The notes beneath the pieces are model-generated. The model saw only the letters and a program-made list of their open reading frames with translations, made no database searches and was not told the origin of the DNA. A stretch of DNA of 53,071 nt from Pirellulales bacterium (GTDB lineage Bacteria; Planctomycetota; Planctomycetia; Pirellulales; Thermoguttaceae): positions 1 to 53,071 of the forward strand of contig JAFGDS010000034.1 of the NCBI GenBank assembly GCA_016931995.1, given 5' to 3'. A program made the translations under genes and the position numbers. The stretch's first letter is position 1. Every line of letters starts with the position of its first letter. Below are positions 1-53,071 of this stretch, piece after piece.

Positions 1-47
<47 letters not shown>

Positions 48-112
48 CGAAAACCCAAACCACGCTGGAACCTTGACTTAGGTTCACCCTTCCTTCGGAA
101 GGCGCGGCTCAT

Positions 113-134
113 TACCACGTTTCATTACGTGGTA
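113..134. other. Perfect 8-bp hairpin
   Basis: TACCACGT (113-120), loop TTCATT, ACGTGGTA (127-134). There is no following T-run, so it is not a canonical intrinsic terminator. It could be a processing or attenuation structure downstream of the tRNA. Confidence 0.4.
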
Positions 135-382
135 CCCATGCCACGAAATGGGAAAGGAGCCGCACCACGCCCCCTCCAAAGTCTCCCACGCCCTGCTAAT
201 CTCTCCTTCCGCAAGACGGTGCGGTCACGCTCGTGGCCGTTCGAGGACGGCCCACCGCTGCGCTGGCTGGCATTGACGGATTGCTGGCGGGAACGCGACC
301 GTGTTCCCCTGTACAGGAGGTTGTCCCGAGGGAGTCGAACAGAATCGCACCCTTTTGCCGGTGGGCGGCCCGTGCTGGCGTG

Positions 383-391
383 TGGTAAAAT
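383..391 (+). promoter_or_regulatory. Possible extended -10 promoter element
   Basis: TGG-TAAAAT (383-391) matches an extended -10 (TGn plus a TATAAT-like box), about 55 bases before the ATG at 446. No good -35 lies at 16-18 bases. Weak inference. Confidence 0.3.
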
Positions 392-445
392 GCGGCCCTT
401 CCTCGGCAACGCCCTCATTGTTCCCCCCTCTCGGAGACCCTCGAT

Positions 446-3400
446 ATGAACGCCAACAGCCTCTTGCTTCGGGCTGCGAAGTTCGCGTTTTTCTTCTTCA
501 TCTTGTCGATTCCCGACTCGCTCGACCCTGCGCGGGCGGGCGAGGAACTCGCCGCGACGGGACAAGCCTTCGACGCCGCGCCGTTTGCCGACGCCAGGCT
601 TTCGGAAGACGAGCGGGAGTATTCGCTGCGTTGGGACGAGCCGCGGCGGATCCGCCAGGTGATCGTCGCGTTCGCCCCCGACGCCGCGCCCGCGACGGCC
701 GACGGCGTCCGCCTGCAATACTGGCATCGGCATTGGAACGGCCTGGCCGATCCGCCGGCGTCGGAGGTGAATCCGTGCGAGGAGGGTTGGCGGAAAATCG
801 ACGACTGGACCAACGGCGGGTGGAAGGACGCCGACGCGCGCGTGACGCAGGACGGCCCGCGATGGACGTTCGCGTTTGCCCCGACGGGTGAAAAGGAATT
901 TCCGCGGCTGGGCGCGCCGGGGGTGCCCTATCGCAAGACGCTGATGATCCGCCTGCGCGCAAAGGCGGCCCTGCCGGCGATCCAGAGCGTGCACGCGCTG
1001 ACCGATGGCGCGACCGAGCCCATGACGGTCCGGATTCTCTGGGACGTCCCCGCCGTCGCGTCCCTCGCGTTTGAAGGCGAGGAAGAAGCGCGACTCGACG
1101 CATACAACGGCCAGATCCTCGGCGTGGAGCCGATCGCGGATTGCCCCGTGAAGATCGAAGGCCGCCGCGCGACGATTCCCGCGGGCATGCGCGGCGGAGT
1201 GACGCTGCGTCTTGCCGTCGCGGCCGGCGCGGCGGACGACTCGCCCGACCGCACGGTCGTCACCGTCCGTTCGGCGCGCCGGCCGTTCTCCTTCACGCCG
1301 AATGAACTGCTCTTGGGCCGGCGGATCCTCATCGACGACCTGGGCGTGCTCGTGACCAAGGGCGACGACGCCGTGACGGTCGCCGGTTGGCGGGAAACCC
1401 TTCGCGAAATTGGCCACAAAACGGTCTACGATCGCGTGGCCGAGGCCGACGAGCAGACGCTCGGCCGAGCGCGGGACGAGATGCCGCTGAAACAGCCGCT
1501 CTACTTCGTGCACGGCCTGCCCGGCAACCGGAACGTGTTTCGCCAGGATCCCCATGGCGACCTGGCCGTCAGCAGCACGAACTCGCGGCATCGATGGAAT
1601 CCCAGCCCCAGAGACTCCGAGCGACAGCTTTGGCGCGGCGGATATCTGGACCTTGGGTTTGGCTTCCCCGCCGGTCGTTGCGGCGGCCGCGAGCTGGCCG
1701 AGGGCTACCTCCCCCGCTTGCGAACGTGGTGGCAGGACGGGCCCGTGTTCTACGAGCAAACCACGATCCTCGGCAAACTCCAGGGCGATCTGGATTCGAT
1801 CGTCTTGGATGATCCCACCGTGTTGTTCATGCGGGTCCGCGCGGTCAACACGTCCGCGACGGAGTTGGGCGGCGCGACGCTCGCGCTTGGCTCGCGCGAC
1901 GGCGGCGGCGTGGAACGCCTGGAAATCGACGGCCAGCGGGTCTTCGTCCGAGGGCCCAACGACCAGCGGCTGCTCCGCTATCTCCTCCACTCGCCCGAAG
2001 GGAGCCAAACGGTTTCGGAAGGCCGCGGCCTGCGTTGGTCGGCCCCGTTGAAGCCCGGCGAATCGCGGGAGCTGTTTTTCGCCATTCCGTCCATCACGTT
2101 GACCGACGACAAGGAAATCGCGGACCTGGCCGAGTGTTCGTTTGACGCCGAAAGCCAAGCCCTCGTCGAGTACTGGCGCAAGGTCACCTCGCGGTCGGCC
2201 GAGATCGTCACGCCGGAGCCCTGGCTCAATGATTTCCACAAGGCCCACGCCCGGCATCTCGAAGTGAACTGCCTGCGCGATCTGGATAAAAAATCGTCGC
2301 GCCGGTACGCCACCGTGGGCTCGTTTCATTACGGCGTGTTTCCCAACGAGTCGGTCATGATGATCACCGATCTGGACCGCCGCGGCATGCACAAGGCCGC
2401 CGAGGACTGCCTGCAATCGATGCTCGACTTCCAGGGGACCGTCGCGCTGCCGGGCAACTTCCAGGACCGCGAAGGCGTGTTCTACGGCGCCGACGGCATC
2501 CAGATGGGCGGATACAACAAAAACCAGGGCTACGTGCTCTGGGGCTTGGCCGAGCATTGGCGCTACACCCGCGATCGCGCGTGGATGGAACGCGTCGCGC
2601 CAAACATCCTGGCCGCCTGCGAGTGGATCATCCGCGAGCGGAAGGCCACGATGCATCTGGCGCCGGACGGCACCAAGCCGCTGGAATACGGCTTTCTGCC
2701 GGCTGGAGGACTGGAGGACGTGCAGGACTTCTGGTACTGGCAGGCCACGAACACGGCCGCGGTCTGGGGCTTCGACGCGGCCGCGGACGCCCTGGCCGAC
2801 TTCGGCCATCCCGAGGCGAAGCGCCTCCGGGCGGAAGCCAATGCCTATCACGACGACGTGATGCGCGGCCTGACCGAAGCGCGCGTGCGCACGCCGGTCG
2901 CGCGGCTCCGCGACGGGACCTACGTGCCGAAATACCCTTCGCACCTGCACCTGCGGACCCGGGCGGGCGGCTGGATCCGCGAAACGCTCGAGGGCTCGAT
3001 GTTTCTGCCCGTCTATGGATTGATTCCCGCCGACGCGCCGGAGACCGCGTGGATCCTCAAGGACTACGAGGACAACCTGTACATTTCCGACCGGTATGGC
3101 TACTCGATTCCCACGTTCGAGCGGTTTTGGTTCTCCCGCGGCGGGTTCTCGATGCAGGCCAACCTGCTCGACGGCCCGCTGCCGTATTTGTATCGCGACG
3201 ACGTCAAACATTTCCTCCGGGCGTTCTTCAACGGCTTCGCCTCGGCGTTTTATCCGGAGACGAAGATGCTCAACGAGCACTCGAAGCCGGAGCTGGGCTA
3301 CCCGGCCGGCGACCACTTCAAGACGTCCGACGAGGCGCAGGTGGCATACTGGCTGCGGCTGATGTTCGTCCGCGAGGCCGGCGACATGCTGTATCTTGGC

Positions 3401-3781
3401 CAGGCGATCCCTCGCTATTGGCTGCGGGACGGGATCGAGATCGGCATCCGCCGCGCGGCCACCCATTTCGGCCCGATGTCGGTGGTGTATCAACCTTCGC
3501 CGCGTCGCGAGGGCAAGATCGTGGTCGAACTCGATCCCCCAAGGCGCAACCCGCCCAAGGCGATCTATCTCCGCCTGCGCCACCCGGAGGAGAAGCCCAT
3601 CAAGAGCGTCACGGTCAACGGCAAGCCCTACGACAAGACCGACCTCGACAAGAAGTGGATTGTCTTGCCACTACGCGATCTCGCGGATTTGCCGCTAACG
3701 CCAGGGCGATACATCGAGAAGGAGTGGATCATCCTGCCGGGCGATCTCGGGGCGCATCAGACGATCGTGGTCCGCTACTGA
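446..3781 (+). CDS. Secreted six-hairpin glycosidase-like protein
   Basis: Product of 1111 aa. Residues 1-32 form a signal peptide: a basic start, a hydrophobic core FAFFFFIL and an ARAG-type cleavage region. Residues about 33-560 look beta-rich. Residues about 590-990 have the helical, aromatic-rich pattern of an (alpha/alpha)6 six-hairpin glycosidase toroid, for example NKNQGYVLWGLAEHW near 688 and then WIIRERKATMHL. The last 100 residues look like a beta-sandwich. This suggests periplasmic or extracellular polysaccharide breakdown, but I recognise no specific GH family and cannot name catalytic residues. The ATG at 446 is preceded by CGGAGA and gives the complete signal peptide. It stands alone, between tRNA-Gly and shc. 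Confidence 0.8.
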   Translation: MNANSLLLRAAKFAFFFFILSIPDSLDPARAGEELAATGQAFDAAPFADARLSEDEREYSLRWDEPRRIRQVIVAFAPDAAPATADGVRLQYWHRHWNGLADPPASEVNPCEEGWRKIDDWTNGGWKDADARVTQDGPRWTFAFAPTGEKEFPRLGAPGVPYRKTLMIRLRAKAALPAIQSVHALTDGATEPMTVRILWDVPAVASLAFEGEEEARLDAYNGQILGVEPIADCPVKIEGRRATIPAGMRGGVTLRLAVAAGAADDSPDRTVVTVRSARRPFSFTPNELLLGRRILIDDLGVLVTKGDDAVTVAGWRETLREIGHKTVYDRVAEADEQTLGRARDEMPLKQPLYFVHGLPGNRNVFRQDPHGDLAVSSTNSRHRWNPSPRDSERQLWRGGYLDLGFGFPAGRCGGRELAEGYLPRLRTWWQDGPVFYEQTTILGKLQGDLDSIVLDDPTVLFMRVRAVNTSATELGGATLALGSRDGGGVERLEIDGQRVFVRGPNDQRLLRYLLHSPEGSQTVSEGRGLRWSAPLKPGESRELFFAIPSITLTDDKEIADLAECSFDAESQALVEYWRKVTSRSAEIVTPEPWLNDFHKAHARHLEVNCLRDLDKKSSRRYATVGSFHYGVFPNESVMMITDLDRRGMHKAAEDCLQSMLDFQGTVALPGNFQDREGVFYGADGIQMGGYNKNQGYVLWGLAEHWRYTRDRAWMERVAPNILAACEWIIRERKATMHLAPDGTKPLEYGFLPAGGLEDVQDFWYWQATNTAAVWGFDAAADALADFGHPEAKRLRAEANAYHDDVMRGLTEARVRTPVARLRDGTYVPKYPSHLHLRTRAGGWIRETLEGSMFLPVYGLIPADAPETAWILKDYEDNLYISDRYGYSIPTFERFWFSRGGFSMQANLLDGPLPYLYRDDVKHFLRAFFNGFASAFYPETKMLNEHSKPELGYPAGDHFKTSDEAQVAYWLRLMFVREAGDMLYLGQAIPRYWLRDGIEIGIRRAATHFGPMSVVYQPSPRREGKIVVELDPPRRNPPKAIYLRLRHPEEKPIKSVTVNGKPYDKTDLDKKWIVLPLRDLADLPLTPGRYIEKEWIILPGDLGAHQTIVVRY

Positions 3782-4106
3782 TTTTCCCAGCGCGCCGCGC
3801 TAACTCCACGGTGGCATCGCCGCCGCGGACGTACCCCGCGTCTCTCGGTTGGCCGTTTGCGATGCGCCGGCTGGGCCGGCCGCGGCCACCAGAGCAGCCA
3901 GCCTGGCCCCGGCACGGACAAATCCCCCGCATCAAGGGGAATAACACCACCAGACGGACTCTCCTTTCCCATAATGCCATGAACGCTCGCCCTGCCCGGG
4001 ATGGTCTTGTCGGGCCAGCGGGGATTGCGTAAGCTAGTCGCGTTTGTGGCTTGCCCAAAGGGCCGGCGGTCAGGGATGAATACGACGCCAGGACAGGCAC
4101 GCGAAG
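3782..4106. other. Intergenic region before shc
   Basis: 325 bases between the glycosidase-like gene and shc. I see no RNA gene, no member of the repeat families found elsewhere, no T-run terminator and no convincing promoter. Confidence 0.5.
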
Positions 4107-6275
4107 ATGGAAATCGTGCGCAATAAGTGCGTGTTGCCCAAGGAAGGGCGAGAAGGGATTTCTCCGCGACCCATCGAGACGGACCCGGCGGCCACGCAAC
4201 AGTTGGCCGGTCCGGTGCGCCGGGCCATCGGGCTGTCGCGCCAGTGGCTGTTGAGCCAGCAGCAGACGGACGGCCACTTCGTCGCCGAACTCGAAGGCGA
4301 CTCGATCCTCGAAAGCGAATACATCCTCCTCCTGGCGTTTCTTGGCCGGGAGAAAAGCCATTTGGCCCGGCGCGCGGCCGAGCGCCTCGTCCAAACCCAG
4401 CTCCGCGACGGCGGCTGGGCCATGTATCCCGGCGGCGGCGTCGAAATCAGCGGCAGCGTCAAGGCCTACTTCGCCTTGAAGCTCACGGGCCACGATCCCG
4501 GCGCGGAATACATGCAGCGCGCCCGGCGGGCAATCCTCGCCCACGGCGGCGCCGACGCGGTCAACAGCTACACGCGATTCTATCTCGCCTTGCTCGGCCA
4601 AATCTCCTACGAATACTGCCCGGCCGTGCCGCCCGAGGTGATGCTCGCGCCGAAATGGTCTCCGATCAATCTCTACGCGGTGAGCGCCTGGTCGCGGACG
4701 ATCATCGTGCCGCTATCGGTCATGTGGGCGCACCAGCCGGTCCGCCAGATCGACCCCCAATACGGCATCCGGGAGCTTTTCATCCGCGCGCCGCAGCAGT
4801 GGCCGCCGTTGCGGTGCCCTGATTTGCCCGGCGGAACGGGCTTTTTCAGTTGGGATCACTTCTTCCGGGTGGTGGATCGCGCATTCAAATGGTGCCAGCG
4901 TCACCGGTTTTTGCCGTTGCGTCGCCAAGCGCTGAAGAAGGCCGAGCAGTGGATGCTCGCCCGATTCCAGGGCAGCGACGGCCTGGGCGCGATCTTCCCG
5001 CCGATCGTCTGGAGCGTCGTGGCGTTGCGCTGCCTGGGCTACGCCGACGACAGCCCCGAGGTGCTCGAATGCCACCGGCAGCTCGACGCGCTCATCCTGG
5101 AGGACGACGACTCGGACGCCATCCGCTTGCAGCCGTGCAAGTCGCCGGTGTGGGACACCGCCATCACGCTCCGCGCGCTGGTGGCCGCCGGCGTCCGGCC
5201 CGAGCGGACCGAGATCGGCCGCGCGACCGATTGGCTCCTGGCCAAACAGATTCTCCGCCGGGGCGACTGGTCCGAGACGGTCCAGGCGGAGCCGGGCGGC
5301 TGGGCCTTCGAGTACGCCAACGACTTCTACCCGGACGTGGACGACACGGCCATGGCCCTCATGGCCCTGCAATCGCTTTTTGCCCCGGGGCCCGACGCGA
5401 CCGCGGCCCTGCCGGCCGATCTGCACGTGACCGGCGACGACGGGCCGTTGGATCGGTTGGCCGATCCGGTGGGCCGGCTCGAGCGGTCGTCGACGGCGAT
5501 CGGCCGCGGCTTGGCCTGGATCCTGGCCATGCAGAACGACGACGGCGGCTGGGGCGCGTTCGATCGGAACAACAACCGGCGGTTCCTCTGCTGCGTGCCT
5601 TTCGCCGACCACAACGCCATGATCGACCCGAGCACGCCCGACCTGACGGGCCACGTGCTCGGCGCGTTGGGCGAGCTGGGCCGCCGCGTGGGTGACCCGG
5701 CGGTGGATCGAGCCATCCGCTATCTCCGCGCCACGCAGGAAGCCAACGGCAGTTGGTTCGGCCGCTGGGGCGTGAACTACCTTTACGGCACGGGCGAGGC
5801 CCTGACCGGCTTGGCGGCCGTGGGCATTGCCGCGGACGATCCAATGATGAAGACCGGCGCCAATTGGCTCTTGGCCTGCCAGCAGCCCTGCGGTGGATGG
5901 GGCGAATCGGCCGACAGCTACGCCCGGCCCGAGTGCCACGGCCAGGGGCCGGCCACCGTGTCGCAGACGGCCTGGGCCGTGATGGGCCTGCTGGCCGCGG
6001 GGCTGGCGCATCATCCGGCCGTCGCCCGCGGCATCCAGTTCCTCGTCGAGCGGCAGGAGGAGGACGGATCGTGGGACGAGCCCGAGGTTACCGGCACGGG
6101 CTTCCCGCGCGTGTTTTACCTCCGCTACCACTACTACCCGATCTACTTCCCGCTGTTGGCCCTGTCGCGCTGGGCCGTGACGGCCGCGGCGTCCCTGGCC
6201 GAGGCGAGCCGGCCGCCCCTGCGGATCGTCACGCCCGACGGCCGGCGACGACCCCATGCCGTCGCGATGGGATAA
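4107..6275 (+). CDS. shc: Squalene-hopene cyclase
   Basis: Product of 722 aa; the usual family range is about 630-720. The enzyme cyclises squalene to hopene/hopanol, the committed step of hopanoid synthesis, as a monotopic membrane enzyme. The catalytic motif D410-V-D412-D413 is present in PDVDDTAM, matching DVDD in characterised cyclases. QW-type repeats occur throughout: DGGWAMYPGG, GGWAFEYAND, NDDGGWGAFDRNNN, ANGSWFGRWGVNYLYGTG, CGGWGESADSY, EDGSWDEPEVTGTGFP, and the C-terminal FYLRYHYYPIYFPLLALSRW is typical. The ATG at 4107 has no strong Shine-Dalgarno, so the exact start is less sure. hpnH follows after about 120 bases on the same strand. Confidence 0.96.
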   Translation: MEIVRNKCVLPKEGREGISPRPIETDPAATQQLAGPVRRAIGLSRQWLLSQQQTDGHFVAELEGDSILESEYILLLAFLGREKSHLARRAAERLVQTQLRDGGWAMYPGGGVEISGSVKAYFALKLTGHDPGAEYMQRARRAILAHGGADAVNSYTRFYLALLGQISYEYCPAVPPEVMLAPKWSPINLYAVSAWSRTIIVPLSVMWAHQPVRQIDPQYGIRELFIRAPQQWPPLRCPDLPGGTGFFSWDHFFRVVDRAFKWCQRHRFLPLRRQALKKAEQWMLARFQGSDGLGAIFPPIVWSVVALRCLGYADDSPEVLECHRQLDALILEDDDSDAIRLQPCKSPVWDTAITLRALVAAGVRPERTEIGRATDWLLAKQILRRGDWSETVQAEPGGWAFEYANDFYPDVDDTAMALMALQSLFAPGPDATAALPADLHVTGDDGPLDRLADPVGRLERSSTAIGRGLAWILAMQNDDGGWGAFDRNNNRRFLCCVPFADHNAMIDPSTPDLTGHVLGALGELGRRVGDPAVDRAIRYLRATQEANGSWFGRWGVNYLYGTGEALTGLAAVGIAADDPMMKTGANWLLACQQPCGGWGESADSYARPECHGQGPATVSQTAWAVMGLLAAGLAHHPAVARGIQFLVERQEEDGSWDEPEVTGTGFPRVFYLRYHYYPIYFPLLALSRWAVTAAASLAEASRPPLRIVTPDGRRRPHAVAMG

Positions 6276-6293
6276 AACGCCGCGGCGGAAAGG

Positions 6294-6330
6294 TGCGAAG
6301 CCGCAAGCGTCGGTCGAGGTCGGAAGTCGG
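6294..6330. repeat. GCGAARCCGCAAGCG repeat upstream of hpnH
   Basis: GCGAAGCCGCAAGCG followed by TCGGTCGAGGTCGGA closely matches 33585-33615 upstream of the ABC transporter genes. Inverse-orientation relatives lie at 9976-9997 and 31057-31079, and a partial one at 8695-8716. Confidence 0.7.
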
Positions 6331-6342
6331 AAAGAATCGCAT

Positions 6343-6370
6343 CCCCAATCCCCAATCCCCAATCCCCAAT
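6343..6370. repeat. Tandem heptamer (CCCCAAT)x4
   Basis: Four perfect consecutive copies of CCCCAAT run from 6343 to 6370 and end 24 bases before the proposed hpnH GTG start. A heptamer array can change length by slippage. Confidence 0.85.
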
Positions 6371-6394
6371 CCCTCCTTCCCCCCGAGCCCCGCC

Positions 6395-7414
6395 GTGCGT
6401 TTCCCGCTCTCCCTGACACGCTCCATGACCGGCTACCTGATCCGCCAGCGGCTGGCCGGGCGGAAACGCTTCCCGCTGGTCTTGATGCTCGAACCGTTGC
6501 ACGCCTGCAACCTGCGTTGCACGGGCTGCGGCCGGGTTCGCGAGTATGCCGATTGCGTCCATCAGCGGCTCTCCGTGGACGAGTGTCTCGACGCGCTGGA
6601 CGAGTGCGGCGCGCCGATCGTGAGCATCTGCGGCGGCGAGCCGCTGATCTACCCCGAGATCGGCCCCCTGGTGGACGCGATTCTCGCGCAGCGCAAGCAC
6701 ATCTACCTTTGCACGAACGGGCTGGCCCTGCGCGAGCAGCTCGTTCGCTTCCGCCCCAGCAGCCGGTTTGCCATCAACGTCCATCTGGACGGCATGGAAG
6801 CCACGCACGACGCGATCGTCCAGCGCGAGGGCGTGTTCGCCGAGGCGGTCCAGGGCATCCAAGCGGCCAAGCGGGCCGGATTCCTCGTCTACACGAATAC
6901 GACCGTCTACCGGCGGACCGACCTGGACGAGGTGGCCGTTCTGTTTGAGTACCTCTCGCAGCTCGGCGTGGACGGATTCATGCTCTCGCCCGCGTTCGGC
7001 TACGAGGTCTTCGGCTCGCGCGCCGCCAGCGACGCGGAGCGGATCTTCCTGACGCGGGACGAGATCCACGCGAAGTTTCGCCTGGCCCGGCGGAGGCTCG
7101 CGCGGTACCGCCTGTGCAGCTCGCCGGTCTACATGGACCTGTTGTGCGGCGAGCGGGAATTGCCCTGCGCGGCCTGGGCCAACCCGACGTACAACGTCCG
7201 CGGCTGGAAGGGCCCCTGCTACCTGGTGACCGACGCCCATTACGCCACGTACCGCGAGCTTCTCGATGCGACCGACTGGGACGCGATCGGCCCGGGGCGC
7301 GACGCCCGCTGCGAGCATTGTCTGGTCCACTGCGGCTTCGAGCCCGCCGCCGTGCTGGCCGCCCCCCGCCGCGGCGCGGACCTGCTGCGCATGGCCTTCT
7401 GGCAGCTCGGCTAG
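6395..7414 (+). CDS. hpnH: Radical SAM adenosyl-hopene synthase HpnH
   Basis: Product of 339 aa from GTG 6395. HpnH joins the adenosyl moiety of SAM to hopene, the first step toward side-chain-extended hopanoids. The radical SAM cluster motif is C38-N-L-R-C42-T-G-C45 in LEPLHACNLRCTGCGR, typical of planctomycete HpnH, followed by the SAM-binding ICGGEPLIYPEI and INVHLDGMEATHD. Start: an ATG at 6425 is possible, but the GTG at 6395 adds RFPLSLTRS, which aligns in length and character with the N-terminus of known HpnH proteins (a short segment ending about 20 residues before GRKRFPL). It follows shc on the same strand and probably belongs to the same transcript. Confidence 0.93.
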   Translation: MRFPLSLTRSMTGYLIRQRLAGRKRFPLVLMLEPLHACNLRCTGCGRVREYADCVHQRLSVDECLDALDECGAPIVSICGGEPLIYPEIGPLVDAILAQRKHIYLCTNGLALREQLVRFRPSSRFAINVHLDGMEATHDAIVQREGVFAEAVQGIQAAKRAGFLVYTNTTVYRRTDLDEVAVLFEYLSQLGVDGFMLSPAFGYEVFGSRAASDAERIFLTRDEIHAKFRLARRRLARYRLCSSPVYMDLLCGERELPCAAWANPTYNVRGWKGPCYLVTDAHYATYRELLDATDWDAIGPGRDARCEHCLVHCGFEPAAVLAAPRRGADLLRMAFWQLG

Positions 7415-7511
7415 AGCGCCGGCCGCGCCCGTCCGGCAAGACCCATCTCGCCGGCCCCGGGTCTTCCCAATCGCGGCGGCGCCCCGTAAGATGAGGGTCC
7501 GCGCGACTCCT

Positions 7512-7537
7512 CCCCTCTCCCGCAAGCGGGAGAGGGG
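7512..7537. repeat. CCCTCTCCCGC hairpin repeat
   Basis: Perfect inverted repeat CCCCTCTCCCGC/GCGGGAGAGGGG around AA, followed by GGTGAGGGCGGGTGAGA. Degenerate relatives lie at 21022-21036, 21113-21135, 45683-45704, 48009-48051 and 50075-50111. It lies 98 bases after the hpnH stop and has no T-run. Confidence 0.8.
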
Positions 7538-7577
7538 TCGCACGGTGAGGGCGGGTGAGATACAGTCCGTTGCCGTG

Positions 7578-7635
7578 GGAGGCGACTCCCGCCGATTCCC
7601 CTGTATCGGCCCGGTCGGCGACGGGAGTCGCCTCC
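7578..7635. repeat. Imperfect inverted repeat upstream of dapA
   Basis: GGAGGCGACTCCCGCCGA (7578-7595) pairs with TCGGCGACGGGAGTCGCCTCC (7615-7635), leaving a three-base bulge, and is followed by TACAATAAG. It lies about 70 bases before the dapA start and could form a leader hairpin or be a mobile palindromic repeat. Confidence 0.6.
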
Positions 7636-7707
7636 TACAATAAGACAACCCAGGCACGCCGCGCGGTTCCATTGCTTTCCTTCCCCAACAACCCGGTTTT
7701 TTGACCC

Positions 7708-8595
7708 ATGAACACACGCGGTGAACAGTTCGCCGGTTTGTCGGTGGCCATCGTCACGCCGTTTGTCGGCGGGCGGATCGACTTCGAGACCCTCCAACGC
7801 CAGGTCGAGTTCCAAATCGACGCTGGCACGACGGCCGTCTGCGCGGTCGGCACGACGGGCGAATCGCCCACCCTCTCGCACGCCGAGCACCGCGCGGTGA
7901 TCTCCGCCGTGGTCGAGGCGGCCGCCGGGCGGATCAAGGTCATGGCCGGCACCGGCTCGAACAGCACGGAGGAAGCCCTCGAACTGACCCAATTCGCCGC
8001 CCAGGCCGGCGCCGACGCCGCGCTGGTGGTCGCTCCGTACTACAACAAGCCAACCCAGGAAGGCTTCTTCCTGCATTTCAAGACTCTGGCCGAGTGCGTC
8101 GATATCCCGATCTGCGTGTACAACATCCCCGGCCGAACCGCCAAAAACATCGAGCCGGAGACGATCATCCGCATGGCCGAGTGTCCCCGCATCGCGATGG
8201 TGAAAGAAGCCACCGGCTCGATGGACCAGGCCTCGCGGATCCTCGCGGCCACCGACCTCACCGTCCTGAGCGGCGATGACAGCCTCACCTTGCCCCTGAT
8301 GTCCGTCGGCGCCCGCGGCGTCGTTTCCGTGGTGGGCAACATCGTGCCCGCCGACGTGATCGCGCTATGTCGGGCTTTCGACGCGGGCAACCTCGCCGAA
8401 GCCCTGCGACTGCACCGGAAGCTGTTTCCGCTGTGCCGCGACATGCTCGGGCTGTCCACCAACCCCATCCCGATCAAGGCCGCCATGAAGCTCCTGGGGC
8501 GCGACACCGGCGAGCTCCGCATGCCCATGACGCCCCTGGAACCCAACCAGGAAGCCCGGCTCCGCAAAACCCTGGCCGACTACGGGCTGCTGTAA
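7708..8595 (+). CDS. dapA: 4-hydroxy-tetrahydrodipicolinate synthase
   Basis: Product of 295 aa, the normal family length. It condenses pyruvate with aspartate semialdehyde in the lysine/diaminopimelate pathway in the cytoplasm. Signature pieces are GTTGESPTL (about 49-57), [12 protein letters not shown]138 in [12 protein letters not shown] and the Schiff-base lysine K166 in VKEATGS. The Y138-K166 spacing of 28 equals that of E. coli DapA (Y133/K161). The ATG at 7708 gives the expected N-terminus [10 protein letters not shown]. It is apparently monocistronic, between repeat hairpins upstream and a GTCATTCG-rich stretch downstream. Confidence 0.97.
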
Positions 8596-8638
8596 GCGAA
8601 GGACGGGGGACGAGGGGCGAAGGACTCGGGAGTCTTTT

Positions 8639-8693
8639 GGTCATTCGGGCTTGGTCATTGGTCATTCGTTCGTCGTTCGTCATTCGTCATTCC
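8639..8693. repeat. GTCATTCG-type low-complexity stretch
   Basis: At least six near-copies of GTCATTSG/GTCATTCGT stand in a row between dapA and the glycosyltransferase. The stretch encodes an artefactual peptide rich in MTNDE on the other strand and is not a gene. Confidence 0.7.
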
Positions 8694-8737
8694 GTCGCTC
8701 GCGGCTTCGCAACGACGTACACCACCGCCCACCGCGC

Positions 8738-9853
8738 ATGCCCCGCCTCCTGGTCCTCTGCGAACACCCGACGCTTCTGGGCGGCGAGCGTTCGTTTTTG
8801 TCGTTGGCGGACAATGTCGCCCGGGCGGGATTCGACGTGGCCCTGATGGCCCCGCCCGAGGGCCCGTTGGCCCGGGCCGCCGTCGAGGCGGGGCTCGACC
8901 TCGTGCCGTTTCGCTCGCTCGACTACCAGGGCCGCCGGCTGCCGCAGCCGCGACGGCGGGAGTTCCTGGCCGCCGAGCTGGCCCACCTGCGGCCCGACCT
9001 GCTGCACGCCAACAGCCTGGCCATGGCACGGCTGGCGGGGCCCGTGGCCGCCGCCTTGGACGTGCCGAGCCTGGGCCACCTCCGCGACATCGTGCGGCTC
9101 ACCCGCCGGGCCATCGACGACCTGAACCGCAACACCCGGCTGGTGGCCGTGTCCGAAGCCACGCGCCGCTTCCACGTCGCCGCCGGACTGTCGACCGAGA
9201 AAACCCACGTCCTGTACAACGGCGTCGACCTGGCCCAATTCGCCCCGCGCGCCGCCACGGGCTATCTACACCGGCAACTCGGGATCCCCGAGACCGCGCC
9301 GTTGGTGGGCACGATCGGCCAGATCGGACCCCGTAAGGGCCAGGATGTGCTGGCCCAGGCCGCTGCTCTGCTGGGGCGTGCGCATCCCGAGGCCCACTTC
9401 GTCGTCGTGGGCCAGCGGTGGTCGGACAAGGCCGAGTCGCGACGCTTCGAGCGCGACCTGATCGACGCGGCCGGGCAGTTGGACGGACGGATGCACTTGC
9501 TCGGCGCGCGGGACGATGTGCCGCGTCTCTTGAACGAACTGACGATCCTCGCCCACCCGGCCCGGCAAGAGCCCTTGGGCCGCGTGCTCTTGGAGGCCGC
9601 CGCCTCGGGCGTGGCCGTGGTGGCGACCGATGCGGGCGGCACGTCGGAGATCTTTCCGCCCGACGCGAAAGCGGCGCGGTTGGTTCCGCCGGACGAACCC
9701 GAAGCACTCGCCGAGGCGATCGCCGACCTCCTGGCCGATCCCTCTGCCCGTCGGGAGATGGCCGCCCGCGCCCGCCGGCGCGCCGAGTCGGCCTTCGACC
9801 GCCGCCAGGCCGCCGCCGGGCTGGTCGAGCACTACCGGGCAACGCTGGGATGA
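8738..9853 (+). CDS. GT4-type glycosyltransferase
   Basis: Product of 371 aa. The N-terminal half (about 1-170) is a Rossmann-like acceptor domain beginning MPRLLVLCEHPTLLGGERSF, with LLHANSLAMARL and LGHLRDIVRLT. The C-terminal half is a GT-B nucleotide-sugar domain: VLYNGVDLAQF, GTIGQIGPRKGQDVL, HFVVVGQRW and the donor-binding stretch HPARQEPLGRVLLEAAASGVAVVATDAGGT-SEIF, in which E and the following Gly-rich turn fit the GT4 EX7E region. Probable role: adding a sugar to a cell-surface glycan or glycolipid; donor and acceptor are unknown. The ATG at 8738 is chosen because the 29 in-frame residues before it are encoded by the GTCATTCG repeat. Confidence 0.9.
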   Translation: MPRLLVLCEHPTLLGGERSFLSLADNVARAGFDVALMAPPEGPLARAAVEAGLDLVPFRSLDYQGRRLPQPRRREFLAAELAHLRPDLLHANSLAMARLAGPVAAALDVPSLGHLRDIVRLTRRAIDDLNRNTRLVAVSEATRRFHVAAGLSTEKTHVLYNGVDLAQFAPRAATGYLHRQLGIPETAPLVGTIGQIGPRKGQDVLAQAAALLGRAHPEAHFVVVGQRWSDKAESRRFERDLIDAAGQLDGRMHLLGARDDVPRLLNELTILAHPARQEPLGRVLLEAAASGVAVVATDAGGTSEIFPPDAKAARLVPPDEPEALAEAIADLLADPSARREMAARARRRAESAFDRRQAAAGLVEHYRATLG

Positions 9854-9865
9854 CGCCCGGCTTGA

Positions 9866-9940
9866 GTGCCACTGGCTTTGCCAGCGCATGAGTGCCACTG
9901 GCTCTGCCAGTGCTTGAGTGCCACTGGCTCTGCCAGTGCG
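9866..9940. repeat. Three tandem GTGCCACTGGC...CCAGTG hairpins
   Basis: Copies begin near 9866, 9892 and 9917. Each is GTGCCACTGGC-TYTG-CCAGYGC, a hairpin of CACTGGC with GCCAGTG. This is the most abundant repeat family of the window. Confidence 0.9.
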
Positions 9941-9975
9941 TGTACGACCGTCAACGAGCCGTTGCCGGTCAGCCG

Positions 9976-9997
9976 AGAAGCCGCTTGCGGTTTCGCA
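9976..9997. repeat. GCCGCTTGCGG palindromic repeat
   Basis: GAAGCCGCTTGCGGTTTCGC, the reverse-strand form of the GCGAARCCGCAAGCG repeat seen before hpnH and before the ABC transporter genes. Confidence 0.65.
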
Positions 9998-10050
9998 ACC
10001 CAGCGCGCACTCCTTGGAAACCGTGCCGGATCTCCCCCCTTGCGTCCACG

Positions 10051-10160
<110 letters not shown>

Positions 10161-10280
10161 ACCGGCATGTCGTCCGCGCATGCGAAAGGGGGAAGGCCTC
10201 CGGAGACACCCTCCCCCTTCGGATCGTTTCGCCGCGGCGCGTCCACATCGTCCGCGCGGCGGGCTTGTCGGCAAGTAAGA

Positions 10281-10442
10281 CTACTTGGTCTCGCCGGCCG
10301 GGGGCGTGCCCGGATCGGCCGGGGCAGCGGCGCCGGTGTCGCCGGTCTTCTTCTCTTCAGTCTTCTTCTTCGCATCGCCGCTGCAGCCCAGGGCGAACAT
10401 GCTGACACTCAGGAGCACGAGAAACATGCCAAGACGTTTCAT
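10281..10442 (-). CDS. Small (53 aa) lipoprotein
   Basis: A complete frame from ATG (10442) to TAG (10281). The N-terminus MKRLGMFLVLLSVSMFALGC is a lipoprotein signal with lipobox A-L-G-C20. The mature part is only 33 residues: a Lys/Glu-rich stretch and then an Ala/Pro/Gly/Thr-rich tail ending GETK. AAAGGT about 6 bases upstream is an acceptable ribosome site. The mature peptide has no recognisable domain; function unknown. It is divergent from the sigma factor gene, with 193 bases between starts, so the two may share a control region. Confidence 0.8.
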   Translation of the reverse strand: MKRLGMFLVLLSVSMFALGCSGDAKKKTEEKKTGDTGAAAPADPGTPPAGETK

Positions 10443-10481
10443 CGCAGTACCTTTCCGTAAAATAGGGACTTTGGGTCAAAT

Positions 10482-10502
10482 GTGCGGGAGACATTCCCGC
10501 AC
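10482..10502. promoter_or_regulatory. 8-bp hairpin between lipoprotein and sigma gene
   Basis: GTGCGGGA (10482-10489), loop GACAT, TCCCGCAC (10495-10502), lying in the divergent control region. Possible operator or 5'-leader hairpin of the lipoprotein transcript. Confidence 0.4.
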
Positions 10503-10536
10503 GCATTCATAGGTACCGATCCCATCCCCTGGGCAT

Positions 10537-10599
10537 TTATTCCACCACTGCTAAAATTTCGTAAAGACTGCTCGCCGAAGGGGGAATAACGTGGAATAA
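10537..10599. promoter_or_regulatory. Three GGAATAA sites upstream of the sigma gene
   Basis: GGAATAA at 10583-10589 and 10593-10599 has a 10-base period, and its reverse complement TTATTCC lies at 10537-10543. The latter and the last direct copy extend to GTGGAATAA. This arrangement suggests an operator or an autoregulatory ECF promoter; inference only. Confidence 0.4.
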
Positions 10600-10635
10600 T
10601 CGCCCGCCCTGGGGGCTCTTACTAAAGGGATGGGT

Positions 10636-11175
10636 ATGCCCGACGACCGTGTCACGATCGACATTGCCGAGCTGGTCGCCCTGTACCACGAGGCGGTGTA
10701 TCGCTACGCCTACCGGCTGTGCGGCGGCCCCCACGACGCGGAGGACCTCACCCAGCAGGTCTTCCTGATCGCCCAGCAGAAGCTCGCGCAACTGCGGGAG
10801 CCCGACGCGGCGCGGAGTTGGCTGTTCACCATCCTCAAACACGGCTTCTTGAAGAGCCTGCGGCGCGAGCGGCCGGCCTTGATGGGGAGCTTGGAGTTGA
10901 GCGTCGAGAACATCCCGGCCAACGTGCCCGAGGCGGACCAGATCGATCGCGAGCGTCTCCGGCAAGCGCTCGGCGAGCTGCCGCCGAAGCACCGCCTGAT
11001 GCTGGTGATGTTTTACTATGAGGATTGTTCGTATCGCGACATTGCCGAGCGGTTGGAGTTGCCCATCGGCACGGTGATGAGCCGGCTTGCCCGGGCGAAG
11101 CAGCGGCTCCGCGCCCGGCTGTTCGGAACCGAGCCGCCCGCGCGACACGTTTCCAAGAGAGTGACGGCGAAGTGA
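10636..11175 (+). CDS. ECF-type RNA polymerase sigma factor
   Basis: Product of 179 aa. Region 2 (about 12-80) has LYHEAVYRYAYRLCGGPHDAEDLTQQVFL, the core-binding and -10 recognition segment. Region 4 (about 110-165) has the helix-turn-helix ALGELPPKHRLMLVMFYYEDC-SYRDIAERLELPIGTVMSRLARAKQRLR. There is no region 1 or 3, as expected for group 4 sigma factors. An ATG at 10630 is also in frame; 10636 is chosen because AAGGG lies 6 bases ahead. The stop overlaps the GTG of the next gene by four bases (GTGA), indicating translational coupling with a membrane protein that is probably its anti-sigma factor. Confidence 0.92.
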   Translation: MPDDRVTIDIAELVALYHEAVYRYAYRLCGGPHDAEDLTQQVFLIAQQKLAQLREPDAARSWLFTILKHGFLKSLRRERPALMGSLELSVENIPANVPEADQIDRERLRQALGELPPKHRLMLVMFYYEDCSYRDIAERLELPIGTVMSRLARAKQRLRARLFGTEPPARHVSKRVTAK

Positions 11176-12023
11176 ACCATTCCGGCCAAGAACGCGACGG
11201 CGACGACGCGGCGGACCGCCAACGGCTGGCCGAGGCGCTCGAGGTCTGCCGCGCCGGGCGCGACGATCCGGCCGATCCGGCGCTGGCGCCCTTGGCCGAG
11301 CAACTGGCCGCCCGGCCGGAGCTTGCCGAGGCGCACGCGCGGCTGGGCCGGCTCGACGGCGCGCTGGCCGGCGCCTTTGCCGACGTGCCCGTGCCGGAGG
11401 GCCTGGCCGAGCGGATCTTGAGCCGGCTGGCCGCCGCGCGGGAGGGAACGCAGGCATCCTGCGTCGAAGGGGGCAGTCCCCTTTTCGCCGAGACGAAAAT
11501 GGGGACCGTCCCCCGGCGGCGCTGGCGGCGCCGATGGTTTCTCTCGGGCGTGGTCGCGGCGGCCGCGGCCGCGGCCGCGACGGTTGCGCTGGTGCTCCTG
11601 CGGCCGCGCGATTACACGGAAAGCGAAATCCTCGCCGCCGCCGTGGCCGAGTTCGACGCCTCGACCGCGCAGGGCCAGCTTCTGCCCAATGTCTGGCCGG
11701 AGATTCTGCTTTCCCATCCGCCCAGCGACGCGGTCGTTCGGCCGTCGGGCGTGCGGTGGCGCGAGATCGCGGAGTTTTTGGATCGCCCGGCCGTGGCCTA
11801 CGATCTGTCGGGCCGGGCCGGCCCGCGGGCGACGCTGTTCGTGGCGCGCTACGATCGCCCCCTGCCGGGCTTGGGCAATGCCCCGCCCGGCCAACCGCGG
11901 CGGACCACCGGCGGCCGCGCGGCCGCCGCGTGGCAAGACGCCGGCGTGCTCTACGTCCTGGTCGTCGAGGGTACCGAGCGCGACTACCACGGACTGCTCA
12001 ACCCCGGCCGCCCCCTGGCCTAG
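11172..12023 (+). CDS. Single-pass membrane protein, probable anti-sigma factor
   Basis: Product of 283 aa from GTG 11172, which overlaps the sigma stop by four bases. Residues 1-115 are cytoplasmic, acidic and Ala/Leu-rich. A basic stretch RRRWRRR precedes one transmembrane helix, WFLSGVVAAAAAAAATVALVLL (about 121-142). The remaining 140 residues would be extracytoplasmic. No zinc-binding HxxxCxxC anti-sigma motif is present, so the anti-sigma role rests on coupling, topology and position. Residues 100-114 are encoded exactly by a 45-bp palindromic repeat (11469-11513), an insertion into the linker just before the membrane helix. Confidence 0.72.
   Translation: MNHSGQERDGDDAADRQRLAEALEVCRAGRDDPADPALAPLAEQLAARPELAEAHARLGRLDGALAGAFADVPVPEGLAERILSRLAAAREGTQASCVEGGSPLFAETKMGTVPRRRWRRRWFLSGVVAAAAAAAATVALVLLRPRDYTESEILAAAVAEFDASTAQGQLLPNVWPEILLSHPPSDAVVRPSGVRWREIAEFLDRPAVAYDLSGRAGPRATLFVARYDRPLPGLGNAPPGQPRRTTGGRAAAAWQDAGVLYVLVVEGTERDYHGLLNPGRPLA
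11469..11513. repeat. 45-bp GGGACAGTCCC element inside a gene
   Basis: GGGGGCAGTCCCC...CGAAAATGGGGACCGTCCCC. It encodes GGSPLFAETKMGTVP in the anti-sigma-like gene and has the same length, orientation and reading phase as the copy at 27601-27645. Confidence 0.85.
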
Positions 12024-12056
12024 TGTGCGTCACGCTGTTGGGATTTCATTCAGCCG

Positions 12057-12138
12057 GGTGCCATGCCCACGCTTGTCGTGGGCATGGGAAACCTCGAAGA
12101 CGCCGCAAGAACATGCCCACGACAAGCGTGGGCATGGC
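12057..12138. repeat. Inverted pair of CATGCCCACGC hairpins
   Basis: CATGCCCACG-CTTGT-CGTGGGCATG (about 12062-12086) and CATGCCCACG-ACAAG-CGTGGGCATG (about 12112-12136), two hairpins in opposite orientation. Related pairs lie at 20068-20148 and 27135-27212. Confidence 0.85.
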
Positions 12139-12184
12139 GCCCAAAGCCGAAGGAAGCACTTCTCCAACGCGCTAATAGTTCCGC

Positions 12185-12210
12185 AGGGTGGGGAACACTT
12201 GCTCCACCCT
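12185..12210. repeat. AGGGTGG...CCACCCT hairpin
   Basis: AGGGTGG (12185-12191) pairs with CCACCCT (12204-12210); the core GGAACACTTGCTCC resembles the 20-bp arms at 15351-15408. Located after the stop of the convergent beta-helix gene. Confidence 0.6.
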
Positions 12211-12250
12211 ACGTGTCTTCGAAACGGACCGTGCCTCCGCGAGATTCTCG

Positions 12251-15151
12251 TCAAATGCTCCCATTGAGGACGAACCCGAGAATCGGGACCGCTTCGGGAG
12301 ATTCGACCAATGAACGCCTTGACCTGGGTCGCTTGACGTTCTGGACGTCCTCCAAGCTGTAGCCCGCGAACACCGCGTCGCGCGCCGCGGCAAGCGTGCG
12401 TTGGTTATCGGAGCGAGGCGGGCCCGCCATCGCCAATTCGCCCGTCGGCCAGTTTGTGAAGTTCTTGTTGTAATCCAGGCTGATAATCCCCAAATCGCCG
12501 AGATTGACCCAGCCGTCGCCGTTTGCGTCTCCCTGGGCCCACGTCGCGCCGGGCCCCGCTCCCCAATTCAACGAGAACGTGCCCATGTCTCCCAGGTTGA
12601 CCCAACCGCTGAGGTCAAAATCCGCACGCGACGGGTGCGCGAAGTGGAACACGAAGTCGCCCCCGGGCACGACGTCGCCCGACGGAAACGTGCTATTGCC
12701 CGAGTTGTCGAGGTAATCCGTCGGGTTGACCCAATCGCCGTCCAGCGCCAGCCCATTCGCGACGCTGACAACCGTATCGCTCAGCACGAGTTCCACCTGA
12801 TCCGTGCGGATCCACTCCACTGTCGGCGTGTTCGAGTTGTCGAGATACCACGTGGCCGTCAACGCCTCGCTGTCGTAATCGAAACCGTACACCGTGTACG
12901 CGCTGCCGAATCCGCCGCCGCCCACGATCGCCAGGTCATCCACCGATACGTCCACTTCTTGGTCGAACGTCAGCCGGATCCAGGTGATCCCCTCGCGGTG
13001 TGGTATGGAAGTCACCTTGATTTGGTCCGCCCCGTTCTCTACCGCGGGGATCGCCTCTTCGTACACGAGGGCTCCATAGGCGTTGTTGCTGCCCACCGTG
13101 ACACCGGTCACGGTCGGCGGCAAAATCACGTGAAACTCCGAGGTATTCTCCCGCTCTTCGGTTCGCTCATCAGGCTGGCTCGGATTCACGAGGACATCGT
13201 GGCGCCACGTCACGCTCAGCGCGAATCCGTTGAATCCGTCGGGCAGCGCCGCTTCGGGAATCACCGTGACGAACTCTCCGTACACGTAATCGTCGTCCCA
13301 CGTGTTCGGATCCTCCCCGGGGTAAAGAAGGATCTCCTCTCCCAGATCCGCCGTGATGGCGTATTGTTCGTCCACGCACTGGAACGCGCGCGTGCCGTCC
13401 TCGCCCGTCGTCACCGCGTAACACTCAAACCGAAAGCTCCCCTCCCGGAACCAGAACGAAGCCGATTGCTCGTAAACGAATGGGATATGCCACGCGCCGT
13501 CCTCAAACCAGATCTCGCCGCCAAGCGTCGGGGGCACGATTCCGTAGTTCGCCGGCGGCGTATTCTCGTTGAACAAATCGTGCCACAGCACGGGCTCCAC
13601 GAGGATCCACTTTTTCTCCAGCAAATCGTAAAACCGGGGCACGCCCAAAAAATCGTTCCCCGAGACGAGAATATCGCGATTTCCCGTATAGACATAGTCG
13701 CCAAGGGCATAAATCGCTCCGTAATTCCATATGCCCTCGTGGCAATAGGCGAACGTATTGTCCACAATCCGCACGTCATGCGTCGACGCCCCCTGGAAAT
13801 CGATGGCGGCTCCCATGACATGCTCAAAGCGATTGCCGGCAATCGTTATGTGACTTAAGGCGCCTGTGATTTTGACGGCTGCATTCGCGTAGAGGATATC
13901 GGAGATGAGACAATCCGAGACCGAGATATGCGAGCACTCGTCGCTCTCATCCGGCCAGCTTCCCGTAGACTGAATATAAACGGCCCATCCCCCCAATCCC
14001 GACAACTCTGTTTGGTAGGTTTCATTGTTGTATTCATAGCTGCCGATCTCGATGAAACGGCTGACACCTCCGATGTAGAACCCGTTGGCCGATTCACCAA
14101 CGATCGTGTTTCCCAGGATCTGAACGTCCGCGATCCCGTCCTGGCCGGGCGTGCCATCGCAACCATCCAACCAGATGCCCCAACCCGAAATGCTCATCTC
14201 CAGCGTGCGTTCTTCATTCGTGCCGATGAAGTTCCGCAGGATCGCAATGTCCAACCGCGAGGGAAGCCTGTTTTCATCGCCGGATTCAACCATGAAGTCG
14301 ACGACTATGCCGGGACCCATGTTTTTTACGATCGTATTCTCAAAAACGTGGAGGGTGCCGGAACATTCCGTGACGAAAAGCGCTACCCCCCAGTTCACGT
14401 GGCCATCGGGCTCCTCGGGCCCAAGCCAATTGTGGGAGATGTCGAAATCGCACGACGTCTCGGGGGAATCCGGGTCTACGTCCACGCCGGTGTGATGCAG
14501 CCGAATCGTGCCCCCCCCGTCTGCTCCGATCGTTCCCCACACCACGTTGTCGGCAAGCACGACCGACGTGGCGTTGGGGGCCTCGATGTTGATGGCCCAG
14601 CCCAGCACGCCCATCGAAACGCTCCGTGCGTTGTCCTCCAAAAGACAGTCCGTGACAGTGATCGCGGTGACGTAGTCGTCCCAGATGTGAAACGCCTCGC
14701 CCAGGAAACTCTTGATGTGAAGCCCCTCGAAGATCACCTCGCAATCCGTCTCCCAGGACGGAAGACTGACCATCAGCGCGGGCGTGTCTAACCCTTCGGG
14801 GGACATGCTCTGCTCGTATTGAGAGCCGTCAATCACGACGTGTTCCCCTTCGTCACCCGCGTACTCAATGTGAACGCCCTCGGTGATCGTCGGCAACCGA
14901 TCCGTGTTGTTGGGCCCCGGGTCGATCACGATCTCCGTGACGTTCTCGTCGATCACAATGGTATCGAATCCGGGAGTGCCGTTCGCCTCGTTGATCGCCC
15001 AGCGCAGGGTACCGGGGTCGCCGTCATCGTCGCCACTGGTAACGTGGATGACCGCGAGCAATTGCCTCGCCTCCAATTGCTCAAACCGCAGCCCGCGGCG
15101 GCCGACGCCGCGATCCCGATGTCGTGCTCGATGCGCATGTGCCCGCTTCAT
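12251..15151 (-). CDS. Secreted beta-helix protein with dockerin-like repeats
   Basis: Product of 966 aa from ATG 15151. The N-terminus carries the planctomycete export-type motif LRFEQLEARQLLAV (21-34), after a very basic leader. Residues about 40-520 are right-handed beta-helix-like, with repeated IxxNxxxG turns (IAGNRFEHV, ISHNWLG, ILGNTIVGES). Residues about 843-897 contain two Ca-binding dockerin-type loops, DFDLSGWVNLGDMG and GDANGDGWVNLGDLG. A 66-residue tail follows. Likely an exported surface or matrix protein, attached through dockerin-cohesin-type contacts. An ATG at 15169 is in frame; 15151 is preferred because GAGGGAGA precedes it. It ends convergently with the anti-sigma gene. 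Confidence 0.85.
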   Translation of the reverse strand: MKRAHAHRARHRDRGVGRRGLRFEQLEARQLLAVIHVTSGDDDGDPGTLRWAINEANGTPGFDTIVIDENVTEIVIDPGPNNTDRLPTITEGVHIEYAGDEGEHVVIDGSQYEQSMSPEGLDTPALMVSLPSWETDCEVIFEGLHIKSFLGEAFHIWDDYVTAITVTDCLLEDNARSVSMGVLGWAINIEAPNATSVVLADNVVWGTIGADGGGTIRLHHTGVDVDPDSPETSCDFDISHNWLGPEEPDGHVNWGVALFVTECSGTLHVFENTIVKNMGPGIVVDFMVESGDENRLPSRLDIAILRNFIGTNEERTLEMSISGWGIWLDGCDGTPGQDGIADVQILGNTIVGESANGFYIGGVSRFIEIGSYEYNNETYQTELSGLGGWAVYIQSTGSWPDESDECSHISVSDCLISDILYANAAVKITGALSHITIAGNRFEHVMGAAIDFQGASTHDVRIVDNTFAYCHEGIWNYGAIYALGDYVYTGNRDILVSGNDFLGVPRFYDLLEKKWILVEPVLWHDLFNENTPPANYGIVPPTLGGEIWFEDGAWHIPFVYEQSASFWFREGSFRFECYAVTTGEDGTRAFQCVDEQYAITADLGEEILLYPGEDPNTWDDDYVYGEFVTVIPEAALPDGFNGFALSVTWRHDVLVNPSQPDERTEERENTSEFHVILPPTVTGVTVGSNNAYGALVYEEAIPAVENGADQIKVTSIPHREGITWIRLTFDQEVDVSVDDLAIVGGGGFGSAYTVYGFDYDSEALTATWYLDNSNTPTVEWIRTDQVELVLSDTVVSVANGLALDGDWVNPTDYLDNSGNSTFPSGDVVPGGDFVFHFAHPSRADFDLSGWVNLGDMGTFSLNWGAGPGATWAQGDANGDGWVNLGDLGIISLDYNKNFTNWPTGELAMAGPPRSDNQRTLAAARDAVFAGYSLEDVQNVKRPRSRRSLVESPEAVPILGFVLNGSI

Positions 15152-15350
15152 AGCTCGGTTCTCCCTCATGGTGAACGTCGGAACCCGCCCGCCGGGTCTG
15201 TTCCCGGCGCGCCAAAGCCGAACTCGTACCAGACGAAGACCATCACGTCAAGCGTTTCGCGGCCCCGTGTTGGGGGGATTTGGGCACTTTGTTCCACATT
15301 TCTTGGGCAGGATTGGCAAGAGGAATAGGCTGCTCAAGTTCCGTCGGGCG

Positions 15351-15408
15351 GGGGCACACTTGCCCCACCAAAGACCGTAAGGAGATCATGGTGGGGCAAG
15401 TGTGCCCC
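15351..15408. repeat. 20-bp perfect inverted repeat
   Basis: GGGGCACACTTGCCCCACCA (15351-15370) and its exact reverse complement (15389-15408), separated by 18 bases. It belongs with the hairpin at 12185-12210. Confidence 0.85.
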
Positions 15409-15502
15409 ACCCGTGTCTCCAATCCCCGGACACCCTCGCCCCGGCATAAATCCCCTCTATCGGGGCATTTTGCTCCCGAGCCGCCTTTTCCGCGCAATCA
15501 AT

Positions 15503-15532
15503 TTGACAATGTGGGCCCCCCCCCCGTAAAAT
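15503..15532 (+). promoter_or_regulatory. Sigma-70-type promoter with poly-C spacer
   Basis: TTGACA (15503-15508), an 18-base spacer, TAAAAT (15527-15532). The spacer contains an uninterrupted run of ten C (15516-15525). Spacer length sets promoter strength, so slippage in the tract would change expression of the downstream DUF1559 gene. Confidence 0.6.
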
Positions 15533-15659
15533 GGCCGATACAGCAGGAGAGGAGGCGTGCGCCTTATCCTTTATCCATGCCGTGGCGGTATTTGATCGCG
15601 CGCGGCGGTGGTCGCCGCGGAGGTCTCATTTTTTTCTTTCTCATTCAGGAGGTGTTGTC

Positions 15660-16883
15660 ATGTCCCGTTTATCGCGCAAGCGAGGGTTCACCCTCGTGGA
15701 GCTGCTGGTGGTGATTGCCATCATCGGCGTCCTGATCGCGCTGTTGGTGCCCGCCGTGCAGGCGGCCCGCGAGGCGGCCCGACGCGCCGCGTGCATCAGC
15801 ACCCTGCGGCAGATCGGCATCGCGCTGCACAACCATCACGATGCCAAGAAGAAGTTCCCGCCCAGCAACAGCATGCCGTTTGCCGCGGACGCGCCCTACA
15901 TCGTGGTGACGAACCCGCCGGAGCACCTGTTTCCTCGCCCGGCGCCGACGACCGCGCCGCTCAGTACGCCCATCAACGGCAAAACGGTGTATTACGCGGG
16001 CAACGGCTTCTCGTGGCTGGCCATGATCCTGCCCTACGTCGAGGAAGGCAACCTGTTCGCCAAGCTCGACCTCAACTCGTGGGCGTGGAATCCGGGAACC
16101 ATACCGACCGCCGCGGTGCCATTCCCGTCGGGCATCAGCCACTGCACGGCCTGGCGCATGCCCGTGTCCGCGTTCAAGTGCGCCAGCTTCGGCGGCGGCG
16201 ACATCTCGATCGACAACCCCCTGGGCGACGTCGTGACGCCCTATCCCGACGCCAACGCGCCCCGCAACCAGGTGGCCCTGGGCAACTACGTCGCCCTGGG
16301 CGCGACGCACTTCGACAGCCTATTGCGCTACGTCAATACGCTGACGAACAACACCCAAAAAATGTACCAGGGCGGGCGATCGCACCCGAATGGGACGATC
16401 TTCCCCGCCATGTCGGGAACGGCCATCCGCGACATCCAGGACGGGACCTCGAACACGGCCCTGGTCTGCGAGACGAGGGAGGTCACGCTGGGGGCGTGGT
16501 ACGAGGGCATGACCTCGGCCGTCGTCGGCCTGAACGTGCCGTTCAGGTCCGGCGGCACCTCGTTCGTGCCGGTGTACAACGCCCCGACCGACCCGGTGCT
16601 CGGGGCGAAGTACGGCGTGCCCATCGCCTCGATCAAGACGTTCCTCAATTACGGCGACGACACGAAGAACCCGGTGCAGTACTACATCTCCAGTCCAACC
16701 TCGTTGGGCCAGGGCGGTTTCAACACGCGTTGGGTCCACGGGCCCAGCAGCAGCCACCCGGGCGTGGTGAACCACCTGTTCGGCGACGACAGCGTGAAGA
16801 GCCTCAACGACGGGATCGACGCCCGGACGTACATGCACGCCATCACCCGGGCGGGCAACGAGCCGTCCGGCAACCTGCACTAG
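15660..16883 (+). CDS. DUF1559 protein with prepilin-type leader
   Basis: Product of 407 aa. [29 protein letters not shown] is a type IV prepilin-like N-terminus with cleavage between G9 and F10, the conserved E14 at mature position +5 and a hydrophobic helix. [31 protein letters not shown] follows, the DUF1559 hallmark, and the C-terminus has [18 protein letters not shown]. This family is greatly expanded in Planctomycetota; the proteins are thought to be pseudopilin-like surface components, with unknown individual roles. The start at 15660 has an excellent AGGAGGTG six bases upstream, which rules out the 43-residue in-frame extension. Transcription probably begins at the poly-C promoter and ends at the hairpin at 16916. 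Confidence 0.95.
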
Positions 16884-16915
16884 CGCGGGCCGAGCCAATC
16901 CGACCGAAACGTCAA

Positions 16916-16957
16916 GGCTGCCGCCGCGCCGGCCGGCGCGGCGGCAGCCGTTTTTTT
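16916..16957 (+). terminator. Intrinsic terminator after DUF1559 gene
   Basis: Perfect 15-bp stem GGCTGCCGCCGCGCC/GGCGCGGCGGCAGCC with loop GGCC (16931-16934), followed by G and seven T (16951-16957). It lies 33 bases after the stop. The clearest rho-independent terminator in the window. Confidence 0.92.
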
Positions 16958-17036
16958 CCCGCGGCCCTTGATCTTCCCGCCCACGCCCGCCAAAATCAAA
17001 GTCTCCCCTCCGGGCTCCCCCCGGCTTGGGCGACGC

Positions 17037-17121
17037 GCCGAAGTGGCGGAATTGGCAGACGCGCTAGGTTCAGGACCTAGTGGGAGTTAATCCCGTGCAG
17101 GTTCAAGTCCTGTCTTCGGCA
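17037..17121 (+). tRNA. tRNA-Leu(CAG)
   Basis: 85 bases. Acceptor GCCGAAG (17037-17043) pairs with CTTCGGC (17114-17120); discriminator A17121. Anticodon arm CTAGG-TTCAGGA-CCTAG with CAG at 17071-17073. The long variable arm TGGGAGTTAATCCCG is typical of class II tRNA-Leu, and the T arm is CAGG-TTCAAGT-CCTG. CCA is not encoded (ACCT follows). Its 3' end lies only 18 bases from the stop of a tyrosine-recombinase remnant, the usual position for an integration site. Confidence 0.96.
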
Positions 17122-17138
17122 CCTTGATACGAAAGGAC

Positions 17139-17700
17139 TTACGGCGATTGCCGTGGGTTCTTTTCTTTTGGTTGCACCTTCTGCGCCCCCACAGCGCCCC
17201 CAATTCTGTTCTTCTCGGACGTGCCGTTCCCATTCGCGCCCCCATTCTGAATCTGCGTGAAAACGCCATCGGCAACCTTCGCGCGGTCGAAGGCAAGGTA
17301 GTGTTCCCCCATCGTGTCGGGATTGCAGTCGAAAGCAATGGCAGCATCGTCAACGGCCACCCCGGCGATTCTCGCCTGGTGTGGATTGCCCGCAACGGTT
17401 CAGTGTACCGCTCAAAGACGAAGTTCGGGCCGGCAATCGCCCTGAGTTCGTCGTACAGGGCTGCTGGCAGTAGACAGGCCCTCTCCTCCCGGCCCTTGGT
17501 CGTGTCGGCGGGGAAGTGGAGACGGGGATCGCGCAGGTTGGCCGTTTGCGCCGTCGATAACTCACCGATCCGGCAGCCGATGGCGGCCTTGACCTCCCTA
17601 TCGGCCTACGTACCCCTCCGGGAAGCGTGGCGATCGGGCATCGCGGTCTGCCCTCCCGGGCAATTCCGTGTGGCAATTTGTCAACGCCCCGGGGCACGTG
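17139..17700 (-). pseudogene. Degraded tyrosine recombinase (integrase) remnant
   Basis: Minus-strand frames read in sequence give an integrase-like core with disruptions. From about 17602 down to 17385 one frame reads ADREVKAAIGCRIGEL (box I Arg in GCRIGEL), then TTKGREERACLLPAALYDEL and GPNFVFERYTEPLRAIHTR, a common pattern in planctomycete integrases. A stop (TAG, near 17603) and a frame change mark its upstream side. Another frame then gives CNPDTMGEHYLAFDRAKVADG, matching the segment near the catalytic tyrosine (EHY), and stops at 17139. The box II HxxR region between these blocks is missing, so it cannot be active. The boundaries are approximate. The gene ends beside tRNA-Leu, consistent with an old integrated element. 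Confidence 0.65.
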
Positions 17701-17776
17701 CCGCGCGGAAGCGGCAGGTCCGCCTCATTGCCGCTACCGGCAACGCGGCTTCCGTGGCCATGGCATGTAATCCTTT

Positions 17777-17807
17777 CCATATAGGTATTAAATACCACTC
17801 TATATGG
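17777..17807. promoter_or_regulatory. AT-rich nested palindrome
   Basis: Outer arms CCATATAG (17777-17784) and CTATATGG (17800-17807) enclose GGTATT-A-AATACC (17784-17796). The site is strikingly AT-rich for this genome and lies at the 5' end of the integrase remnant, about 180 bases before surE. It looks like an operator or recombinase-binding site left by the integrated element. Confidence 0.55.
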
Positions 17808-17989
17808 TATTCCACCGCTTTGAGGGGGAAGCGGATTCCTGGATGGGTGCGCAATGCAAGTTTTTTATTCACAAGGGTTTGCGCTGCCGACCGTTGATGA
17901 ATCTCTCGGCCGCGATTATGATGAACCGTGTCGCCCTGGGGTGTCCGGGGCTCGTGCAGGGGGCCTTCCGACGGGAAAGGCGGGCGGGC

Positions 17990-18850
17990 GTGTTCATTCT
18001 GTTGACGAACGACGACGGCATCCATGCTCCGGGCTTGGCGGCCATGGAACGCCAGTTGCACCGGCTGGGTGAGGTGTGCGTGGTGGCCCCGGCGACCGAG
18101 CAAAGCGGCGTCGGCCACTCCATCACGTACCTGACCCCGCTGATTGTCAAAGAGGTGTACCACGGCGCGACCCGATGGGGGTGGGCCGTCGAGGGCAGCC
18201 CGGCCGACTGCGTCAAGATCGCCGTCACCGAACTCCTGCCCCGCGCGCCCGACCTCGTCGTCAGCGGCATCAACGGTGGGCTCAACGCCGGCATCAACGT
18301 GCTGTATTCCGGCACGGTGGCCGCGGCGATCGAGGGAGCGTTTTTCGGAATCACGAGTATTGCCGTCTCGTTGGAATTCGACGAGCAGGCCGCTTTCGAC
18401 CGCGCGGCGCTGCTCGCCCGACAGGTTATCGAGCAGGTGTTGGAGCAGAAGGGCCAGGGGCCTCAACTTTTCAATTTGAATATCCCGACGGTCGCGCTGG
18501 CCGGCGCGCCGCAAGTGCGCGTCGTGCCGATGGATGTGACCCGCTACGGCGACGAATACGAACGAAGAACCGACCCTTGGGGTCGAGATTATTACTGGGC
18601 AACCGGCCGCCCACCGGTTCACGTGGGCACGGAGACGGACCTGTCGACGATCGCCAAGGGCCAAGTGGCCCTGACGCCGCTGGCCTACGACATGACGGCA
18701 CGGCCGTTGCTCGACGCGATGCGGGCGTGGCGATTCGCCGTGACGCCGCCGGTGGAGGGAGACGGCGTCGAGGCGGACGCCGCCGATGCGCGGACGATCG
18801 TCCGCCCGATGCGAAAGATGCAGCGCGTGAACGTGAATCCACCGGAGTAG
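17990..18850 (+). CDS. surE: 5'/3'-nucleotidase SurE
   Basis: Product of 286 aa from GTG 17990. SurE is a metal-dependent phosphatase acting on nucleoside monophosphates, implicated in stress survival. Signature residues: ILLTNDDGI (N7, D8, D9), the EQSGVGHS loop, the EGSPADCV segment and SGINGGLNAG, with YSGTVAAAIEG following. The GTG start puts ILLTNDDG at residues 3-10, as in other SurE proteins; GGAAAGG lies about 10 bases upstream. An ATG at 17804 would add 62 residues coming from the AT-rich integrase region, which is unlikely. The C-terminal 40 residues, ending RVNVNPPE, extend beyond the usual length of about 250. Confidence 0.94.
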   Translation: MFILLTNDDGIHAPGLAAMERQLHRLGEVCVVAPATEQSGVGHSITYLTPLIVKEVYHGATRWGWAVEGSPADCVKIAVTELLPRAPDLVVSGINGGLNAGINVLYSGTVAAAIEGAFFGITSIAVSLEFDEQAAFDRAALLARQVIEQVLEQKGQGPQLFNLNIPTVALAGAPQVRVVPMDVTRYGDEYERRTDPWGRDYYWATGRPPVHVGTETDLSTIAKGQVALTPLAYDMTARPLLDAMRAWRFAVTPPVEGDGVEADAADARTIVRPMRKMQRVNVNPPE

Positions 18851-18873
18851 CCCGCCGGTTTTGCCAAGATAGT

Positions 18874-18969
18874 GAGTGCCACTGGCTTTGCCAGTGCCTT
18901 TTCGCGACAAGGATTTTCCGAACAACCACGCGTTTCCCGTTTGTCACACTGGCGGAGCCAGTGGCACAC
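18874..18969. repeat. Inverted pair of GTGCCACTGG hairpins
   Basis: GTGCCACTGGCTTTGCCAGTGC (about 18876-18897) and CACACTGGCGGAGCCAGTGGCAC (about 18945-18967), in opposite orientation, between surE and the lipoprotein gene. Confidence 0.85.
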
Positions 18970-19017
18970 CGTCTTGTGACGGAGTTTTGTTGATTTTTTT
19001 GGTTGAGGTATCCCGCC

Positions 19018-19485
19018 ATGACACGGACCGCCGCGGCGTTGGTTGCGACAATGATGTTGGTGGTTTTCCTCGGGTGCGAGGGTCCCGCGCCGGCCCCGCC
19101 GGCGCCGAAGACCCCGCCGGCCGGCCAGGCCGCGCCCGAGGCAACGGCGCCCGCGCGGCCCGCGCCACCAACCGTGCAAGAGCCCGCTGGCGTGGGCATG
19201 GGGGCAAAGGGGCACTACGGCCCGGGCATCATCACCACGCCAACGTCGATCTACTGGCGGGCGCAGGATCGGCTGGCGATCATGCAGATCGTCCACGCCA
19301 TGCAGCTTTATGTCGCCACCCACGGCGAGCCGCCCAAGACGCACGACGAATTCATGGAGAAAATCGTCAAGGAGGGCGCGATCCAGCTTCCGACTCTACC
19401 CGACGGCGAGACGTACCTTTACGACCCGACACAAGTCAAGTTGCCGGACAACACCGGCCTCATGGTTCAACGTCCGGCCCCGTGA
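19018..19485 (+). CDS. Lipoprotein with Ala/Pro-rich linker
   Basis: Product of 155 aa. MTRTAAALVATMMLVVFLGC is a lipoprotein signal with lipobox V-F-L-G-C20. Residues 21-65 are a Pro/Ala-rich linker. The compact C-terminal region (about 70-155) has ITTPTSIYWRAQDRLAIMQI, VHAMQLYVATHGEPPKTHDE and LPDGETYLYDP. The latter resembles the processed C-terminal part of type II secretion pseudopilin-like proteins of this phylum, where an ageing helix is followed by a YxYDP-type strand; this is a weak similarity. GAGGT lies 8 bases before the ATG. The next gene follows after 45 bases on the same strand and may be co-transcribed. Confidence 0.82.
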   Translation: MTRTAAALVATMMLVVFLGCEGPAPAPPAPKTPPAGQAAPEATAPARPAPPTVQEPAGVGMGAKGHYGPGIITTPTSIYWRAQDRLAIMQIVHAMQLYVATHGEPPKTHDEFMEKIVKEGAIQLPTLPDGETYLYDPTQVKLPDNTGLMVQRPAP

Positions 19486-19530
19486 CCGGGGACTGTCCCG
19501 ATACGTTAGACTCCCCTTGAATCGACTCCC

Positions 19531-20043
19531 ATGAAACCGCATCGCATCCTTCTCGGCCTCCTGTTGGGCGGCCTGCTCCCGGTGGTCTCGTCGGCCGCGG
19601 GCGATTGGACCTTCAAACGGTCGTACTACAGCCACGACCCGGCCACCGGCAGCCGCGTGGCGCGGTATTCGCGAGGCGCGACGCCCTACGCCACGCCCGA
19701 GCCAAACTACAAACAGAGCGCGTACCGCCACCAGCGGATCCGCCAGGGCGGGTCCAACGGGAGCGTGGACAACATCCACATCGTCGAGACCTGGGGCGAC
19801 GGCGAGTTCATCCGGCCGTACGGCGAGTGGCTCTATCCCTATCGCGCCGGCGCGACGCCCTACGGCCCGTGGGGTAATCCGCAAGGCCCCTGGACGACGC
19901 CCTTCGGCTCTTGGGTGAACCCTTACGGCCTGGGCCAGCTTCCTCATCCGCCCTGGCCGCACTGGCCGGGCTATTCCGGCTACGGCTATCCGCCCTATTA
20001 TCCCGCGCCACCCGTTCCGACTCCGCCACCGACGGGACCCTAA
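19531..20043 (+). CDS. Secreted Pro/Tyr/Gly-rich protein, unknown
   Basis: Product of 170 aa. Residues 1-23 form a signal peptide (MKPHRILLGLLLGGLLPVVSSAAG). The mature protein contains short motifs spaced along the chain, GATPYATPEP, GATPYGPWGNP, PFGSWVNPYG, and ends in a Pro/Tyr-rich tail (YPPYYPAPPVPTPPP). The duplicated RGATPYxxP/AGATPYGP units suggest an internal repeat. No enzyme motif is visible. Composition fits a disordered envelope or matrix protein. It lies 45 bases after the lipoprotein gene; the gap contains a half-copy of the GGGACAGTCCC repeat (GGGGACTGTCCC, 19490-19501). Confidence 0.8.
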   Translation: MKPHRILLGLLLGGLLPVVSSAAGDWTFKRSYYSHDPATGSRVARYSRGATPYATPEPNYKQSAYRHQRIRQGGSNGSVDNIHIVETWGDGEFIRPYGEWLYPYRAGATPYGPWGNPQGPWTTPFGSWVNPYGLGQLPHPPWPHWPGYSGYGYPPYYPAPPVPTPPPTGP

Positions 20044-20067
20044 CGATTACGTGTCGCGCATGGGGCT

Positions 20068-20148
20068 GGGTGCCATGCCCACGCTCGCCGTGGGCATGTT
20101 CTCCCGGGGCAATGCCAGCATGGCCACGCAAGCGTGGCCATGGCACCC
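20068..20148. repeat. Inverted pair of CATGYCCACGC hairpins
   Basis: TGCCATGCCCACG-CTCGC-CGTGGGCATG (about 20071-20098) and CATGGCCACGC-AAGCGTGGCCATGGCA (about 20119-20145). They lie between the convergent Pro/Tyr-rich gene and queE. Confidence 0.8.
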
Positions 20149-20179
20149 GCTGTGATTCCGCGAGATGCGTTTTGGGGAG

Positions 20180-20863
20180 CTACGTGCCGCGCGCGGGACC
20201 GAACCATTCGATCTGACGGCGAGGGCAAAACGCCAGCGCGCGCTCGCGGCAATACGCCTCGATCCAAACGGCCTTCTCGGCCAGCGCGGCTGCCGTGGTT
20301 CCCTGCGGCATGAGGAAGACCCGCTTTCGGGCGATCTCGGGCATCGCGGCCAGGTAAGCTTCGATTTCCGCGCAATCGTCCGGCCGGTCGACGACGAACT
20401 TCACCTGGTAGTCGTATTCGGCCACTAGCCGGCGGATCACCTCCGGCGCGTGCCGCGCGCGGTCGTGCCGCGCGGCCCAGCCGCGATCGTCCTCCGGCGG
20501 CGTGGAGTTGGCCATTTTCGGGCTGATCGACATCAAATCGCACGCCACGGGCAGATACAGCGTGCCGGCCGTCTCGATCGTGATATGCCACCCCCGCGCC
20601 CGCAGCGCCGCCGAGAGCGGAACCACTTCGACGAAGATCATCGGCTCGCCGCCGGTGATTACGACGTGGTCGGCCTCGATACGCTCGACCTGCTCAACGA
20701 CGTTCTCCACCGACAAGTCCTCGCCCTCCGGCTCCCACGAGGCGTACGGCGTGTCGCAATACGCGCAGCGCAGGTTGCAGCCGCTGGCGCGGACGAACGC
20801 GCTCGGCGTGCCGGTCAGCCGGCCCTCGCCTTGCACCGATCGGAAGATTTCGCAAACCCGCAT
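20180..20863 (-). CDS. queE: 7-carboxy-7-deazaguanine synthase QueE
   Basis: Product of 227 aa. QueE is a radical SAM enzyme that makes 7-carboxy-7-deazaguanine from 6-carboxy-tetrahydropterin in the queuosine/7-deazapurine pathway. The N-terminus MRVCEIFRSVQGEG is the family start, with the EIF-S-QGEG substrate region. The cluster motif is C29-N-L-R-C33-A-Y-C36, followed by DTPYASW. ITGGEPMIF gives the GGEP SAM-binding motif. The C-terminus FCPRRQIEWFGPARGT resembles the usual SPRLQ-hLWG ending. No other queuosine genes are in the window, so it appears to be a lone gene. Confidence 0.95.
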   Translation of the reverse strand: MRVCEIFRSVQGEGRLTGTPSAFVRASGCNLRCAYCDTPYASWEPEGEDLSVENVVEQVERIEADHVVITGGEPMIFVEVVPLSAALRARGWHITIETAGTLYLPVACDLMSISPKMANSTPPEDDRGWAARHDRARHAPEVIRRLVAEYDYQVKFVVDRPDDCAEIEAYLAAMPEIARKRVFLMPQGTTAAALAEKAVWIEAYCRERALAFCPRRQIEWFGPARGT

Positions 20864-20923
20864 GGTGGGTGAGCATCACAACACGGAATTCGCCGCGGGG
20901 ACACGGAGAACGCGGCAAGCGCC

Positions 20924-20949
20924 GTCACGTTGAGCGAAGCGAAGCATCT
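20924..20949. repeat. GAGCGAAGCGAAGCATCT repeat
   Basis: GTCACGTTGAGCGAAGCGAAGCATCT. Family members at 29212-29237, 29558-29584, 31094-31118, 31139-31166 and 51035-51061. Confidence 0.8.
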
Positions 20950-21021
20950 GGCCGGCCGGCTGTGCCACAGGGCAGATTGCGACTAACGAATCGGAACATG
21001 CAATAGCCCTGTGGGCGAGGA

Positions 21022-21036
21022 TCTCCCTCCGGGAGA
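21022..21036. repeat. TCTCCC/GGGAGA hairpin
   Basis: TCTCCC-TCC-GGGAGA followed by GGGTTAGGGG, a degenerate member of the family at 7512-7537. A related unit CCCCTCTCGCCAAGGGGAGAGG lies at 21113-21135. Confidence 0.6.
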
Positions 21037-21225
21037 GGGTTAGGGGAATGGCGTCGCCATGGCAGCTAGACGATCTCCCGACGGCGTCGAATCCAGTCGC
21101 CCTTCCCACGCGCCCCCTCTCGCCAAGGGGAGAGGAAAACGTGGGAGCAGGCTTACATACATCAGTATAGCCGGACTGAACACCGAGGGGGAGAAGGGGC
21201 CGGGGCTTGCCCCGCCGCTGGACGC

Positions 21226-21248
21226 CACGGCTGGCTTGTCCAGCCGTG
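21226..21248. repeat. CACGGCTGG/CCAGCCGTG hairpin
   Basis: Nine-bp perfect stem with loop CTTGT. Its architecture (TGG-CTTGT-CCA) mirrors the variant hairpin at 10131-10157. Confidence 0.7.
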
Positions 21249-21288
21249 TGGCATCGCCACAATCGCACACAAATCCAGCGGACGGCGT

Positions 21289-21596
21289 CTACGGCCAGAC
21301 GCGGCCTGTCCGTGCGACCTTGACCCGCAAGAACGCGGCGAGGCCCAGCGCGAGGAGCAGGGCGATCGCGCCCGGCTCGGGCACGAGGGTCACGGCGTAC
21401 GCGCTGAAGCCGTCCACGGTGAAGTGGGCGTAGGTTCCGTCGCAGACCAGCCCCGGCGCGGCGTAGGGCAGCCAGCCCTCGCCGTCGTTGCGCCAGACCG
21501 CGAGGTCCTCGCCGTCGTGGCCCGGGCCGACTGCGATCGACAGATACGCGGGGTCGCCCGGCGCGTGGCCGCCGGCGGCGGGATCAGTCCTCCGAC
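21289..21596 (-). pseudogene. Orphan PEP-CTERM tail (5'-truncated gene)
   Basis: Directly after and slightly overlapping the end of the PhnD/PQQ gene, a different minus-strand frame encodes about 100 residues, typical of the end of planctomycete PEP-CTERM exoproteins: GPGHDGEDLAVWRNDGEGW, then FTVDGFSAYAVT and the sorting signal VPEPGAIALLLALGLAAFLR with a basic VKVAR end, stopping at 21289. No in-frame start codon with a ribosome site precedes it; the only internal GTG would give about 40 residues. It therefore looks like the 3' remnant of a gene whose body was lost, or less likely a frameshifted extension of the upstream gene. Confidence 0.65.
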
Positions 21597-23647
21597 AGGT
21601 CCACGCAGACGACCTTCGCCATGTCCCGCAGGTAGAGCCGACTGCCGACCAGGGCGGGATGGCTGAGGACCTCGGCGTCGTCGGCGAAGATCCGAAGGCG
21701 CGAGACGACCGTGAACGCGTCGGCCGCGGCGTCGATCAAGAGCAGCTCGCCCCGTTTGGTCACCACGAGCACCCGATCCGGCGAGGCGACGACACTGGAG
21801 TAGTCGCCCAGGTCCTCGTCGCCCGTCCAAATGGCCGCGAGGGTCGAGTCGGCCTTGAGGCAGTAGACCGCGTCCCAGCAGCCGAACAGGCGACCGCCGA
21901 CCAGAACGGGCGTGCTCGCGTCGGGGGCGAGGTCTTCGTTCCTCGCGACCGGCTCGGGCACGATCGCGCCGCCGGGCTCGAAGTCGAAAAGCCGGGTGCC
22001 GTTGGTTTCCGAGGCGACGATCAGCCTTCCGCCCGCGTCGATCGGGGTGGGCACGTTGAAATCGCCGGCGGCCGGGGGCACGAGCGTCCAGAGCCGTCGG
22101 CCCGTCTCGGGATCCCAGCCGCCGAGCGTCTTCTCGTCGTAGCCGACGATCTGCCGCTCGCCGCCGAACCGGCCCACGATGAACGAGGCGTACGCCGCCG
22201 GCAGTCCGGGGCAGCGCCACACTTCCGCGCCCGAGGCGCAATCGAGCGCCACGAGCGAAGCGTCCTTCGCGCCGGGATTGACGATGAGCTTGCCGTCGAC
22301 CAGAAGCGGCGAGGAACAGTATCCCCAGGTGGGCACGGCGCCGCCGAAATCGCGGACGAGATTCCTCGACCAGACGACCTCGCCGGTGGCCAGCCGCGCG
22401 CAGTGCAGATCGCCCAGGCCGCCCAGCGCGTACACCATTCCCTCGGCCACCAGCGGCGTGGCGCGGGGGACGCTCCCGTAGTCCTGGATCTCGCCCGACG
22501 TGGCGTATTCGAGCGTCCAGATCTCGATGCCGCTGGCGGCGTCGAGGCAGCGGAAGACGTCGCCGCAATCCATTGCGTCGCGGTCGGCGATGATGACGAA
22601 ATCCTCGGTGGCGACGATGCCTGCCAGACCCTTGCCGGTGAGCTCCTTGGACCAGAGGATTCTTGCCTCCTTGGGCAAGCGGGCCGGCAGGTGGGCCACG
22701 ACGCCGTCGCGACCGGGCCCGCGCCAACCGGGCCAGGACGTTTGCGGCGCGACGGCCGGCTCCTCGGCCGGCGGGGGCGAAGCGGTTTCGGGCTTCTTCT
22801 CGGAAGGCTTCGCCGTCGCGTCGATCGGAACGAATCCCAACTGGGTTTCCAACGCGGTCAGGAGATCGGGATGCTCGACGACGGCCGCCAGGGCGGCGCG
22901 GATCTCCGCCCCCAGCGCCTCGTCCACCGCGTCGGTGAAGAACACCGTCACGAACGGCGCCGGCGCCGTCTCGCCCACGACGCGGATCGAGCCCTTCTCG
23001 ATCGTACCGCAGCCCTCCAAGAGCGCCGCGGCGTAGCTGGAGATCACCGCGGCGATAGGCTTGTCGGGGTTGTCCAGCATTTCGAGCACGGAGTCACTGC
23101 AGCCGGGGCGGGTTTCAGGCTTGGCGGGTGTTTTGATGCCGGCCTTGCGCAGGGCCTCGACCGCCGCGGCGAATTTTTCGTCGCTTGCCGGAGGGCCGAA
23201 CAGAACCGTGTAGCCCGTCAGATCGCCGAGCGTCCGGGCGGGGTCGTCCGTTCGCACCACAACCAGCCCCACGAGCGTTGTCTTGCCGTCCTTGCCGGTG
23301 AGCATCATCGCCGGCCGCAGGGGGAAGTCGAGCGTGTTGGCGTCGAAACGCACGACGGATTGCTTGCCGATGACCACGTGAACGGGCTTGCCGGAATCGC
23401 CGCGAAGGATCTTCGACAGGTCTTCCGAAAAGACGACCTCGACCGGCCGCCGCAACTCGCCTTCCAGGAACGCGGCCAGCTTCTCGTAGCGCCGCTGGGC
23501 GTGCCCCTCCACGCAAGGGCACGATAGCGGCAACGCCAAGGGATCCATCACGCCCACGACCAGCGGCGGCTCGGCCAGACAGAGGTTGACGCAGGCGCAT
23601 ACGGCGACGATGGCGGCGACGCCGAAAAACCGAACGGCTCGATACAT
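21584..23647 (-). CDS. PhnD-like binding domain fused to PQQ-type propeller
   Basis: Product of 687 aa. Residues 1-26 form a signal peptide. Residues about 28-270 resemble a phosphonate/phosphite-type ABC substrate-binding protein (PhnD): LVVGVMDPLALPLSCPCVEGHAQ, YEKLAAFLE, RPVEVVFSEDL, LTGYTVLFGPPASDEKF and VFFTDAVDEALGAEI. A Pro/Glu linker (about 271-305) leads to a BamB/PQQ-like propeller starting WPGWRGPGRDG, with repeated DAASGIEIW, LATGEVVW, DCASGAEVW and DPETGRRLW blades. C43 and C45 form a C-P-C motif. The ATG at 23647 is chosen because GAGGTC precedes it and it begins the signal peptide. It starts 34 bases after the stop of the upstream propeller gene, so they are probably one operon. 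Confidence 0.85.
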   Translation of the reverse strand: MYRAVRFFGVAAIVAVCACVNLCLAEPPLVVGVMDPLALPLSCPCVEGHAQRRYEKLAAFLEGELRRPVEVVFSEDLSKILRGDSGKPVHVVIGKQSVVRFDANTLDFPLRPAMMLTGKDGKTTLVGLVVVRTDDPARTLGDLTGYTVLFGPPASDEKFAAAVEALRKAGIKTPAKPETRPGCSDSVLEMLDNPDKPIAAVISSYAAALLEGCGTIEKGSIRVVGETAPAPFVTVFFTDAVDEALGAEIRAALAAVVEHPDLLTALETQLGFVPIDATAKPSEKKPETASPPPAEEPAVAPQTSWPGWRGPGRDGVVAHLPARLPKEARILWSKELTGKGLAGIVATEDFVIIADRDAMDCGDVFRCLDAASGIEIWTLEYATSGEIQDYGSVPRATPLVAEGMVYALGGLGDLHCARLATGEVVWSRNLVRDFGGAVPTWGYCSSPLLVDGKLIVNPGAKDASLVALDCASGAEVWRCPGLPAAYASFIVGRFGGERQIVGYDEKTLGGWDPETGRRLWTLVPPAAGDFNVPTPIDAGGRLIVASETNGTRLFDFEPGGAIVPEPVARNEDLAPDASTPVLVGGRLFGCWDAVYCLKADSTLAAIWTGDEDLGDYSSVVASPDRVLVVTKRGELLLIDAAADAFTVVSRLRIFADDAEVLSHPALVGSRLYLRDMAKVVCVDLSED

Positions 23648-23681
23648 GGAGCGACCTCGATGGGGCAACTACTGACGGTGG

Positions 23682-25352
23682 CTACTTGGCCTCTTCGGCG
23701 GGCGGTTCGGCCGGCGCGGCGGGAGCGGCCGGCTTCTTCTTGGCGAAAACGTGGATCGTTCGTTCGCCGCTGTTGAGAACGAAGAACTGGTCGGCGTCGG
23801 CCTTGTATTCCGTGGTCACGCGGACGCAGCCCGATTGCCACGGCGCCACGACCGCCATGCCGAGGAACTTGCCGTCGGGGGTGAAGCGCTTCACGCAGGT
23901 GGGCGGGCCGGATTCAGCCGCGAACAGCTCTCCGTTGGGCGCGAACCGCAGGTTCTTCGGCTCGCAGCAGCCGCCGAAACCGTCCGCGGCGACGCGATCC
24001 CTCCTGCCAAACGACGAGAGCTGCTTGCCGTCCCGGTCGAAATGCTCGACCTTGTGCCGGCCGTTGTGGCCGACCCAAAGCTCGCCGTCGCGGGCTTGCA
24101 CGTCCATCTGGCCGCAGCAGCCGGCCAGCTTCGTCGCGACCTTCTTGGGCTCCTTGAAGTCCCGGTCGGTCCGCCATGCCTCGAAACCGTAACCTTGGGA
24201 GGACCGGCAGGAAACGAACACGTCCCGATCCGTCACGGCCATGCCGGCGAGCGTAAGCTGGCGCTCGCGCTCCTTCCGCAGGCGCTGGGCGCGCATCTCG
24301 GGCGTGGTCTGAAGGTCCGTCAACTCCTGTTGGAGCGTCCGGTATTTCTCCAGGGGCTTCTCAATTTTGTTCCGATAGGCTTCCATGGCGGCTGAATCGT
24401 CCGGCTTGAGGTTTTTCCTGGCTTCCTGGGCGATCTCCTGGTACTCCTTCATGGCCTTGGCGACTTCCTCGCGCAGCTTGGCGATCTTTTCCTGCTTCGC
24501 CTTTTCGGCGGCCTGGGCCTCCTCGCCCCGCGGCTCGGGCGTCTCCTCGGGCGGCGGCGGAAGCGGCGGCAACTCGGCGACGTTGGGCGCGTCGGCCACG
24601 AGCAGGACCTTGCCCTCCGCGTCGAGTTTGGCCACCTTGCCCGCCCCGCCCACGTACACGGTCCCGTCGCTCGCGCGACAAATGGCCTGGGGCTCGAACT
24701 CCATCTTCCACTCGCCGACCTTCTTGCCGTCGGAAGAAAGCACGAGGATCACCCCGGGGGCGGTCGCCTTTTCCGCGTCGTCGGGCTTCCCGCCGCCGCG
24801 TTGCGGCGCGTTGGCCCCGCAGCACACCAGCAGGTTGCCATCCCCGTCGAGACAGAAACTGTGGACCGCGCGATTGCCGACGTGCTCGCTCACCTTGATC
24901 ACGCTTGCCTGCTCGTGCGACGGCTGCCAGAGGGGATCCTTACTCAGGCGGTCCCGCAACTCGCGTTGCTCTTTCTCGTAGGCGGATTGCGCCTGCTCGA
25001 CCGCCGCCTTCCTGCGAGCCTCTTCCTCGGCCTTCTTGGTGTCCGATGCCCAGAGCGCCGACCAGAGGGTCTTGAAGAGCGAAGGCGACTTGACGACGGC
25101 TGGCCGGAGCCGCAATGTGGCGATCCTCTTGCTTGTGGACTTCAAGATGGGTTTCCTCGCGGCGTCTGCCGCCGGCGCGCTCGCGGCCGGCGCGGCGGGC
25201 GAGACGGCCGGCGCTTGGGCCGGCGCCGATTTCGGCTCCTCCCGCTCCTCGTCGGCGACCTGGCCCGAGCAGAAGCTGCCCAACGATCCGATGAGCACGA
25301 GCACCGTCATCACCGACAGGAACGTGCGCGCGCGATTCCGCATGGCGATCAT
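23682..25352 (-). CDS. Secreted NHL-like propeller with three Cys-Cys pairs
   Basis: Product of 556 aa. Residues 1-30 form a signal-like segment (FLSVMTVLVLIGSLGSFCSG); C28 is not in a clean lipobox. Residues 40-65 are Ala/Pro-rich, about 105-140 a charged helix, and about 275-365 a long Glu/Lys/Ala coiled coil. Propeller-like strands flank the coil: AVHSFCLDGDGNLLVCCG, DVQARDGELWVGHNGRHKVEHFDRDG, NLRFAPNGELFAAESG and VKRFTPDGKF. Three vicinal cysteine pairs, C177-C178, C412-C413 and C462-C463, sit at equivalent blade positions, suggesting a metal or redox site; inference only. The start at 25352 has AAGGAG ten bases upstream. It is the first gene of a probable pair with the PhnD/PQQ fusion. 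Confidence 0.8.
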   Translation of the reverse strand: MIAMRNRARTFLSVMTVLVLIGSLGSFCSGQVADEEREEPKSAPAQAPAVSPAAPAASAPAADAARKPILKSTSKRIATLRLRPAVVKSPSLFKTLWSALWASDTKKAEEEARRKAAVEQAQSAYEKEQRELRDRLSKDPLWQPSHEQASVIKVSEHVGNRAVHSFCLDGDGNLLVCCGANAPQRGGGKPDDAEKATAPGVILVLSSDGKKVGEWKMEFEPQAICRASDGTVYVGGAGKVAKLDAEGKVLLVADAPNVAELPPLPPPPEETPEPRGEEAQAAEKAKQEKIAKLREEVAKAMKEYQEIAQEARKNLKPDDSAAMEAYRNKIEKPLEKYRTLQQELTDLQTTPEMRAQRLRKERERQLTLAGMAVTDRDVFVSCRSSQGYGFEAWRTDRDFKEPKKVATKLAGCCGQMDVQARDGELWVGHNGRHKVEHFDRDGKQLSSFGRRDRVAADGFGGCCEPKNLRFAPNGELFAAESGPPTCVKRFTPDGKFLGMAVVAPWQSGCVRVTTEYKADADQFFVLNSGERTIHVFAKKKPAAPAAPAEPPAEEAK

Positions 25353-25533
25353 CGTTCGCGATCTCCTTGGAAACGGGGACAAAGAAACGGGCGCCGCGCC
25401 CCAGGCGCGTCCGATCCCAAGCCCGGTGCCCCGAAGGGAACTGCCCCGCCCCAAGCCTCCTCTCGACCGTCCGGGCAGCCCCCATTTTACTACCGAATCG
25501 CCCGAGCGACCAGTCTTGGACAACCCAACAAAC

Positions 25534-25905
25534 TTATGGGGGGGCAGACTCGCCGAGACGGCCATTGTCGAGCTCCATGCGGCGAGGGACCGCCCTGCCC
25601 GGGGTTGGGTCGGGGATCCGCCACGTCGCTGGGTCCGGTTTGACTGTTCCGGCTCCGTGAGGAGTTTCACCTTGCCCTAGCAGCCAAAGGCTGCCCTTCG
25701 ACGGCGTGATCTTCTTCAGCTCGCGGCGGATCTCCCGGCGGATCCGCCAACGAAGGGCCAGCCGCCCGAGGAAGCCGGCCTCGGCCAGTGCGTCCGCAAA
25801 GCGCGCGGCCACGGCCTGGCGCAGCGCGCGGCGAAGCGCCCGATACTCGTCGCTTTGCGCGAGCCGTGACTGGCCGTCTTCAACAAGGTTCGCTGTGCGG
25901 ATCAT
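25534..25905 (-). CDS. Small Arg-rich conserved-looking protein
   Basis: Product of 123 aa. MIRTANLVEDGQSRLAQSDEYRALR resembles small hypothetical proteins common in Planctomycetota. A strongly amphipathic basic region, RWRIRREIRRELKK (about 62-75), follows. The last 45 residues, ending ESAPP, are low-complexity and may be a degenerate extension. No signal peptide is visible, so it is probably cytoplasmic. The ATG at 25905 has GAGG 8 bases upstream. It begins 30 bases after the stop of the YdjY-like lipoprotein gene and is probably co-transcribed with it. Function unknown. Confidence 0.65.
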   Translation of the reverse strand: MIRTANLVEDGQSRLAQSDEYRALRRALRQAVAARFADALAEAGFLGRLALRWRIRREIRRELKKITPSKGSLWLLGQGETPHGAGTVKPDPATWRIPDPTPGRAVPRRMELDNGRLGESAPP

Positions 25906-25935
25906 TGCGCGGCCTCGGTCAGGCACGCCAGCCGA

Positions 25936-27069
25936 TCAAGACTCGTCCGGATCGGCCCAGGGCTTCGCGTCCTTGGGTGGCTCGGACGCGGCGGGGGGCT
26001 CAACCGACTTTGACACGGCGGGCGGCTCGAACGAGGCGGGGGGCTCAACCGACTTTAACGCGGCATCGAGCTTCGGCGTCAACACCACGGTCACCGGCGT
26101 GCCCAGGGGCGGGATCCGCTCCGTGAACGCCTCGAACAGAAGCGCGTTGTCCTTGTCGGTGCTGGGCACGGGCAGGTCGAGCATCGCGCTGGGGAAGTTC
26201 GACACGCAGATGAAATCGCCGCTTTCGGCCTGGTAGTGTTCCGTGCCGGTCTCCTCGTCCTTCCAGAAACCGCTGCCGGCGAAGACCCAGGGGTAGGTCA
26301 TCGCCTGCTTCGAGCGGATGTCGCGGACCCAATCTTGCGCCTTGGCCGACTGGACCTTGCCCTCGGCGTCCTTCCAATGGACGATCACGTCGATTTCCGT
26401 GCCCGAGGCGGGGACGTATTCGGGATGGAACGCAACGGGCTGGCCGACCTTTGCCCCGACGGCGAGCAAGGCCGCGTGGACCGTCCGCGCTCGGGTCGGG
26501 ATCGACACGACCGCTTCGTGCTCCTTCGTTCCCCGCAGACAGGCGAACATCTCCAGCGGGGCGTTCGTCTGGCAGACCTCGCCGAGCATCACGACGCGCT
26601 TGCCCTCCGGGTCGAGCCAGATCGGACGCAGCGGGTCGAGCTTGCGCAACCGCTCCGCGTGGTCCACCAGCGGCGGGCCGGCCTCGAGCGGCGGTTTCGC
26701 TTGGTCGCTTGGGGGCGACTTGGGCTCGATTTCCGAAGGCGCCGTGGACGTGTCCTTCGCGGCTTCTTCTTGGGTGGTTTTCTCCGTGGGCTCCGGGGGC
26801 GTCTCTTTCGCGGCGTCCGGCGTGGACTCTTTGTGGGTCGCGTCGGGATCGGACGAGGGGGCCGCCTCGTCGGGAGTCGGCTCACTCGGTTCGGCCGGCT
26901 GATCTGGCCGGTCCGGTTGCCCGGCGGCCGAGGCGGCGTTGTCGTGGGCCGGCTCGCGCGGTTTCTCGCGGGGACCATCCGACCGTGGCGAGCAACCCAG
27001 AAGGAGGATCAACGTCAAGACCAGGCCCATCGGGCCCCAAAACGTATTCCTTCGTGCAACCGGTTCCAT
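25936..27069 (-). CDS. YdjY-domain-like lipoprotein
   Basis: Product of 377 aa. MEPVARRNTFWGPMGLVLTLILLLGC is a lipoprotein signal with lipobox L-L-G-C26. Residues 27-140 are an extremely Pro/Glu/Asp/Lys-rich disordered spacer. The folded part (about 145-340), with IWLDPEGKRVVMLGEVCQTN, LEMFACLRGTKEHEAVVS, AHAALLAVGAKVGQPV and HWKDAEGKVQSAKAQDWV, matches what is called a YdjY domain in planctomycete proteins. The tail repeats VEPPAxxEPP. Probably membrane-anchored and periplasmic; the biochemical role is unknown. It is the first gene of the minus-strand group ending at 21584, with the control region in the repeat-rich gap upstream. Confidence 0.8.
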   Translation of the reverse strand: MEPVARRNTFWGPMGLVLTLILLLGCSPRSDGPREKPREPAHDNAASAAGQPDRPDQPAEPSEPTPDEAAPSSDPDATHKESTPDAAKETPPEPTEKTTQEEAAKDTSTAPSEIEPKSPPSDQAKPPLEAGPPLVDHAERLRKLDPLRPIWLDPEGKRVVMLGEVCQTNAPLEMFACLRGTKEHEAVVSIPTRARTVHAALLAVGAKVGQPVAFHPEYVPASGTEIDVIVHWKDAEGKVQSAKAQDWVRDIRSKQAMTYPWVFAGSGFWKDEETGTEHYQAESGDFICVSNFPSAMLDLPVPSTDKDNALLFEAFTERIPPLGTPVTVVLTPKLDAALKSVEPPASFEPPAVSKSVEPPAASEPPKDAKPWADPDES

Positions 27070-27134
27070 GGCGGGGGATTCCTGAATAGAATGCGGATTA
27101 ATTAGTACCACGATCGGCCCGAGGCGGAACCTCG

Positions 27135-27212
27135 GGTGCCATGTCCACGCTTGCGTGGACATGTACAACGTGTGTCCGATAGCATGTCCACGCAAGCGTG
27201 GACAGGGCACCC
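27135..27212. repeat. Inverted pair of CATGTCCACGC hairpins
   Basis: TGCCATGTCCACGC-TTGCGTGGACATG (about 27137-27162) and CATGTCCACGC-AAGCGTGGACAGGGCA (about 27184-27209), between divergent genes. Confidence 0.8.
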
Positions 27213-27220
27213 TTGAAGTC

Positions 27221-27277
27221 GGCACTGGCGGAGCCAGTGGCACTCGCGAAAAAAGCACTGGCAGAGCCAGTGGCACT
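27221..27277. repeat. Two tandem CACTGGC hairpins
   Basis: GGCACTGGCGGAGCCAGTGGCAC (27221-27243) and GCACTGGCAGAGCCAGTGGCAC (27255-27276), in the same orientation, directly after the CATGTCCACGC pair and about 70 bases before the next gene. Confidence 0.85.
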
Positions 27278-27348
27278 CGAAATCAATCGGTCCTTCGGCT
27301 TTGCCGCACCACGCTGACACACCTCGGGCACCACACCCAAGCGCAATT

Positions 27349-29175
27349 ATGGCCTCTTCCACTCTTCCCGCAATGGCGCCAAGCAACCCCCCCGTGGATT
27401 TCGCCCAGGGAACCGCGCGGGCCGTATGGCACAAGTCGGCGCCCGCGACGTTGCGGCGAGCTGTCCAATCGGGGGATACCGAGCGGATTTGGGCGGCTTG
27501 GCGCGACCACCTGGCGTCCCGGACGAGCCCGATTCCGCCCGGGCGGCTCTTTGGTGCTGCACGGCGGCCGCTTTTGTGGGCATTGCCGGCGGGTGTCAAA
27601 GGGGACAGTCCCATTTTCGTTGACACGAAAATCGGGACAGTCCCCGCGGCGGGGCGAAACTGGGATGACGAAGCGAGTCGTTGGCTGGCCGACGCGGCGA
27701 CCGCCGGCGGCAGTCTTGGCGCCGCGTTTGAGACGATCGCTTGGGTCCACGCCCTGCCGGGCCTGGCCGGGTCGATGACCGCCGACGCGTGGTGGGGTCT
27801 CCTGGCCCAGCTCGTGGCCGTGGCGGTCGAGGCCGAGCGGCTCGTGCCGGAGGAGGGGCCGTTGGTTCACGCCCTGCTGGCCGGCGAGTTGCCGTTAACG
27901 TTGGCCTATCTCTTCCCCGAGATCGTCCCCTGTCGGCGTCTGGCCAAGCCGGGTTGCCACGCCGCGTCGGCCAGTCTGATCGACCTTACGGACGGCGCGG
28001 GACTGGTCCACGTGTCGCAGTGGGAAGTGGCCCGGCCGCTTCTGGCCTGCTGGACCCGCTGCCGGGCCTTGGGGATTATCTGGAAGAAAGGCCGGCTGGC
28101 CGACGACGCGATCGTGCAGTACGATTGGGCGGTGCATCAGGCCCTGCAATGGACGCGGCCCGATGGGCGCCAAACCCTCGCCGACGGCCCAGCCGGCCAG
28201 TGGTGCCCGGGACTGTTCGAGGCGGCGTTGCGGCTCGACGCGGACGAGGACGATCGGGCGGTGGCCGCGCTGGTGTTGCCGGGTGGGAAGAAATCGGACG
28301 CCCAGCGCGCCGCCAATCAATCGCTGCCCGAGCCGGCGGTGCATTCCGAATGGGCGGCCGCGGCCGTGCTGCGGCCCGGCTGGAACCGGGCGCATCCAGT
28401 CCTGTCGATCCACTACCCCGGCACGACGGTCCGCTGCGAGCTCTCCGCCAAGCGGGACGTGCTCTTGTCTGGCCCATGGACGTGCGAAGTCCGCCAGGCG
28501 GGCCGCTTGCTCGCGCCGGCTTCCGAATGGGAGGAAGTCTGCTGGGTGTCGGACGAGGACGCGGACTACCTCGAGCTGGAGATCGAGCTGGACGAGGGGC
28601 TGCTCGTGCAGCGCCAGATGGTCATGGCTCGAAAGGATCGGTTTCTGCTCCTGGTCGATAGCGTATTGGGCGAGGAGCCGGCCGGGTTGGAGTACACGGG
28701 TTCTCTCGCGCTTGCGCCGGACGTGGCGTTTGACCCGGCGCGGGAGACCCGCGAGGGCGCGTTGGTCGCGGACAATTCGCGGCGGGCCGCGATGGTGTTG
28801 CCGCTGGCGCTGGGCGAGTGGCGGGCGGACGGCGGCAATGGGTCGCTCGAATCCACGCCGCAGGGTCTTGCATTGCGCCAAGTCACGGACGGCCGGTCGC
28901 TGTGCGCGGCGCTCTTCCTCGACCTCGATCCCAAGCGGTTCGAACGCAAGCTCACCTGGCGCAAGCTCACCGTGGCCGAGTCGCTGGTGGTGCAGCCGGA
29001 CGACGCGGCGGTGGGCTACCGCGTGCGAATCGGCAAGGAGCAGTGGCTCTACTACCGCTCGTTGGCCTTGCCGGCCAACCGAACGGTGCTAGGCCACAAC
29101 CTGGCCACGGAGACGCTCGTCGCCCGGTTCCACGCGAAGACCGGCCAGGTCGAATCCGTGATTGAAGTGGCGTGA
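27349..29175 (+). CDS. Heparinase II/III-like protein
   Basis: Product of 608 aa with no signal peptide. The N-terminal part (about 100-290) is helical and rich in Trp/Leu/Ala. The C-terminal part (about 330-600) has a beta-sandwich pattern: VLSIHYPGTTVRCELSAKRD, YLELEIELDEGLLVQRQMVM and RVRIGKEQWLYYRSL. This toroid-plus-sandwich order fits heparinase II/III-like polysaccharide lyases of Planctomycetota, but I cannot identify catalytic residues, so the call is structural. The ATG at 27349 follows AT-rich GCGCAATT; 27373 is an alternative. Residues 85-99 (GDSPIFVDTKIGTVP) are encoded exactly by a 45-bp palindromic repeat (27601-27645). Confidence 0.65.
   Translation: MASSTLPAMAPSNPPVDFAQGTARAVWHKSAPATLRRAVQSGDTERIWAAWRDHLASRTSPIPPGRLFGAARRPLLWALPAGVKGDSPIFVDTKIGTVPAAGRNWDDEASRWLADAATAGGSLGAAFETIAWVHALPGLAGSMTADAWWGLLAQLVAVAVEAERLVPEEGPLVHALLAGELPLTLAYLFPEIVPCRRLAKPGCHAASASLIDLTDGAGLVHVSQWEVARPLLACWTRCRALGIIWKKGRLADDAIVQYDWAVHQALQWTRPDGRQTLADGPAGQWCPGLFEAALRLDADEDDRAVAALVLPGGKKSDAQRAANQSLPEPAVHSEWAAAAVLRPGWNRAHPVLSIHYPGTTVRCELSAKRDVLLSGPWTCEVRQAGRLLAPASEWEEVCWVSDEDADYLELEIELDEGLLVQRQMVMARKDRFLLLVDSVLGEEPAGLEYTGSLALAPDVAFDPARETREGALVADNSRRAAMVLPLALGEWRADGGNGSLESTPQGLALRQVTDGRSLCAALFLDLDPKRFERKLTWRKLTVAESLVVQPDDAAVGYRVRIGKEQWLYYRSLALPANRTVLGHNLATETLVARFHAKTGQVESVIEVA
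27601..27645. repeat. 45-bp GGGACAGTCCC element inside a gene
   Basis: GGGGACAGTCCCATTTTCG...CGAAAATCGGGACAGTCCCC, exactly 15 codons in frame in the heparinase-like gene. Matches 11469-11513, 48355-48435 (with a longer centre) and 52909-52953. Confidence 0.9.
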
Positions 29176-29211
29176 GCCGCATGGCGTTTGCGTCGGAACC
29201 CGGCCAAACCC

Positions 29212-29237
29212 GTCATGCTGAGCGAAGCGAAGCATCT
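29212..29237. repeat. GAGCGAAGCGAAGCATC repeat
   Basis: GTCATGCTGAGCGAAGCGAAGCATCT, same orientation as the copies at 20924 and 31094. Confidence 0.85.
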
Positions 29238-29360
29238 CAAATCGGGCTCATCCGACTCGAGAATACGCCGGGCTTCGCCCGGGAATATTTGGTTCATCCG
29301 ACAGAAGGGCGCGCCGCCAAAAGGCGCGATGCCGGTGCGGCTTCGCCGCAGGATTTTCTA

Positions 29361-29478
29361 AGGCATGACTCCGGTGTCCAATGGGCACGGACACGCACCG
29401 AGCCAGTCTCCTGCACACTTCACGATAAGAGCGATCACTGTCCCGTCACAAGCCCCATTGGACACCGGAGTCATGCCT
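29361..29478. repeat. MITE-like element with 25-bp perfect inverted arms
   Basis: Left arm 29361-29385 (starts AGGCATGACTCCGG) and right arm 29454-29478 are exact reverse complements over 25 bases; the spacer is 68 bases with no coding capacity. I see no second copy in the window and no obvious target-site duplication. Confidence 0.8.
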
Positions 29479-29557
29479 CCCAAAATCCCGGGGGCCAGGG
29501 GGCAGAGCCCCCCGCGCATTCCTGAATCGGATGAACCCCCAATCGGCCCATGTCAAC

Positions 29558-29584
29558 GAGATCCTTCGCTGCGCTCAGGATGAC
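29558..29584. repeat. GAGATCCTTCGCTGCGCTCAGGATGAC repeat (inverse unit)
   Basis: Opposite-orientation member of the GAGCGAAGCGAAG family, about 140 bases before the DUF1015 gene. Confidence 0.8.
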
Positions 29585-29722
29585 GCGCGCTGCCCTCGGG
29601 GTAACCTGGCAAGGAGGCGGCGGTTCTGGGGCGGGCTCGCAAACGGCGTGGGTTGACAGCCGGTCCCCCGGGGGGGAAAATGGCGGTTTGTCCCGTTCTT
29701 GCCGCGACTCCAGAGGATTACG

Positions 29723-31024
29723 ATGCCCGAGATCCAAGCCTTTCGCGCCCTCCGCTACGACCTGGGCCACGTCGGCTCGCTAAGCGACGTGGTGGCCCCG
29801 CCCTACGACGTCATTTCGCCCGAACTGCAAGAAGAACTCTACAAGAAACACCCCTGCAACTTCGTGCGGCTGATCCTCAATCGCAAGGAGCCGGGCGACG
29901 ACGAGCGGAACAACACCTATCTCCGGGCACGCGATTTCCTGAAGAACTGGCGGAACGAAGGCGTTCTGTACGCCGATCCCGAGCCGGCCATCTACGTCTA
30001 CCATCAGGAGTTCACCTTCGCCGGCCGGACGTACAACCGCCGCGGGTTCATGTCGCGGATCAAGCTCTCGCGTTTCGGCGAGGGCAAGGTCTTCCCGCAC
30101 GAAGAGACCCATTCGGCGGCCAAGGTGGACCGGCTCATGCTCACCACCACGTGCAAGGCCAACCTGAGCCAGACGTTCGGCCTGTATCCCGATCCCGAGT
30201 GCGAAGCGCAAAACGTGCTCGAGGCGGCCACGGCCAGCCTGACGCCCGTGGTGGCGAACGACCATCTCGGCGTGATCCACCGGTTGTGGACCGTGACGGA
30301 CTCGGCCGCGATTGCCCAGCTCGTCGCCGTGATGGGCCCGAAGCCGATCTTCATCGCCGACGGGCACCACCGCTACGAGACGTCGTGCAACTACCGCGAC
30401 CAGATCCACGACATGGGCCTGCTAACGCCCGATCACCCGGCCAACTACGGCCTGATGATGTGCGTGGCGATGGACGACCCCGGCCTCGTGGTGCTGCCCA
30501 CGCACCGGCTTTTCACCGGCGTGCCGGCCATGACGGCCGACGAGCTGGCGGCCAAGCTGGGCGATTGCTTCACCACGAAGGTGGTCGGCAAGGGTCCCGA
30601 GTTGGCCGATGCCGTGTGGGAAGACATCGAAACGGCCGACAACCAGGGCACGCTGGGCCTGTGCGCCGCCAAGGACATGACCTGGACGCTGGCGACGATC
30701 ACCGACGCGGGCCGGGCCCGCATGGCCCAAGTGGCCGCCGATCACAACGAGGATTGGCGCGGCCTCGGCGTGAGCATCCTGCACCGCCTGCTGGTCGACG
30801 ACTTGTTGGGCGTGAAGGACTTGCCCAAGCCGAACTACGTCCACCTGGTCAGCGAGGTGGTCGAGGGCTTGCGCGCGGGCGAGTATCCGTTGGCCGCGCT
30901 GGTGATGCCGGCCACGGTGGACCACATCCGCGCGATCAGCCTCGGCGGCGAGCGGATGCCGGCCAAGAGCACCTACTTCTATCCGAAACTTCTCAGCGGC
31001 CTGGTCGTCCATCCGCTCGAATGA
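29723..31024 (+). CDS. DUF1015 family protein
   Basis: Product of 433 aa, the usual length. The N-terminus MPEIQAFRALRYD and the block SLSDVVAPPYDVISPELQEELY are characteristic, as are KVFPHEETHSAAKVDRL and IFIADGHHRYETSCNYRDQ (ADGHHRYET is the family signature). The biochemical function of DUF1015 is not established; it is a cytoplasmic protein. AGAGGA lies about 7 bases before the ATG at 29723, and the 8 in-frame residues before it lack support. It is followed, after repeats, by hpnC on the same strand; the 152-base gap makes an operon uncertain. Confidence 0.92.
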   Translation: MPEIQAFRALRYDLGHVGSLSDVVAPPYDVISPELQEELYKKHPCNFVRLILNRKEPGDDERNNTYLRARDFLKNWRNEGVLYADPEPAIYVYHQEFTFAGRTYNRRGFMSRIKLSRFGEGKVFPHEETHSAAKVDRLMLTTTCKANLSQTFGLYPDPECEAQNVLEAATASLTPVVANDHLGVIHRLWTVTDSAAIAQLVAVMGPKPIFIADGHHRYETSCNYRDQIHDMGLLTPDHPANYGLMMCVAMDDPGLVVLPTHRLFTGVPAMTADELAAKLGDCFTTKVVGKGPELADAVWEDIETADNQGTLGLCAAKDMTWTLATITDAGRARMAQVAADHNEDWRGLGVSILHRLLVDDLLGVKDLPKPNYVHLVSEVVEGLRAGEYPLAALVMPATVDHIRAISLGGERMPAKSTYFYPKLLSGLVVHPLE

Positions 31025-31056
31025 CGAGTAGTCCGATGCGCCGCCGTGAAGTGGAT

Positions 31057-31079
31057 GAGCCGCTTGCGGCTTCGCAACG
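31057..31079. repeat. GCCGCTTGCGGCTTCGC palindromic repeat
   Basis: GAGCCGCTTGCGGCTTCGCAACG, reverse-strand form of the repeat preceding hpnH and the ABC genes. Confidence 0.7.
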
Positions 31080-31093
31080 TAAAACGCCAGGGC

Positions 31094-31166
31094 GTCATGC
31101 TGAGCGAAGCGAAGCATCAGGCGTCCTCCACCGTCGCGGAGATCCTTCGCTTCGCTCAGGATGACG
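31094..31166. repeat. Inverted pair of GAGCGAAGCGAAG repeats
   Basis: GTCATGCTGAGCGAAGCGAAGCATC (31094-31118) and GAGATCCTTCGCTTCGCTCAGGATGAC (about 31139-31166) face each other and end only 11 bases before the hpnC start codon. Confidence 0.85.
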
Positions 31167-31176
31167 AACGGGTGCC

Positions 31177-32118
31177 ATGTCCGTGGAAGATCGCCAGTTC
31201 GCCGCGGATTTGGCGCGGTATGGGCCGGAGGCGCCGCGGCCGGCCCGGCCGCCGTCGCTTCGGTCGAGCCGCCGCTATTGCCGGCGGCTTGCCCGGCGGC
31301 ACTATGAGAACTTCACGGTGGCCTCGTGGCTTCTGCCGCGGGCGCTGCGGCCGCACGTGTGCCACGTGTACGCCTACGCCCGTTGGGCGGACGATCTGGC
31401 CGACGAGCCGGGCGATCCTGGGCGGAGCCTCGCGCTTCTGGACTGGTGGGAAGGGGAGCTTCACGCCTGCTACGAGGGCAACGCGGTCCATCCGGTTTTC
31501 GTGGCGCTGGCCGACACGATCCGCCGGTTCGATCTACCCCGCGAGCCGCTGGTGGATCTGCTCGTCGCGTTCCGCCAGGATCTCTCGACCGCGCGGTACG
31601 AAACGCCCGACCAGGTGCTGGAGTATTGCCGGTATTCGGCCAATCCGGTGGGCCGGCTCGTGCTCTGCCTCGGTCGGTGCAACGACGCGGGCCGGGCGCG
31701 GTTGGCCGACGCCGTGTGCACGGGCCTGCAACTGGCCAACTTCTGCCAGGACGTGGCCGAGGACTGGGACCGCGGCCGGGTGTATCTGCCCTGGGCGCAT
31801 TGCCGGCGGCACGGGTACGTCGAGGAGCATTTCGCCCGGCGGGAGTGCAACGACGCCTTCCGCCGGCTCTTGTCGGCCGAAGTGGACGAGGCCGAAGGCT
31901 GGCTCCGCCGCGGGATACCGCTGGTCGGGCGGATGCCCGAGGGGTTGCAGCTTCCCGTGGCCCTCTTCATCCGTGGGGGGCTGGCCATTCTCGATGCCAT
32001 CCGCCGCGCCGATTTCGACGTGTGGACGCGCCGCCCCACGGTAGCCGGTTGGCAGAAGATCCAGCTTGCGGCCGAGTGTTGGTGGCGCCTTCGCGGCGGC
32101 ACGCTGGAGGAGGTTTGA
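31177..32118 (+). CDS. hpnC: Hydroxysqualene synthase HpnC
   Basis: Product of 313 aa. HpnC converts presqualene diphosphate to hydroxysqualene in the HpnCDE route to squalene. It is a trans-isoprenyl-diphosphate-synthase fold with two Asp-rich motifs: D72-D73-L-A-D76-E77 in YARWADDLADE, and D192-V-A-E-D196 in NFCQDVAEDWDRGRVYLP. Other matches are ENFTVASWLLP near residue 44 (typical of HpnC), YCRYSANPVGRLVL and the C-terminal ADFDVWTRRP. The distinction from HpnD rests on the ENFxVASxLLP start and the gene order hpnC-hpnD. The start codon lies against a repeat pair with no clear ribosome site. hpnD starts 7 bases after its stop. Confidence 0.94.
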   Translation: MSVEDRQFAADLARYGPEAPRPARPPSLRSSRRYCRRLARRHYENFTVASWLLPRALRPHVCHVYAYARWADDLADEPGDPGRSLALLDWWEGELHACYEGNAVHPVFVALADTIRRFDLPREPLVDLLVAFRQDLSTARYETPDQVLEYCRYSANPVGRLVLCLGRCNDAGRARLADAVCTGLQLANFCQDVAEDWDRGRVYLPWAHCRRHGYVEEHFARRECNDAFRRLLSAEVDEAEGWLRRGIPLVGRMPEGLQLPVALFIRGGLAILDAIRRADFDVWTRRPTVAGWQKIQLAAECWWRLRGGTLEEV

Positions 32119-32125
32119 CGATTTC

Positions 32126-33037
32126 GTGACGGATACGCCGCGGCCGACAACGCTCGAGGGAAGCTACCGGTTCTGCCGCGAGGCGGCGCGCCGGTCGGGC
32201 TCGAACTTCGCGCCGTGTTTTCGGCTGCTGCCCTCGGCCCAGCGCCGCGCGATGGACGCCTTGTACGCCTTCACGCGACACGCGGACGATTTGGGCGACA
32301 ATCCCCAGCCGGCCGCCGCGCGGCGCGAGGCCCTGGACCGCTGGCGCGCGGCGTTCGCGGACGCGTTGGCCGGACGGTTCGCCGAAACGTCGCCCGACGA
32401 CGCCCGGCGGCTCTTGCCCGCGTTGGCCGACGCCGTCGAACGATTCTCGATCCCGCCGGAGCATCTCCGCGCGGTGATCGACGGCGTGTGCATGGACCTC
32501 GAGCCGCGCCTGTACGAAACGTTCGACGAGCTGGCCGAGTATTGCCATCGGGTCGCCTCGTCCGTGGGCTTGGCGTGCGTTCGCATCTGGGGATACGCGG
32601 GCCCCGAGCCAATCGAGGCGGCGCGCCGGTGCGGGCTGGCCTTCCAATTGACGAATATCCTGCGCGACGTGGCCGAGGACACCCGGCTGGGCCGCGTCTA
32701 CCTGCCGCAAGAAGATCTCCGCCGGGCTGGTTACTCCGTCGAGCAGCTTCAGCGCGGCGAGATGAACGAGGCGTTCGTCCGGCTGGTGGAGATCGAGTCC
32801 GCCCGGACGGAGGCGTGCTACCGGCAGGGCGCCGCCGTGTTCGATTGTTTGTCTCCGTGCGGCCGGCGGGTATTTGGGATGATGTTCGACGTCTATTACC
32901 GCCTGTTCCAGACGCTCCGCCGCTCGCCCGAGCGATTGCTTCGCGAGCGCATCGCCATGGGCCGCTGGGCGAAGCTCCGCATTGCCGCCCGATGGCTGCT
33001 GCTGCCGGCGCGGCGTCCTACTCCCCCAGCACCGTGA
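32126..33037 (+). CDS. hpnD: Presqualene diphosphate synthase HpnD
   Basis: Product of 303 aa from GTG 32126. HpnD joins two farnesyl diphosphates to presqualene diphosphate, the first step toward squalene. The first Asp-rich motif is D54-D55-L-G-D58 in FTRHADDLGDNP, the second D181-V-A-E-D185 in TNILRDVAEDTRLGRVYLP, with the family markers YCHRVASSVGL and FAPCFRLLP. The GTG at 32126 is chosen because GGAGG lies upstream inside the end of hpnC; a more distal start would overlap hpnC by 50 bases. Its last 20 bases overlap the end of the convergent yjbQ gene. hpnE (hydroxysqualene dehydroxylase), which normally completes this set, is not here. Confidence 0.94.
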   Translation: MTDTPRPTTLEGSYRFCREAARRSGSNFAPCFRLLPSAQRRAMDALYAFTRHADDLGDNPQPAAARREALDRWRAAFADALAGRFAETSPDDARRLLPALADAVERFSIPPEHLRAVIDGVCMDLEPRLYETFDELAEYCHRVASSVGLACVRIWGYAGPEPIEAARRCGLAFQLTNILRDVAEDTRLGRVYLPQEDLRRAGYSVEQLQRGEMNEAFVRLVEIESARTEACYRQGAAVFDCLSPCGRRVFGMMFDVYYRLFQTLRRSPERLLRERIAMGRWAKLRIAARWLLLPARRPTPPAP

Positions 33038-33434
33038 CGACGACCGTCCGCTGACGGGCGCGGACGTCGCACTCCAGGTGGAAGACTTGCTGCCACGTGC
33101 CCAGCACGAGCCGACCCTCGGTGATGGGCACGGCCAGCGAGGGGCCCAACAGCGTGGCTTGAAGGTGCGAGTGTCCGTTGCCGTCGTGCCAGGCCTGCTC
33201 GTGGCCGTAGTCGCGGCTCGGTGGGATGAGGCGGTCGAGCGTGTCGGGCACGTCGTGGGCCAACCCCGGCTCGAACTCGACCACGCCCACGGCGGCCGTG
33301 CTGCCCACGGCGAAGACCTGCGCCACGCCCGCGCGGACTGCCGATCTCGCCACGACGCCGGCCACCTCCTCGGTCAGATCGTGCATATCGCGGTGGCCCC
33401 GCGTCTGGAACGTGATCTGTTCCTGGTAAACCAT
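33018..33434 (-). CDS. yjbQ: YjbQ-family protein
   Basis: Product of 138 aa, the normal family length. The family is annotated as secondary thiamine-phosphate synthase, but its physiological role is uncertain. Characteristic pieces: MVYQEQITFQTRGHRDMHDLTEEV, VFAVGSTAAVGVVEFEPGL, the HDGNGHSHLQATLLGPS metal-binding-type stretch (His residues near 86-92), and the C-terminal GTWQQVFHLECDVRARQRTVVV. A Cys-less G-S-T replaces the commonly cited HTSA-type loop but fits family variation. It is transcribed toward hpnD and overlaps its 3' end by 20 bases, so transcripts of the two are mutually antisense at their ends. Confidence 0.92.
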   Translation of the reverse strand: MVYQEQITFQTRGHRDMHDLTEEVAGVVARSAVRAGVAQVFAVGSTAAVGVVEFEPGLAHDVPDTLDRLIPPSRDYGHEQAWHDGNGHSHLQATLLGPSLAVPITEGRLVLGTWQQVFHLECDVRARQRTVVVTVLGE

Positions 33435-33584
33435 GGCGCCTCCCGCCGGGGTGGTCCTTGACGATTGGGGTAATTGTAGCGAAAAGAGAGGCTGCGTGGG
33501 ATAGCATCCCGCCCCCGCGTCGTTGCCCGATCGTAAGTGCCGACCTACGCTCCAGATAGACGCGGTGGTGGGCGCCCCGAGACC

Positions 33585-33615
33585 TGCGAAACCGCAAGCG
33601 GCGGTCGAAGTCGGA
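33585..33615. repeat. GCGAAACCGCAAGCG repeat upstream of ABC genes
   Basis: TGCGAAACCGCAAGCGGCGGTCGAAGTCGGA, followed by C-rich CCCCCGAACCCCGAGCCC just before the ATG at 33651. Mirrors the layout before hpnH at 6294-6370. Confidence 0.7.
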
Positions 33616-33650
33616 GACGCGACCCCCGAACCCCGAGCCCGATCCCGCCC

Positions 33651-34379
33651 ATGTCCTCCACCCCGACCGCCCCAACCGCCGTGCTGCTTCGCTTCGAGCG
33701 CGTTGGCAAGACGTTCACGATGGGCGAGGTAGCCGTCGAGGCCCTGCGCGACGTGTCGATGGAGATCCACCGCGGCGAGATATTGGCCGTTCTCGGGCCC
33801 AGTGGGTCGGGCAAGTCGACCATCCTCAACATCGCCGGCGGACTGGACACGGCCACGACGGGCGAGATCTGGTTTCGCGAGCACCGGCTGAGCGATTTCA
33901 GCCCGGCCGAACTCACGTGCTACCGCCGCGACACGGTGGGCTTCGTCTTCCAGTTCTACAACCTCGTGGCCAACCTTACCGCCCGCGAAAACGTCATGGT
34001 CTCGACCGAGATCAGCCGCCATCCGATGGACCCGGTCGAGGCGCTGCGGCAGGTTGAGCTCGAGGAGCGGATGGATCACTTCCCCGCCCAAATGTCCGGC
34101 GGCGAGCAACAGCGCGTGGCCATCGCCCGGGCGCTGGCCAAGAACCCCGCTCTGCTGTTGTGCGACGAGCCGACCGGGGCGTTGGACTTCGCCACGGGCA
34201 AGCGGGTGCTGCGGCTCTTGGTGGATTTGAAGAACCGGCTGGGAACCACCGTGATCATCATCACCCACAACGCGGCCCTGGCCCAGGCGGCCGACCGCAT
34301 CATCCGCCTGCGCAGCGGCCAGATCGTCGAGACGCACGTCAACGAAGCGCCGACGCCGCCCGAGGAGATCGTCTGGTGA
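33651..34379 (+). CDS. ABC transporter ATPase (MacB/LolD type)
   Basis: Product of 242 aa. Walker A GPSGSGKST (49-57), Q-loop VFQFYNLVANLT, signature MSGGEQQRVAIARAL (148-162), Walker B LLLCDEPTGALD (168-179) and switch His in IIITHN. The EPTGALD motif is typical of the MacB/LolD/FtsE group that pairs with FtsX-type permeases, which is what follows. The ATG at 33651 is chosen; the 38 in-frame residues upstream are encoded by a repeat. Its TGA overlaps the permease GTG by four bases (GTGA), indicating coupling. Probably part of an efflux or lipoprotein-release system. Confidence 0.95.
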   Translation: MSSTPTAPTAVLLRFERVGKTFTMGEVAVEALRDVSMEIHRGEILAVLGPSGSGKSTILNIAGGLDTATTGEIWFREHRLSDFSPAELTCYRRDTVGFVFQFYNLVANLTARENVMVSTEISRHPMDPVEALRQVELEERMDHFPAQMSGGEQQRVAIARALAKNPALLLCDEPTGALDFATGKRVLRLLVDLKNRLGTTVIIITHNAALAQAADRIIRLRSGQIVETHVNEAPTPPEEIVW

Positions 34380-36754
34380 GCATCCTCGACCGCAAGCTGC
34401 GCCGCGAGCTGACCTCGTCGCTGGGATTGCTCCTGGCGATCGTGAGCATCATGGCGGTGGGCGTGGCGTGTTACATTTCGATGGCCTCGAACTACCGGAA
34501 CCTTCAAGAGGCCAAAACCCGCTACTACGCGCAGTGCCGGATGGCCGACTTTTCGATCGAGCTGAAGAAGGCCCCGCTGGCCGATCTGGAGGACGTGGGC
34601 GAGCTGCCCGGCGTGGCCGAGATCCGCCCGCGGATCCAGTTTTTCGCCACGGTCGATCTGGACGGTTTTGCCCGGCCGCTCAACGGCCAGGTGCTGTCGT
34701 TGCCCGATCGGCGCGAGCCGGTGATCGACGACGTCGTGCTGCGGCGCGGCAGCTATTTCACCGACCGGCGGGAGAATGAGGTGATCGTCAACGACGCGTT
34801 CGCCGCGCACCACCGCCTTCAGCCGGGCCAGTGGATCCACCTGGTCCTGAACAATCGCCGGCAAGAGATGCTGATCGTCGGGACGGCGATCAGCAGCGAA
34901 TTCGCGTACTTGTTGGGTCCCGGCGCGATCGTGCCCGACCCGGAGCATTTCGGCGTCTTCTACATCAAAAACAGCTTCGCGGAGGACGCGTTCGATTTCG
35001 ACGGGGCCGCCAACCAGGTGCTCGGACGTCTGGCGCCGGGCATGGGCAACCGGACGGGCGAAACGCTGGATCGGGCCGAGCGGATCCTGGCTCCCTACGG
35101 CGTCTTCTCGACCACGCCCGCCCGCGACCAGGCGTCCAACCGCTTCTTGAGCCAGGAGATTGACGGTCTGCGGGCGTTCGCCGTGGTGATGCCGGCCATC
35201 TTCCTCGGCGTGGCCGCCGCGGTGATCAACGTGCTGTTGAGCCGGCTGGCCGAACAGCAGCGCACCGTGGTCGGCACGCTCAAGGCGCTGGGCTACACCA
35301 ACGCCCAGGTGTTCTTCCACTTCCTCAAGTTTGGGCTGGTCCTCGGCGTGATCGGCGCCGCGCTGGGTAGCGCGATGGGCTACGGCTTCGGCGGCATGTT
35401 GACCTCGCAATACCGCCAGTTCTACGAGTTTCCGGAGCTGAACAACCACTTTTACACCGATTTGCACCTGACCGGCCTGGCCATCAGCCTGGCCTGCGCG
35501 GCGTTGGGCAGCCTCCGCGGGGCCCGGGCCGTGCTGCGATTGAAGCCCGCCGAGGCCATGCGCCCCAAGCCGCCGCGGATCGGCCACTCCGTCGTCCTCG
35601 AGCGGATCGGCTGGCTTTGGACCCGGCTCTCCACCGGCTGGCGCATGGTGCTGCGCGGCACGCTGCGCAACCGGATGCGGACCGCCGCGGGCGCGTTCGC
35701 CGCCGCCATGGGCGCCGCCGTCCTGACCAACGGGTTCATGATGGCCCAGGGCACGAATTACCTGATCGACTTCCAGTTCGAGTGGGTCCAACGCAGCGAC
35801 GTCGATCTGACCTTCAAGGACGAACGCGGACGCGAGGCCCTGTGGGAGGCCCAGGCGCTTCCCGGCGTGGACCTGGCCGAGCCCGTGCTCAACGTCGCCG
35901 GTGATTTCCGCCACGGACCCTACAAGAAGAAAGGCGGCATCACCGGCCTGGTCCAGGACGCTCGGTTGACGGTCCCGCGCGACCTCGAGGCCAAGCCGAT
36001 CCCGATCCGCGCCGTGGGCCTCACGATGAGCCGGAAGCTCGCCGAAATCCTCCACGTCGAGCAGGGCGACGTCGTCGAATTCCAGCCGACCAAGGGCCTG
36101 CGCGACTGGCTCGCGCTGCCGGTCGTCGAAATCAGCGAAAGCTACCTGGGCACGTCGGTTTATGCCAACATCGAATACATGAGCCGCCTGCTCAAGGAGG
36201 AGATGATCCTCAGCGGCGTGCAACTGGCCACGGACAACGATCCCGAGCATCGCGCGGCGCTCTACCGCGAGCTGAAGACCTTTCCTTCTCTCGAAGCCGT
36301 CAACAGCCGGGCCGACATGGTCGCCAATCTCCGCGAAACGCTCATTCAGTCGATGTACGTCTTTATCCTGATCTTCATCCTGTTCGCGGGCATCGTGTTC
36401 TTCGGCAGCATCCTGAACGCCTCGCTTATCAGCCTGGCCGAACGCCGCCGCGAGATCGCCACGCTCCGCGTGCTCGGCTACGGACCCTGGGAAGTGGGGA
36501 GCCTGCTGTTGCGCGAGAGCATGATTACCACGGTGGTGGGGGCGCTGGCGGGCATGCCGTTGGGCTACGGCTTGAGCTGGCTCACGGCCGTCGCCTACGA
36601 GAGCGAGCTGTTTCGTTTTCCCGTCGTCGCCACGTCGGCGACCTGGATCGCCACCGGCGCGCTGGCCGTGGCGTTTGGGCTGTCGGCGCATCTATTCGTT
36701 CAATGGGCCGTGCATCGCCTCGACTGGCTCGAGGCCCTGCAGGCCAAGGAGTAA
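34376..36754 (+). CDS. FtsX-type ABC transporter permease
   Basis: Product of 792 aa from GTG 34376. Topology: an N-terminal membrane helix (SSLGLLLAIVSIMAVGVACYI), a periplasmic domain of about 230 residues, three helices (FAVVMPAIFLGVAAAVINVLL, FGLVLGVIGAALGSAMGYGF, LTGLAISLACAALGS), then a second copy: helix near 440, periplasmic domain, and three final helices (YVFILIFILFAGIVFF, ITTVVGALAGMPLGYGL, WIATGALAVAFGLSAHLF). The two FtsX blocks contain RLAEQQRTVVGTLKALGYTN and AERRREIATLRVLGYGPWE, the cytoplasmic coupling segments. This duplicated 8-helix form occurs in lipoprotein/lipid export permeases. The adaptor gene follows after 5 bases. Confidence 0.93.
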   Translation: MSILDRKLRRELTSSLGLLLAIVSIMAVGVACYISMASNYRNLQEAKTRYYAQCRMADFSIELKKAPLADLEDVGELPGVAEIRPRIQFFATVDLDGFARPLNGQVLSLPDRREPVIDDVVLRRGSYFTDRRENEVIVNDAFAAHHRLQPGQWIHLVLNNRRQEMLIVGTAISSEFAYLLGPGAIVPDPEHFGVFYIKNSFAEDAFDFDGAANQVLGRLAPGMGNRTGETLDRAERILAPYGVFSTTPARDQASNRFLSQEIDGLRAFAVVMPAIFLGVAAAVINVLLSRLAEQQRTVVGTLKALGYTNAQVFFHFLKFGLVLGVIGAALGSAMGYGFGGMLTSQYRQFYEFPELNNHFYTDLHLTGLAISLACAALGSLRGARAVLRLKPAEAMRPKPPRIGHSVVLERIGWLWTRLSTGWRMVLRGTLRNRMRTAAGAFAAAMGAAVLTNGFMMAQGTNYLIDFQFEWVQRSDVDLTFKDERGREALWEAQALPGVDLAEPVLNVAGDFRHGPYKKKGGITGLVQDARLTVPRDLEAKPIPIRAVGLTMSRKLAEILHVEQGDVVEFQPTKGLRDWLALPVVEISESYLGTSVYANIEYMSRLLKEEMILSGVQLATDNDPEHRAALYRELKTFPSLEAVNSRADMVANLRETLIQSMYVFILIFILFAGIVFFGSILNASLISLAERRREIATLRVLGYGPWEVGSLLLRESMITTVVGALAGMPLGYGLSWLTAVAYESELFRFPVVATSATWIATGALAVAFGLSAHLFVQWAVHRLDWLEALQAKE

Positions 36755-36759
36755 TCGGC

Positions 36760-38112
36760 ATGAACAAGATCACCTGGACTCTTGGCATCGTCGTTTTGAT
36801 TGTCGGCGTCGCGGGGTTCGCCTGGTGGGTGGCCAACGGCCGCGTTCCCGTCCGCGTGGCCGAGGTCCGGCGAGGCCCCATCGAGCAGTTCCTCGTCGAG
36901 CGGGGAAAAACCCGATTGCCGCAGAGCTATCTCATCACCATGCCGCGGGCCGGCCGCATCGAGGAGATCACCCTGCGCGAGGGCGACCGCGTGAAGGAGG
37001 GCCAAATGGTCGCCCGGATGGTGCCGGAGGATCTCAAGCTCGAGGTCGACGAGGCGGCCGCCGTGGTCGCGCGGCTCGACGCGGCCATCCGCGAGAACGC
37101 CGAAAAGAACGTCTACGAGACCGCCCTGGAGCAAGCCCGGCAGTTCGTCCGGTCGATGAAGGACACCGTGAAGGCCGCCGCCGTGCGCGTCGAGGCGGGT
37201 CAGGCCAAGTACGACTACGCCGAGAAGCACTTCGGGCGGGTCAAGTCCCTCTCCACGACCGGCGCGCAATCGCAGGAGGAGCTCGACGCGGCGACCCTGC
37301 TGAAGGCGCAAAGCGGCGCGGATTTTCGCCAGGACCAGTTGGTCCATTCGGCCATGCTCGCCATGGACGCCGCGACCGACCTCATGCCGACCATGATCGA
37401 GCAATACATGAGGAACAAGGATCTCGCGGAGGCCGTGCTGGTCAAGCAGAGGGCCGAGGCGACCGCGCGGCTCCGCCAGATCGAGCAGGACCAGCGCCGC
37501 GGCGCCATGACCAGCCCCATCGACGGCGTCGTGCTCGAGCGCTACGCCATCGACGAGCAGTACCTCGCGGCGGGGACGAAGCTCCTGGAATTGGGGCGGC
37601 TCGAGGACCTCGAGGTCGAGGCCGATGTTCTCAGTCTCGACGTGGTCGCGGCCAAGCCGGGCGATCCGGTCGAGATCTTCGGTCCCGCCGTGGGCGCGCC
37701 CTCGGCCCGCGGCGCGGTCAAACGCATCTACCCCGCCGGCTTCACCAAGGTGAGTTCGCTGGGCGTCGAGCAACAGCGCGTCAAGGTCATTGTCGGCATC
37801 GACCCGACGGACCTGGATCGTCTGCTCCGCGAGCGGCACGTCGAGGTGGGCTACCGCGTCCGCGTGCGGATCATCACCAACGCGAAGCCCGAAGCCCTGG
37901 TCGTTCCGCGGACCGCTCTGTTCCGCGGCGGCGGCAACCAGTGGCAGGTGTACGCGGTCCGGGAAGGCCGGGCCGTCCTGCAAGACGTCGAGACGGGGCT
38001 GATGAACGATCAAGAGGTCGAGATCGCCGCCGGCCTGGCTGAAGGCGATCTGGTCATCCCCGCCCCGGAGAACAGCCTGGCCCACGGACAACGCGTGGTG
38101 GCGGAGCAATAG
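36760..38112 (+). CDS. HlyD/MacA-type periplasmic adaptor
   Basis: Product of 450 aa. One N-terminal membrane helix (ITWTLGIVVLIVGVAGFAWWV) anchors it. The barrel-sandwich halves are VPVRVAEVRRGPIEQFLVERG...PRAGRIEEITLREGDRVKEGQMVARM (about 30-90) and AMTSPIDGVVLERYAIDEQYLAAGTKLLELG (about 250-280). Between them lies a long coiled coil of about 150 residues. A beta-barrel/MP region follows, with LEVEADVLSLDVVAAKPGDPVEIF and ALVVPRTALF. Together with the ATPase and permease it would make a tripartite export system; no outer-membrane factor is in the window. AAGGAG lies 9 bases before the ATG, inside the permease stop region. Confidence 0.94.
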   Translation: MNKITWTLGIVVLIVGVAGFAWWVANGRVPVRVAEVRRGPIEQFLVERGKTRLPQSYLITMPRAGRIEEITLREGDRVKEGQMVARMVPEDLKLEVDEAAAVVARLDAAIRENAEKNVYETALEQARQFVRSMKDTVKAAAVRVEAGQAKYDYAEKHFGRVKSLSTTGAQSQEELDAATLLKAQSGADFRQDQLVHSAMLAMDAATDLMPTMIEQYMRNKDLAEAVLVKQRAEATARLRQIEQDQRRGAMTSPIDGVVLERYAIDEQYLAAGTKLLELGRLEDLEVEADVLSLDVVAAKPGDPVEIFGPAVGAPSARGAVKRIYPAGFTKVSSLGVEQQRVKVIVGIDPTDLDRLLRERHVEVGYRVRVRIITNAKPEALVVPRTALFRGGGNQWQVYAVREGRAVLQDVETGLMNDQEVEIAAGLAEGDLVIPAPENSLAHGQRVVAEQ

Positions 38113-38189
38113 ATCGCGAGTTGGCGGCGGGGAACGCTGGAGCGGACCGCCAAGAACGCCGCGCTGGCGGAGACCGTGGCAAACGGAAA

Positions 38190-38816
38190 CTATCGGGGCG
38201 CGTCGGCCAGGCGATCGGCGGCGATGCTCAGATGCACGAGTTCCGCCAAGGACTCGGCCCCCATTTTCTTCATGACGTTCGCCCGGCGAAGCTCGACGGT
38301 GCGCAGGCCGATGTGAAGGTCCGAGGCAATGGCCTTGTTGGGCGTTCCGGCGACCATCGCCCGCATGACCACGTGCTCCTCGGCCGAGAGCTGGGCCAGG
38401 CGCGACTGCAGCTCGGCGCGTTGCGACTCGACGCGGCGGTGTTGGCGGTGCCACGCGACGGCCTTGGCGACGCTGCCTTGAAGCTCCTCTTCCGTGCAGG
38501 GTTTTTCGAGGAAGGTCACGGCCCCGCCGCGCATGGCGCTCACCGCGGTCGGCACGTCGGCGTATCCGGAGATGAGCACGACCGGCAGCGCGATTCCCCG
38601 CTCGCGGAGCCGCTGCTGAAGCTGAAGGCCGCTCATGCCTCCCATGCGGACGTCGGTCACCAGGCAACCCCATTGCTCGGGAGCGTAATCGTCCAGAAAC
38701 GCCTCGGCCGAGTCGTACGTCTTGACCGCCGCGCCGGAAGCGCGGATCATCGCGGCCAGCGAGTTCCGCGCGGCGTCGTCGTCGTCGACGACAAAAACGA
38801 TCGGTTCGTCAGACAC
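38190..38816 (-). CDS. FixJ-like response regulator
   Basis: Product of 208 aa. Receiver domain 1-120: acidic pocket D11-D14, phospho-acceptor D55 in CLVTDVRMGG, switch T/S in VLISGYAD and K105 in FLEKPCTEEEL. The EKP(F/C)-L ending and the VRMGGMSGLQLQ loop are FixJ/TtrR-like. A LuxR/NarL helix-turn-helix lies at about 138-205 (LSAEEHVVMRAMVAGTPNKAIASDLHIGLRTVELRRANVMKKM). It should activate or repress transcription when phosphorylated by the kinase encoded just upstream; the kinase stop overlaps its start by 8 bases. Its targets are unknown. Confidence 0.95.
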   Translation of the reverse strand: MSDEPIVFVVDDDDAARNSLAAMIRASGAAVKTYDSAEAFLDDYAPEQWGCLVTDVRMGGMSGLQLQQRLRERGIALPVVLISGYADVPTAVSAMRGGAVTFLEKPCTEEELQGSVAKAVAWHRQHRRVESQRAELQSRLAQLSAEEHVVMRAMVAGTPNKAIASDLHIGLRTVELRRANVMKKMGAESLAELVHLSIAADRLADAPR

Positions 38817-40026
38817 GGCGGGTCTCCTTTTCGCCGCGCGGCAGGGTGAACGTGAACGTCGATCCTCCTCCGTCGCATCGCGACGCGCGGATCCAGCCGC
38901 CGTGATCCTCGACGATCGACCGGCTGATGGCCAGCCCCATGCCCATCCCTTCCGGCTTGGTGGTGAAGAAGGGCTCGAAGAGGACTTCGAGGTCGTCGGG
39001 CAGCGCGGCGGCGGCGGTGTCGGAAATCGTCACGCGGACCGCCGTGTTTCCGTCGCGCGACGTCGCGATCAGAAGGCGTCGTTCCTTGGCCCCGAACGCG
39101 ATAATGGCCTCGATCGCGTTTTGCATCAGGTTGACCACCACCTGCTCGATCTGGACCGGGTCGGCCACGACGCGCGGCAGCCGCCCGGCGGGACGGAACA
39201 CGACGTCCACGTCGCTGCGCCGCATGTGGGGTCGGGTCAACTCGACCACCTCGGCGATCACCTCGTTAAGATTCGTCTTGACGCGTTCCGGCTGTCCCTT
39301 GCGCGCCAGGCGGCCCAACCGCCGGACGATCGCGCCTGCCCGATTCGCCTGCTCCGCGATCTGGTCGAGCCAGGTCAACAACTCCTCGCGGCGGCCCCTC
39401 CGCCCGTCGCGCACCAGACGCGCGCCTGCCTTGGCGTAGTTGGCGATCGCGAAAAGCGGCTGATTGATCTCGTGGGCCAGCTCCGCGGCCATCGTGCCCA
39501 TCGTGTGGACCCGGTGGACGTGGGCCAATTCGGCCAGACGGCTTCGCGCGCGTTGCTCGGCTCGCTTGAACTCGGTGACGTCGTTGACAACCAGGACGCC
39601 CATCGCCGCCGAGCGTCCCGGCGGAACGGGCGCGAACCGCGATTCCCACCATCGCCCATCGGCGGCCAACGTCTCGAACCGCGTGTGTTGGCCCGCCCGG
39701 AACGCCGCGTCCAGCGCCCGGCGAAACTCGTAACGCGTCGCCTCCGGAAGGAAGTCGAAGCACGAATGCCCGATCACGTTGGCCGGAGGCTCGCCCGTCG
39801 TCGTGTGGTTCACCGACAGAATGACTCCCTGTCGATCGATCGTCATGACCATGACGGGCAGGCAGTCGAGCACGTCGCGAGGCCATTTCGCGGAGTCGGG
39901 GGTCGCCTCGCCATCGCGCGGCGCCGCATCGGCGCGCCGCGTCGCCTGGCGACGTGCCGTCCCACGTTTTGCGGCCGCGCCGGAATGCGATGAGCCAGTA
40001 TCGTCCTGGCGAGAATGGCGAGCCAT
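38809..40026 (-). CDS. PAS-containing sensor histidine kinase (FixL-like)
   Basis: Product of 405 aa, apparently soluble. Residues 1-45 are a basic disordered start. The PAS domain (about 50-155) runs from VLDCLPVMVMTIDRQGVILSVN to VLVVNDVTEFKRAEQ; no FixL-type heme His is obvious. The dimerisation segment carries H185 in MGTMAAELAHEINQPLFAI. The ATPase domain has the N-box NLMQNAIEAI (N303), F-box FEPFFTTK and G2-box GMGMGLAISRS. The G1-box is unusual: VTISDTAAAALPDDL keeps the Asp but lacks the usual glycines. The gene overlaps the response regulator by 8 bases, forming a coupled pair. Confidence 0.94.
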   Translation of the reverse strand: MARHSRQDDTGSSHSGAAAKRGTARRQATRRADAAPRDGEATPDSAKWPRDVLDCLPVMVMTIDRQGVILSVNHTTTGEPPANVIGHSCFDFLPEATRYEFRRALDAAFRAGQHTRFETLAADGRWWESRFAPVPPGRSAAMGVLVVNDVTEFKRAEQRARSRLAELAHVHRVHTMGTMAAELAHEINQPLFAIANYAKAGARLVRDGRRGRREELLTWLDQIAEQANRAGAIVRRLGRLARKGQPERVKTNLNEVIAEVVELTRPHMRRSDVDVVFRPAGRLPRVVADPVQIEQVVVNLMQNAIEAIIAFGAKERRLLIATSRDGNTAVRVTISDTAAAALPDDLEVLFEPFFTTKPEGMGMGLAISRSIVEDHGGWIRASRCDGGGSTFTFTLPRGEKETRRV

Positions 40027-40331
40027 CGGGACAATCGCAGCAGAAGAGGAGGCGATTCCTAAGTGCCCTGGAGAACATATTTTTCCCTAAAACGCCGCGG
40101 CGGTCAACGGTTGTTCGCGCGGAAACGGCGGGAAATCCTTTCGTCCGCGTCTCGCGCCTGGTCGGAAGCCTTCGCTCCTCCTTCTCCGCGCGCCGCGTCA
40201 TGCGGGGAATCCCCTTGCCACACAAGAATTTAGGGCGTGCCGCCGCGATGGACCCGGCAACGCTCGCCCGGCTGCCGGACGGCCCCCAACAGGCCGGATA
40301 TCCAACAAACGGTAAGGCGGTTGGCGATCCT
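40027..40331. other. Gap between AnmK-like and kinase genes
   Basis: About 305 bases. Contains an AT-rich patch (AACATATTTTTCCCTAAAA, about 40073-40091) roughly 50-65 bases upstream of the kinase start on the minus strand, which could hold its promoter. No repeat-family member or gene seen. Confidence 0.45.
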
Positions 40332-41612
40332 TTATATTGCACTTCGCAACGGCCGAAGCGCCGGCCGGGCCGAGGCCATCTCCTGAACGATCCGTTGCCA
40401 GTTTTGAGGAGACCCCGGCGTCAGACATCCCAGAACGCGAGGGACCTCCGCGCCCGTCACGGCCGTCGGGTTGCCGGGCACCTGGTCCACGTGGCACAAC
40501 GCCAGCACCGCCACGCTGGCCGGCTCCAACGCGCCCTCCGGGATTCCCAGCTCCTCGGCGTGCGAAAACGGCACGGCGGACAGCCGGGCCGCCAACTCCC
40601 GAAGCAGCATCCCGTTGTGGCAGCCGCCCCCGGCCAGCACGATCCGCGCAATCGGCAGATCGCCGGGCAGCCGCCGCTCGATTGCCTGGGCGATCGACTC
40701 GGCGATCAGATGCGTGGCCGTGCACAGCAGGTCGCGAACCGACCAGTCTCCGTCGACGGCCATCCGCAGCGCATCGTTGAGAAATCGCTCCGGCCGGACT
40801 CCGCGGGGATGCCATTTGGGCAGCGGCTGCTCGAAGACCGGATCGAGCAACCAATGGGCAAGGAGCAGCTCGATCCGGCGTCCCTGCACGGCCAGCCGTC
40901 CGCCCGGATCAAACGCGTGCGCTCCGCTGGTGAGCTGCCGCGCGAGCACGTCCAACAGTTCGGTGCCGGGGCCCACGTCGAATCCCAAAACCCGCGACGG
41001 GGCGTTGATTTCGCGCGAGGCCGGCAAGAGGGTCATCCGCGTGGTGCGTCCCAGATCGACGATCAATCGCGTTTCGTCCGGCGCGGAGAGAAGGATCCAT
41101 TGCGCCATGGGTGTCAGCGGGCCGCCCTGGCCCCGCCGCGCGAGATCGCGGGCGGGCAAGGCGTCAATCACGTTGGCGCCGGTCGATTCCGCCAGCCGCG
41201 CCGCGTCGCACAGCCCAAGCACTCCTGCGGGCGACGCGCCGGGGCCCGCCCACAAGCCCGGATCGTCCACCCCCACGGCCAGGAGATTCCCGGCCGAGCC
41301 CGCGATTTCGCCGGGCAAATCGTCGACGAGCTTGGCCTCGAGTTCGGTCAGTTCGGCGCGAAGCTGGAGGATCAGATCCGGCGCGAAGGCCGAGGGAGCG
41401 CCGGCCGCGATCTGCCGGAAGAGCCGCGCCGTCTCGTCCGGCGCCTTATCGCGGCGGAACGCCCGGACCGTCACCCGGGCGTCCAATCCGCGACCGTGGG
41501 CCGACACGAGGGCCGCGCCCACGCTCCGGCAGCCGGAGCCGACGTGCACGCCAAGCGTCCATCGCACGGCGTCGGGCGCCCGCGAGGCATGTTGGTTACG
41601 CGACGTTCTCAT
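40332..41612 (-). CDS. Divergent anhydro-N-acetylmuramic acid kinase-like protein
   Basis: Product of 426 aa from ATG 41612. The best match is AnmK, the peptidoglycan-recycling kinase that opens and phosphorylates 1,6-anhydroMurNAc. Preserved: DALPARDLARRGQGGPLTPMAQW (like the RRDIALGGQGAPLVPAF region), VDLGRTTRMTLL, GFDVGPGTELLD (like GYDTGPGNMLMD) and VLAGGGCHNGMLLREL (like VCGGGSRNPLLM). Lost: the N-terminal ATP-binding GTSxDGxD motif, which here reads GVHVGSGCRSVGAAL without the Thr-Ser-Asp series. It may therefore be inactive or have changed specificity. A TTG at 41618 is the alternative start. It is a lone gene between repeats. Confidence 0.8.
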   Translation of the reverse strand: MRTSRNQHASRAPDAVRWTLGVHVGSGCRSVGAALVSAHGRGLDARVTVRAFRRDKAPDETARLFRQIAAGAPSAFAPDLILQLRAELTELEAKLVDDLPGEIAGSAGNLLAVGVDDPGLWAGPGASPAGVLGLCDAARLAESTGANVIDALPARDLARRGQGGPLTPMAQWILLSAPDETRLIVDLGRTTRMTLLPASREINAPSRVLGFDVGPGTELLDVLARQLTSGAHAFDPGGRLAVQGRRIELLLAHWLLDPVFEQPLPKWHPRGVRPERFLNDALRMAVDGDWSVRDLLCTATHLIAESIAQAIERRLPGDLPIARIVLAGGGCHNGMLLRELAARLSAVPFSHAEELGIPEGALEPASVAVLALCHVDQVPGNPTAVTGAEVPRVLGCLTPGSPQNWQRIVQEMASARPALRPLRSAI

Positions 41613-41633
41613 GCTCAATAATCAGCGTGAAGT

Positions 41634-41727
41634 GAGTGCCACTGGCTCCGCCAGTGCCTTTTTCCAAACGAATGCGGAGTAAATGCTTGATTGGAAAATG
41701 ACCAGCACGGGCAAAGCCAGTGGCACG
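41634..41727. repeat. Inverted pair of GTGCCACTGG hairpins
   Basis: GTGCCACTGGCTCCGCCAGTGC (about 41636-41657) and GCACGGGCAAAGCCAGTGGCAC (about 41705-41726), in opposite orientation. They lie between the 5' end of the AnmK-like gene and the 3' end of the amidotransferase gene. Confidence 0.85.
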
Positions 41728-41765
41728 CGAGCCCCCGAACACAAGGCGAGAGGGGAACGATTCCC

Positions 41766-42512
41766 TCACGCCACAAGACGCATCGTGGGCGTTTGACTCG
41801 CGACGCCGGCGAGGAACTCCTCGAAGATCCGCAGATCCAGCGCCGAGGCGGACGGGCTCTCGGGATGAAACTGCGTTCCCAGCGCGAACCAGTCGTCCGA
41901 TGCGCTCTCGACGGCCTCGATCACGCCGTCGGGGCATCGAGCGGTGACGCGCAGTTCCAGGGGCACCTCGTCAACCGCCATGTGGTGCATGCTGTTGACG
42001 CGGATCTCCCCCTCGCCGTACACCCGCTCCATGATCGAGCCCGGCGCGATCTCCAGTGCGTGACGGTGCGACGGATCGGACGGATCGCAGTGCGGCAGCG
42101 CCCGGGGCATGTCCTCGGGAATGTGCAAGAACAGGTTGCCGCCCAACGTGACGGCCAATAGCTGCATGCCCAGCCCTATGCCAAAGACGGGTATGCGCCG
42201 CTGGACCACGCGGCGCATCAGACGCCGGTCGAAATCCTCGCGGCGCCGTTCGAGCGAACGCACGGACGGATGAAGCATGAATCCGTCGCGGCGCGGGTCG
42301 AGATCCGCGCCGCCGATCATGACGATTCCATTGAGCAAGTCCAGCACGCGATCGAGACTCGAGTCATCCTCGAGAATCGGAATGACCAACGGGATGCCGC
42401 CGGCCTTGACCACCGAGTCATAATAGCCGGCGCAAAGGTAACTGAAGGCGGGCGAATCGCCGCGCGAGTCGCGATAGTCAGCGTTAATGCCGATAAGGGG
42501 CCGCTCGTTCAT
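41766..42512 (-). CDS. C26 glutamine amidotransferase-like, nucleophile missing
   Basis: Product of 248 aa, in the gamma-glutamyl-GABA hydrolase/class I amidotransferase fold. Markers: PLIGINADYRDSRG, YYDSVVKAGGIPLVIP, GIVMIGGADLDPRR, VNSMHHMAV and the acid/base pair H216-P-E218 in GTQFHPES. The nucleophile elbow, normally GIC-x-G, reads V-F-G-I-G113-L-G-M-Q: the cysteine codon is GGG. Everything else is intact, so it is probably a folded pseudoenzyme or uses another mechanism. GGAGGGAG lies 7 bases before the ATG, supporting expression. No glutamate or polyamine genes are nearby. Confidence 0.85.
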   Translation of the reverse strand: MNERPLIGINADYRDSRGDSPAFSYLCAGYYDSVVKAGGIPLVIPILEDDSSLDRVLDLLNGIVMIGGADLDPRRDGFMLHPSVRSLERRREDFDRRLMRRVVQRRIPVFGIGLGMQLLAVTLGGNLFLHIPEDMPRALPHCDPSDPSHRHALEIAPGSIMERVYGEGEIRVNSMHHMAVDEVPLELRVTARCPDGVIEAVESASDDWFALGTQFHPESPSASALDLRIFEEFLAGVASQTPTMRLVA

Positions 42513-42964
42513 TTTGCACTCCCTCCGACACGTCCTGTGTCGCAATAAAGTGACGGGGCACGTCGTCGTGACGCGCGCGACAAGTCCACTCGTGGCGAGA
42601 GGCCGACTCGCGGAAGAGCCCGCGGGCTCGGTCGGCCCCGGCAACATCTGGCTTACCGCAAGGAAGGAATCCGGCTCGAAGAGGCCCAGCAAGGGGCACG
42701 ACACCGGGCGATTTCCCTATCGCTTGGTCACGACGCTCCTTCGTTCTTGGGCGGTGTCACCGCCGTTGGGAATGCAAGTGCCGCGAGTTTAGCGAAGCCC
42801 GATGCCCCGTACAAGAAGTCGGCCTATTTTGGGGGCGTTGCCTCGGGTAACCACAAGATCATGTGGTGGTGAGTGTCACGGGCTCTGCCAGTGCCACCGG
42901 AAACCGGAATTCGCGCAACGGCATAGCCAGTGGCGCGCGGCGGGGAGCCCAAAAGCGTGAGACA
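42513..42964. other. Gap between amidotransferase and ABC-2 permease genes
   Basis: 452 bases. The promoter of the amidotransferase must lie in the left part, but no clear boxes are seen. The right end holds a pair of CACTGGC hairpins (42871-42937). No gene is supported. Confidence 0.45.
42871..42937. repeat. Degenerate inverted pair of GTGCCACTGG hairpins
   Basis: GTGTCACGGGCTCTGCCAGTGC (about 42873-42894) and the half-decayed CATAGCCAGTGGCGC (about 42922-42936), just after the end of the ABC-2 permease gene. Confidence 0.7.
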
Positions 42965-43903
42965 CTAGGCCAAGTCGCGATCCTCGAACAGCAACAGCGC
43001 CACGAGCAGGGCCACCACGCTGTAGAGAACGCAGTAAAGACCCGCCCAGCCAAGGAAGTCCCACGTGACCTTGTGGCCCGTCGAGATCGCGCCGTAGATG
43101 TCGAAATGCTCGAGCATCGGCAACACCAGCGCAAGGAGATTGGCCACGAACGGGACGTATTCGAGCTGGCCCACCGTCGAGTTAACCAGCGTGGGCACCA
43201 GGTGCCCCAGAACGTAGATGGCCCCGCAAATGATCAAATTGGGCAGCATCGACAGCCGCGTGGAGATGGCCACGCCAATCGACGCCAGCACCACTGCCCG
43301 CATGAACGCCAACGCCAGCCCGGGCACCGCCGACACCATCTCGGCCTCGCACTGTTTGGCGGTGGGCGGCGGATTCGAGGTCTCCCGCGCGTCGTATTTG
43401 AGCTTGAACGAAACCGTCGAAAGGAACAACGCCCCCAATACGATGAACAGGACCGCCACCGGGAAAAGAATCCCGACGAACTTGCCCACTACAAAATGCC
43501 AGCGGGCAATCGGCTTGGAAAGAACCGTCAGAGCCGTGCGGCCTTCAATCTCCTCGGAAACCGACACGCTCGCCGTCCAAACGGCCAGCACGACCGCCAT
43601 CGCCATGATGAGCGTCAGCCCTTGGTCCTTGACGACCTTGATGTCCTCGCCAAACGTGTTGTAGGGCAGAAACGGAAACAATGCGCCCACGAGAAACAGC
43701 CCCACCGCCAACAACACCCAGAACAAGGGCTGAAGCATGGCTTCCTTGGCCGTGGCCCGGGCAATCGCCGTGAGCTTGGGGGCAACCAACTGCAACAGCG
43801 CGACGAGGACGAACAGGAGGACCACCGCGCCCACAACGCCGGCGGCAACAATCCGCAAAGGAGGGATCCACGGAGCCACGCCGATGAGAAAGACCTGGTT
43901 CAT
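42965..43903 (-). CDS. ABC-2 type transporter permease
   Basis: Product of 312 aa with seven or so hydrophobic segments: IVAAGVVGAVVLLFVLVALLQ, MLQPLFWVLLAVGLFLVGALF, LTLIMAMAVVLAVW, ILFPVAVLFIVLGALFL, AFMRAVVLASIGVAI, LIICGAIYVLGHLVP and WAGLYCVLYSVVALLVALLLF. After the third segment comes SVSEEIEGRTALTVLSKPIARWHFVVGKFVG, the conserved cytoplasmic coupling stretch of ABC-2/NosY-like permeases (SKPI.R..F..GK). No ATPase partner is adjacent in this window, so its transport role and substrate are open. It ends at the repeat pair 42871-42937. Confidence 0.9.
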   Translation of the reverse strand: MNQVFLIGVAPWIPPLRIVAAGVVGAVVLLFVLVALLQLVAPKLTAIARATAKEAMLQPLFWVLLAVGLFLVGALFPFLPYNTFGEDIKVVKDQGLTLIMAMAVVLAVWTASVSVSEEIEGRTALTVLSKPIARWHFVVGKFVGILFPVAVLFIVLGALFLSTVSFKLKYDARETSNPPPTAKQCEAEMVSAVPGLALAFMRAVVLASIGVAISTRLSMLPNLIICGAIYVLGHLVPTLVNSTVGQLEYVPFVANLLALVLPMLEHFDIYGAISTGHKVTWDFLGWAGLYCVLYSVVALLVALLLFEDRDLA

Positions 43904-44063
43904 GGACGAACGCCTTCTGGCCCCAAGACACGCGCTTGATGGATTCTACTCTCTACGCCGCCGCGCCGCTGGCGGTTCGCCTCGATCCGAGACAAACGTC
44001 CAATGTCGCGGGCGTTTCCGCACGGGACGGCTTAACCTCCGGCTCTCGTCCCGGGTCTTTCCT

Positions 44064-44348
44064 TCAGGTTCGGACGCCGAAACGGCTGAATTCGCCCGTC
44101 GGCGCGCCACTCGTCTGCCGTTCCCCCCGAACGTAGTGCCCCAGGTCGGCACGCACGGCGTCGAGGAACCGGTCGATTTCCTGGTCGATGCCCTCCGCAA
44201 CCACGAGCACGGTCCCATCGGTCAGGTTCTGGACGAATCCGGTCACCTGGAACCGGCCGGCAATCCGCCGCGTGACGTACCGAAACCCGACGCCTTGGAC
44301 CATCCCGCTGAAGCGGATCTCCCGTCGCTGGGTCGCCGTGGTGTCCAA
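44064..44348 (-). CDS. acyP: Acylphosphatase
   Basis: Product of 94 aa, the normal length. Hydrolyses acyl phosphates such as carbamoyl or acetyl phosphate in the cytoplasm. The two family signatures are intact: GMVQGVGFRY with catalytic R23, and GFVQNLTDGTV with N41. FSRFGVRT ends the protein as usual. It is divergent from the CX4CH protein gene, with about 185 bases between starts. Confidence 0.96.
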   Translation of the reverse strand: MDTTATQRREIRFSGMVQGVGFRYVTRRIAGRFQVTGFVQNLTDGTVLVVAEGIDQEIDRFLDAVRADLGHYVRGERQTSGAPTGEFSRFGVRT

Positions 44349-44495
44349 CGTCTTTGCCCCGCATTGTCTCTTTTCCGACCACCCCCATCCAATATAGGGT
44401 CAGCCGCGCGACCGGCCAAGAGGGGGTGGGTCCGCCGCGACGAACCTCCAATGGAATCCCCCATTGGGTGGATGTTCCCAGTCCCCGCACTTCTC

Positions 44496-44524
44496 TTGAC
44501 CCTCCCGATGGAATCCCCTACGCT
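44496..44524 (+). promoter_or_regulatory. Candidate promoter of CX4CH protein gene
   Basis: TTGACC (44496-44501), a 17-base spacer, TACGCT (44519-44524). The ATG follows only 9 bases later, so transcription from here would give a nearly leaderless message. Confidence 0.45.
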
Positions 44525-44533
44525 TTGCCCACC

Positions 44534-45682
44534 ATGTGGACCCGCCCCTTCAGGACGCTCGTGCCGATTTCGGCGTCGGTCGTGCTGGCGATTGCCTCGA
44601 TCGGCGCCCAGCAACCCCAGCCGACGCCGACCTCGGGCCTTGTGCCCGCCGAGGGAGTGCTCGTCCTCTCCGGAGGACAGGTGCTCTCCGGACGGATCGT
44701 TCGGGCCGGCGATCTGTATCTCGTCGCGCTTCCCCACGGAGAGATCCGCGTCCGTGCGGGCCAGGTCGTGTTGCACTGCGCATCGCTGGACGAGGCCTAC
44801 CAGAGGCAGCGGGCGGCCATCGGTCCGGGCGGCGGCGCGGCGCATGTCGATTTGGCGAAATGGTGCCTGCGCCACGGGCTGCTGGACGCGGCGGCCAGGG
44901 AACTGGCCGACGCGGCGACCGCCGATCCCTCGCACCCGATGATCCCGCTCGTAACCCGGCAGTTGGAGTTTGCTCGGGCGACGCCCGGTCCGCCCCAATC
45001 CGCGGGCAACGACCAAGCCGCGGCCGCCGGACCGACGCTGGAGGAGATCGACTCGTTGATCCGGACCCTGCCACCCGGCGCCATGACGGAGTTCGCCAGC
45101 ACCATCCAGCCAATTCTGGTTCGCCGCTGCGCCAGCGGGGGATGCCACGGGCCACAGACAACGGCGAAGCTCTCGCTGCTGCGGCTGCACCCCGATCGAC
45201 CCGTCTCCAAACGCGTTACCCAACGCAATCTCCACGCGGTCGTGCAGTGGGTCGACCGCGCGCAGCCGGCCGCCAGTCCGCTCTTGCAGGTTCCCATGCG
45301 ACCGCACGGCACGGCGGAAGAAGCGGTCTTCACCGAACGCGACGAGGAGGATCGCGACAAACTCGCGCAATGGGTGAACAGCTTGGCCCTCCTCGGTCAG
45401 CCGGTCGATGCCGGCGCCGCGCGGCACGCCGGACCGTCGCTCGCGCGCCCCACCTCGGCCACCGGCGAGTTGCCCAGCGAGGCGTCGCACGCGCCGCCGG
45501 GGATTGCCGCGACGCCAACTCCGTTCGACATCCCGCCAATACCGGCCGGGCGACAGCTTCCCACGCGCTCGCCGGCTCGGCGCGGCGGCCCCCTCCCCAA
45601 ATTCGTCCCCGCCGATCCGTTCGATCCCGAGATCTTCAACCGCCGCTATTCGCCGGACAACGCGCGGGGGCCGTCGTCCTAG
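44534..45682 (+). CDS. Secreted protein with CX4CH motif
   Basis: Product of 382 aa. Residues 1-25 form a signal peptide (LVPISASVVLAIASIGAQ). Residues 40-90 form a small beta-domain (GVLVLSGGQVLSGRIVRAGD), then LAKWCLRHGLLDAAARELADA (a helical pair, about 106-130). Around 187-215 is STIQPILVRRCASGGCHGPQ: C199-x4-C204-H205. This matches the cytochrome-like segments of planctomycete exoproteins but has one residue more than the canonical CXXCH variants, so covalent heme binding is uncertain. The C-terminal 120 residues are Pro/Ala-rich and disordered. Its stop codon shares CTAG with the stop of the convergent PQQ gene. Confidence 0.82.
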   Translation: MWTRPFRTLVPISASVVLAIASIGAQQPQPTPTSGLVPAEGVLVLSGGQVLSGRIVRAGDLYLVALPHGEIRVRAGQVVLHCASLDEAYQRQRAAIGPGGGAAHVDLAKWCLRHGLLDAAARELADAATADPSHPMIPLVTRQLEFARATPGPPQSAGNDQAAAAGPTLEEIDSLIRTLPPGAMTEFASTIQPILVRRCASGGCHGPQTTAKLSLLRLHPDRPVSKRVTQRNLHAVVQWVDRAQPAASPLLQVPMRPHGTAEEAVFTERDEEDRDKLAQWVNSLALLGQPVDAGAARHAGPSLARPTSATGELPSEASHAPPGIAATPTPFDIPPIPAGRQLPTRSPARRGGPLPKFVPADPFDPEIFNRRYSPDNARGPSS

Positions 45683-48324
45683 CCCTCTCCCGGCGAGAGA
45701 GGGGACGCCGAGGACTCCTGCTGCCACGCGGGGACGGACTCTTCGGCCTCCTCGCCGACAACAAGCGAGACCTGCAGCCCGGAGCCGTTTGTCGTCGCGT
45801 GGATGCGGCCGTTCGAGGCGGTCGCGCCGACGCACAAGAGCACGTCGATGGCCGGACCACAGTACACCAAGCGGTTGTCTTGCGCCAGGTCGAAGATGTT
45901 CAGGTCGGGCCCAAGCAGGTATGGCTCGCACAACGTGAACCGCGTGCAGCGGAAGCCCTTCACGAGGGTCGTAAGCAGCTTGCCGGTCTCTTTATCGATC
46001 AGGTATCCGTTTTCGTATTGCGAATGCGTGAAGAGGAACGTCTTGCCGATGGTCACGACGTGGATTGCCCGGCTGATGGGGTCCGATTGCCACACGAGCG
46101 AGCCGTCGCGGGCGTCGAGGCACCAGACGCGATTCGTTTTGCCTTCGACCGGATTGTATCCGCCAAGATAAATCCGGCCGTCGGCGCCCGAGACGGTGCA
46201 GCCGGCGTGCACGGCGTGGTCCGTGGTGACCCACAGCACCTTGCCCGAGGCCGGCTCGATCGCGGCGGTCACGCCGGTGGGCCCCTTGCCGCCGAAGTAG
46301 CACGAATAGTACAGCGTACCGTCCAAAAGGCACATGCCCGCGTCGTCGCCGCCGGCGCCGAATTTCGAGAAATCGCGGGTCCAGAGCTCCTGGCCGGTCT
46401 CGAAGCTCCACGCCCGCACGAGCGGCTTTTGGTCTTTCGGAAAACCGAACGTGCTTTGATGCTCGAAGAGCCATTGCTCGGGCGTGTAGCGGCCGGTGCT
46501 GAATTGGTAGAAGACGCGGCCCTCGTGCACGATCGGCGGAAGCTGCCGGTTCCAACTTGGCGAGCCGGCGAACGGGGCTTCCCACAAGAGCTTGCCGGTG
46601 GCGGCGTCCAGGCATCGCAGCAGGCACTTCTCAAAACCCGCCTGGGGCACCAGCAGCCGGCCGTCGCAATACACCGGCGCGGTGAACGAGACGTGCACGC
46701 CGGGGAAGAACCGCCGCCACAACAGCCGGCCGGTCTCCTGCTCGACGGCGAAAATTTGCCCCTCGGCCGTGTGCGTGTACATCCGCCCGCCGCCGAAGAC
46801 CGACATGTGCTTGACCGTGCCGTGAAACGGCCGGATCCACTTCATCCGAAACGGCAGCCGTAGCGGCTGCTCGGTGGCGTTCGTGTTGGCCCAGTTGCCA
46901 AAGTTGGTGAACCAGTCGTTCTCCGGACCGGTCAATTTCCCGCCCAACGGACTGCGGATCTTCTCGAGCGGAAGCGGCTCGGTCGGTAGCGGGGCCTTGC
47001 CGCCGGGTCCGAGCACGTAGAGGTATCCGTCGTCGCAGCCGAAGTAGACGCGCCCGTCGCACACCGCCGCCGCCGCCGTGATCGCCCGGCCAAACGCCGT
47101 GGCGAACGACCACGGCTCCATCGTATTTTCAGATCCAATCGGCACGGCATGGAGCGTGCCGTCCAACGCGCCGTAGAGGGCGTAGTCCTTGGCGAGCACG
47201 GGCGGGCAGATCGACCCGGCCTTGGCCAGCGGGCGGGTTTGTCCGTCCGCGCCGTGCAGACACAGCCCGAAACCGTCCTCCGGCCGGCAGCGGTAGACGT
47301 CCTTGCCCCGCGGGCTGACCGACGAGAAGCTCAGCGATTCCGTGCCCTGGTAGCCGCTTTCCGTGCCGCGGACAAAATCCTCGGCCACCTTGCCGTCGGG
47401 CCCGAGCGCGAGGATCTCGACGCGGCCGCCATTGTCGCGGCGATGCCACTGGCGATAGACCTCGCCCGCCGGCCCGAGGCTCAAACCCAGCGTGGCGGGG
47501 GCCTCGCGCGCGCCGCAATAGGTTCCGCGCAGCTCCGCCCGATCGCCGGCGTCCTCCACCCAGCAGATCGTTCCGCCGGCGGCCATGACGACCGTTTTGC
47601 CGTGGATTGCGATGTCGCGCGTGCAGCAGAACTGTTCCTTCCAGCCAGCCCCGCCTCGGATCCGCAGCCAATCGGCGCCGCTCCACCGGTCGCCGTCGAA
47701 GTCAAGTCGTTCGCGCACGAAGTCCCACGTCCAGATCGGCGTCCCGTCGGGCTGGACCGCGTGCAGCCGGCCGCCCAGCGTGGCGAAGTACACCCGGCCG
47801 TTGCCCACCACGGGCGAGCTGAACACGGGATCGCCGCAGCGGATCCGTCGGACCACCGCGCCGTCGCGCCGATCGAGCACGTAGTAGTCGCCCGCCGCCG
47901 TGCCGAAATGCACGAAGTCGCCCACCACCGCCGGCGAGCTCGTGTTGTTGCAGTTGGCCGCCCCACCCCACGTCTGGCGCCGCCAGATCACCGCGAGCGA
48001 CGCGCTGTCTCCCCTCGCCCGAACCGCGGGAGAGGGGCCGGGGGTGAGGGGATCCGGACTGCCGATACACCACGCCACGCCCGAGCCGTCAACCACGTAC
48101 ACGCGACCATCCACGACGGCCGGCGACGTGAACACCGCGTCGGAAAGCGGCACGGCGCCCACGAGCCCCAGCGGTCCGCCCAGCGCCCGATCCGCCGCGT
48201 CGCCGCTGCGCCCGCCGTCAAGCTTCGCCTGCGGCCAGTCCTCGGCCATGGCGGCAAGCGGCGCGAGGGCCAAACACGCCAGCGCAAAAACCCGAGCGAG
48301 CGAACCGGTACACGTCGTCATCAT
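45679..48324 (-). CDS. Exported PQQ/BamB-like beta-propeller protein
   Basis: Product of 881 aa. MMTTCTGSLARVFALACLALAPLAAMAEDWP is a signal peptide plus the usual DWPQ start of planctomycete propeller proteins. Repeated blades end in typical motifs: FGTAAGDYYVLDRRDGAVV, YFATLGGRLHAVQPDGTPIW, YFGCDDGYLYVLGPGGK, VEQETGRLLWRRF, LDAATGKLLWEAPF, FETGQELWTRDF, IEPASGKVLWV, CLDARDGSLVWQ. It has no visible dehydrogenase active site, so substrate and role are unknown. A palindromic repeat (48009-48051) is embedded in frame near residues 92-106 (DPLTPGPSPAVRARG), and the C-terminal SPLSPGEG is encoded by another copy. The start at 48324 has GGGTGA 6 bases upstream. Confidence 0.88.
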   Translation of the reverse strand: MMTTCTGSLARVFALACLALAPLAAMAEDWPQAKLDGGRSGDAADRALGGPLGLVGAVPLSDAVFTSPAVVDGRVYVVDGSGVAWCIGSPDPLTPGPSPAVRARGDSASLAVIWRRQTWGGAANCNNTSSPAVVGDFVHFGTAAGDYYVLDRRDGAVVRRIRCGDPVFSSPVVGNGRVYFATLGGRLHAVQPDGTPIWTWDFVRERLDFDGDRWSGADWLRIRGGAGWKEQFCCTRDIAIHGKTVVMAAGGTICWVEDAGDRAELRGTYCGAREAPATLGLSLGPAGEVYRQWHRRDNGGRVEILALGPDGKVAEDFVRGTESGYQGTESLSFSSVSPRGKDVYRCRPEDGFGLCLHGADGQTRPLAKAGSICPPVLAKDYALYGALDGTLHAVPIGSENTMEPWSFATAFGRAITAAAAVCDGRVYFGCDDGYLYVLGPGGKAPLPTEPLPLEKIRSPLGGKLTGPENDWFTNFGNWANTNATEQPLRLPFRMKWIRPFHGTVKHMSVFGGGRMYTHTAEGQIFAVEQETGRLLWRRFFPGVHVSFTAPVYCDGRLLVPQAGFEKCLLRCLDAATGKLLWEAPFAGSPSWNRQLPPIVHEGRVFYQFSTGRYTPEQWLFEHQSTFGFPKDQKPLVRAWSFETGQELWTRDFSKFGAGGDDAGMCLLDGTLYYSCYFGGKGPTGVTAAIEPASGKVLWVTTDHAVHAGCTVSGADGRIYLGGYNPVEGKTNRVWCLDARDGSLVWQSDPISRAIHVVTIGKTFLFTHSQYENGYLIDKETGKLLTTLVKGFRCTRFTLCEPYLLGPDLNIFDLAQDNRLVYCGPAIDVLLCVGATASNGRIHATTNGSGLQVSLVVGEEAEESVPAWQQESSASPLSPGEG
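45683..45704. repeat. CCCTCTC/GAGAGGG hairpin at convergent stops
   Basis: CCCTCTCCCGGCGAGAGAGGGG, a member of the CCCTCTCCCGC family, placed directly at the overlapping stop codons (CTAG, 45679-45682). It encodes the last residues of the PQQ protein and may serve as a bidirectional stop for transcription. Confidence 0.75.
48009..48051. repeat. CCCTCTCCCGC-family repeat inside the PQQ gene
   Basis: CTCCCCTCGCCC-GAAC-CGCGGGAGAGGGGCC followed by GGGGGTGAGGGG. Read on the minus strand in frame it gives DPLTPGPSPAVRARG, a peptide foreign to the blade pattern on both sides. Confidence 0.8.
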
Positions 48325-48354
48325 GAATTCACCCAGAGCAATTGGCGACTGGAG

Positions 48355-48435
48355 GGGGACAGTCCCATTTTCGCGGCGATTCACCCACCTCCGAAGAACC
48401 GAGTCCTCCGCGCCGCGAAAATCGGGACAGTCCCC
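48355..48435. repeat. GGGACAGTCCC element with expanded centre
   Basis: Ends GGGGACAGTCCCATTTTCG and CGAAAATCGGGACAGTCCCC as in the 45-bp copies, but the inner arms extend (CGCGGCG/CGCCGCG) around a 33-base centre, total 81 bp. Located 30 bases upstream of the PQQ gene start. Confidence 0.85.
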
Positions 48436-48513
48436 TGGAACGATTACGCCTCGATCTTCCAGTACGCCCCCGGTGCTGTCAAGTCGATGGCCATTGACAG
48501 ACGGATGGGCGTA

Positions 48514-48580
48514 GGGTGCCACTGGCTCCGCCAGTGCCGTGCGGCGCGAATCTCGCCGCACCGGCAAAGTCAGTGGCACA
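48514..48580. repeat. Inverted pair of GTGCCACTGG hairpins
   Basis: GTGCCACTGGCTCCGCCAGTGC (about 48516-48537) and CACCGGCAAAGTCAGTGGCAC (about 48559-48579), between the PQQ gene and the end of the Wzz-like gene. Confidence 0.8.
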
Positions 48581-48591
48581 CGCGCGCTCGT

Positions 48592-50046
48592 TCACGCCAC
48601 CCAGCGCATGCCCAACGAAAAGGCCAGCAACATGCCGAGGCAAATCGTCAGGAGCACGAGGCCGCAGGCCAACAGGGCCCAGGCGTCGGCCGTGCGGCGG
48701 GGGCGGAGGCGGCGGACCAGCGGCTCGGCGCCGGGCACGGTGCCCAGCACGGGCACGCCCAGGGCGTCGCCCACCTCGACGGCCGTGGCAAACGTCTGCT
48801 CGCCCGCCACGCCCGCCGAAAACATCCCCATGCCCACCGCCCCGGCCAGACCCACCGCCAACGCGATCACCAGCCCGCGCGGCGTGGGACGCGGGACCAA
48901 CGGGCCGGCCGGCGCGTCGGCCGGGCGGACCGTCACCCGAGGCAAATGGAACTGCGCCTCGAACGCCTCGCGCTCCGCGTCGGCCAGCCGTTCGTAGTTG
49001 TCTCGGGCACGGTCCATCGCGTCGCGGCGCGCGAGAAACGCGGTAATCAGATCGGCTCGAGGTAGCCCCGGCCGGGCGAACGCTCCACGAGCCGGCACGT
49101 CTGACGGCATAGGCTGACTCGCGACTGGATCCGGCGCCGCCGGAGGAACGCCCGTCATCGACTCGAGCGTACCGCCCAGATCGGATGGCGATGGGATCGT
49201 CCCCTGCGAAAGCTCCGCTAAACGCCGCTCGAGATCGGCGATCTCGACGTCCGCGTCGCGGACCTGTGGGTGCAGGGGCGTGCGGTCCACCAGGAGCTGC
49301 TCCCGGTGCGCCTTCACCGCCGCAAGCTGACGCGCCAGCCGGGCCCAGTCGGGATGGGCGTTGCCCGAGGGAGTGGGCGGCGCGCTGGGCGCCGCGGGCG
49401 TCGCCGGCGGGGACGGGCTTGGCAACACAACGCCCGGCGGCAACGGTTCTGTCGGCGAGGGCTCTGCCCCATCGCCCGACTGTGACCCGGCGAAGTGCTG
49501 ATCGACAAACGTCTCGAACCGGCTCCTCGCCTCGAACAGCTCGGTCCGCGCCCGGTTGGCCGTCCGTTGGGCCTCGCGATGCGTCTTCTTCGCGGCGGAG
49601 GCCAGCGCGGACCGCCGCGACTCGGCGTACTGCTCCGCCAGCGCGTTCACGAGCCGGCACGCCACCATCGGGCTCTCCGGCCCGTCATAGCCAACGACCA
49701 CCTGCGTCCGATCCGCCTCGGGGCTCGGGCTGGTCGAGACGCGCAGGGCCTCGTGGACCTGCGCGAGCCGCTCGGGGGCGTTGGGCAGGCCCGCCCGATC
49801 GGCCGCCCGGGCCAACGCGGCGGGCGCGAGCACGGCGGTTTGCGCCTCGTGGTCGTCGGCGAGACTTCGCGGCAGCTCGACGGTCGCCGAAAGAGAAGTC
49901 CTCGCCGGCTCGCACACGCCGGCGCGGTTGTTAAGCCCAAGCAGATAGACCGGTAGCCCCGCCCCGAGGAAGACCAGCGCCGGCAGCGCCAGTCCCACCC
50001 GGCCGGCGCGCCGCCGGACCCGTTGTCGTCTCGCGTCCTTGCTCAT
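48592..50046 (-). CDS. Wzz/GumC-like chain-length membrane protein
   Basis: Product of 484 aa. N-terminal helix VGLALPALVFLGAGLPVYLLGL (about 19-40), then a Wzz-type periplasmic domain with VVVGYDGPESPMVACRLVNALAEQY (the usual chain-length determinant segment), coiled-coil regions (KTHREAQRTANRARTELFEARSRFETFVDQ and DLITAFLARRDAMDRARDNYERL), a Pro/Ser-rich insert near 250, then the family helix RGLVIALAVGLAGAVGMGMFSAGV. A third C-terminal helix AWALLACGLVLLTICLGMLLAF is unusual, and no Wzc kinase domain follows. Probably tunes polysaccharide export, although no polymerase or flippase is nearby. The ATG at 50046 (GGGGGAGGT just upstream) is preferred; the 44 in-frame residues before it are repeat-encoded. 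Confidence 0.85.
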   Translation of the reverse strand: MSKDARRQRVRRRAGRVGLALPALVFLGAGLPVYLLGLNNRAGVCEPARTSLSATVELPRSLADDHEAQTAVLAPAALARAADRAGLPNAPERLAQVHEALRVSTSPSPEADRTQVVVGYDGPESPMVACRLVNALAEQYAESRRSALASAAKKTHREAQRTANRARTELFEARSRFETFVDQHFAGSQSGDGAEPSPTEPLPPGVVLPSPSPPATPAAPSAPPTPSGNAHPDWARLARQLAAVKAHREQLLVDRTPLHPQVRDADVEIADLERRLAELSQGTIPSPSDLGGTLESMTGVPPAAPDPVASQPMPSDVPARGAFARPGLPRADLITAFLARRDAMDRARDNYERLADAEREAFEAQFHLPRVTVRPADAPAGPLVPRPTPRGLVIALAVGLAGAVGMGMFSAGVAGEQTFATAVEVGDALGVPVLGTVPGAEPLVRRLRPRRTADAWALLACGLVLLTICLGMLLAFSLGMRWVA

Positions 50047-50074
50047 ACCTCCCCCTTGGAGGTCGTCCACAACA

Positions 50075-50111
50075 CTCCCCTCTCCCTCCTGGAGAGAGGC
50101 ACGGGTGATGG
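50075..50111. repeat. CCCTCTCC-family hairpin
   Basis: CTCCCCTCTCCCTCCTGGAGAGAGGC followed by ACGGGTGATGG, in the leader of the Wzz-like gene (minus strand). Confidence 0.65.
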
Positions 50112-50342
50112 CCTCGCCGAGTTCCCCCTTTTTCGACATCGACTGCCAGCGTGCCCGGTCTTCGCCAGAGTCGCCCACAAGAGTGTGTTTTCACATGGAG
50201 CCCCATTTACCCCACATCACTCATGTTGCGCAATATCTCATATTTGTTCGCCCAGGTGGCAGGGCGAGAGCCCATTGTTGTTATTGCGACAATCCGCCAT
50301 GATGGGTGGGATACGTTTTCGCACGTGAGGCGGCCGGAGTCC

Positions 50343-51014
50343 ATGTTCAGCATCAAGATTTGCGGGATCACGACCGTCGAGGACGCCCAGACGGTCGCGG
50401 CGGCCGGGGCGGATGCAATTGGCCTGAATTTCTTTGCCGACAGCCCCCGGTGCGTCGGCCTGGACGTGGCTGCGGCCATTGTGCGGGCAACCCCCGCTCG
50501 GGTGCGGAAGGTTGGCCTTTTTGTCAACACCGACTTGCCCGCCATCGAGCGGACCTGGCAGACCGTGGGGTTCGATCTGGTGCAGCTCCACGGCGACGAG
50601 ACGCCCGAATTTGTCGCCGAATTGGGCGTCCGCCGGCTCCCGCCGGTGGTTCGCGCCTTCCGGCTGAGCCCGCTCGGGCTGCCGCCGATCGTCGAATACG
50701 TCGAAAAATGCCGGCGTCTGGGGAATCTGCCCGCGGCCGTGCTGGTCGACGCCTTCGTGCCGGGCAGCTTCGGCGGGACGGGCCGGCGGGCGGACTGGGC
50801 CGCGTTGGCCGCGTACCACGCATGCAAGACGCTCCCCCCGTTGGTTCTGGCGGGGGGGCTCACGGCCGACAATGTGGCCGAGGCGATCCGACAGGTCCGC
50901 CCCCACGCGGTGGACGTGGCCAGCGGCGTGGAGTCCACGCCGGCGCGCAAGGACCCGGCCAAGGTCCGGGCCTTTGTCCAGGCGGCCCGCTCGGCGCTGG
51001 GCGCTATCAAATAA
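50343..51014 (+). CDS. trpF: Phosphoribosylanthranilate isomerase
   Basis: Product of 223 aa. Isomerises phosphoribosylanthranilate in tryptophan synthesis; a TIM barrel of normal length. Catalytic C7 in [10 protein letters not shown] and catalytic D136 in AVLVDAF are present, with [22 protein letters not shown], the phosphate-binding [11 protein letters not shown] and DVASGVES. The ATG at 50343 has CGGAG 5 bases upstream and gives the expected N-terminus. No other trp gene is in the window, so it appears dispersed. Confidence 0.96.
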
Positions 51015-51034
51015 ACGCCGCGACGCGCTCGGCC

Positions 51035-51061
51035 GAGATCCTCCGCTCCACTCGGGATGAC
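51035..51061. repeat. Degenerate GAGATCCTCCGCTCCACTCGGGATGAC unit
   Basis: Diverged opposite-orientation member of the GAGCGAAGCGAAG family, 20 bases after trpF. Confidence 0.65.
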
Positions 51062-51069
51062 AAGGACCG

Positions 51070-51165
51070 TGTGCCACTGACTCCGCCAGTGCGCGGTGGC
51101 ATGTTGCCTGGCGTGTCGGTGTGTCCTTCCAGGCATTCCAGGGCACTGGCGGAGCCAGTGGCACA
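51070..51165. repeat. Inverted pair of GTGCCACTGG hairpins
   Basis: GTGTGCCACTGACTCCGCCAGTGC (about 51070-51092) and GGCACTGGCGGAGCCAGTGGCAC (about 51142-51164), in opposite orientation, in the trpF-ahcY gap. Confidence 0.85.
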
Positions 51166-51319
51166 CAAGGGCCATCCACGCCCTGTATCCCCTTGTCAAG
51201 GCAGGTCGGCAGCCCGTATCATGCGGGCTGAATGGACCATTGAGCATGGCGGGCTGGTCCCCGGCGTGACCGGTCCGGCCGTGGAGTTTTTCTTGAAAGA
51301 AACGAGGAGGGACGTCCCC

Positions 51320-52741
<1,422 letters not shown>

Positions 52742-53071
52742 GTAGGGCACTGACCCCGCCGCGAATACTGCCGTGGACTTCGCGCTGCGTCCGCCATTAT
52801 GATCTCTCCCTGCTCTCGACAGCCTCCGAGCGACCCATCCGACGTCGTTCCGGCGGAAAGACTTTCCCTGGTGCACGCGCGGCGCGCGACGAATCGTCGC
52901 ACTCCGAGGGGGACAGTCCCATTTTCGCTTAGACGAAAATTGGGACAGTCCCCGCGCGCGTGCGGCCGCGAAGGGTAAGCGGGGCCTTTCCAAAGGGACG
53001 GGCTCGAACGGTCGCGGTTCCGCGGGCCTCTCCGACGGCGTGCGGTTGATTAGCCTGCCGCGTCGGGATCG
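52742..53071. other. Right-edge non-coding region
   Basis: 330 bases after ahcY. Besides the 45-bp GGGACAGTCCC element (52909-52953) I see no gene, RNA or terminator. The next gene lies beyond the window. Confidence 0.5.
52909..52953. repeat. 45-bp GGGACAGTCCC element (intergenic)
   Basis: GGGGACAGTCCCATTTTCGCTTAGACGAAAATTGGGACAGTCCCC-type unit, identical in length to the two intragenic copies. In the phase used by those genes it contains a TAG stop. Confidence 0.9.

Follow-up and report, generated by a model that had tools for sequence, protein, structure and literature searches.

Do four neighbouring minus-strand genes in a planctomycete draft genome form an extracytoplasmic system, and if so, what might it do? 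The genes lie on contig JAFGDS010000034.1 of a Pirellulales bacterium (G000), and we use "the window" for the whole 53,071-nucleotide stretch of that contig that was analysed. The original prediction, made from the letters alone, had treated the four genes as a single unit for sensing or for redox or metal handling. All four open reading frames are where they had been placed, on the minus strand:

21584 to 23647, minus strand: P0001, a PhnD-like/PQQ-propeller fusion (ATG at 23647, with GAGGT before it; a TTG start at 23668 is possible).
23682 to 25352, minus strand: P0002, a secreted six-bladed NHL-type propeller with a coiled-coil insertion, as judged from sequence, model, and fold matches.
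25534 to 25926, minus strand: P0003, a small Arg-rich open reading frame whose coding status is unsure; it matches no family and was not found beside other modules.
25936 to 27069, minus strand: P0004, a YdjY-domain lipoprotein-like protein (NF040466), not found beside other modules.

Comparison with a sample of 297 genomes of the same class indicates that the window holds a real, conserved module, which consists of the NHL-type propeller P0002 and the PhnD/PQQ fusion P0001. The PhnD family is present in 66 of the 297 genomes and the P0002-type propeller family in 64. All 64 propeller-bearing genomes carry the PhnD family, none of the 297 carries the propeller alone, and just two carry PhnD alone (G149, where the gene is near a contig end, and G246, where it is a fragment). 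The co-occurrence has a Fisher p of 2e-63, with phylogeny ignored. In 60 of the 64 co-carrying genomes the two matches are on the same contig and no more than 887 bases apart; in G146, G177, G224, and G251 they are on separate contigs. The original prediction had made the co-occurrence of the two propeller genes its own test, and the idea came through it. A single-protein scan of named genomes found three loci, and viral contigs scanned with the PhnD and propeller profiles gave no match. Inspection by eye of the surroundings of a lone propeller copy in G213 (L104) gave no informative neighbour.

The other two genes do not seem to belong to this module. P0004 is clearly a YdjY-domain protein, as had been proposed (E = 8e-65; 217.9 bits, against a cut-off of 50), and profile searches with P0003 found no family. 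Neither had a blastp match (E of 1e-3) at 64 other loci, L002-L065, which overlap, are in many cases only about 4 kb long, and include three that derive from G000 itself. At these loci a four-gene system that includes YdjY has no support and was rejected, and the proposal that the lipoprotein is the membrane-anchored partner is unsupported.

P0001 does combine a PhnD-like domain with a PQQ-type propeller and a CPC motif (Phosphonate-bd PF12974, E = 1e-19; PQQ_2 PF13360, E = 2e-19). Its parts are:

22814 to 23572, minus strand: PhnD-like binding domain with the invariant cysteines C50, C52, C190, and C220 (36/36 aligned sequences; AlphaFold model).
23513 to 23521, minus strand: CPC motif (C50/C52), in the loop after the domain's first strand.
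22754 to 22813, minus strand: in-frame linker between PhnD and PQQ; its longest A-run is 3, as against A8-A10 in most relatives.
21587 to 22753, minus strand: PQQ-type (BamB-like) propeller domain, from the profile match and an alignment with 24 relatives.

The AlphaFold model of the PhnD domain (mean pLDDT of 80) has PtxB, ArrX, and AioX as its best fold matches, with PtxB first (5o2j; Z = 17.8, 232 residues aligned, rmsd 5.0), and both Foldseek and VIA match it to PtxB/PhnD, a type II binding-protein fold. Judged by the order of helices in the model, C220 may sit away from the cleft. PF12974 binding proteins have a conserved Ser/Thr-rich oxyanion-binding stretch, and this stretch is missing here: ASTSS(H) of PtxB aligns to ECDEK(H) of the family profile. 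The module thus differs from PtxB/PhnD, with which it shares the profile and the fold, by the loss of the Ser-rich stretch and the gain of four invariant cysteines, as well as by its fusion to a propeller and, apparently, by the lack of a conserved ABC permease neighbour among 24 loci. The propeller of P0001 belongs to the same family as BamB-like propellers (PF13360) but is tethered to a binding domain and scores well short of the BamB equivalog cut-off (38 bits against 285). It also falls below the cut-off for PQQ-dependent dehydrogenases (TIGR03075; 22 of 480 bits). A search of G000 for pqqC was empty, but the control genomes gave no match either.

Could P0001 be an ordinary phosphonate- or phosphite-binding protein that has lost its permease? 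The PF12974 match, a partial match to TIGR01098, and PtxB as the nearest fold all point that way. But the scores are far under the cut-offs (21 of 261 bits for PhnD and 30.5 of 112 for TIGR01098), the oxyanion-binding stretch is replaced in the alignment, and no conserved transporter neighbours were seen at the 24 loci under rough gene calling. Phosphonate transport is disfavoured by the replaced stretch and by the lack of conserved transporter neighbours at these loci, and we consider this explanation very unlikely.

The 24 loci (the window, 20 regions, and three named loci) share no conserved cluster of flanking genes. The gene caller was greedy by length and picked some antisense frames, so conserved neighbours could have been missed; with that proviso, the lack of any conserved flanking family agrees with the earlier statement that no ABC permease is present. 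A mixed two-component cluster (F2) was near 8 of the 24 loci, in varying places and not as the conserved X-S-R operon, with kinase and regulator, that goes with AioX, ArrX, and ArxX.

The arsenic-sensing binding proteins AioX, ArrX, and ArxX also share the PhnD fold. In AioX, the residues of the oxyanion stretch are Ser161, Ser163, and His192, and a signal chain begins with the binding of arsenite via Cys106 (PMC5908839). AioX has a role outside of transport and a thiol in the ligand region (Cys106), and the module may resemble it in both respects. In contrast, the module has four cysteines, apparently at other positions, and no kinase/regulator pair is conserved beside it among the 24 loci.

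The second protein, P0002, is also rich in conserved cysteines:

24114 to 24119, minus strand: invariant Cys pair C413/C414 (412/413 from the ATG; 41/41).
23964 to 23969, minus strand: invariant Cys pair C463/C464 (462/463 from the ATG; 41/41).
23826 to 23828, minus strand: near-invariant C510 (40/41).
24852 to 24854, minus strand: C168, conserved in 38/41.
24258 to 24524, minus strand: coiled-coil insertion within the propeller, from the predicted model; missing in out-of-class homologues.

The P0002 model resembles the NHL propeller of Brat (Z = 28.2, 257 residues, rmsd 2.3) and PAL (Z = 23.9). It shares the six-bladed fold with NHL-repeat propellers (Brat, TRIM, and PAL) but adds the cysteine pairs and the coiled coil. 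Spanning roughly 90 residues (helices at positions 141-229 in the fragment that was modelled), the coiled coil is missing in a Verrucomicrobia homologue and in three propellers from outside the class. Cys pairs at the proposed residues (numbered from the first ATG) and the length of the coiled coil were found as predicted, and the N-terminus is hydrophobic by eye. Of the three pairs that had been highlighted, the later two account for four positions that are invariant in all 41 aligned propellers, while the first is poorly kept (C178 in 14/41 and C179 in 17/41, in P0002 numbering). By eye, from the order of strands in the model, the invariant pairs and the single cysteine precede the inner strand of three successive blades. 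With the propeller genes co-occurring and the key cysteines invariant, the notion of a genuine cysteine-dependent system outside the cytoplasm holds up; overall, the original prediction was largely right in what it observed and only partly right in how it interpreted it.

The cysteines might instead form structural or redox disulfides, as in a thiol oxidoreductase or a robust surface protein, with no metal site. Neighbouring cysteines can make vicinal disulfides, and all parts of the module seem to be extracytoplasmic. Also, in G000 and G251 a related CC-propeller adjoins a PQQ propeller and, judged by eye, a ferredoxin of the Tat type and a membrane protein rich in cysteine, a setting that points to redox chemistry. 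On the other hand, some of the PhnD cysteines align in or near ligand loops, and a PhnD paralogue is tied to a metalloregulator and CobW-type genes. We regard disulfides as possible but doubtful.

That paralogue provides the main hint as to ligand. Two genomes, G213 and G128, have a second PhnD copy located after a CobW-like GTPase. In G213 the paralogue starts 36 bases after the GTPase, whose sequence contains CFCC, and upstream of the two are ArsR and ArsI/CadI(-ArsM-like) genes; in G128 the contig ends after the paralogue. This is a single paralogue context in two genera and probably reflects one event. The GTPase itself was rejected as a general partner of the module: it is present in 198 of the 297 genomes, and 29 other fetched loci of it had no PhnD. 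ArsI/CadI is found in 30 of the 66 module genomes and 46 of the 231 others (P = 9e-5, ignoring phylogeny and genome size), which we keep only as a hint; the module-bearing genomes G000, G043, and G251 had no ArsI/CadI match. Because of the ArsR/CobW context of the paralogue, our reading of the predicted module leans towards a soft metal or a metalloid.

Something the original prediction had no means of seeing is that, among the relatives examined, PhnD and PQQ mostly have the look of two separate genes, with the fusion apparently made by a frameshift. Of the 66 class genomes, 62 had a readable junction (44 split, G252, and 17 fused); among the other four, G195 was judged from its open frame only, and the sequences of G235, G246, and G273 are truncated or in fragments. 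The junction table has 69 rows, as it adds JAEUIN, DBTJ, G370, G405, two rows of G434, and a second G251 record. (The second G251 row and G252, which has no PQQ in the fetched stretch, were left out of the tree, and the G225 row was badly extracted, with 12% of columns, and was coded as fused despite its in-phase A10 run.) Among 45 split modules, 44 have a run of at least eight A at the transition; in 43 the run is A8-A9, lies at the stop of PhnD or close to it, and is paired with a PQQ domain in the -1 frame. The exceptions are G198, which is in the third phase and would need the opposite shift, and G043, which has an in-frame TAG and no A-run. The run is absent from two solo PhnD paralogues that have no PQQ partner, and the fusion in the window is a single open frame without it.

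There are 54 A/T runs of at least eight in the 385 kb of the 45 split loci, and 44 of them are at junctions. The last codons before the stop are AAA AAA AAG in 33 of the 43 -1 junctions and AAA AAA AAC in 3, and AAA AAA AAG is one codon earlier in 4 more, so that a slippery heptamer is in phase at 40 of 43. This is so although AAA makes up 34% of the lysine codons in these genes and AAG is preferred in 35 of the 43 genomes. Folding of the mRNA downstream is strong at some junctions but not at all of them (mean z of -1.05, with 10/45 below -2, against mononucleotide shuffles only). An A8-A9 run together with a -1 phase is the signature of programmed -1 frameshifting or of transcriptional slippage.

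Sequencing errors would be the simplest explanation for the frameshifts, as homopolymers are error-prone and many of the genomes are drafts. But the direction is identical in 43 of 45 split modules, including those in the single-contig genomes G051, G062, G069, G108, G136, and G231. Also, what distinguishes A8 from A9 junctions is mostly a substitution at a third position that keeps the phase (GCT AAA AAA AAG versus GCA AAA AAA AAG). Error is hardly credible as the cause.

Alternatively, there could be two independent genes, with PhnD secreted alone and translation of the PQQ propeller reinitiated from a non-standard start. In favour of this, the two frames meet or overlap, an arrangement seen in translational coupling. 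However, in the stretch that starts 30 bases ahead of the PhnD stop and runs to the PQQ domain, no ATG occurs in the PQQ frame at any of 45 junctions, and ATG, GTG, and TTG are all missing from 38 (and, among the run-bearing -1 junctions, from 36 of 43). A GTG or TTG is present in the other 7, one of them overlapping the stop. For eleven junctions the check went further upstream, and the first 70 codons of the PQQ frame contained no ATG. In most cases no more than about 25 codons separate the PhnD stop from the start of the PQQ domain, too few for a signal peptide, while the fused versions follow PhnD's own. The conservation of the A-run at the nucleotide level is another argument against two genes, which we think quite improbable.

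A third alternative is that the A-run is a phase-variable homopolymer, at which DNA slippage toggles between PhnD alone and the fusion, across lineages or cells, with no programmed recoding. Five genomes are fused in phase with at least eight A (A9 in G251, A8 in G049, and A10 in G284, G033, and G225), and loss of one A from three of these runs would bring an immediate stop; the third phase of G198 also fits. Random switching would yield mixed phases, though, and 43 of the 44 run-bearing split modules have the identical -1 phase, with A8/A9 differences that are mostly not indels. So phase variation is unlikely, if less so than two genes.

Programmed recoding at such sites is known from dnaX, copA, and insertion sequences, which share with this junction the A_AAA_AAG or A_AAA_AAC heptamer or a run of A8-A10 at the 0-frame stop. 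Heptamers and runs of this kind are listed in the available parts of PMC4066793 and PMC3711429, and those parts do not name a PhnD/PQQ junction. The junction here differs from the known cases in that it joins two domains of a secreted binding protein. Our literature search found no description of this module or of its recoded fusion.

The association of the genes, the invariant cysteines, the loss of the canonical oxyanion stretch, and, in most relatives, the A-run with a PQQ domain in the -1 phase that usually lacks a start codon are all established at the level of sequence. Our best guess is that they describe a predicted extracytoplasmic module that binds a soft metal or metalloid. Specifically, we propose, with a probability of roughly 0.55, a conserved two-polypeptide module of Planctomycetota whose fusion is recoded in most relatives and hard-wired in the window, and which is predicted to capture a metal(loid) without a permease. 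In most relatives, one gene would give two products, free PhnD and the PhnD-PQQ fusion, the latter via -1 ribosomal frameshifting and/or transcriptional slippage; in the window's lineage, the fusion would be fixed in a single frame. With less certainty, the Cys-rich PhnD domain may capture a thiophilic metal or metalloid, such as As(III), Cu(I), or Zn(II), outside of the cytoplasm, and the two propellers may bind or receive it with no ABC permease involved. How much of the binding protein is free and how much is bound to a propeller would be set by the frameshift. A bolder and more tentative version, which we think rather less likely, is that a recoding switch across this class of Planctomycetota tunes how much of the Cys4 metal(loid) binder is free or tethered, having arisen within the group and, in some lineages, given way again to a hard-wired fusion.

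Outside mobile elements, conserved recoding is uncommon among the chromosomal genes of bacteria. In the case proposed here, two domains of a secreted binding protein would be joined by it in most of the carriers examined across a whole class. In databases the recoded forms presumably appear as separate genes, and the fusion is easily missed as a result. The Cys4 PhnD subfamily and the Cys-pair propeller would make up a binding module, apparently without a transporter, for a predicted metal or metalloid ligand. Were the bolder version correct, metal(loid) capture outside the cytoplasm would gain a new class of system, one that has a recoding signal of its own.

The window is contig C72 in the draft genome of a planctomycete (5.4 Mb), and its module comprises two genes, with 13 bases between the propeller and the downstream frame:

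23682-25352, minus strand: P0002, the propeller of the module
21584-23668 (ATG at 23647), minus strand: P0001 frame, a PhnD-like/PQQ fusion

P0001 matches the Pfam profiles PF12974 (PhnD-like, E = 1e-19) and PF13360 (PQQ_2, E = 2e-19). P0002 has only weak Pfam matches, and its predicted structure (mean pLDDT 82, built from three sequences) is an NHL-type propeller that matches Brat NHL (Z = 28.2, rmsd 2.3, 257 aligned residues); from our reading of the model's strands, it would have six blades. For the PhnD domain, the model (built from four sequences, mean pLDDT 80) has matches to PtxB (Z = 17.8, rmsd 5.0, 232 aligned), ArrX, and AioX.

We sampled 297 genomes from the class: 64 have the propeller family (E ≤ 1e-20) and 66 the PhnD family; 64 have both and none has the propeller alone. 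(The PhnD-only genomes are G149, whose gene is close to a contig end, and G246, where it is a fragment.) The two matches share a contig, with a gap of at most 887 bases, in 60 of the 64. In G146, G177, G224, and G251 they are on separate contigs: linkage was lost in G146, G224, and G251, because at least one gene sits inside a contig without its partner, while both genes of G177 are at contig ends. In a sample of 246 genomes from the phylum, three that lie outside the class have the module: G434 (two copies) and G370 have the propeller together with the fusion, and G405 has the fusion without the propeller, on a short contig. A Verrucomicrobia assembly also has the module. The original prediction of an extracytoplasmic system was right that there is a real, conserved module, but not about its four-gene make-up: in a blastp search, the YdjY protein (P0004, NF040466) and the Arg-rich ORF were beside no other module. 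Nor did we find further gene families kept beside the module (24 loci, rough gene calling); a mixed two-component cluster lies near 8 of the 24, in variable positions. Near the module, the window also encodes a DUF1015 protein (29699-31024, E = 1.5e-87) and a 624-residue ORF (27301-29175) without any Pfam or NCBIfam match. Two loci (in G287 and G281) have an extra, shorter CC-propeller gene downstream on the same strand, and at the G043 locus (contig C124, 10089-15287), which also includes PhnD and PQQ, two P0002-family propellers lie head to tail in a single 983-residue frame. The main text of the one broad survey that we found (PMC3711429), which includes two planctomycete genomes, contains neither "PQQ" nor "phosphonate".

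The strongest new point is that, in most relatives, the fusion is apparently produced by programmed recoding. PhnD and PQQ are separate frames in most relatives: of 69 junction rows, 45 are split, 23 are fused (G251 is counted twice), and G252 has no PQQ in the stretch. In 43 of the 45 split junctions, there is an A-run near the PhnD stop (A8 in 12, A9 in 31) and PQQ is in the −1 frame; in 36, just one base (G 33 times, C 3 times) separates the run from the stop. The exceptions are G198, with A10 and a shift in the opposite direction, and G043, with an in-frame TAG and no A-run, which could reflect readthrough or decay. From 30 bases before the PhnD stop to the PQQ domain, the PQQ frame never contains ATG (0/45), and it lacks GTG and TTG as well in 38 of 45 (36 of the 43). 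When we traced 11 of these frames further upstream, we found no ATG within the first 70 codons.

The A-run is a nucleotide signal: AAA AAA AAG/AAC ends recur (terminal in 36 of 43, one codon earlier in 4 more) despite a preference for AAG in 35 of 43 genomes (AAA is 34% of lysine codons in these genes). A/T runs of 8 or more occur 54 times across 385 kb of split loci, and 44 of these are junctions. The run is absent from two solo PhnD paralogues without PQQ and from the window's fusion. Five genomes with an A-run have the fusion in phase; in three of them, one A fewer would give an immediate stop. On the PhnD tree (67 rows, that of G225 faulty), the recoded and fused states require 8 changes each, of which well-supported branches force at least 2 and at least 3, respectively. 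The fused pair G172 and G255 is nested in a clade (100/99) whose other rows are recoded, plus G198.

Cysteines C50, C52, C190, and C220 of the PhnD domain are invariant (36 sequences). In profile alignments, the PtxB stretch ASTSS(H) corresponds to ECDEK(H), and C190 is two residues upstream of the histidine of PtxB's GAHDA, which is probably the ligand histidine by comparison with AioX/PhnD (excerpt of PMC5908839). Of the three Cys-Cys pairs originally predicted in the propeller, the first is unconserved (41 sequences); C413, C414, C463, and C464 are invariant, with C510 in 40 and C168 in 38. Judging by strand order in the predicted model, the propeller cysteines stand before the inner strand in each of three successive blades, so they may be close together in space.

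A rival reading is that these cysteines serve redox rather than metal binding. In its favor, a related CC-propeller adjoins a PQQ propeller in the window's genome and in G251:

G000 contig C107, 1878-6126: PQQ propeller and GCCNP CC-motif propeller
G251 contig C8, 3815-10545: the same pair

By eye, both loci also encode a ferredoxin of the Tat type and a membrane protein rich in cysteine (CVCPIG/CICPIG), and this second operon type looks like an uncharacterized electron-transfer system.

As a hint of metal binding, ArsI/CadI is commoner among module genomes (30/66 versus 46/231 others, a statistic that ignores kinship and genome size), but none was found in the window's genome. AioX, a PhnD-fold protein, binds arsenite via a cysteine and has a signaling role (excerpt of PMC5908839). 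In G213, a second PhnD copy, a solo Cys4 form, begins 36 bases downstream of a CobW-type GTPase (PF02492, CFCC motif). Upstream of this pair are a regulator of the ArsR/SmtB type (NF033788) and a protein that passes the ArsI/CadI cut-off (NF041414, 120.8 bits against 116) and whose C-terminus is weakly ArsM-like (31 of 500 bits). The whole row (contig C333, 2495-8283), which adds a PhyH oxygenase and an MFS transporter and whose ArsR has a Cys-rich C-terminus, is possibly an arsenic or metal operon. The GTPase-PhnD pair recurs at a contig end in G128, and the two contexts probably represent one event. This paralogue context points to soft metals or metalloids.
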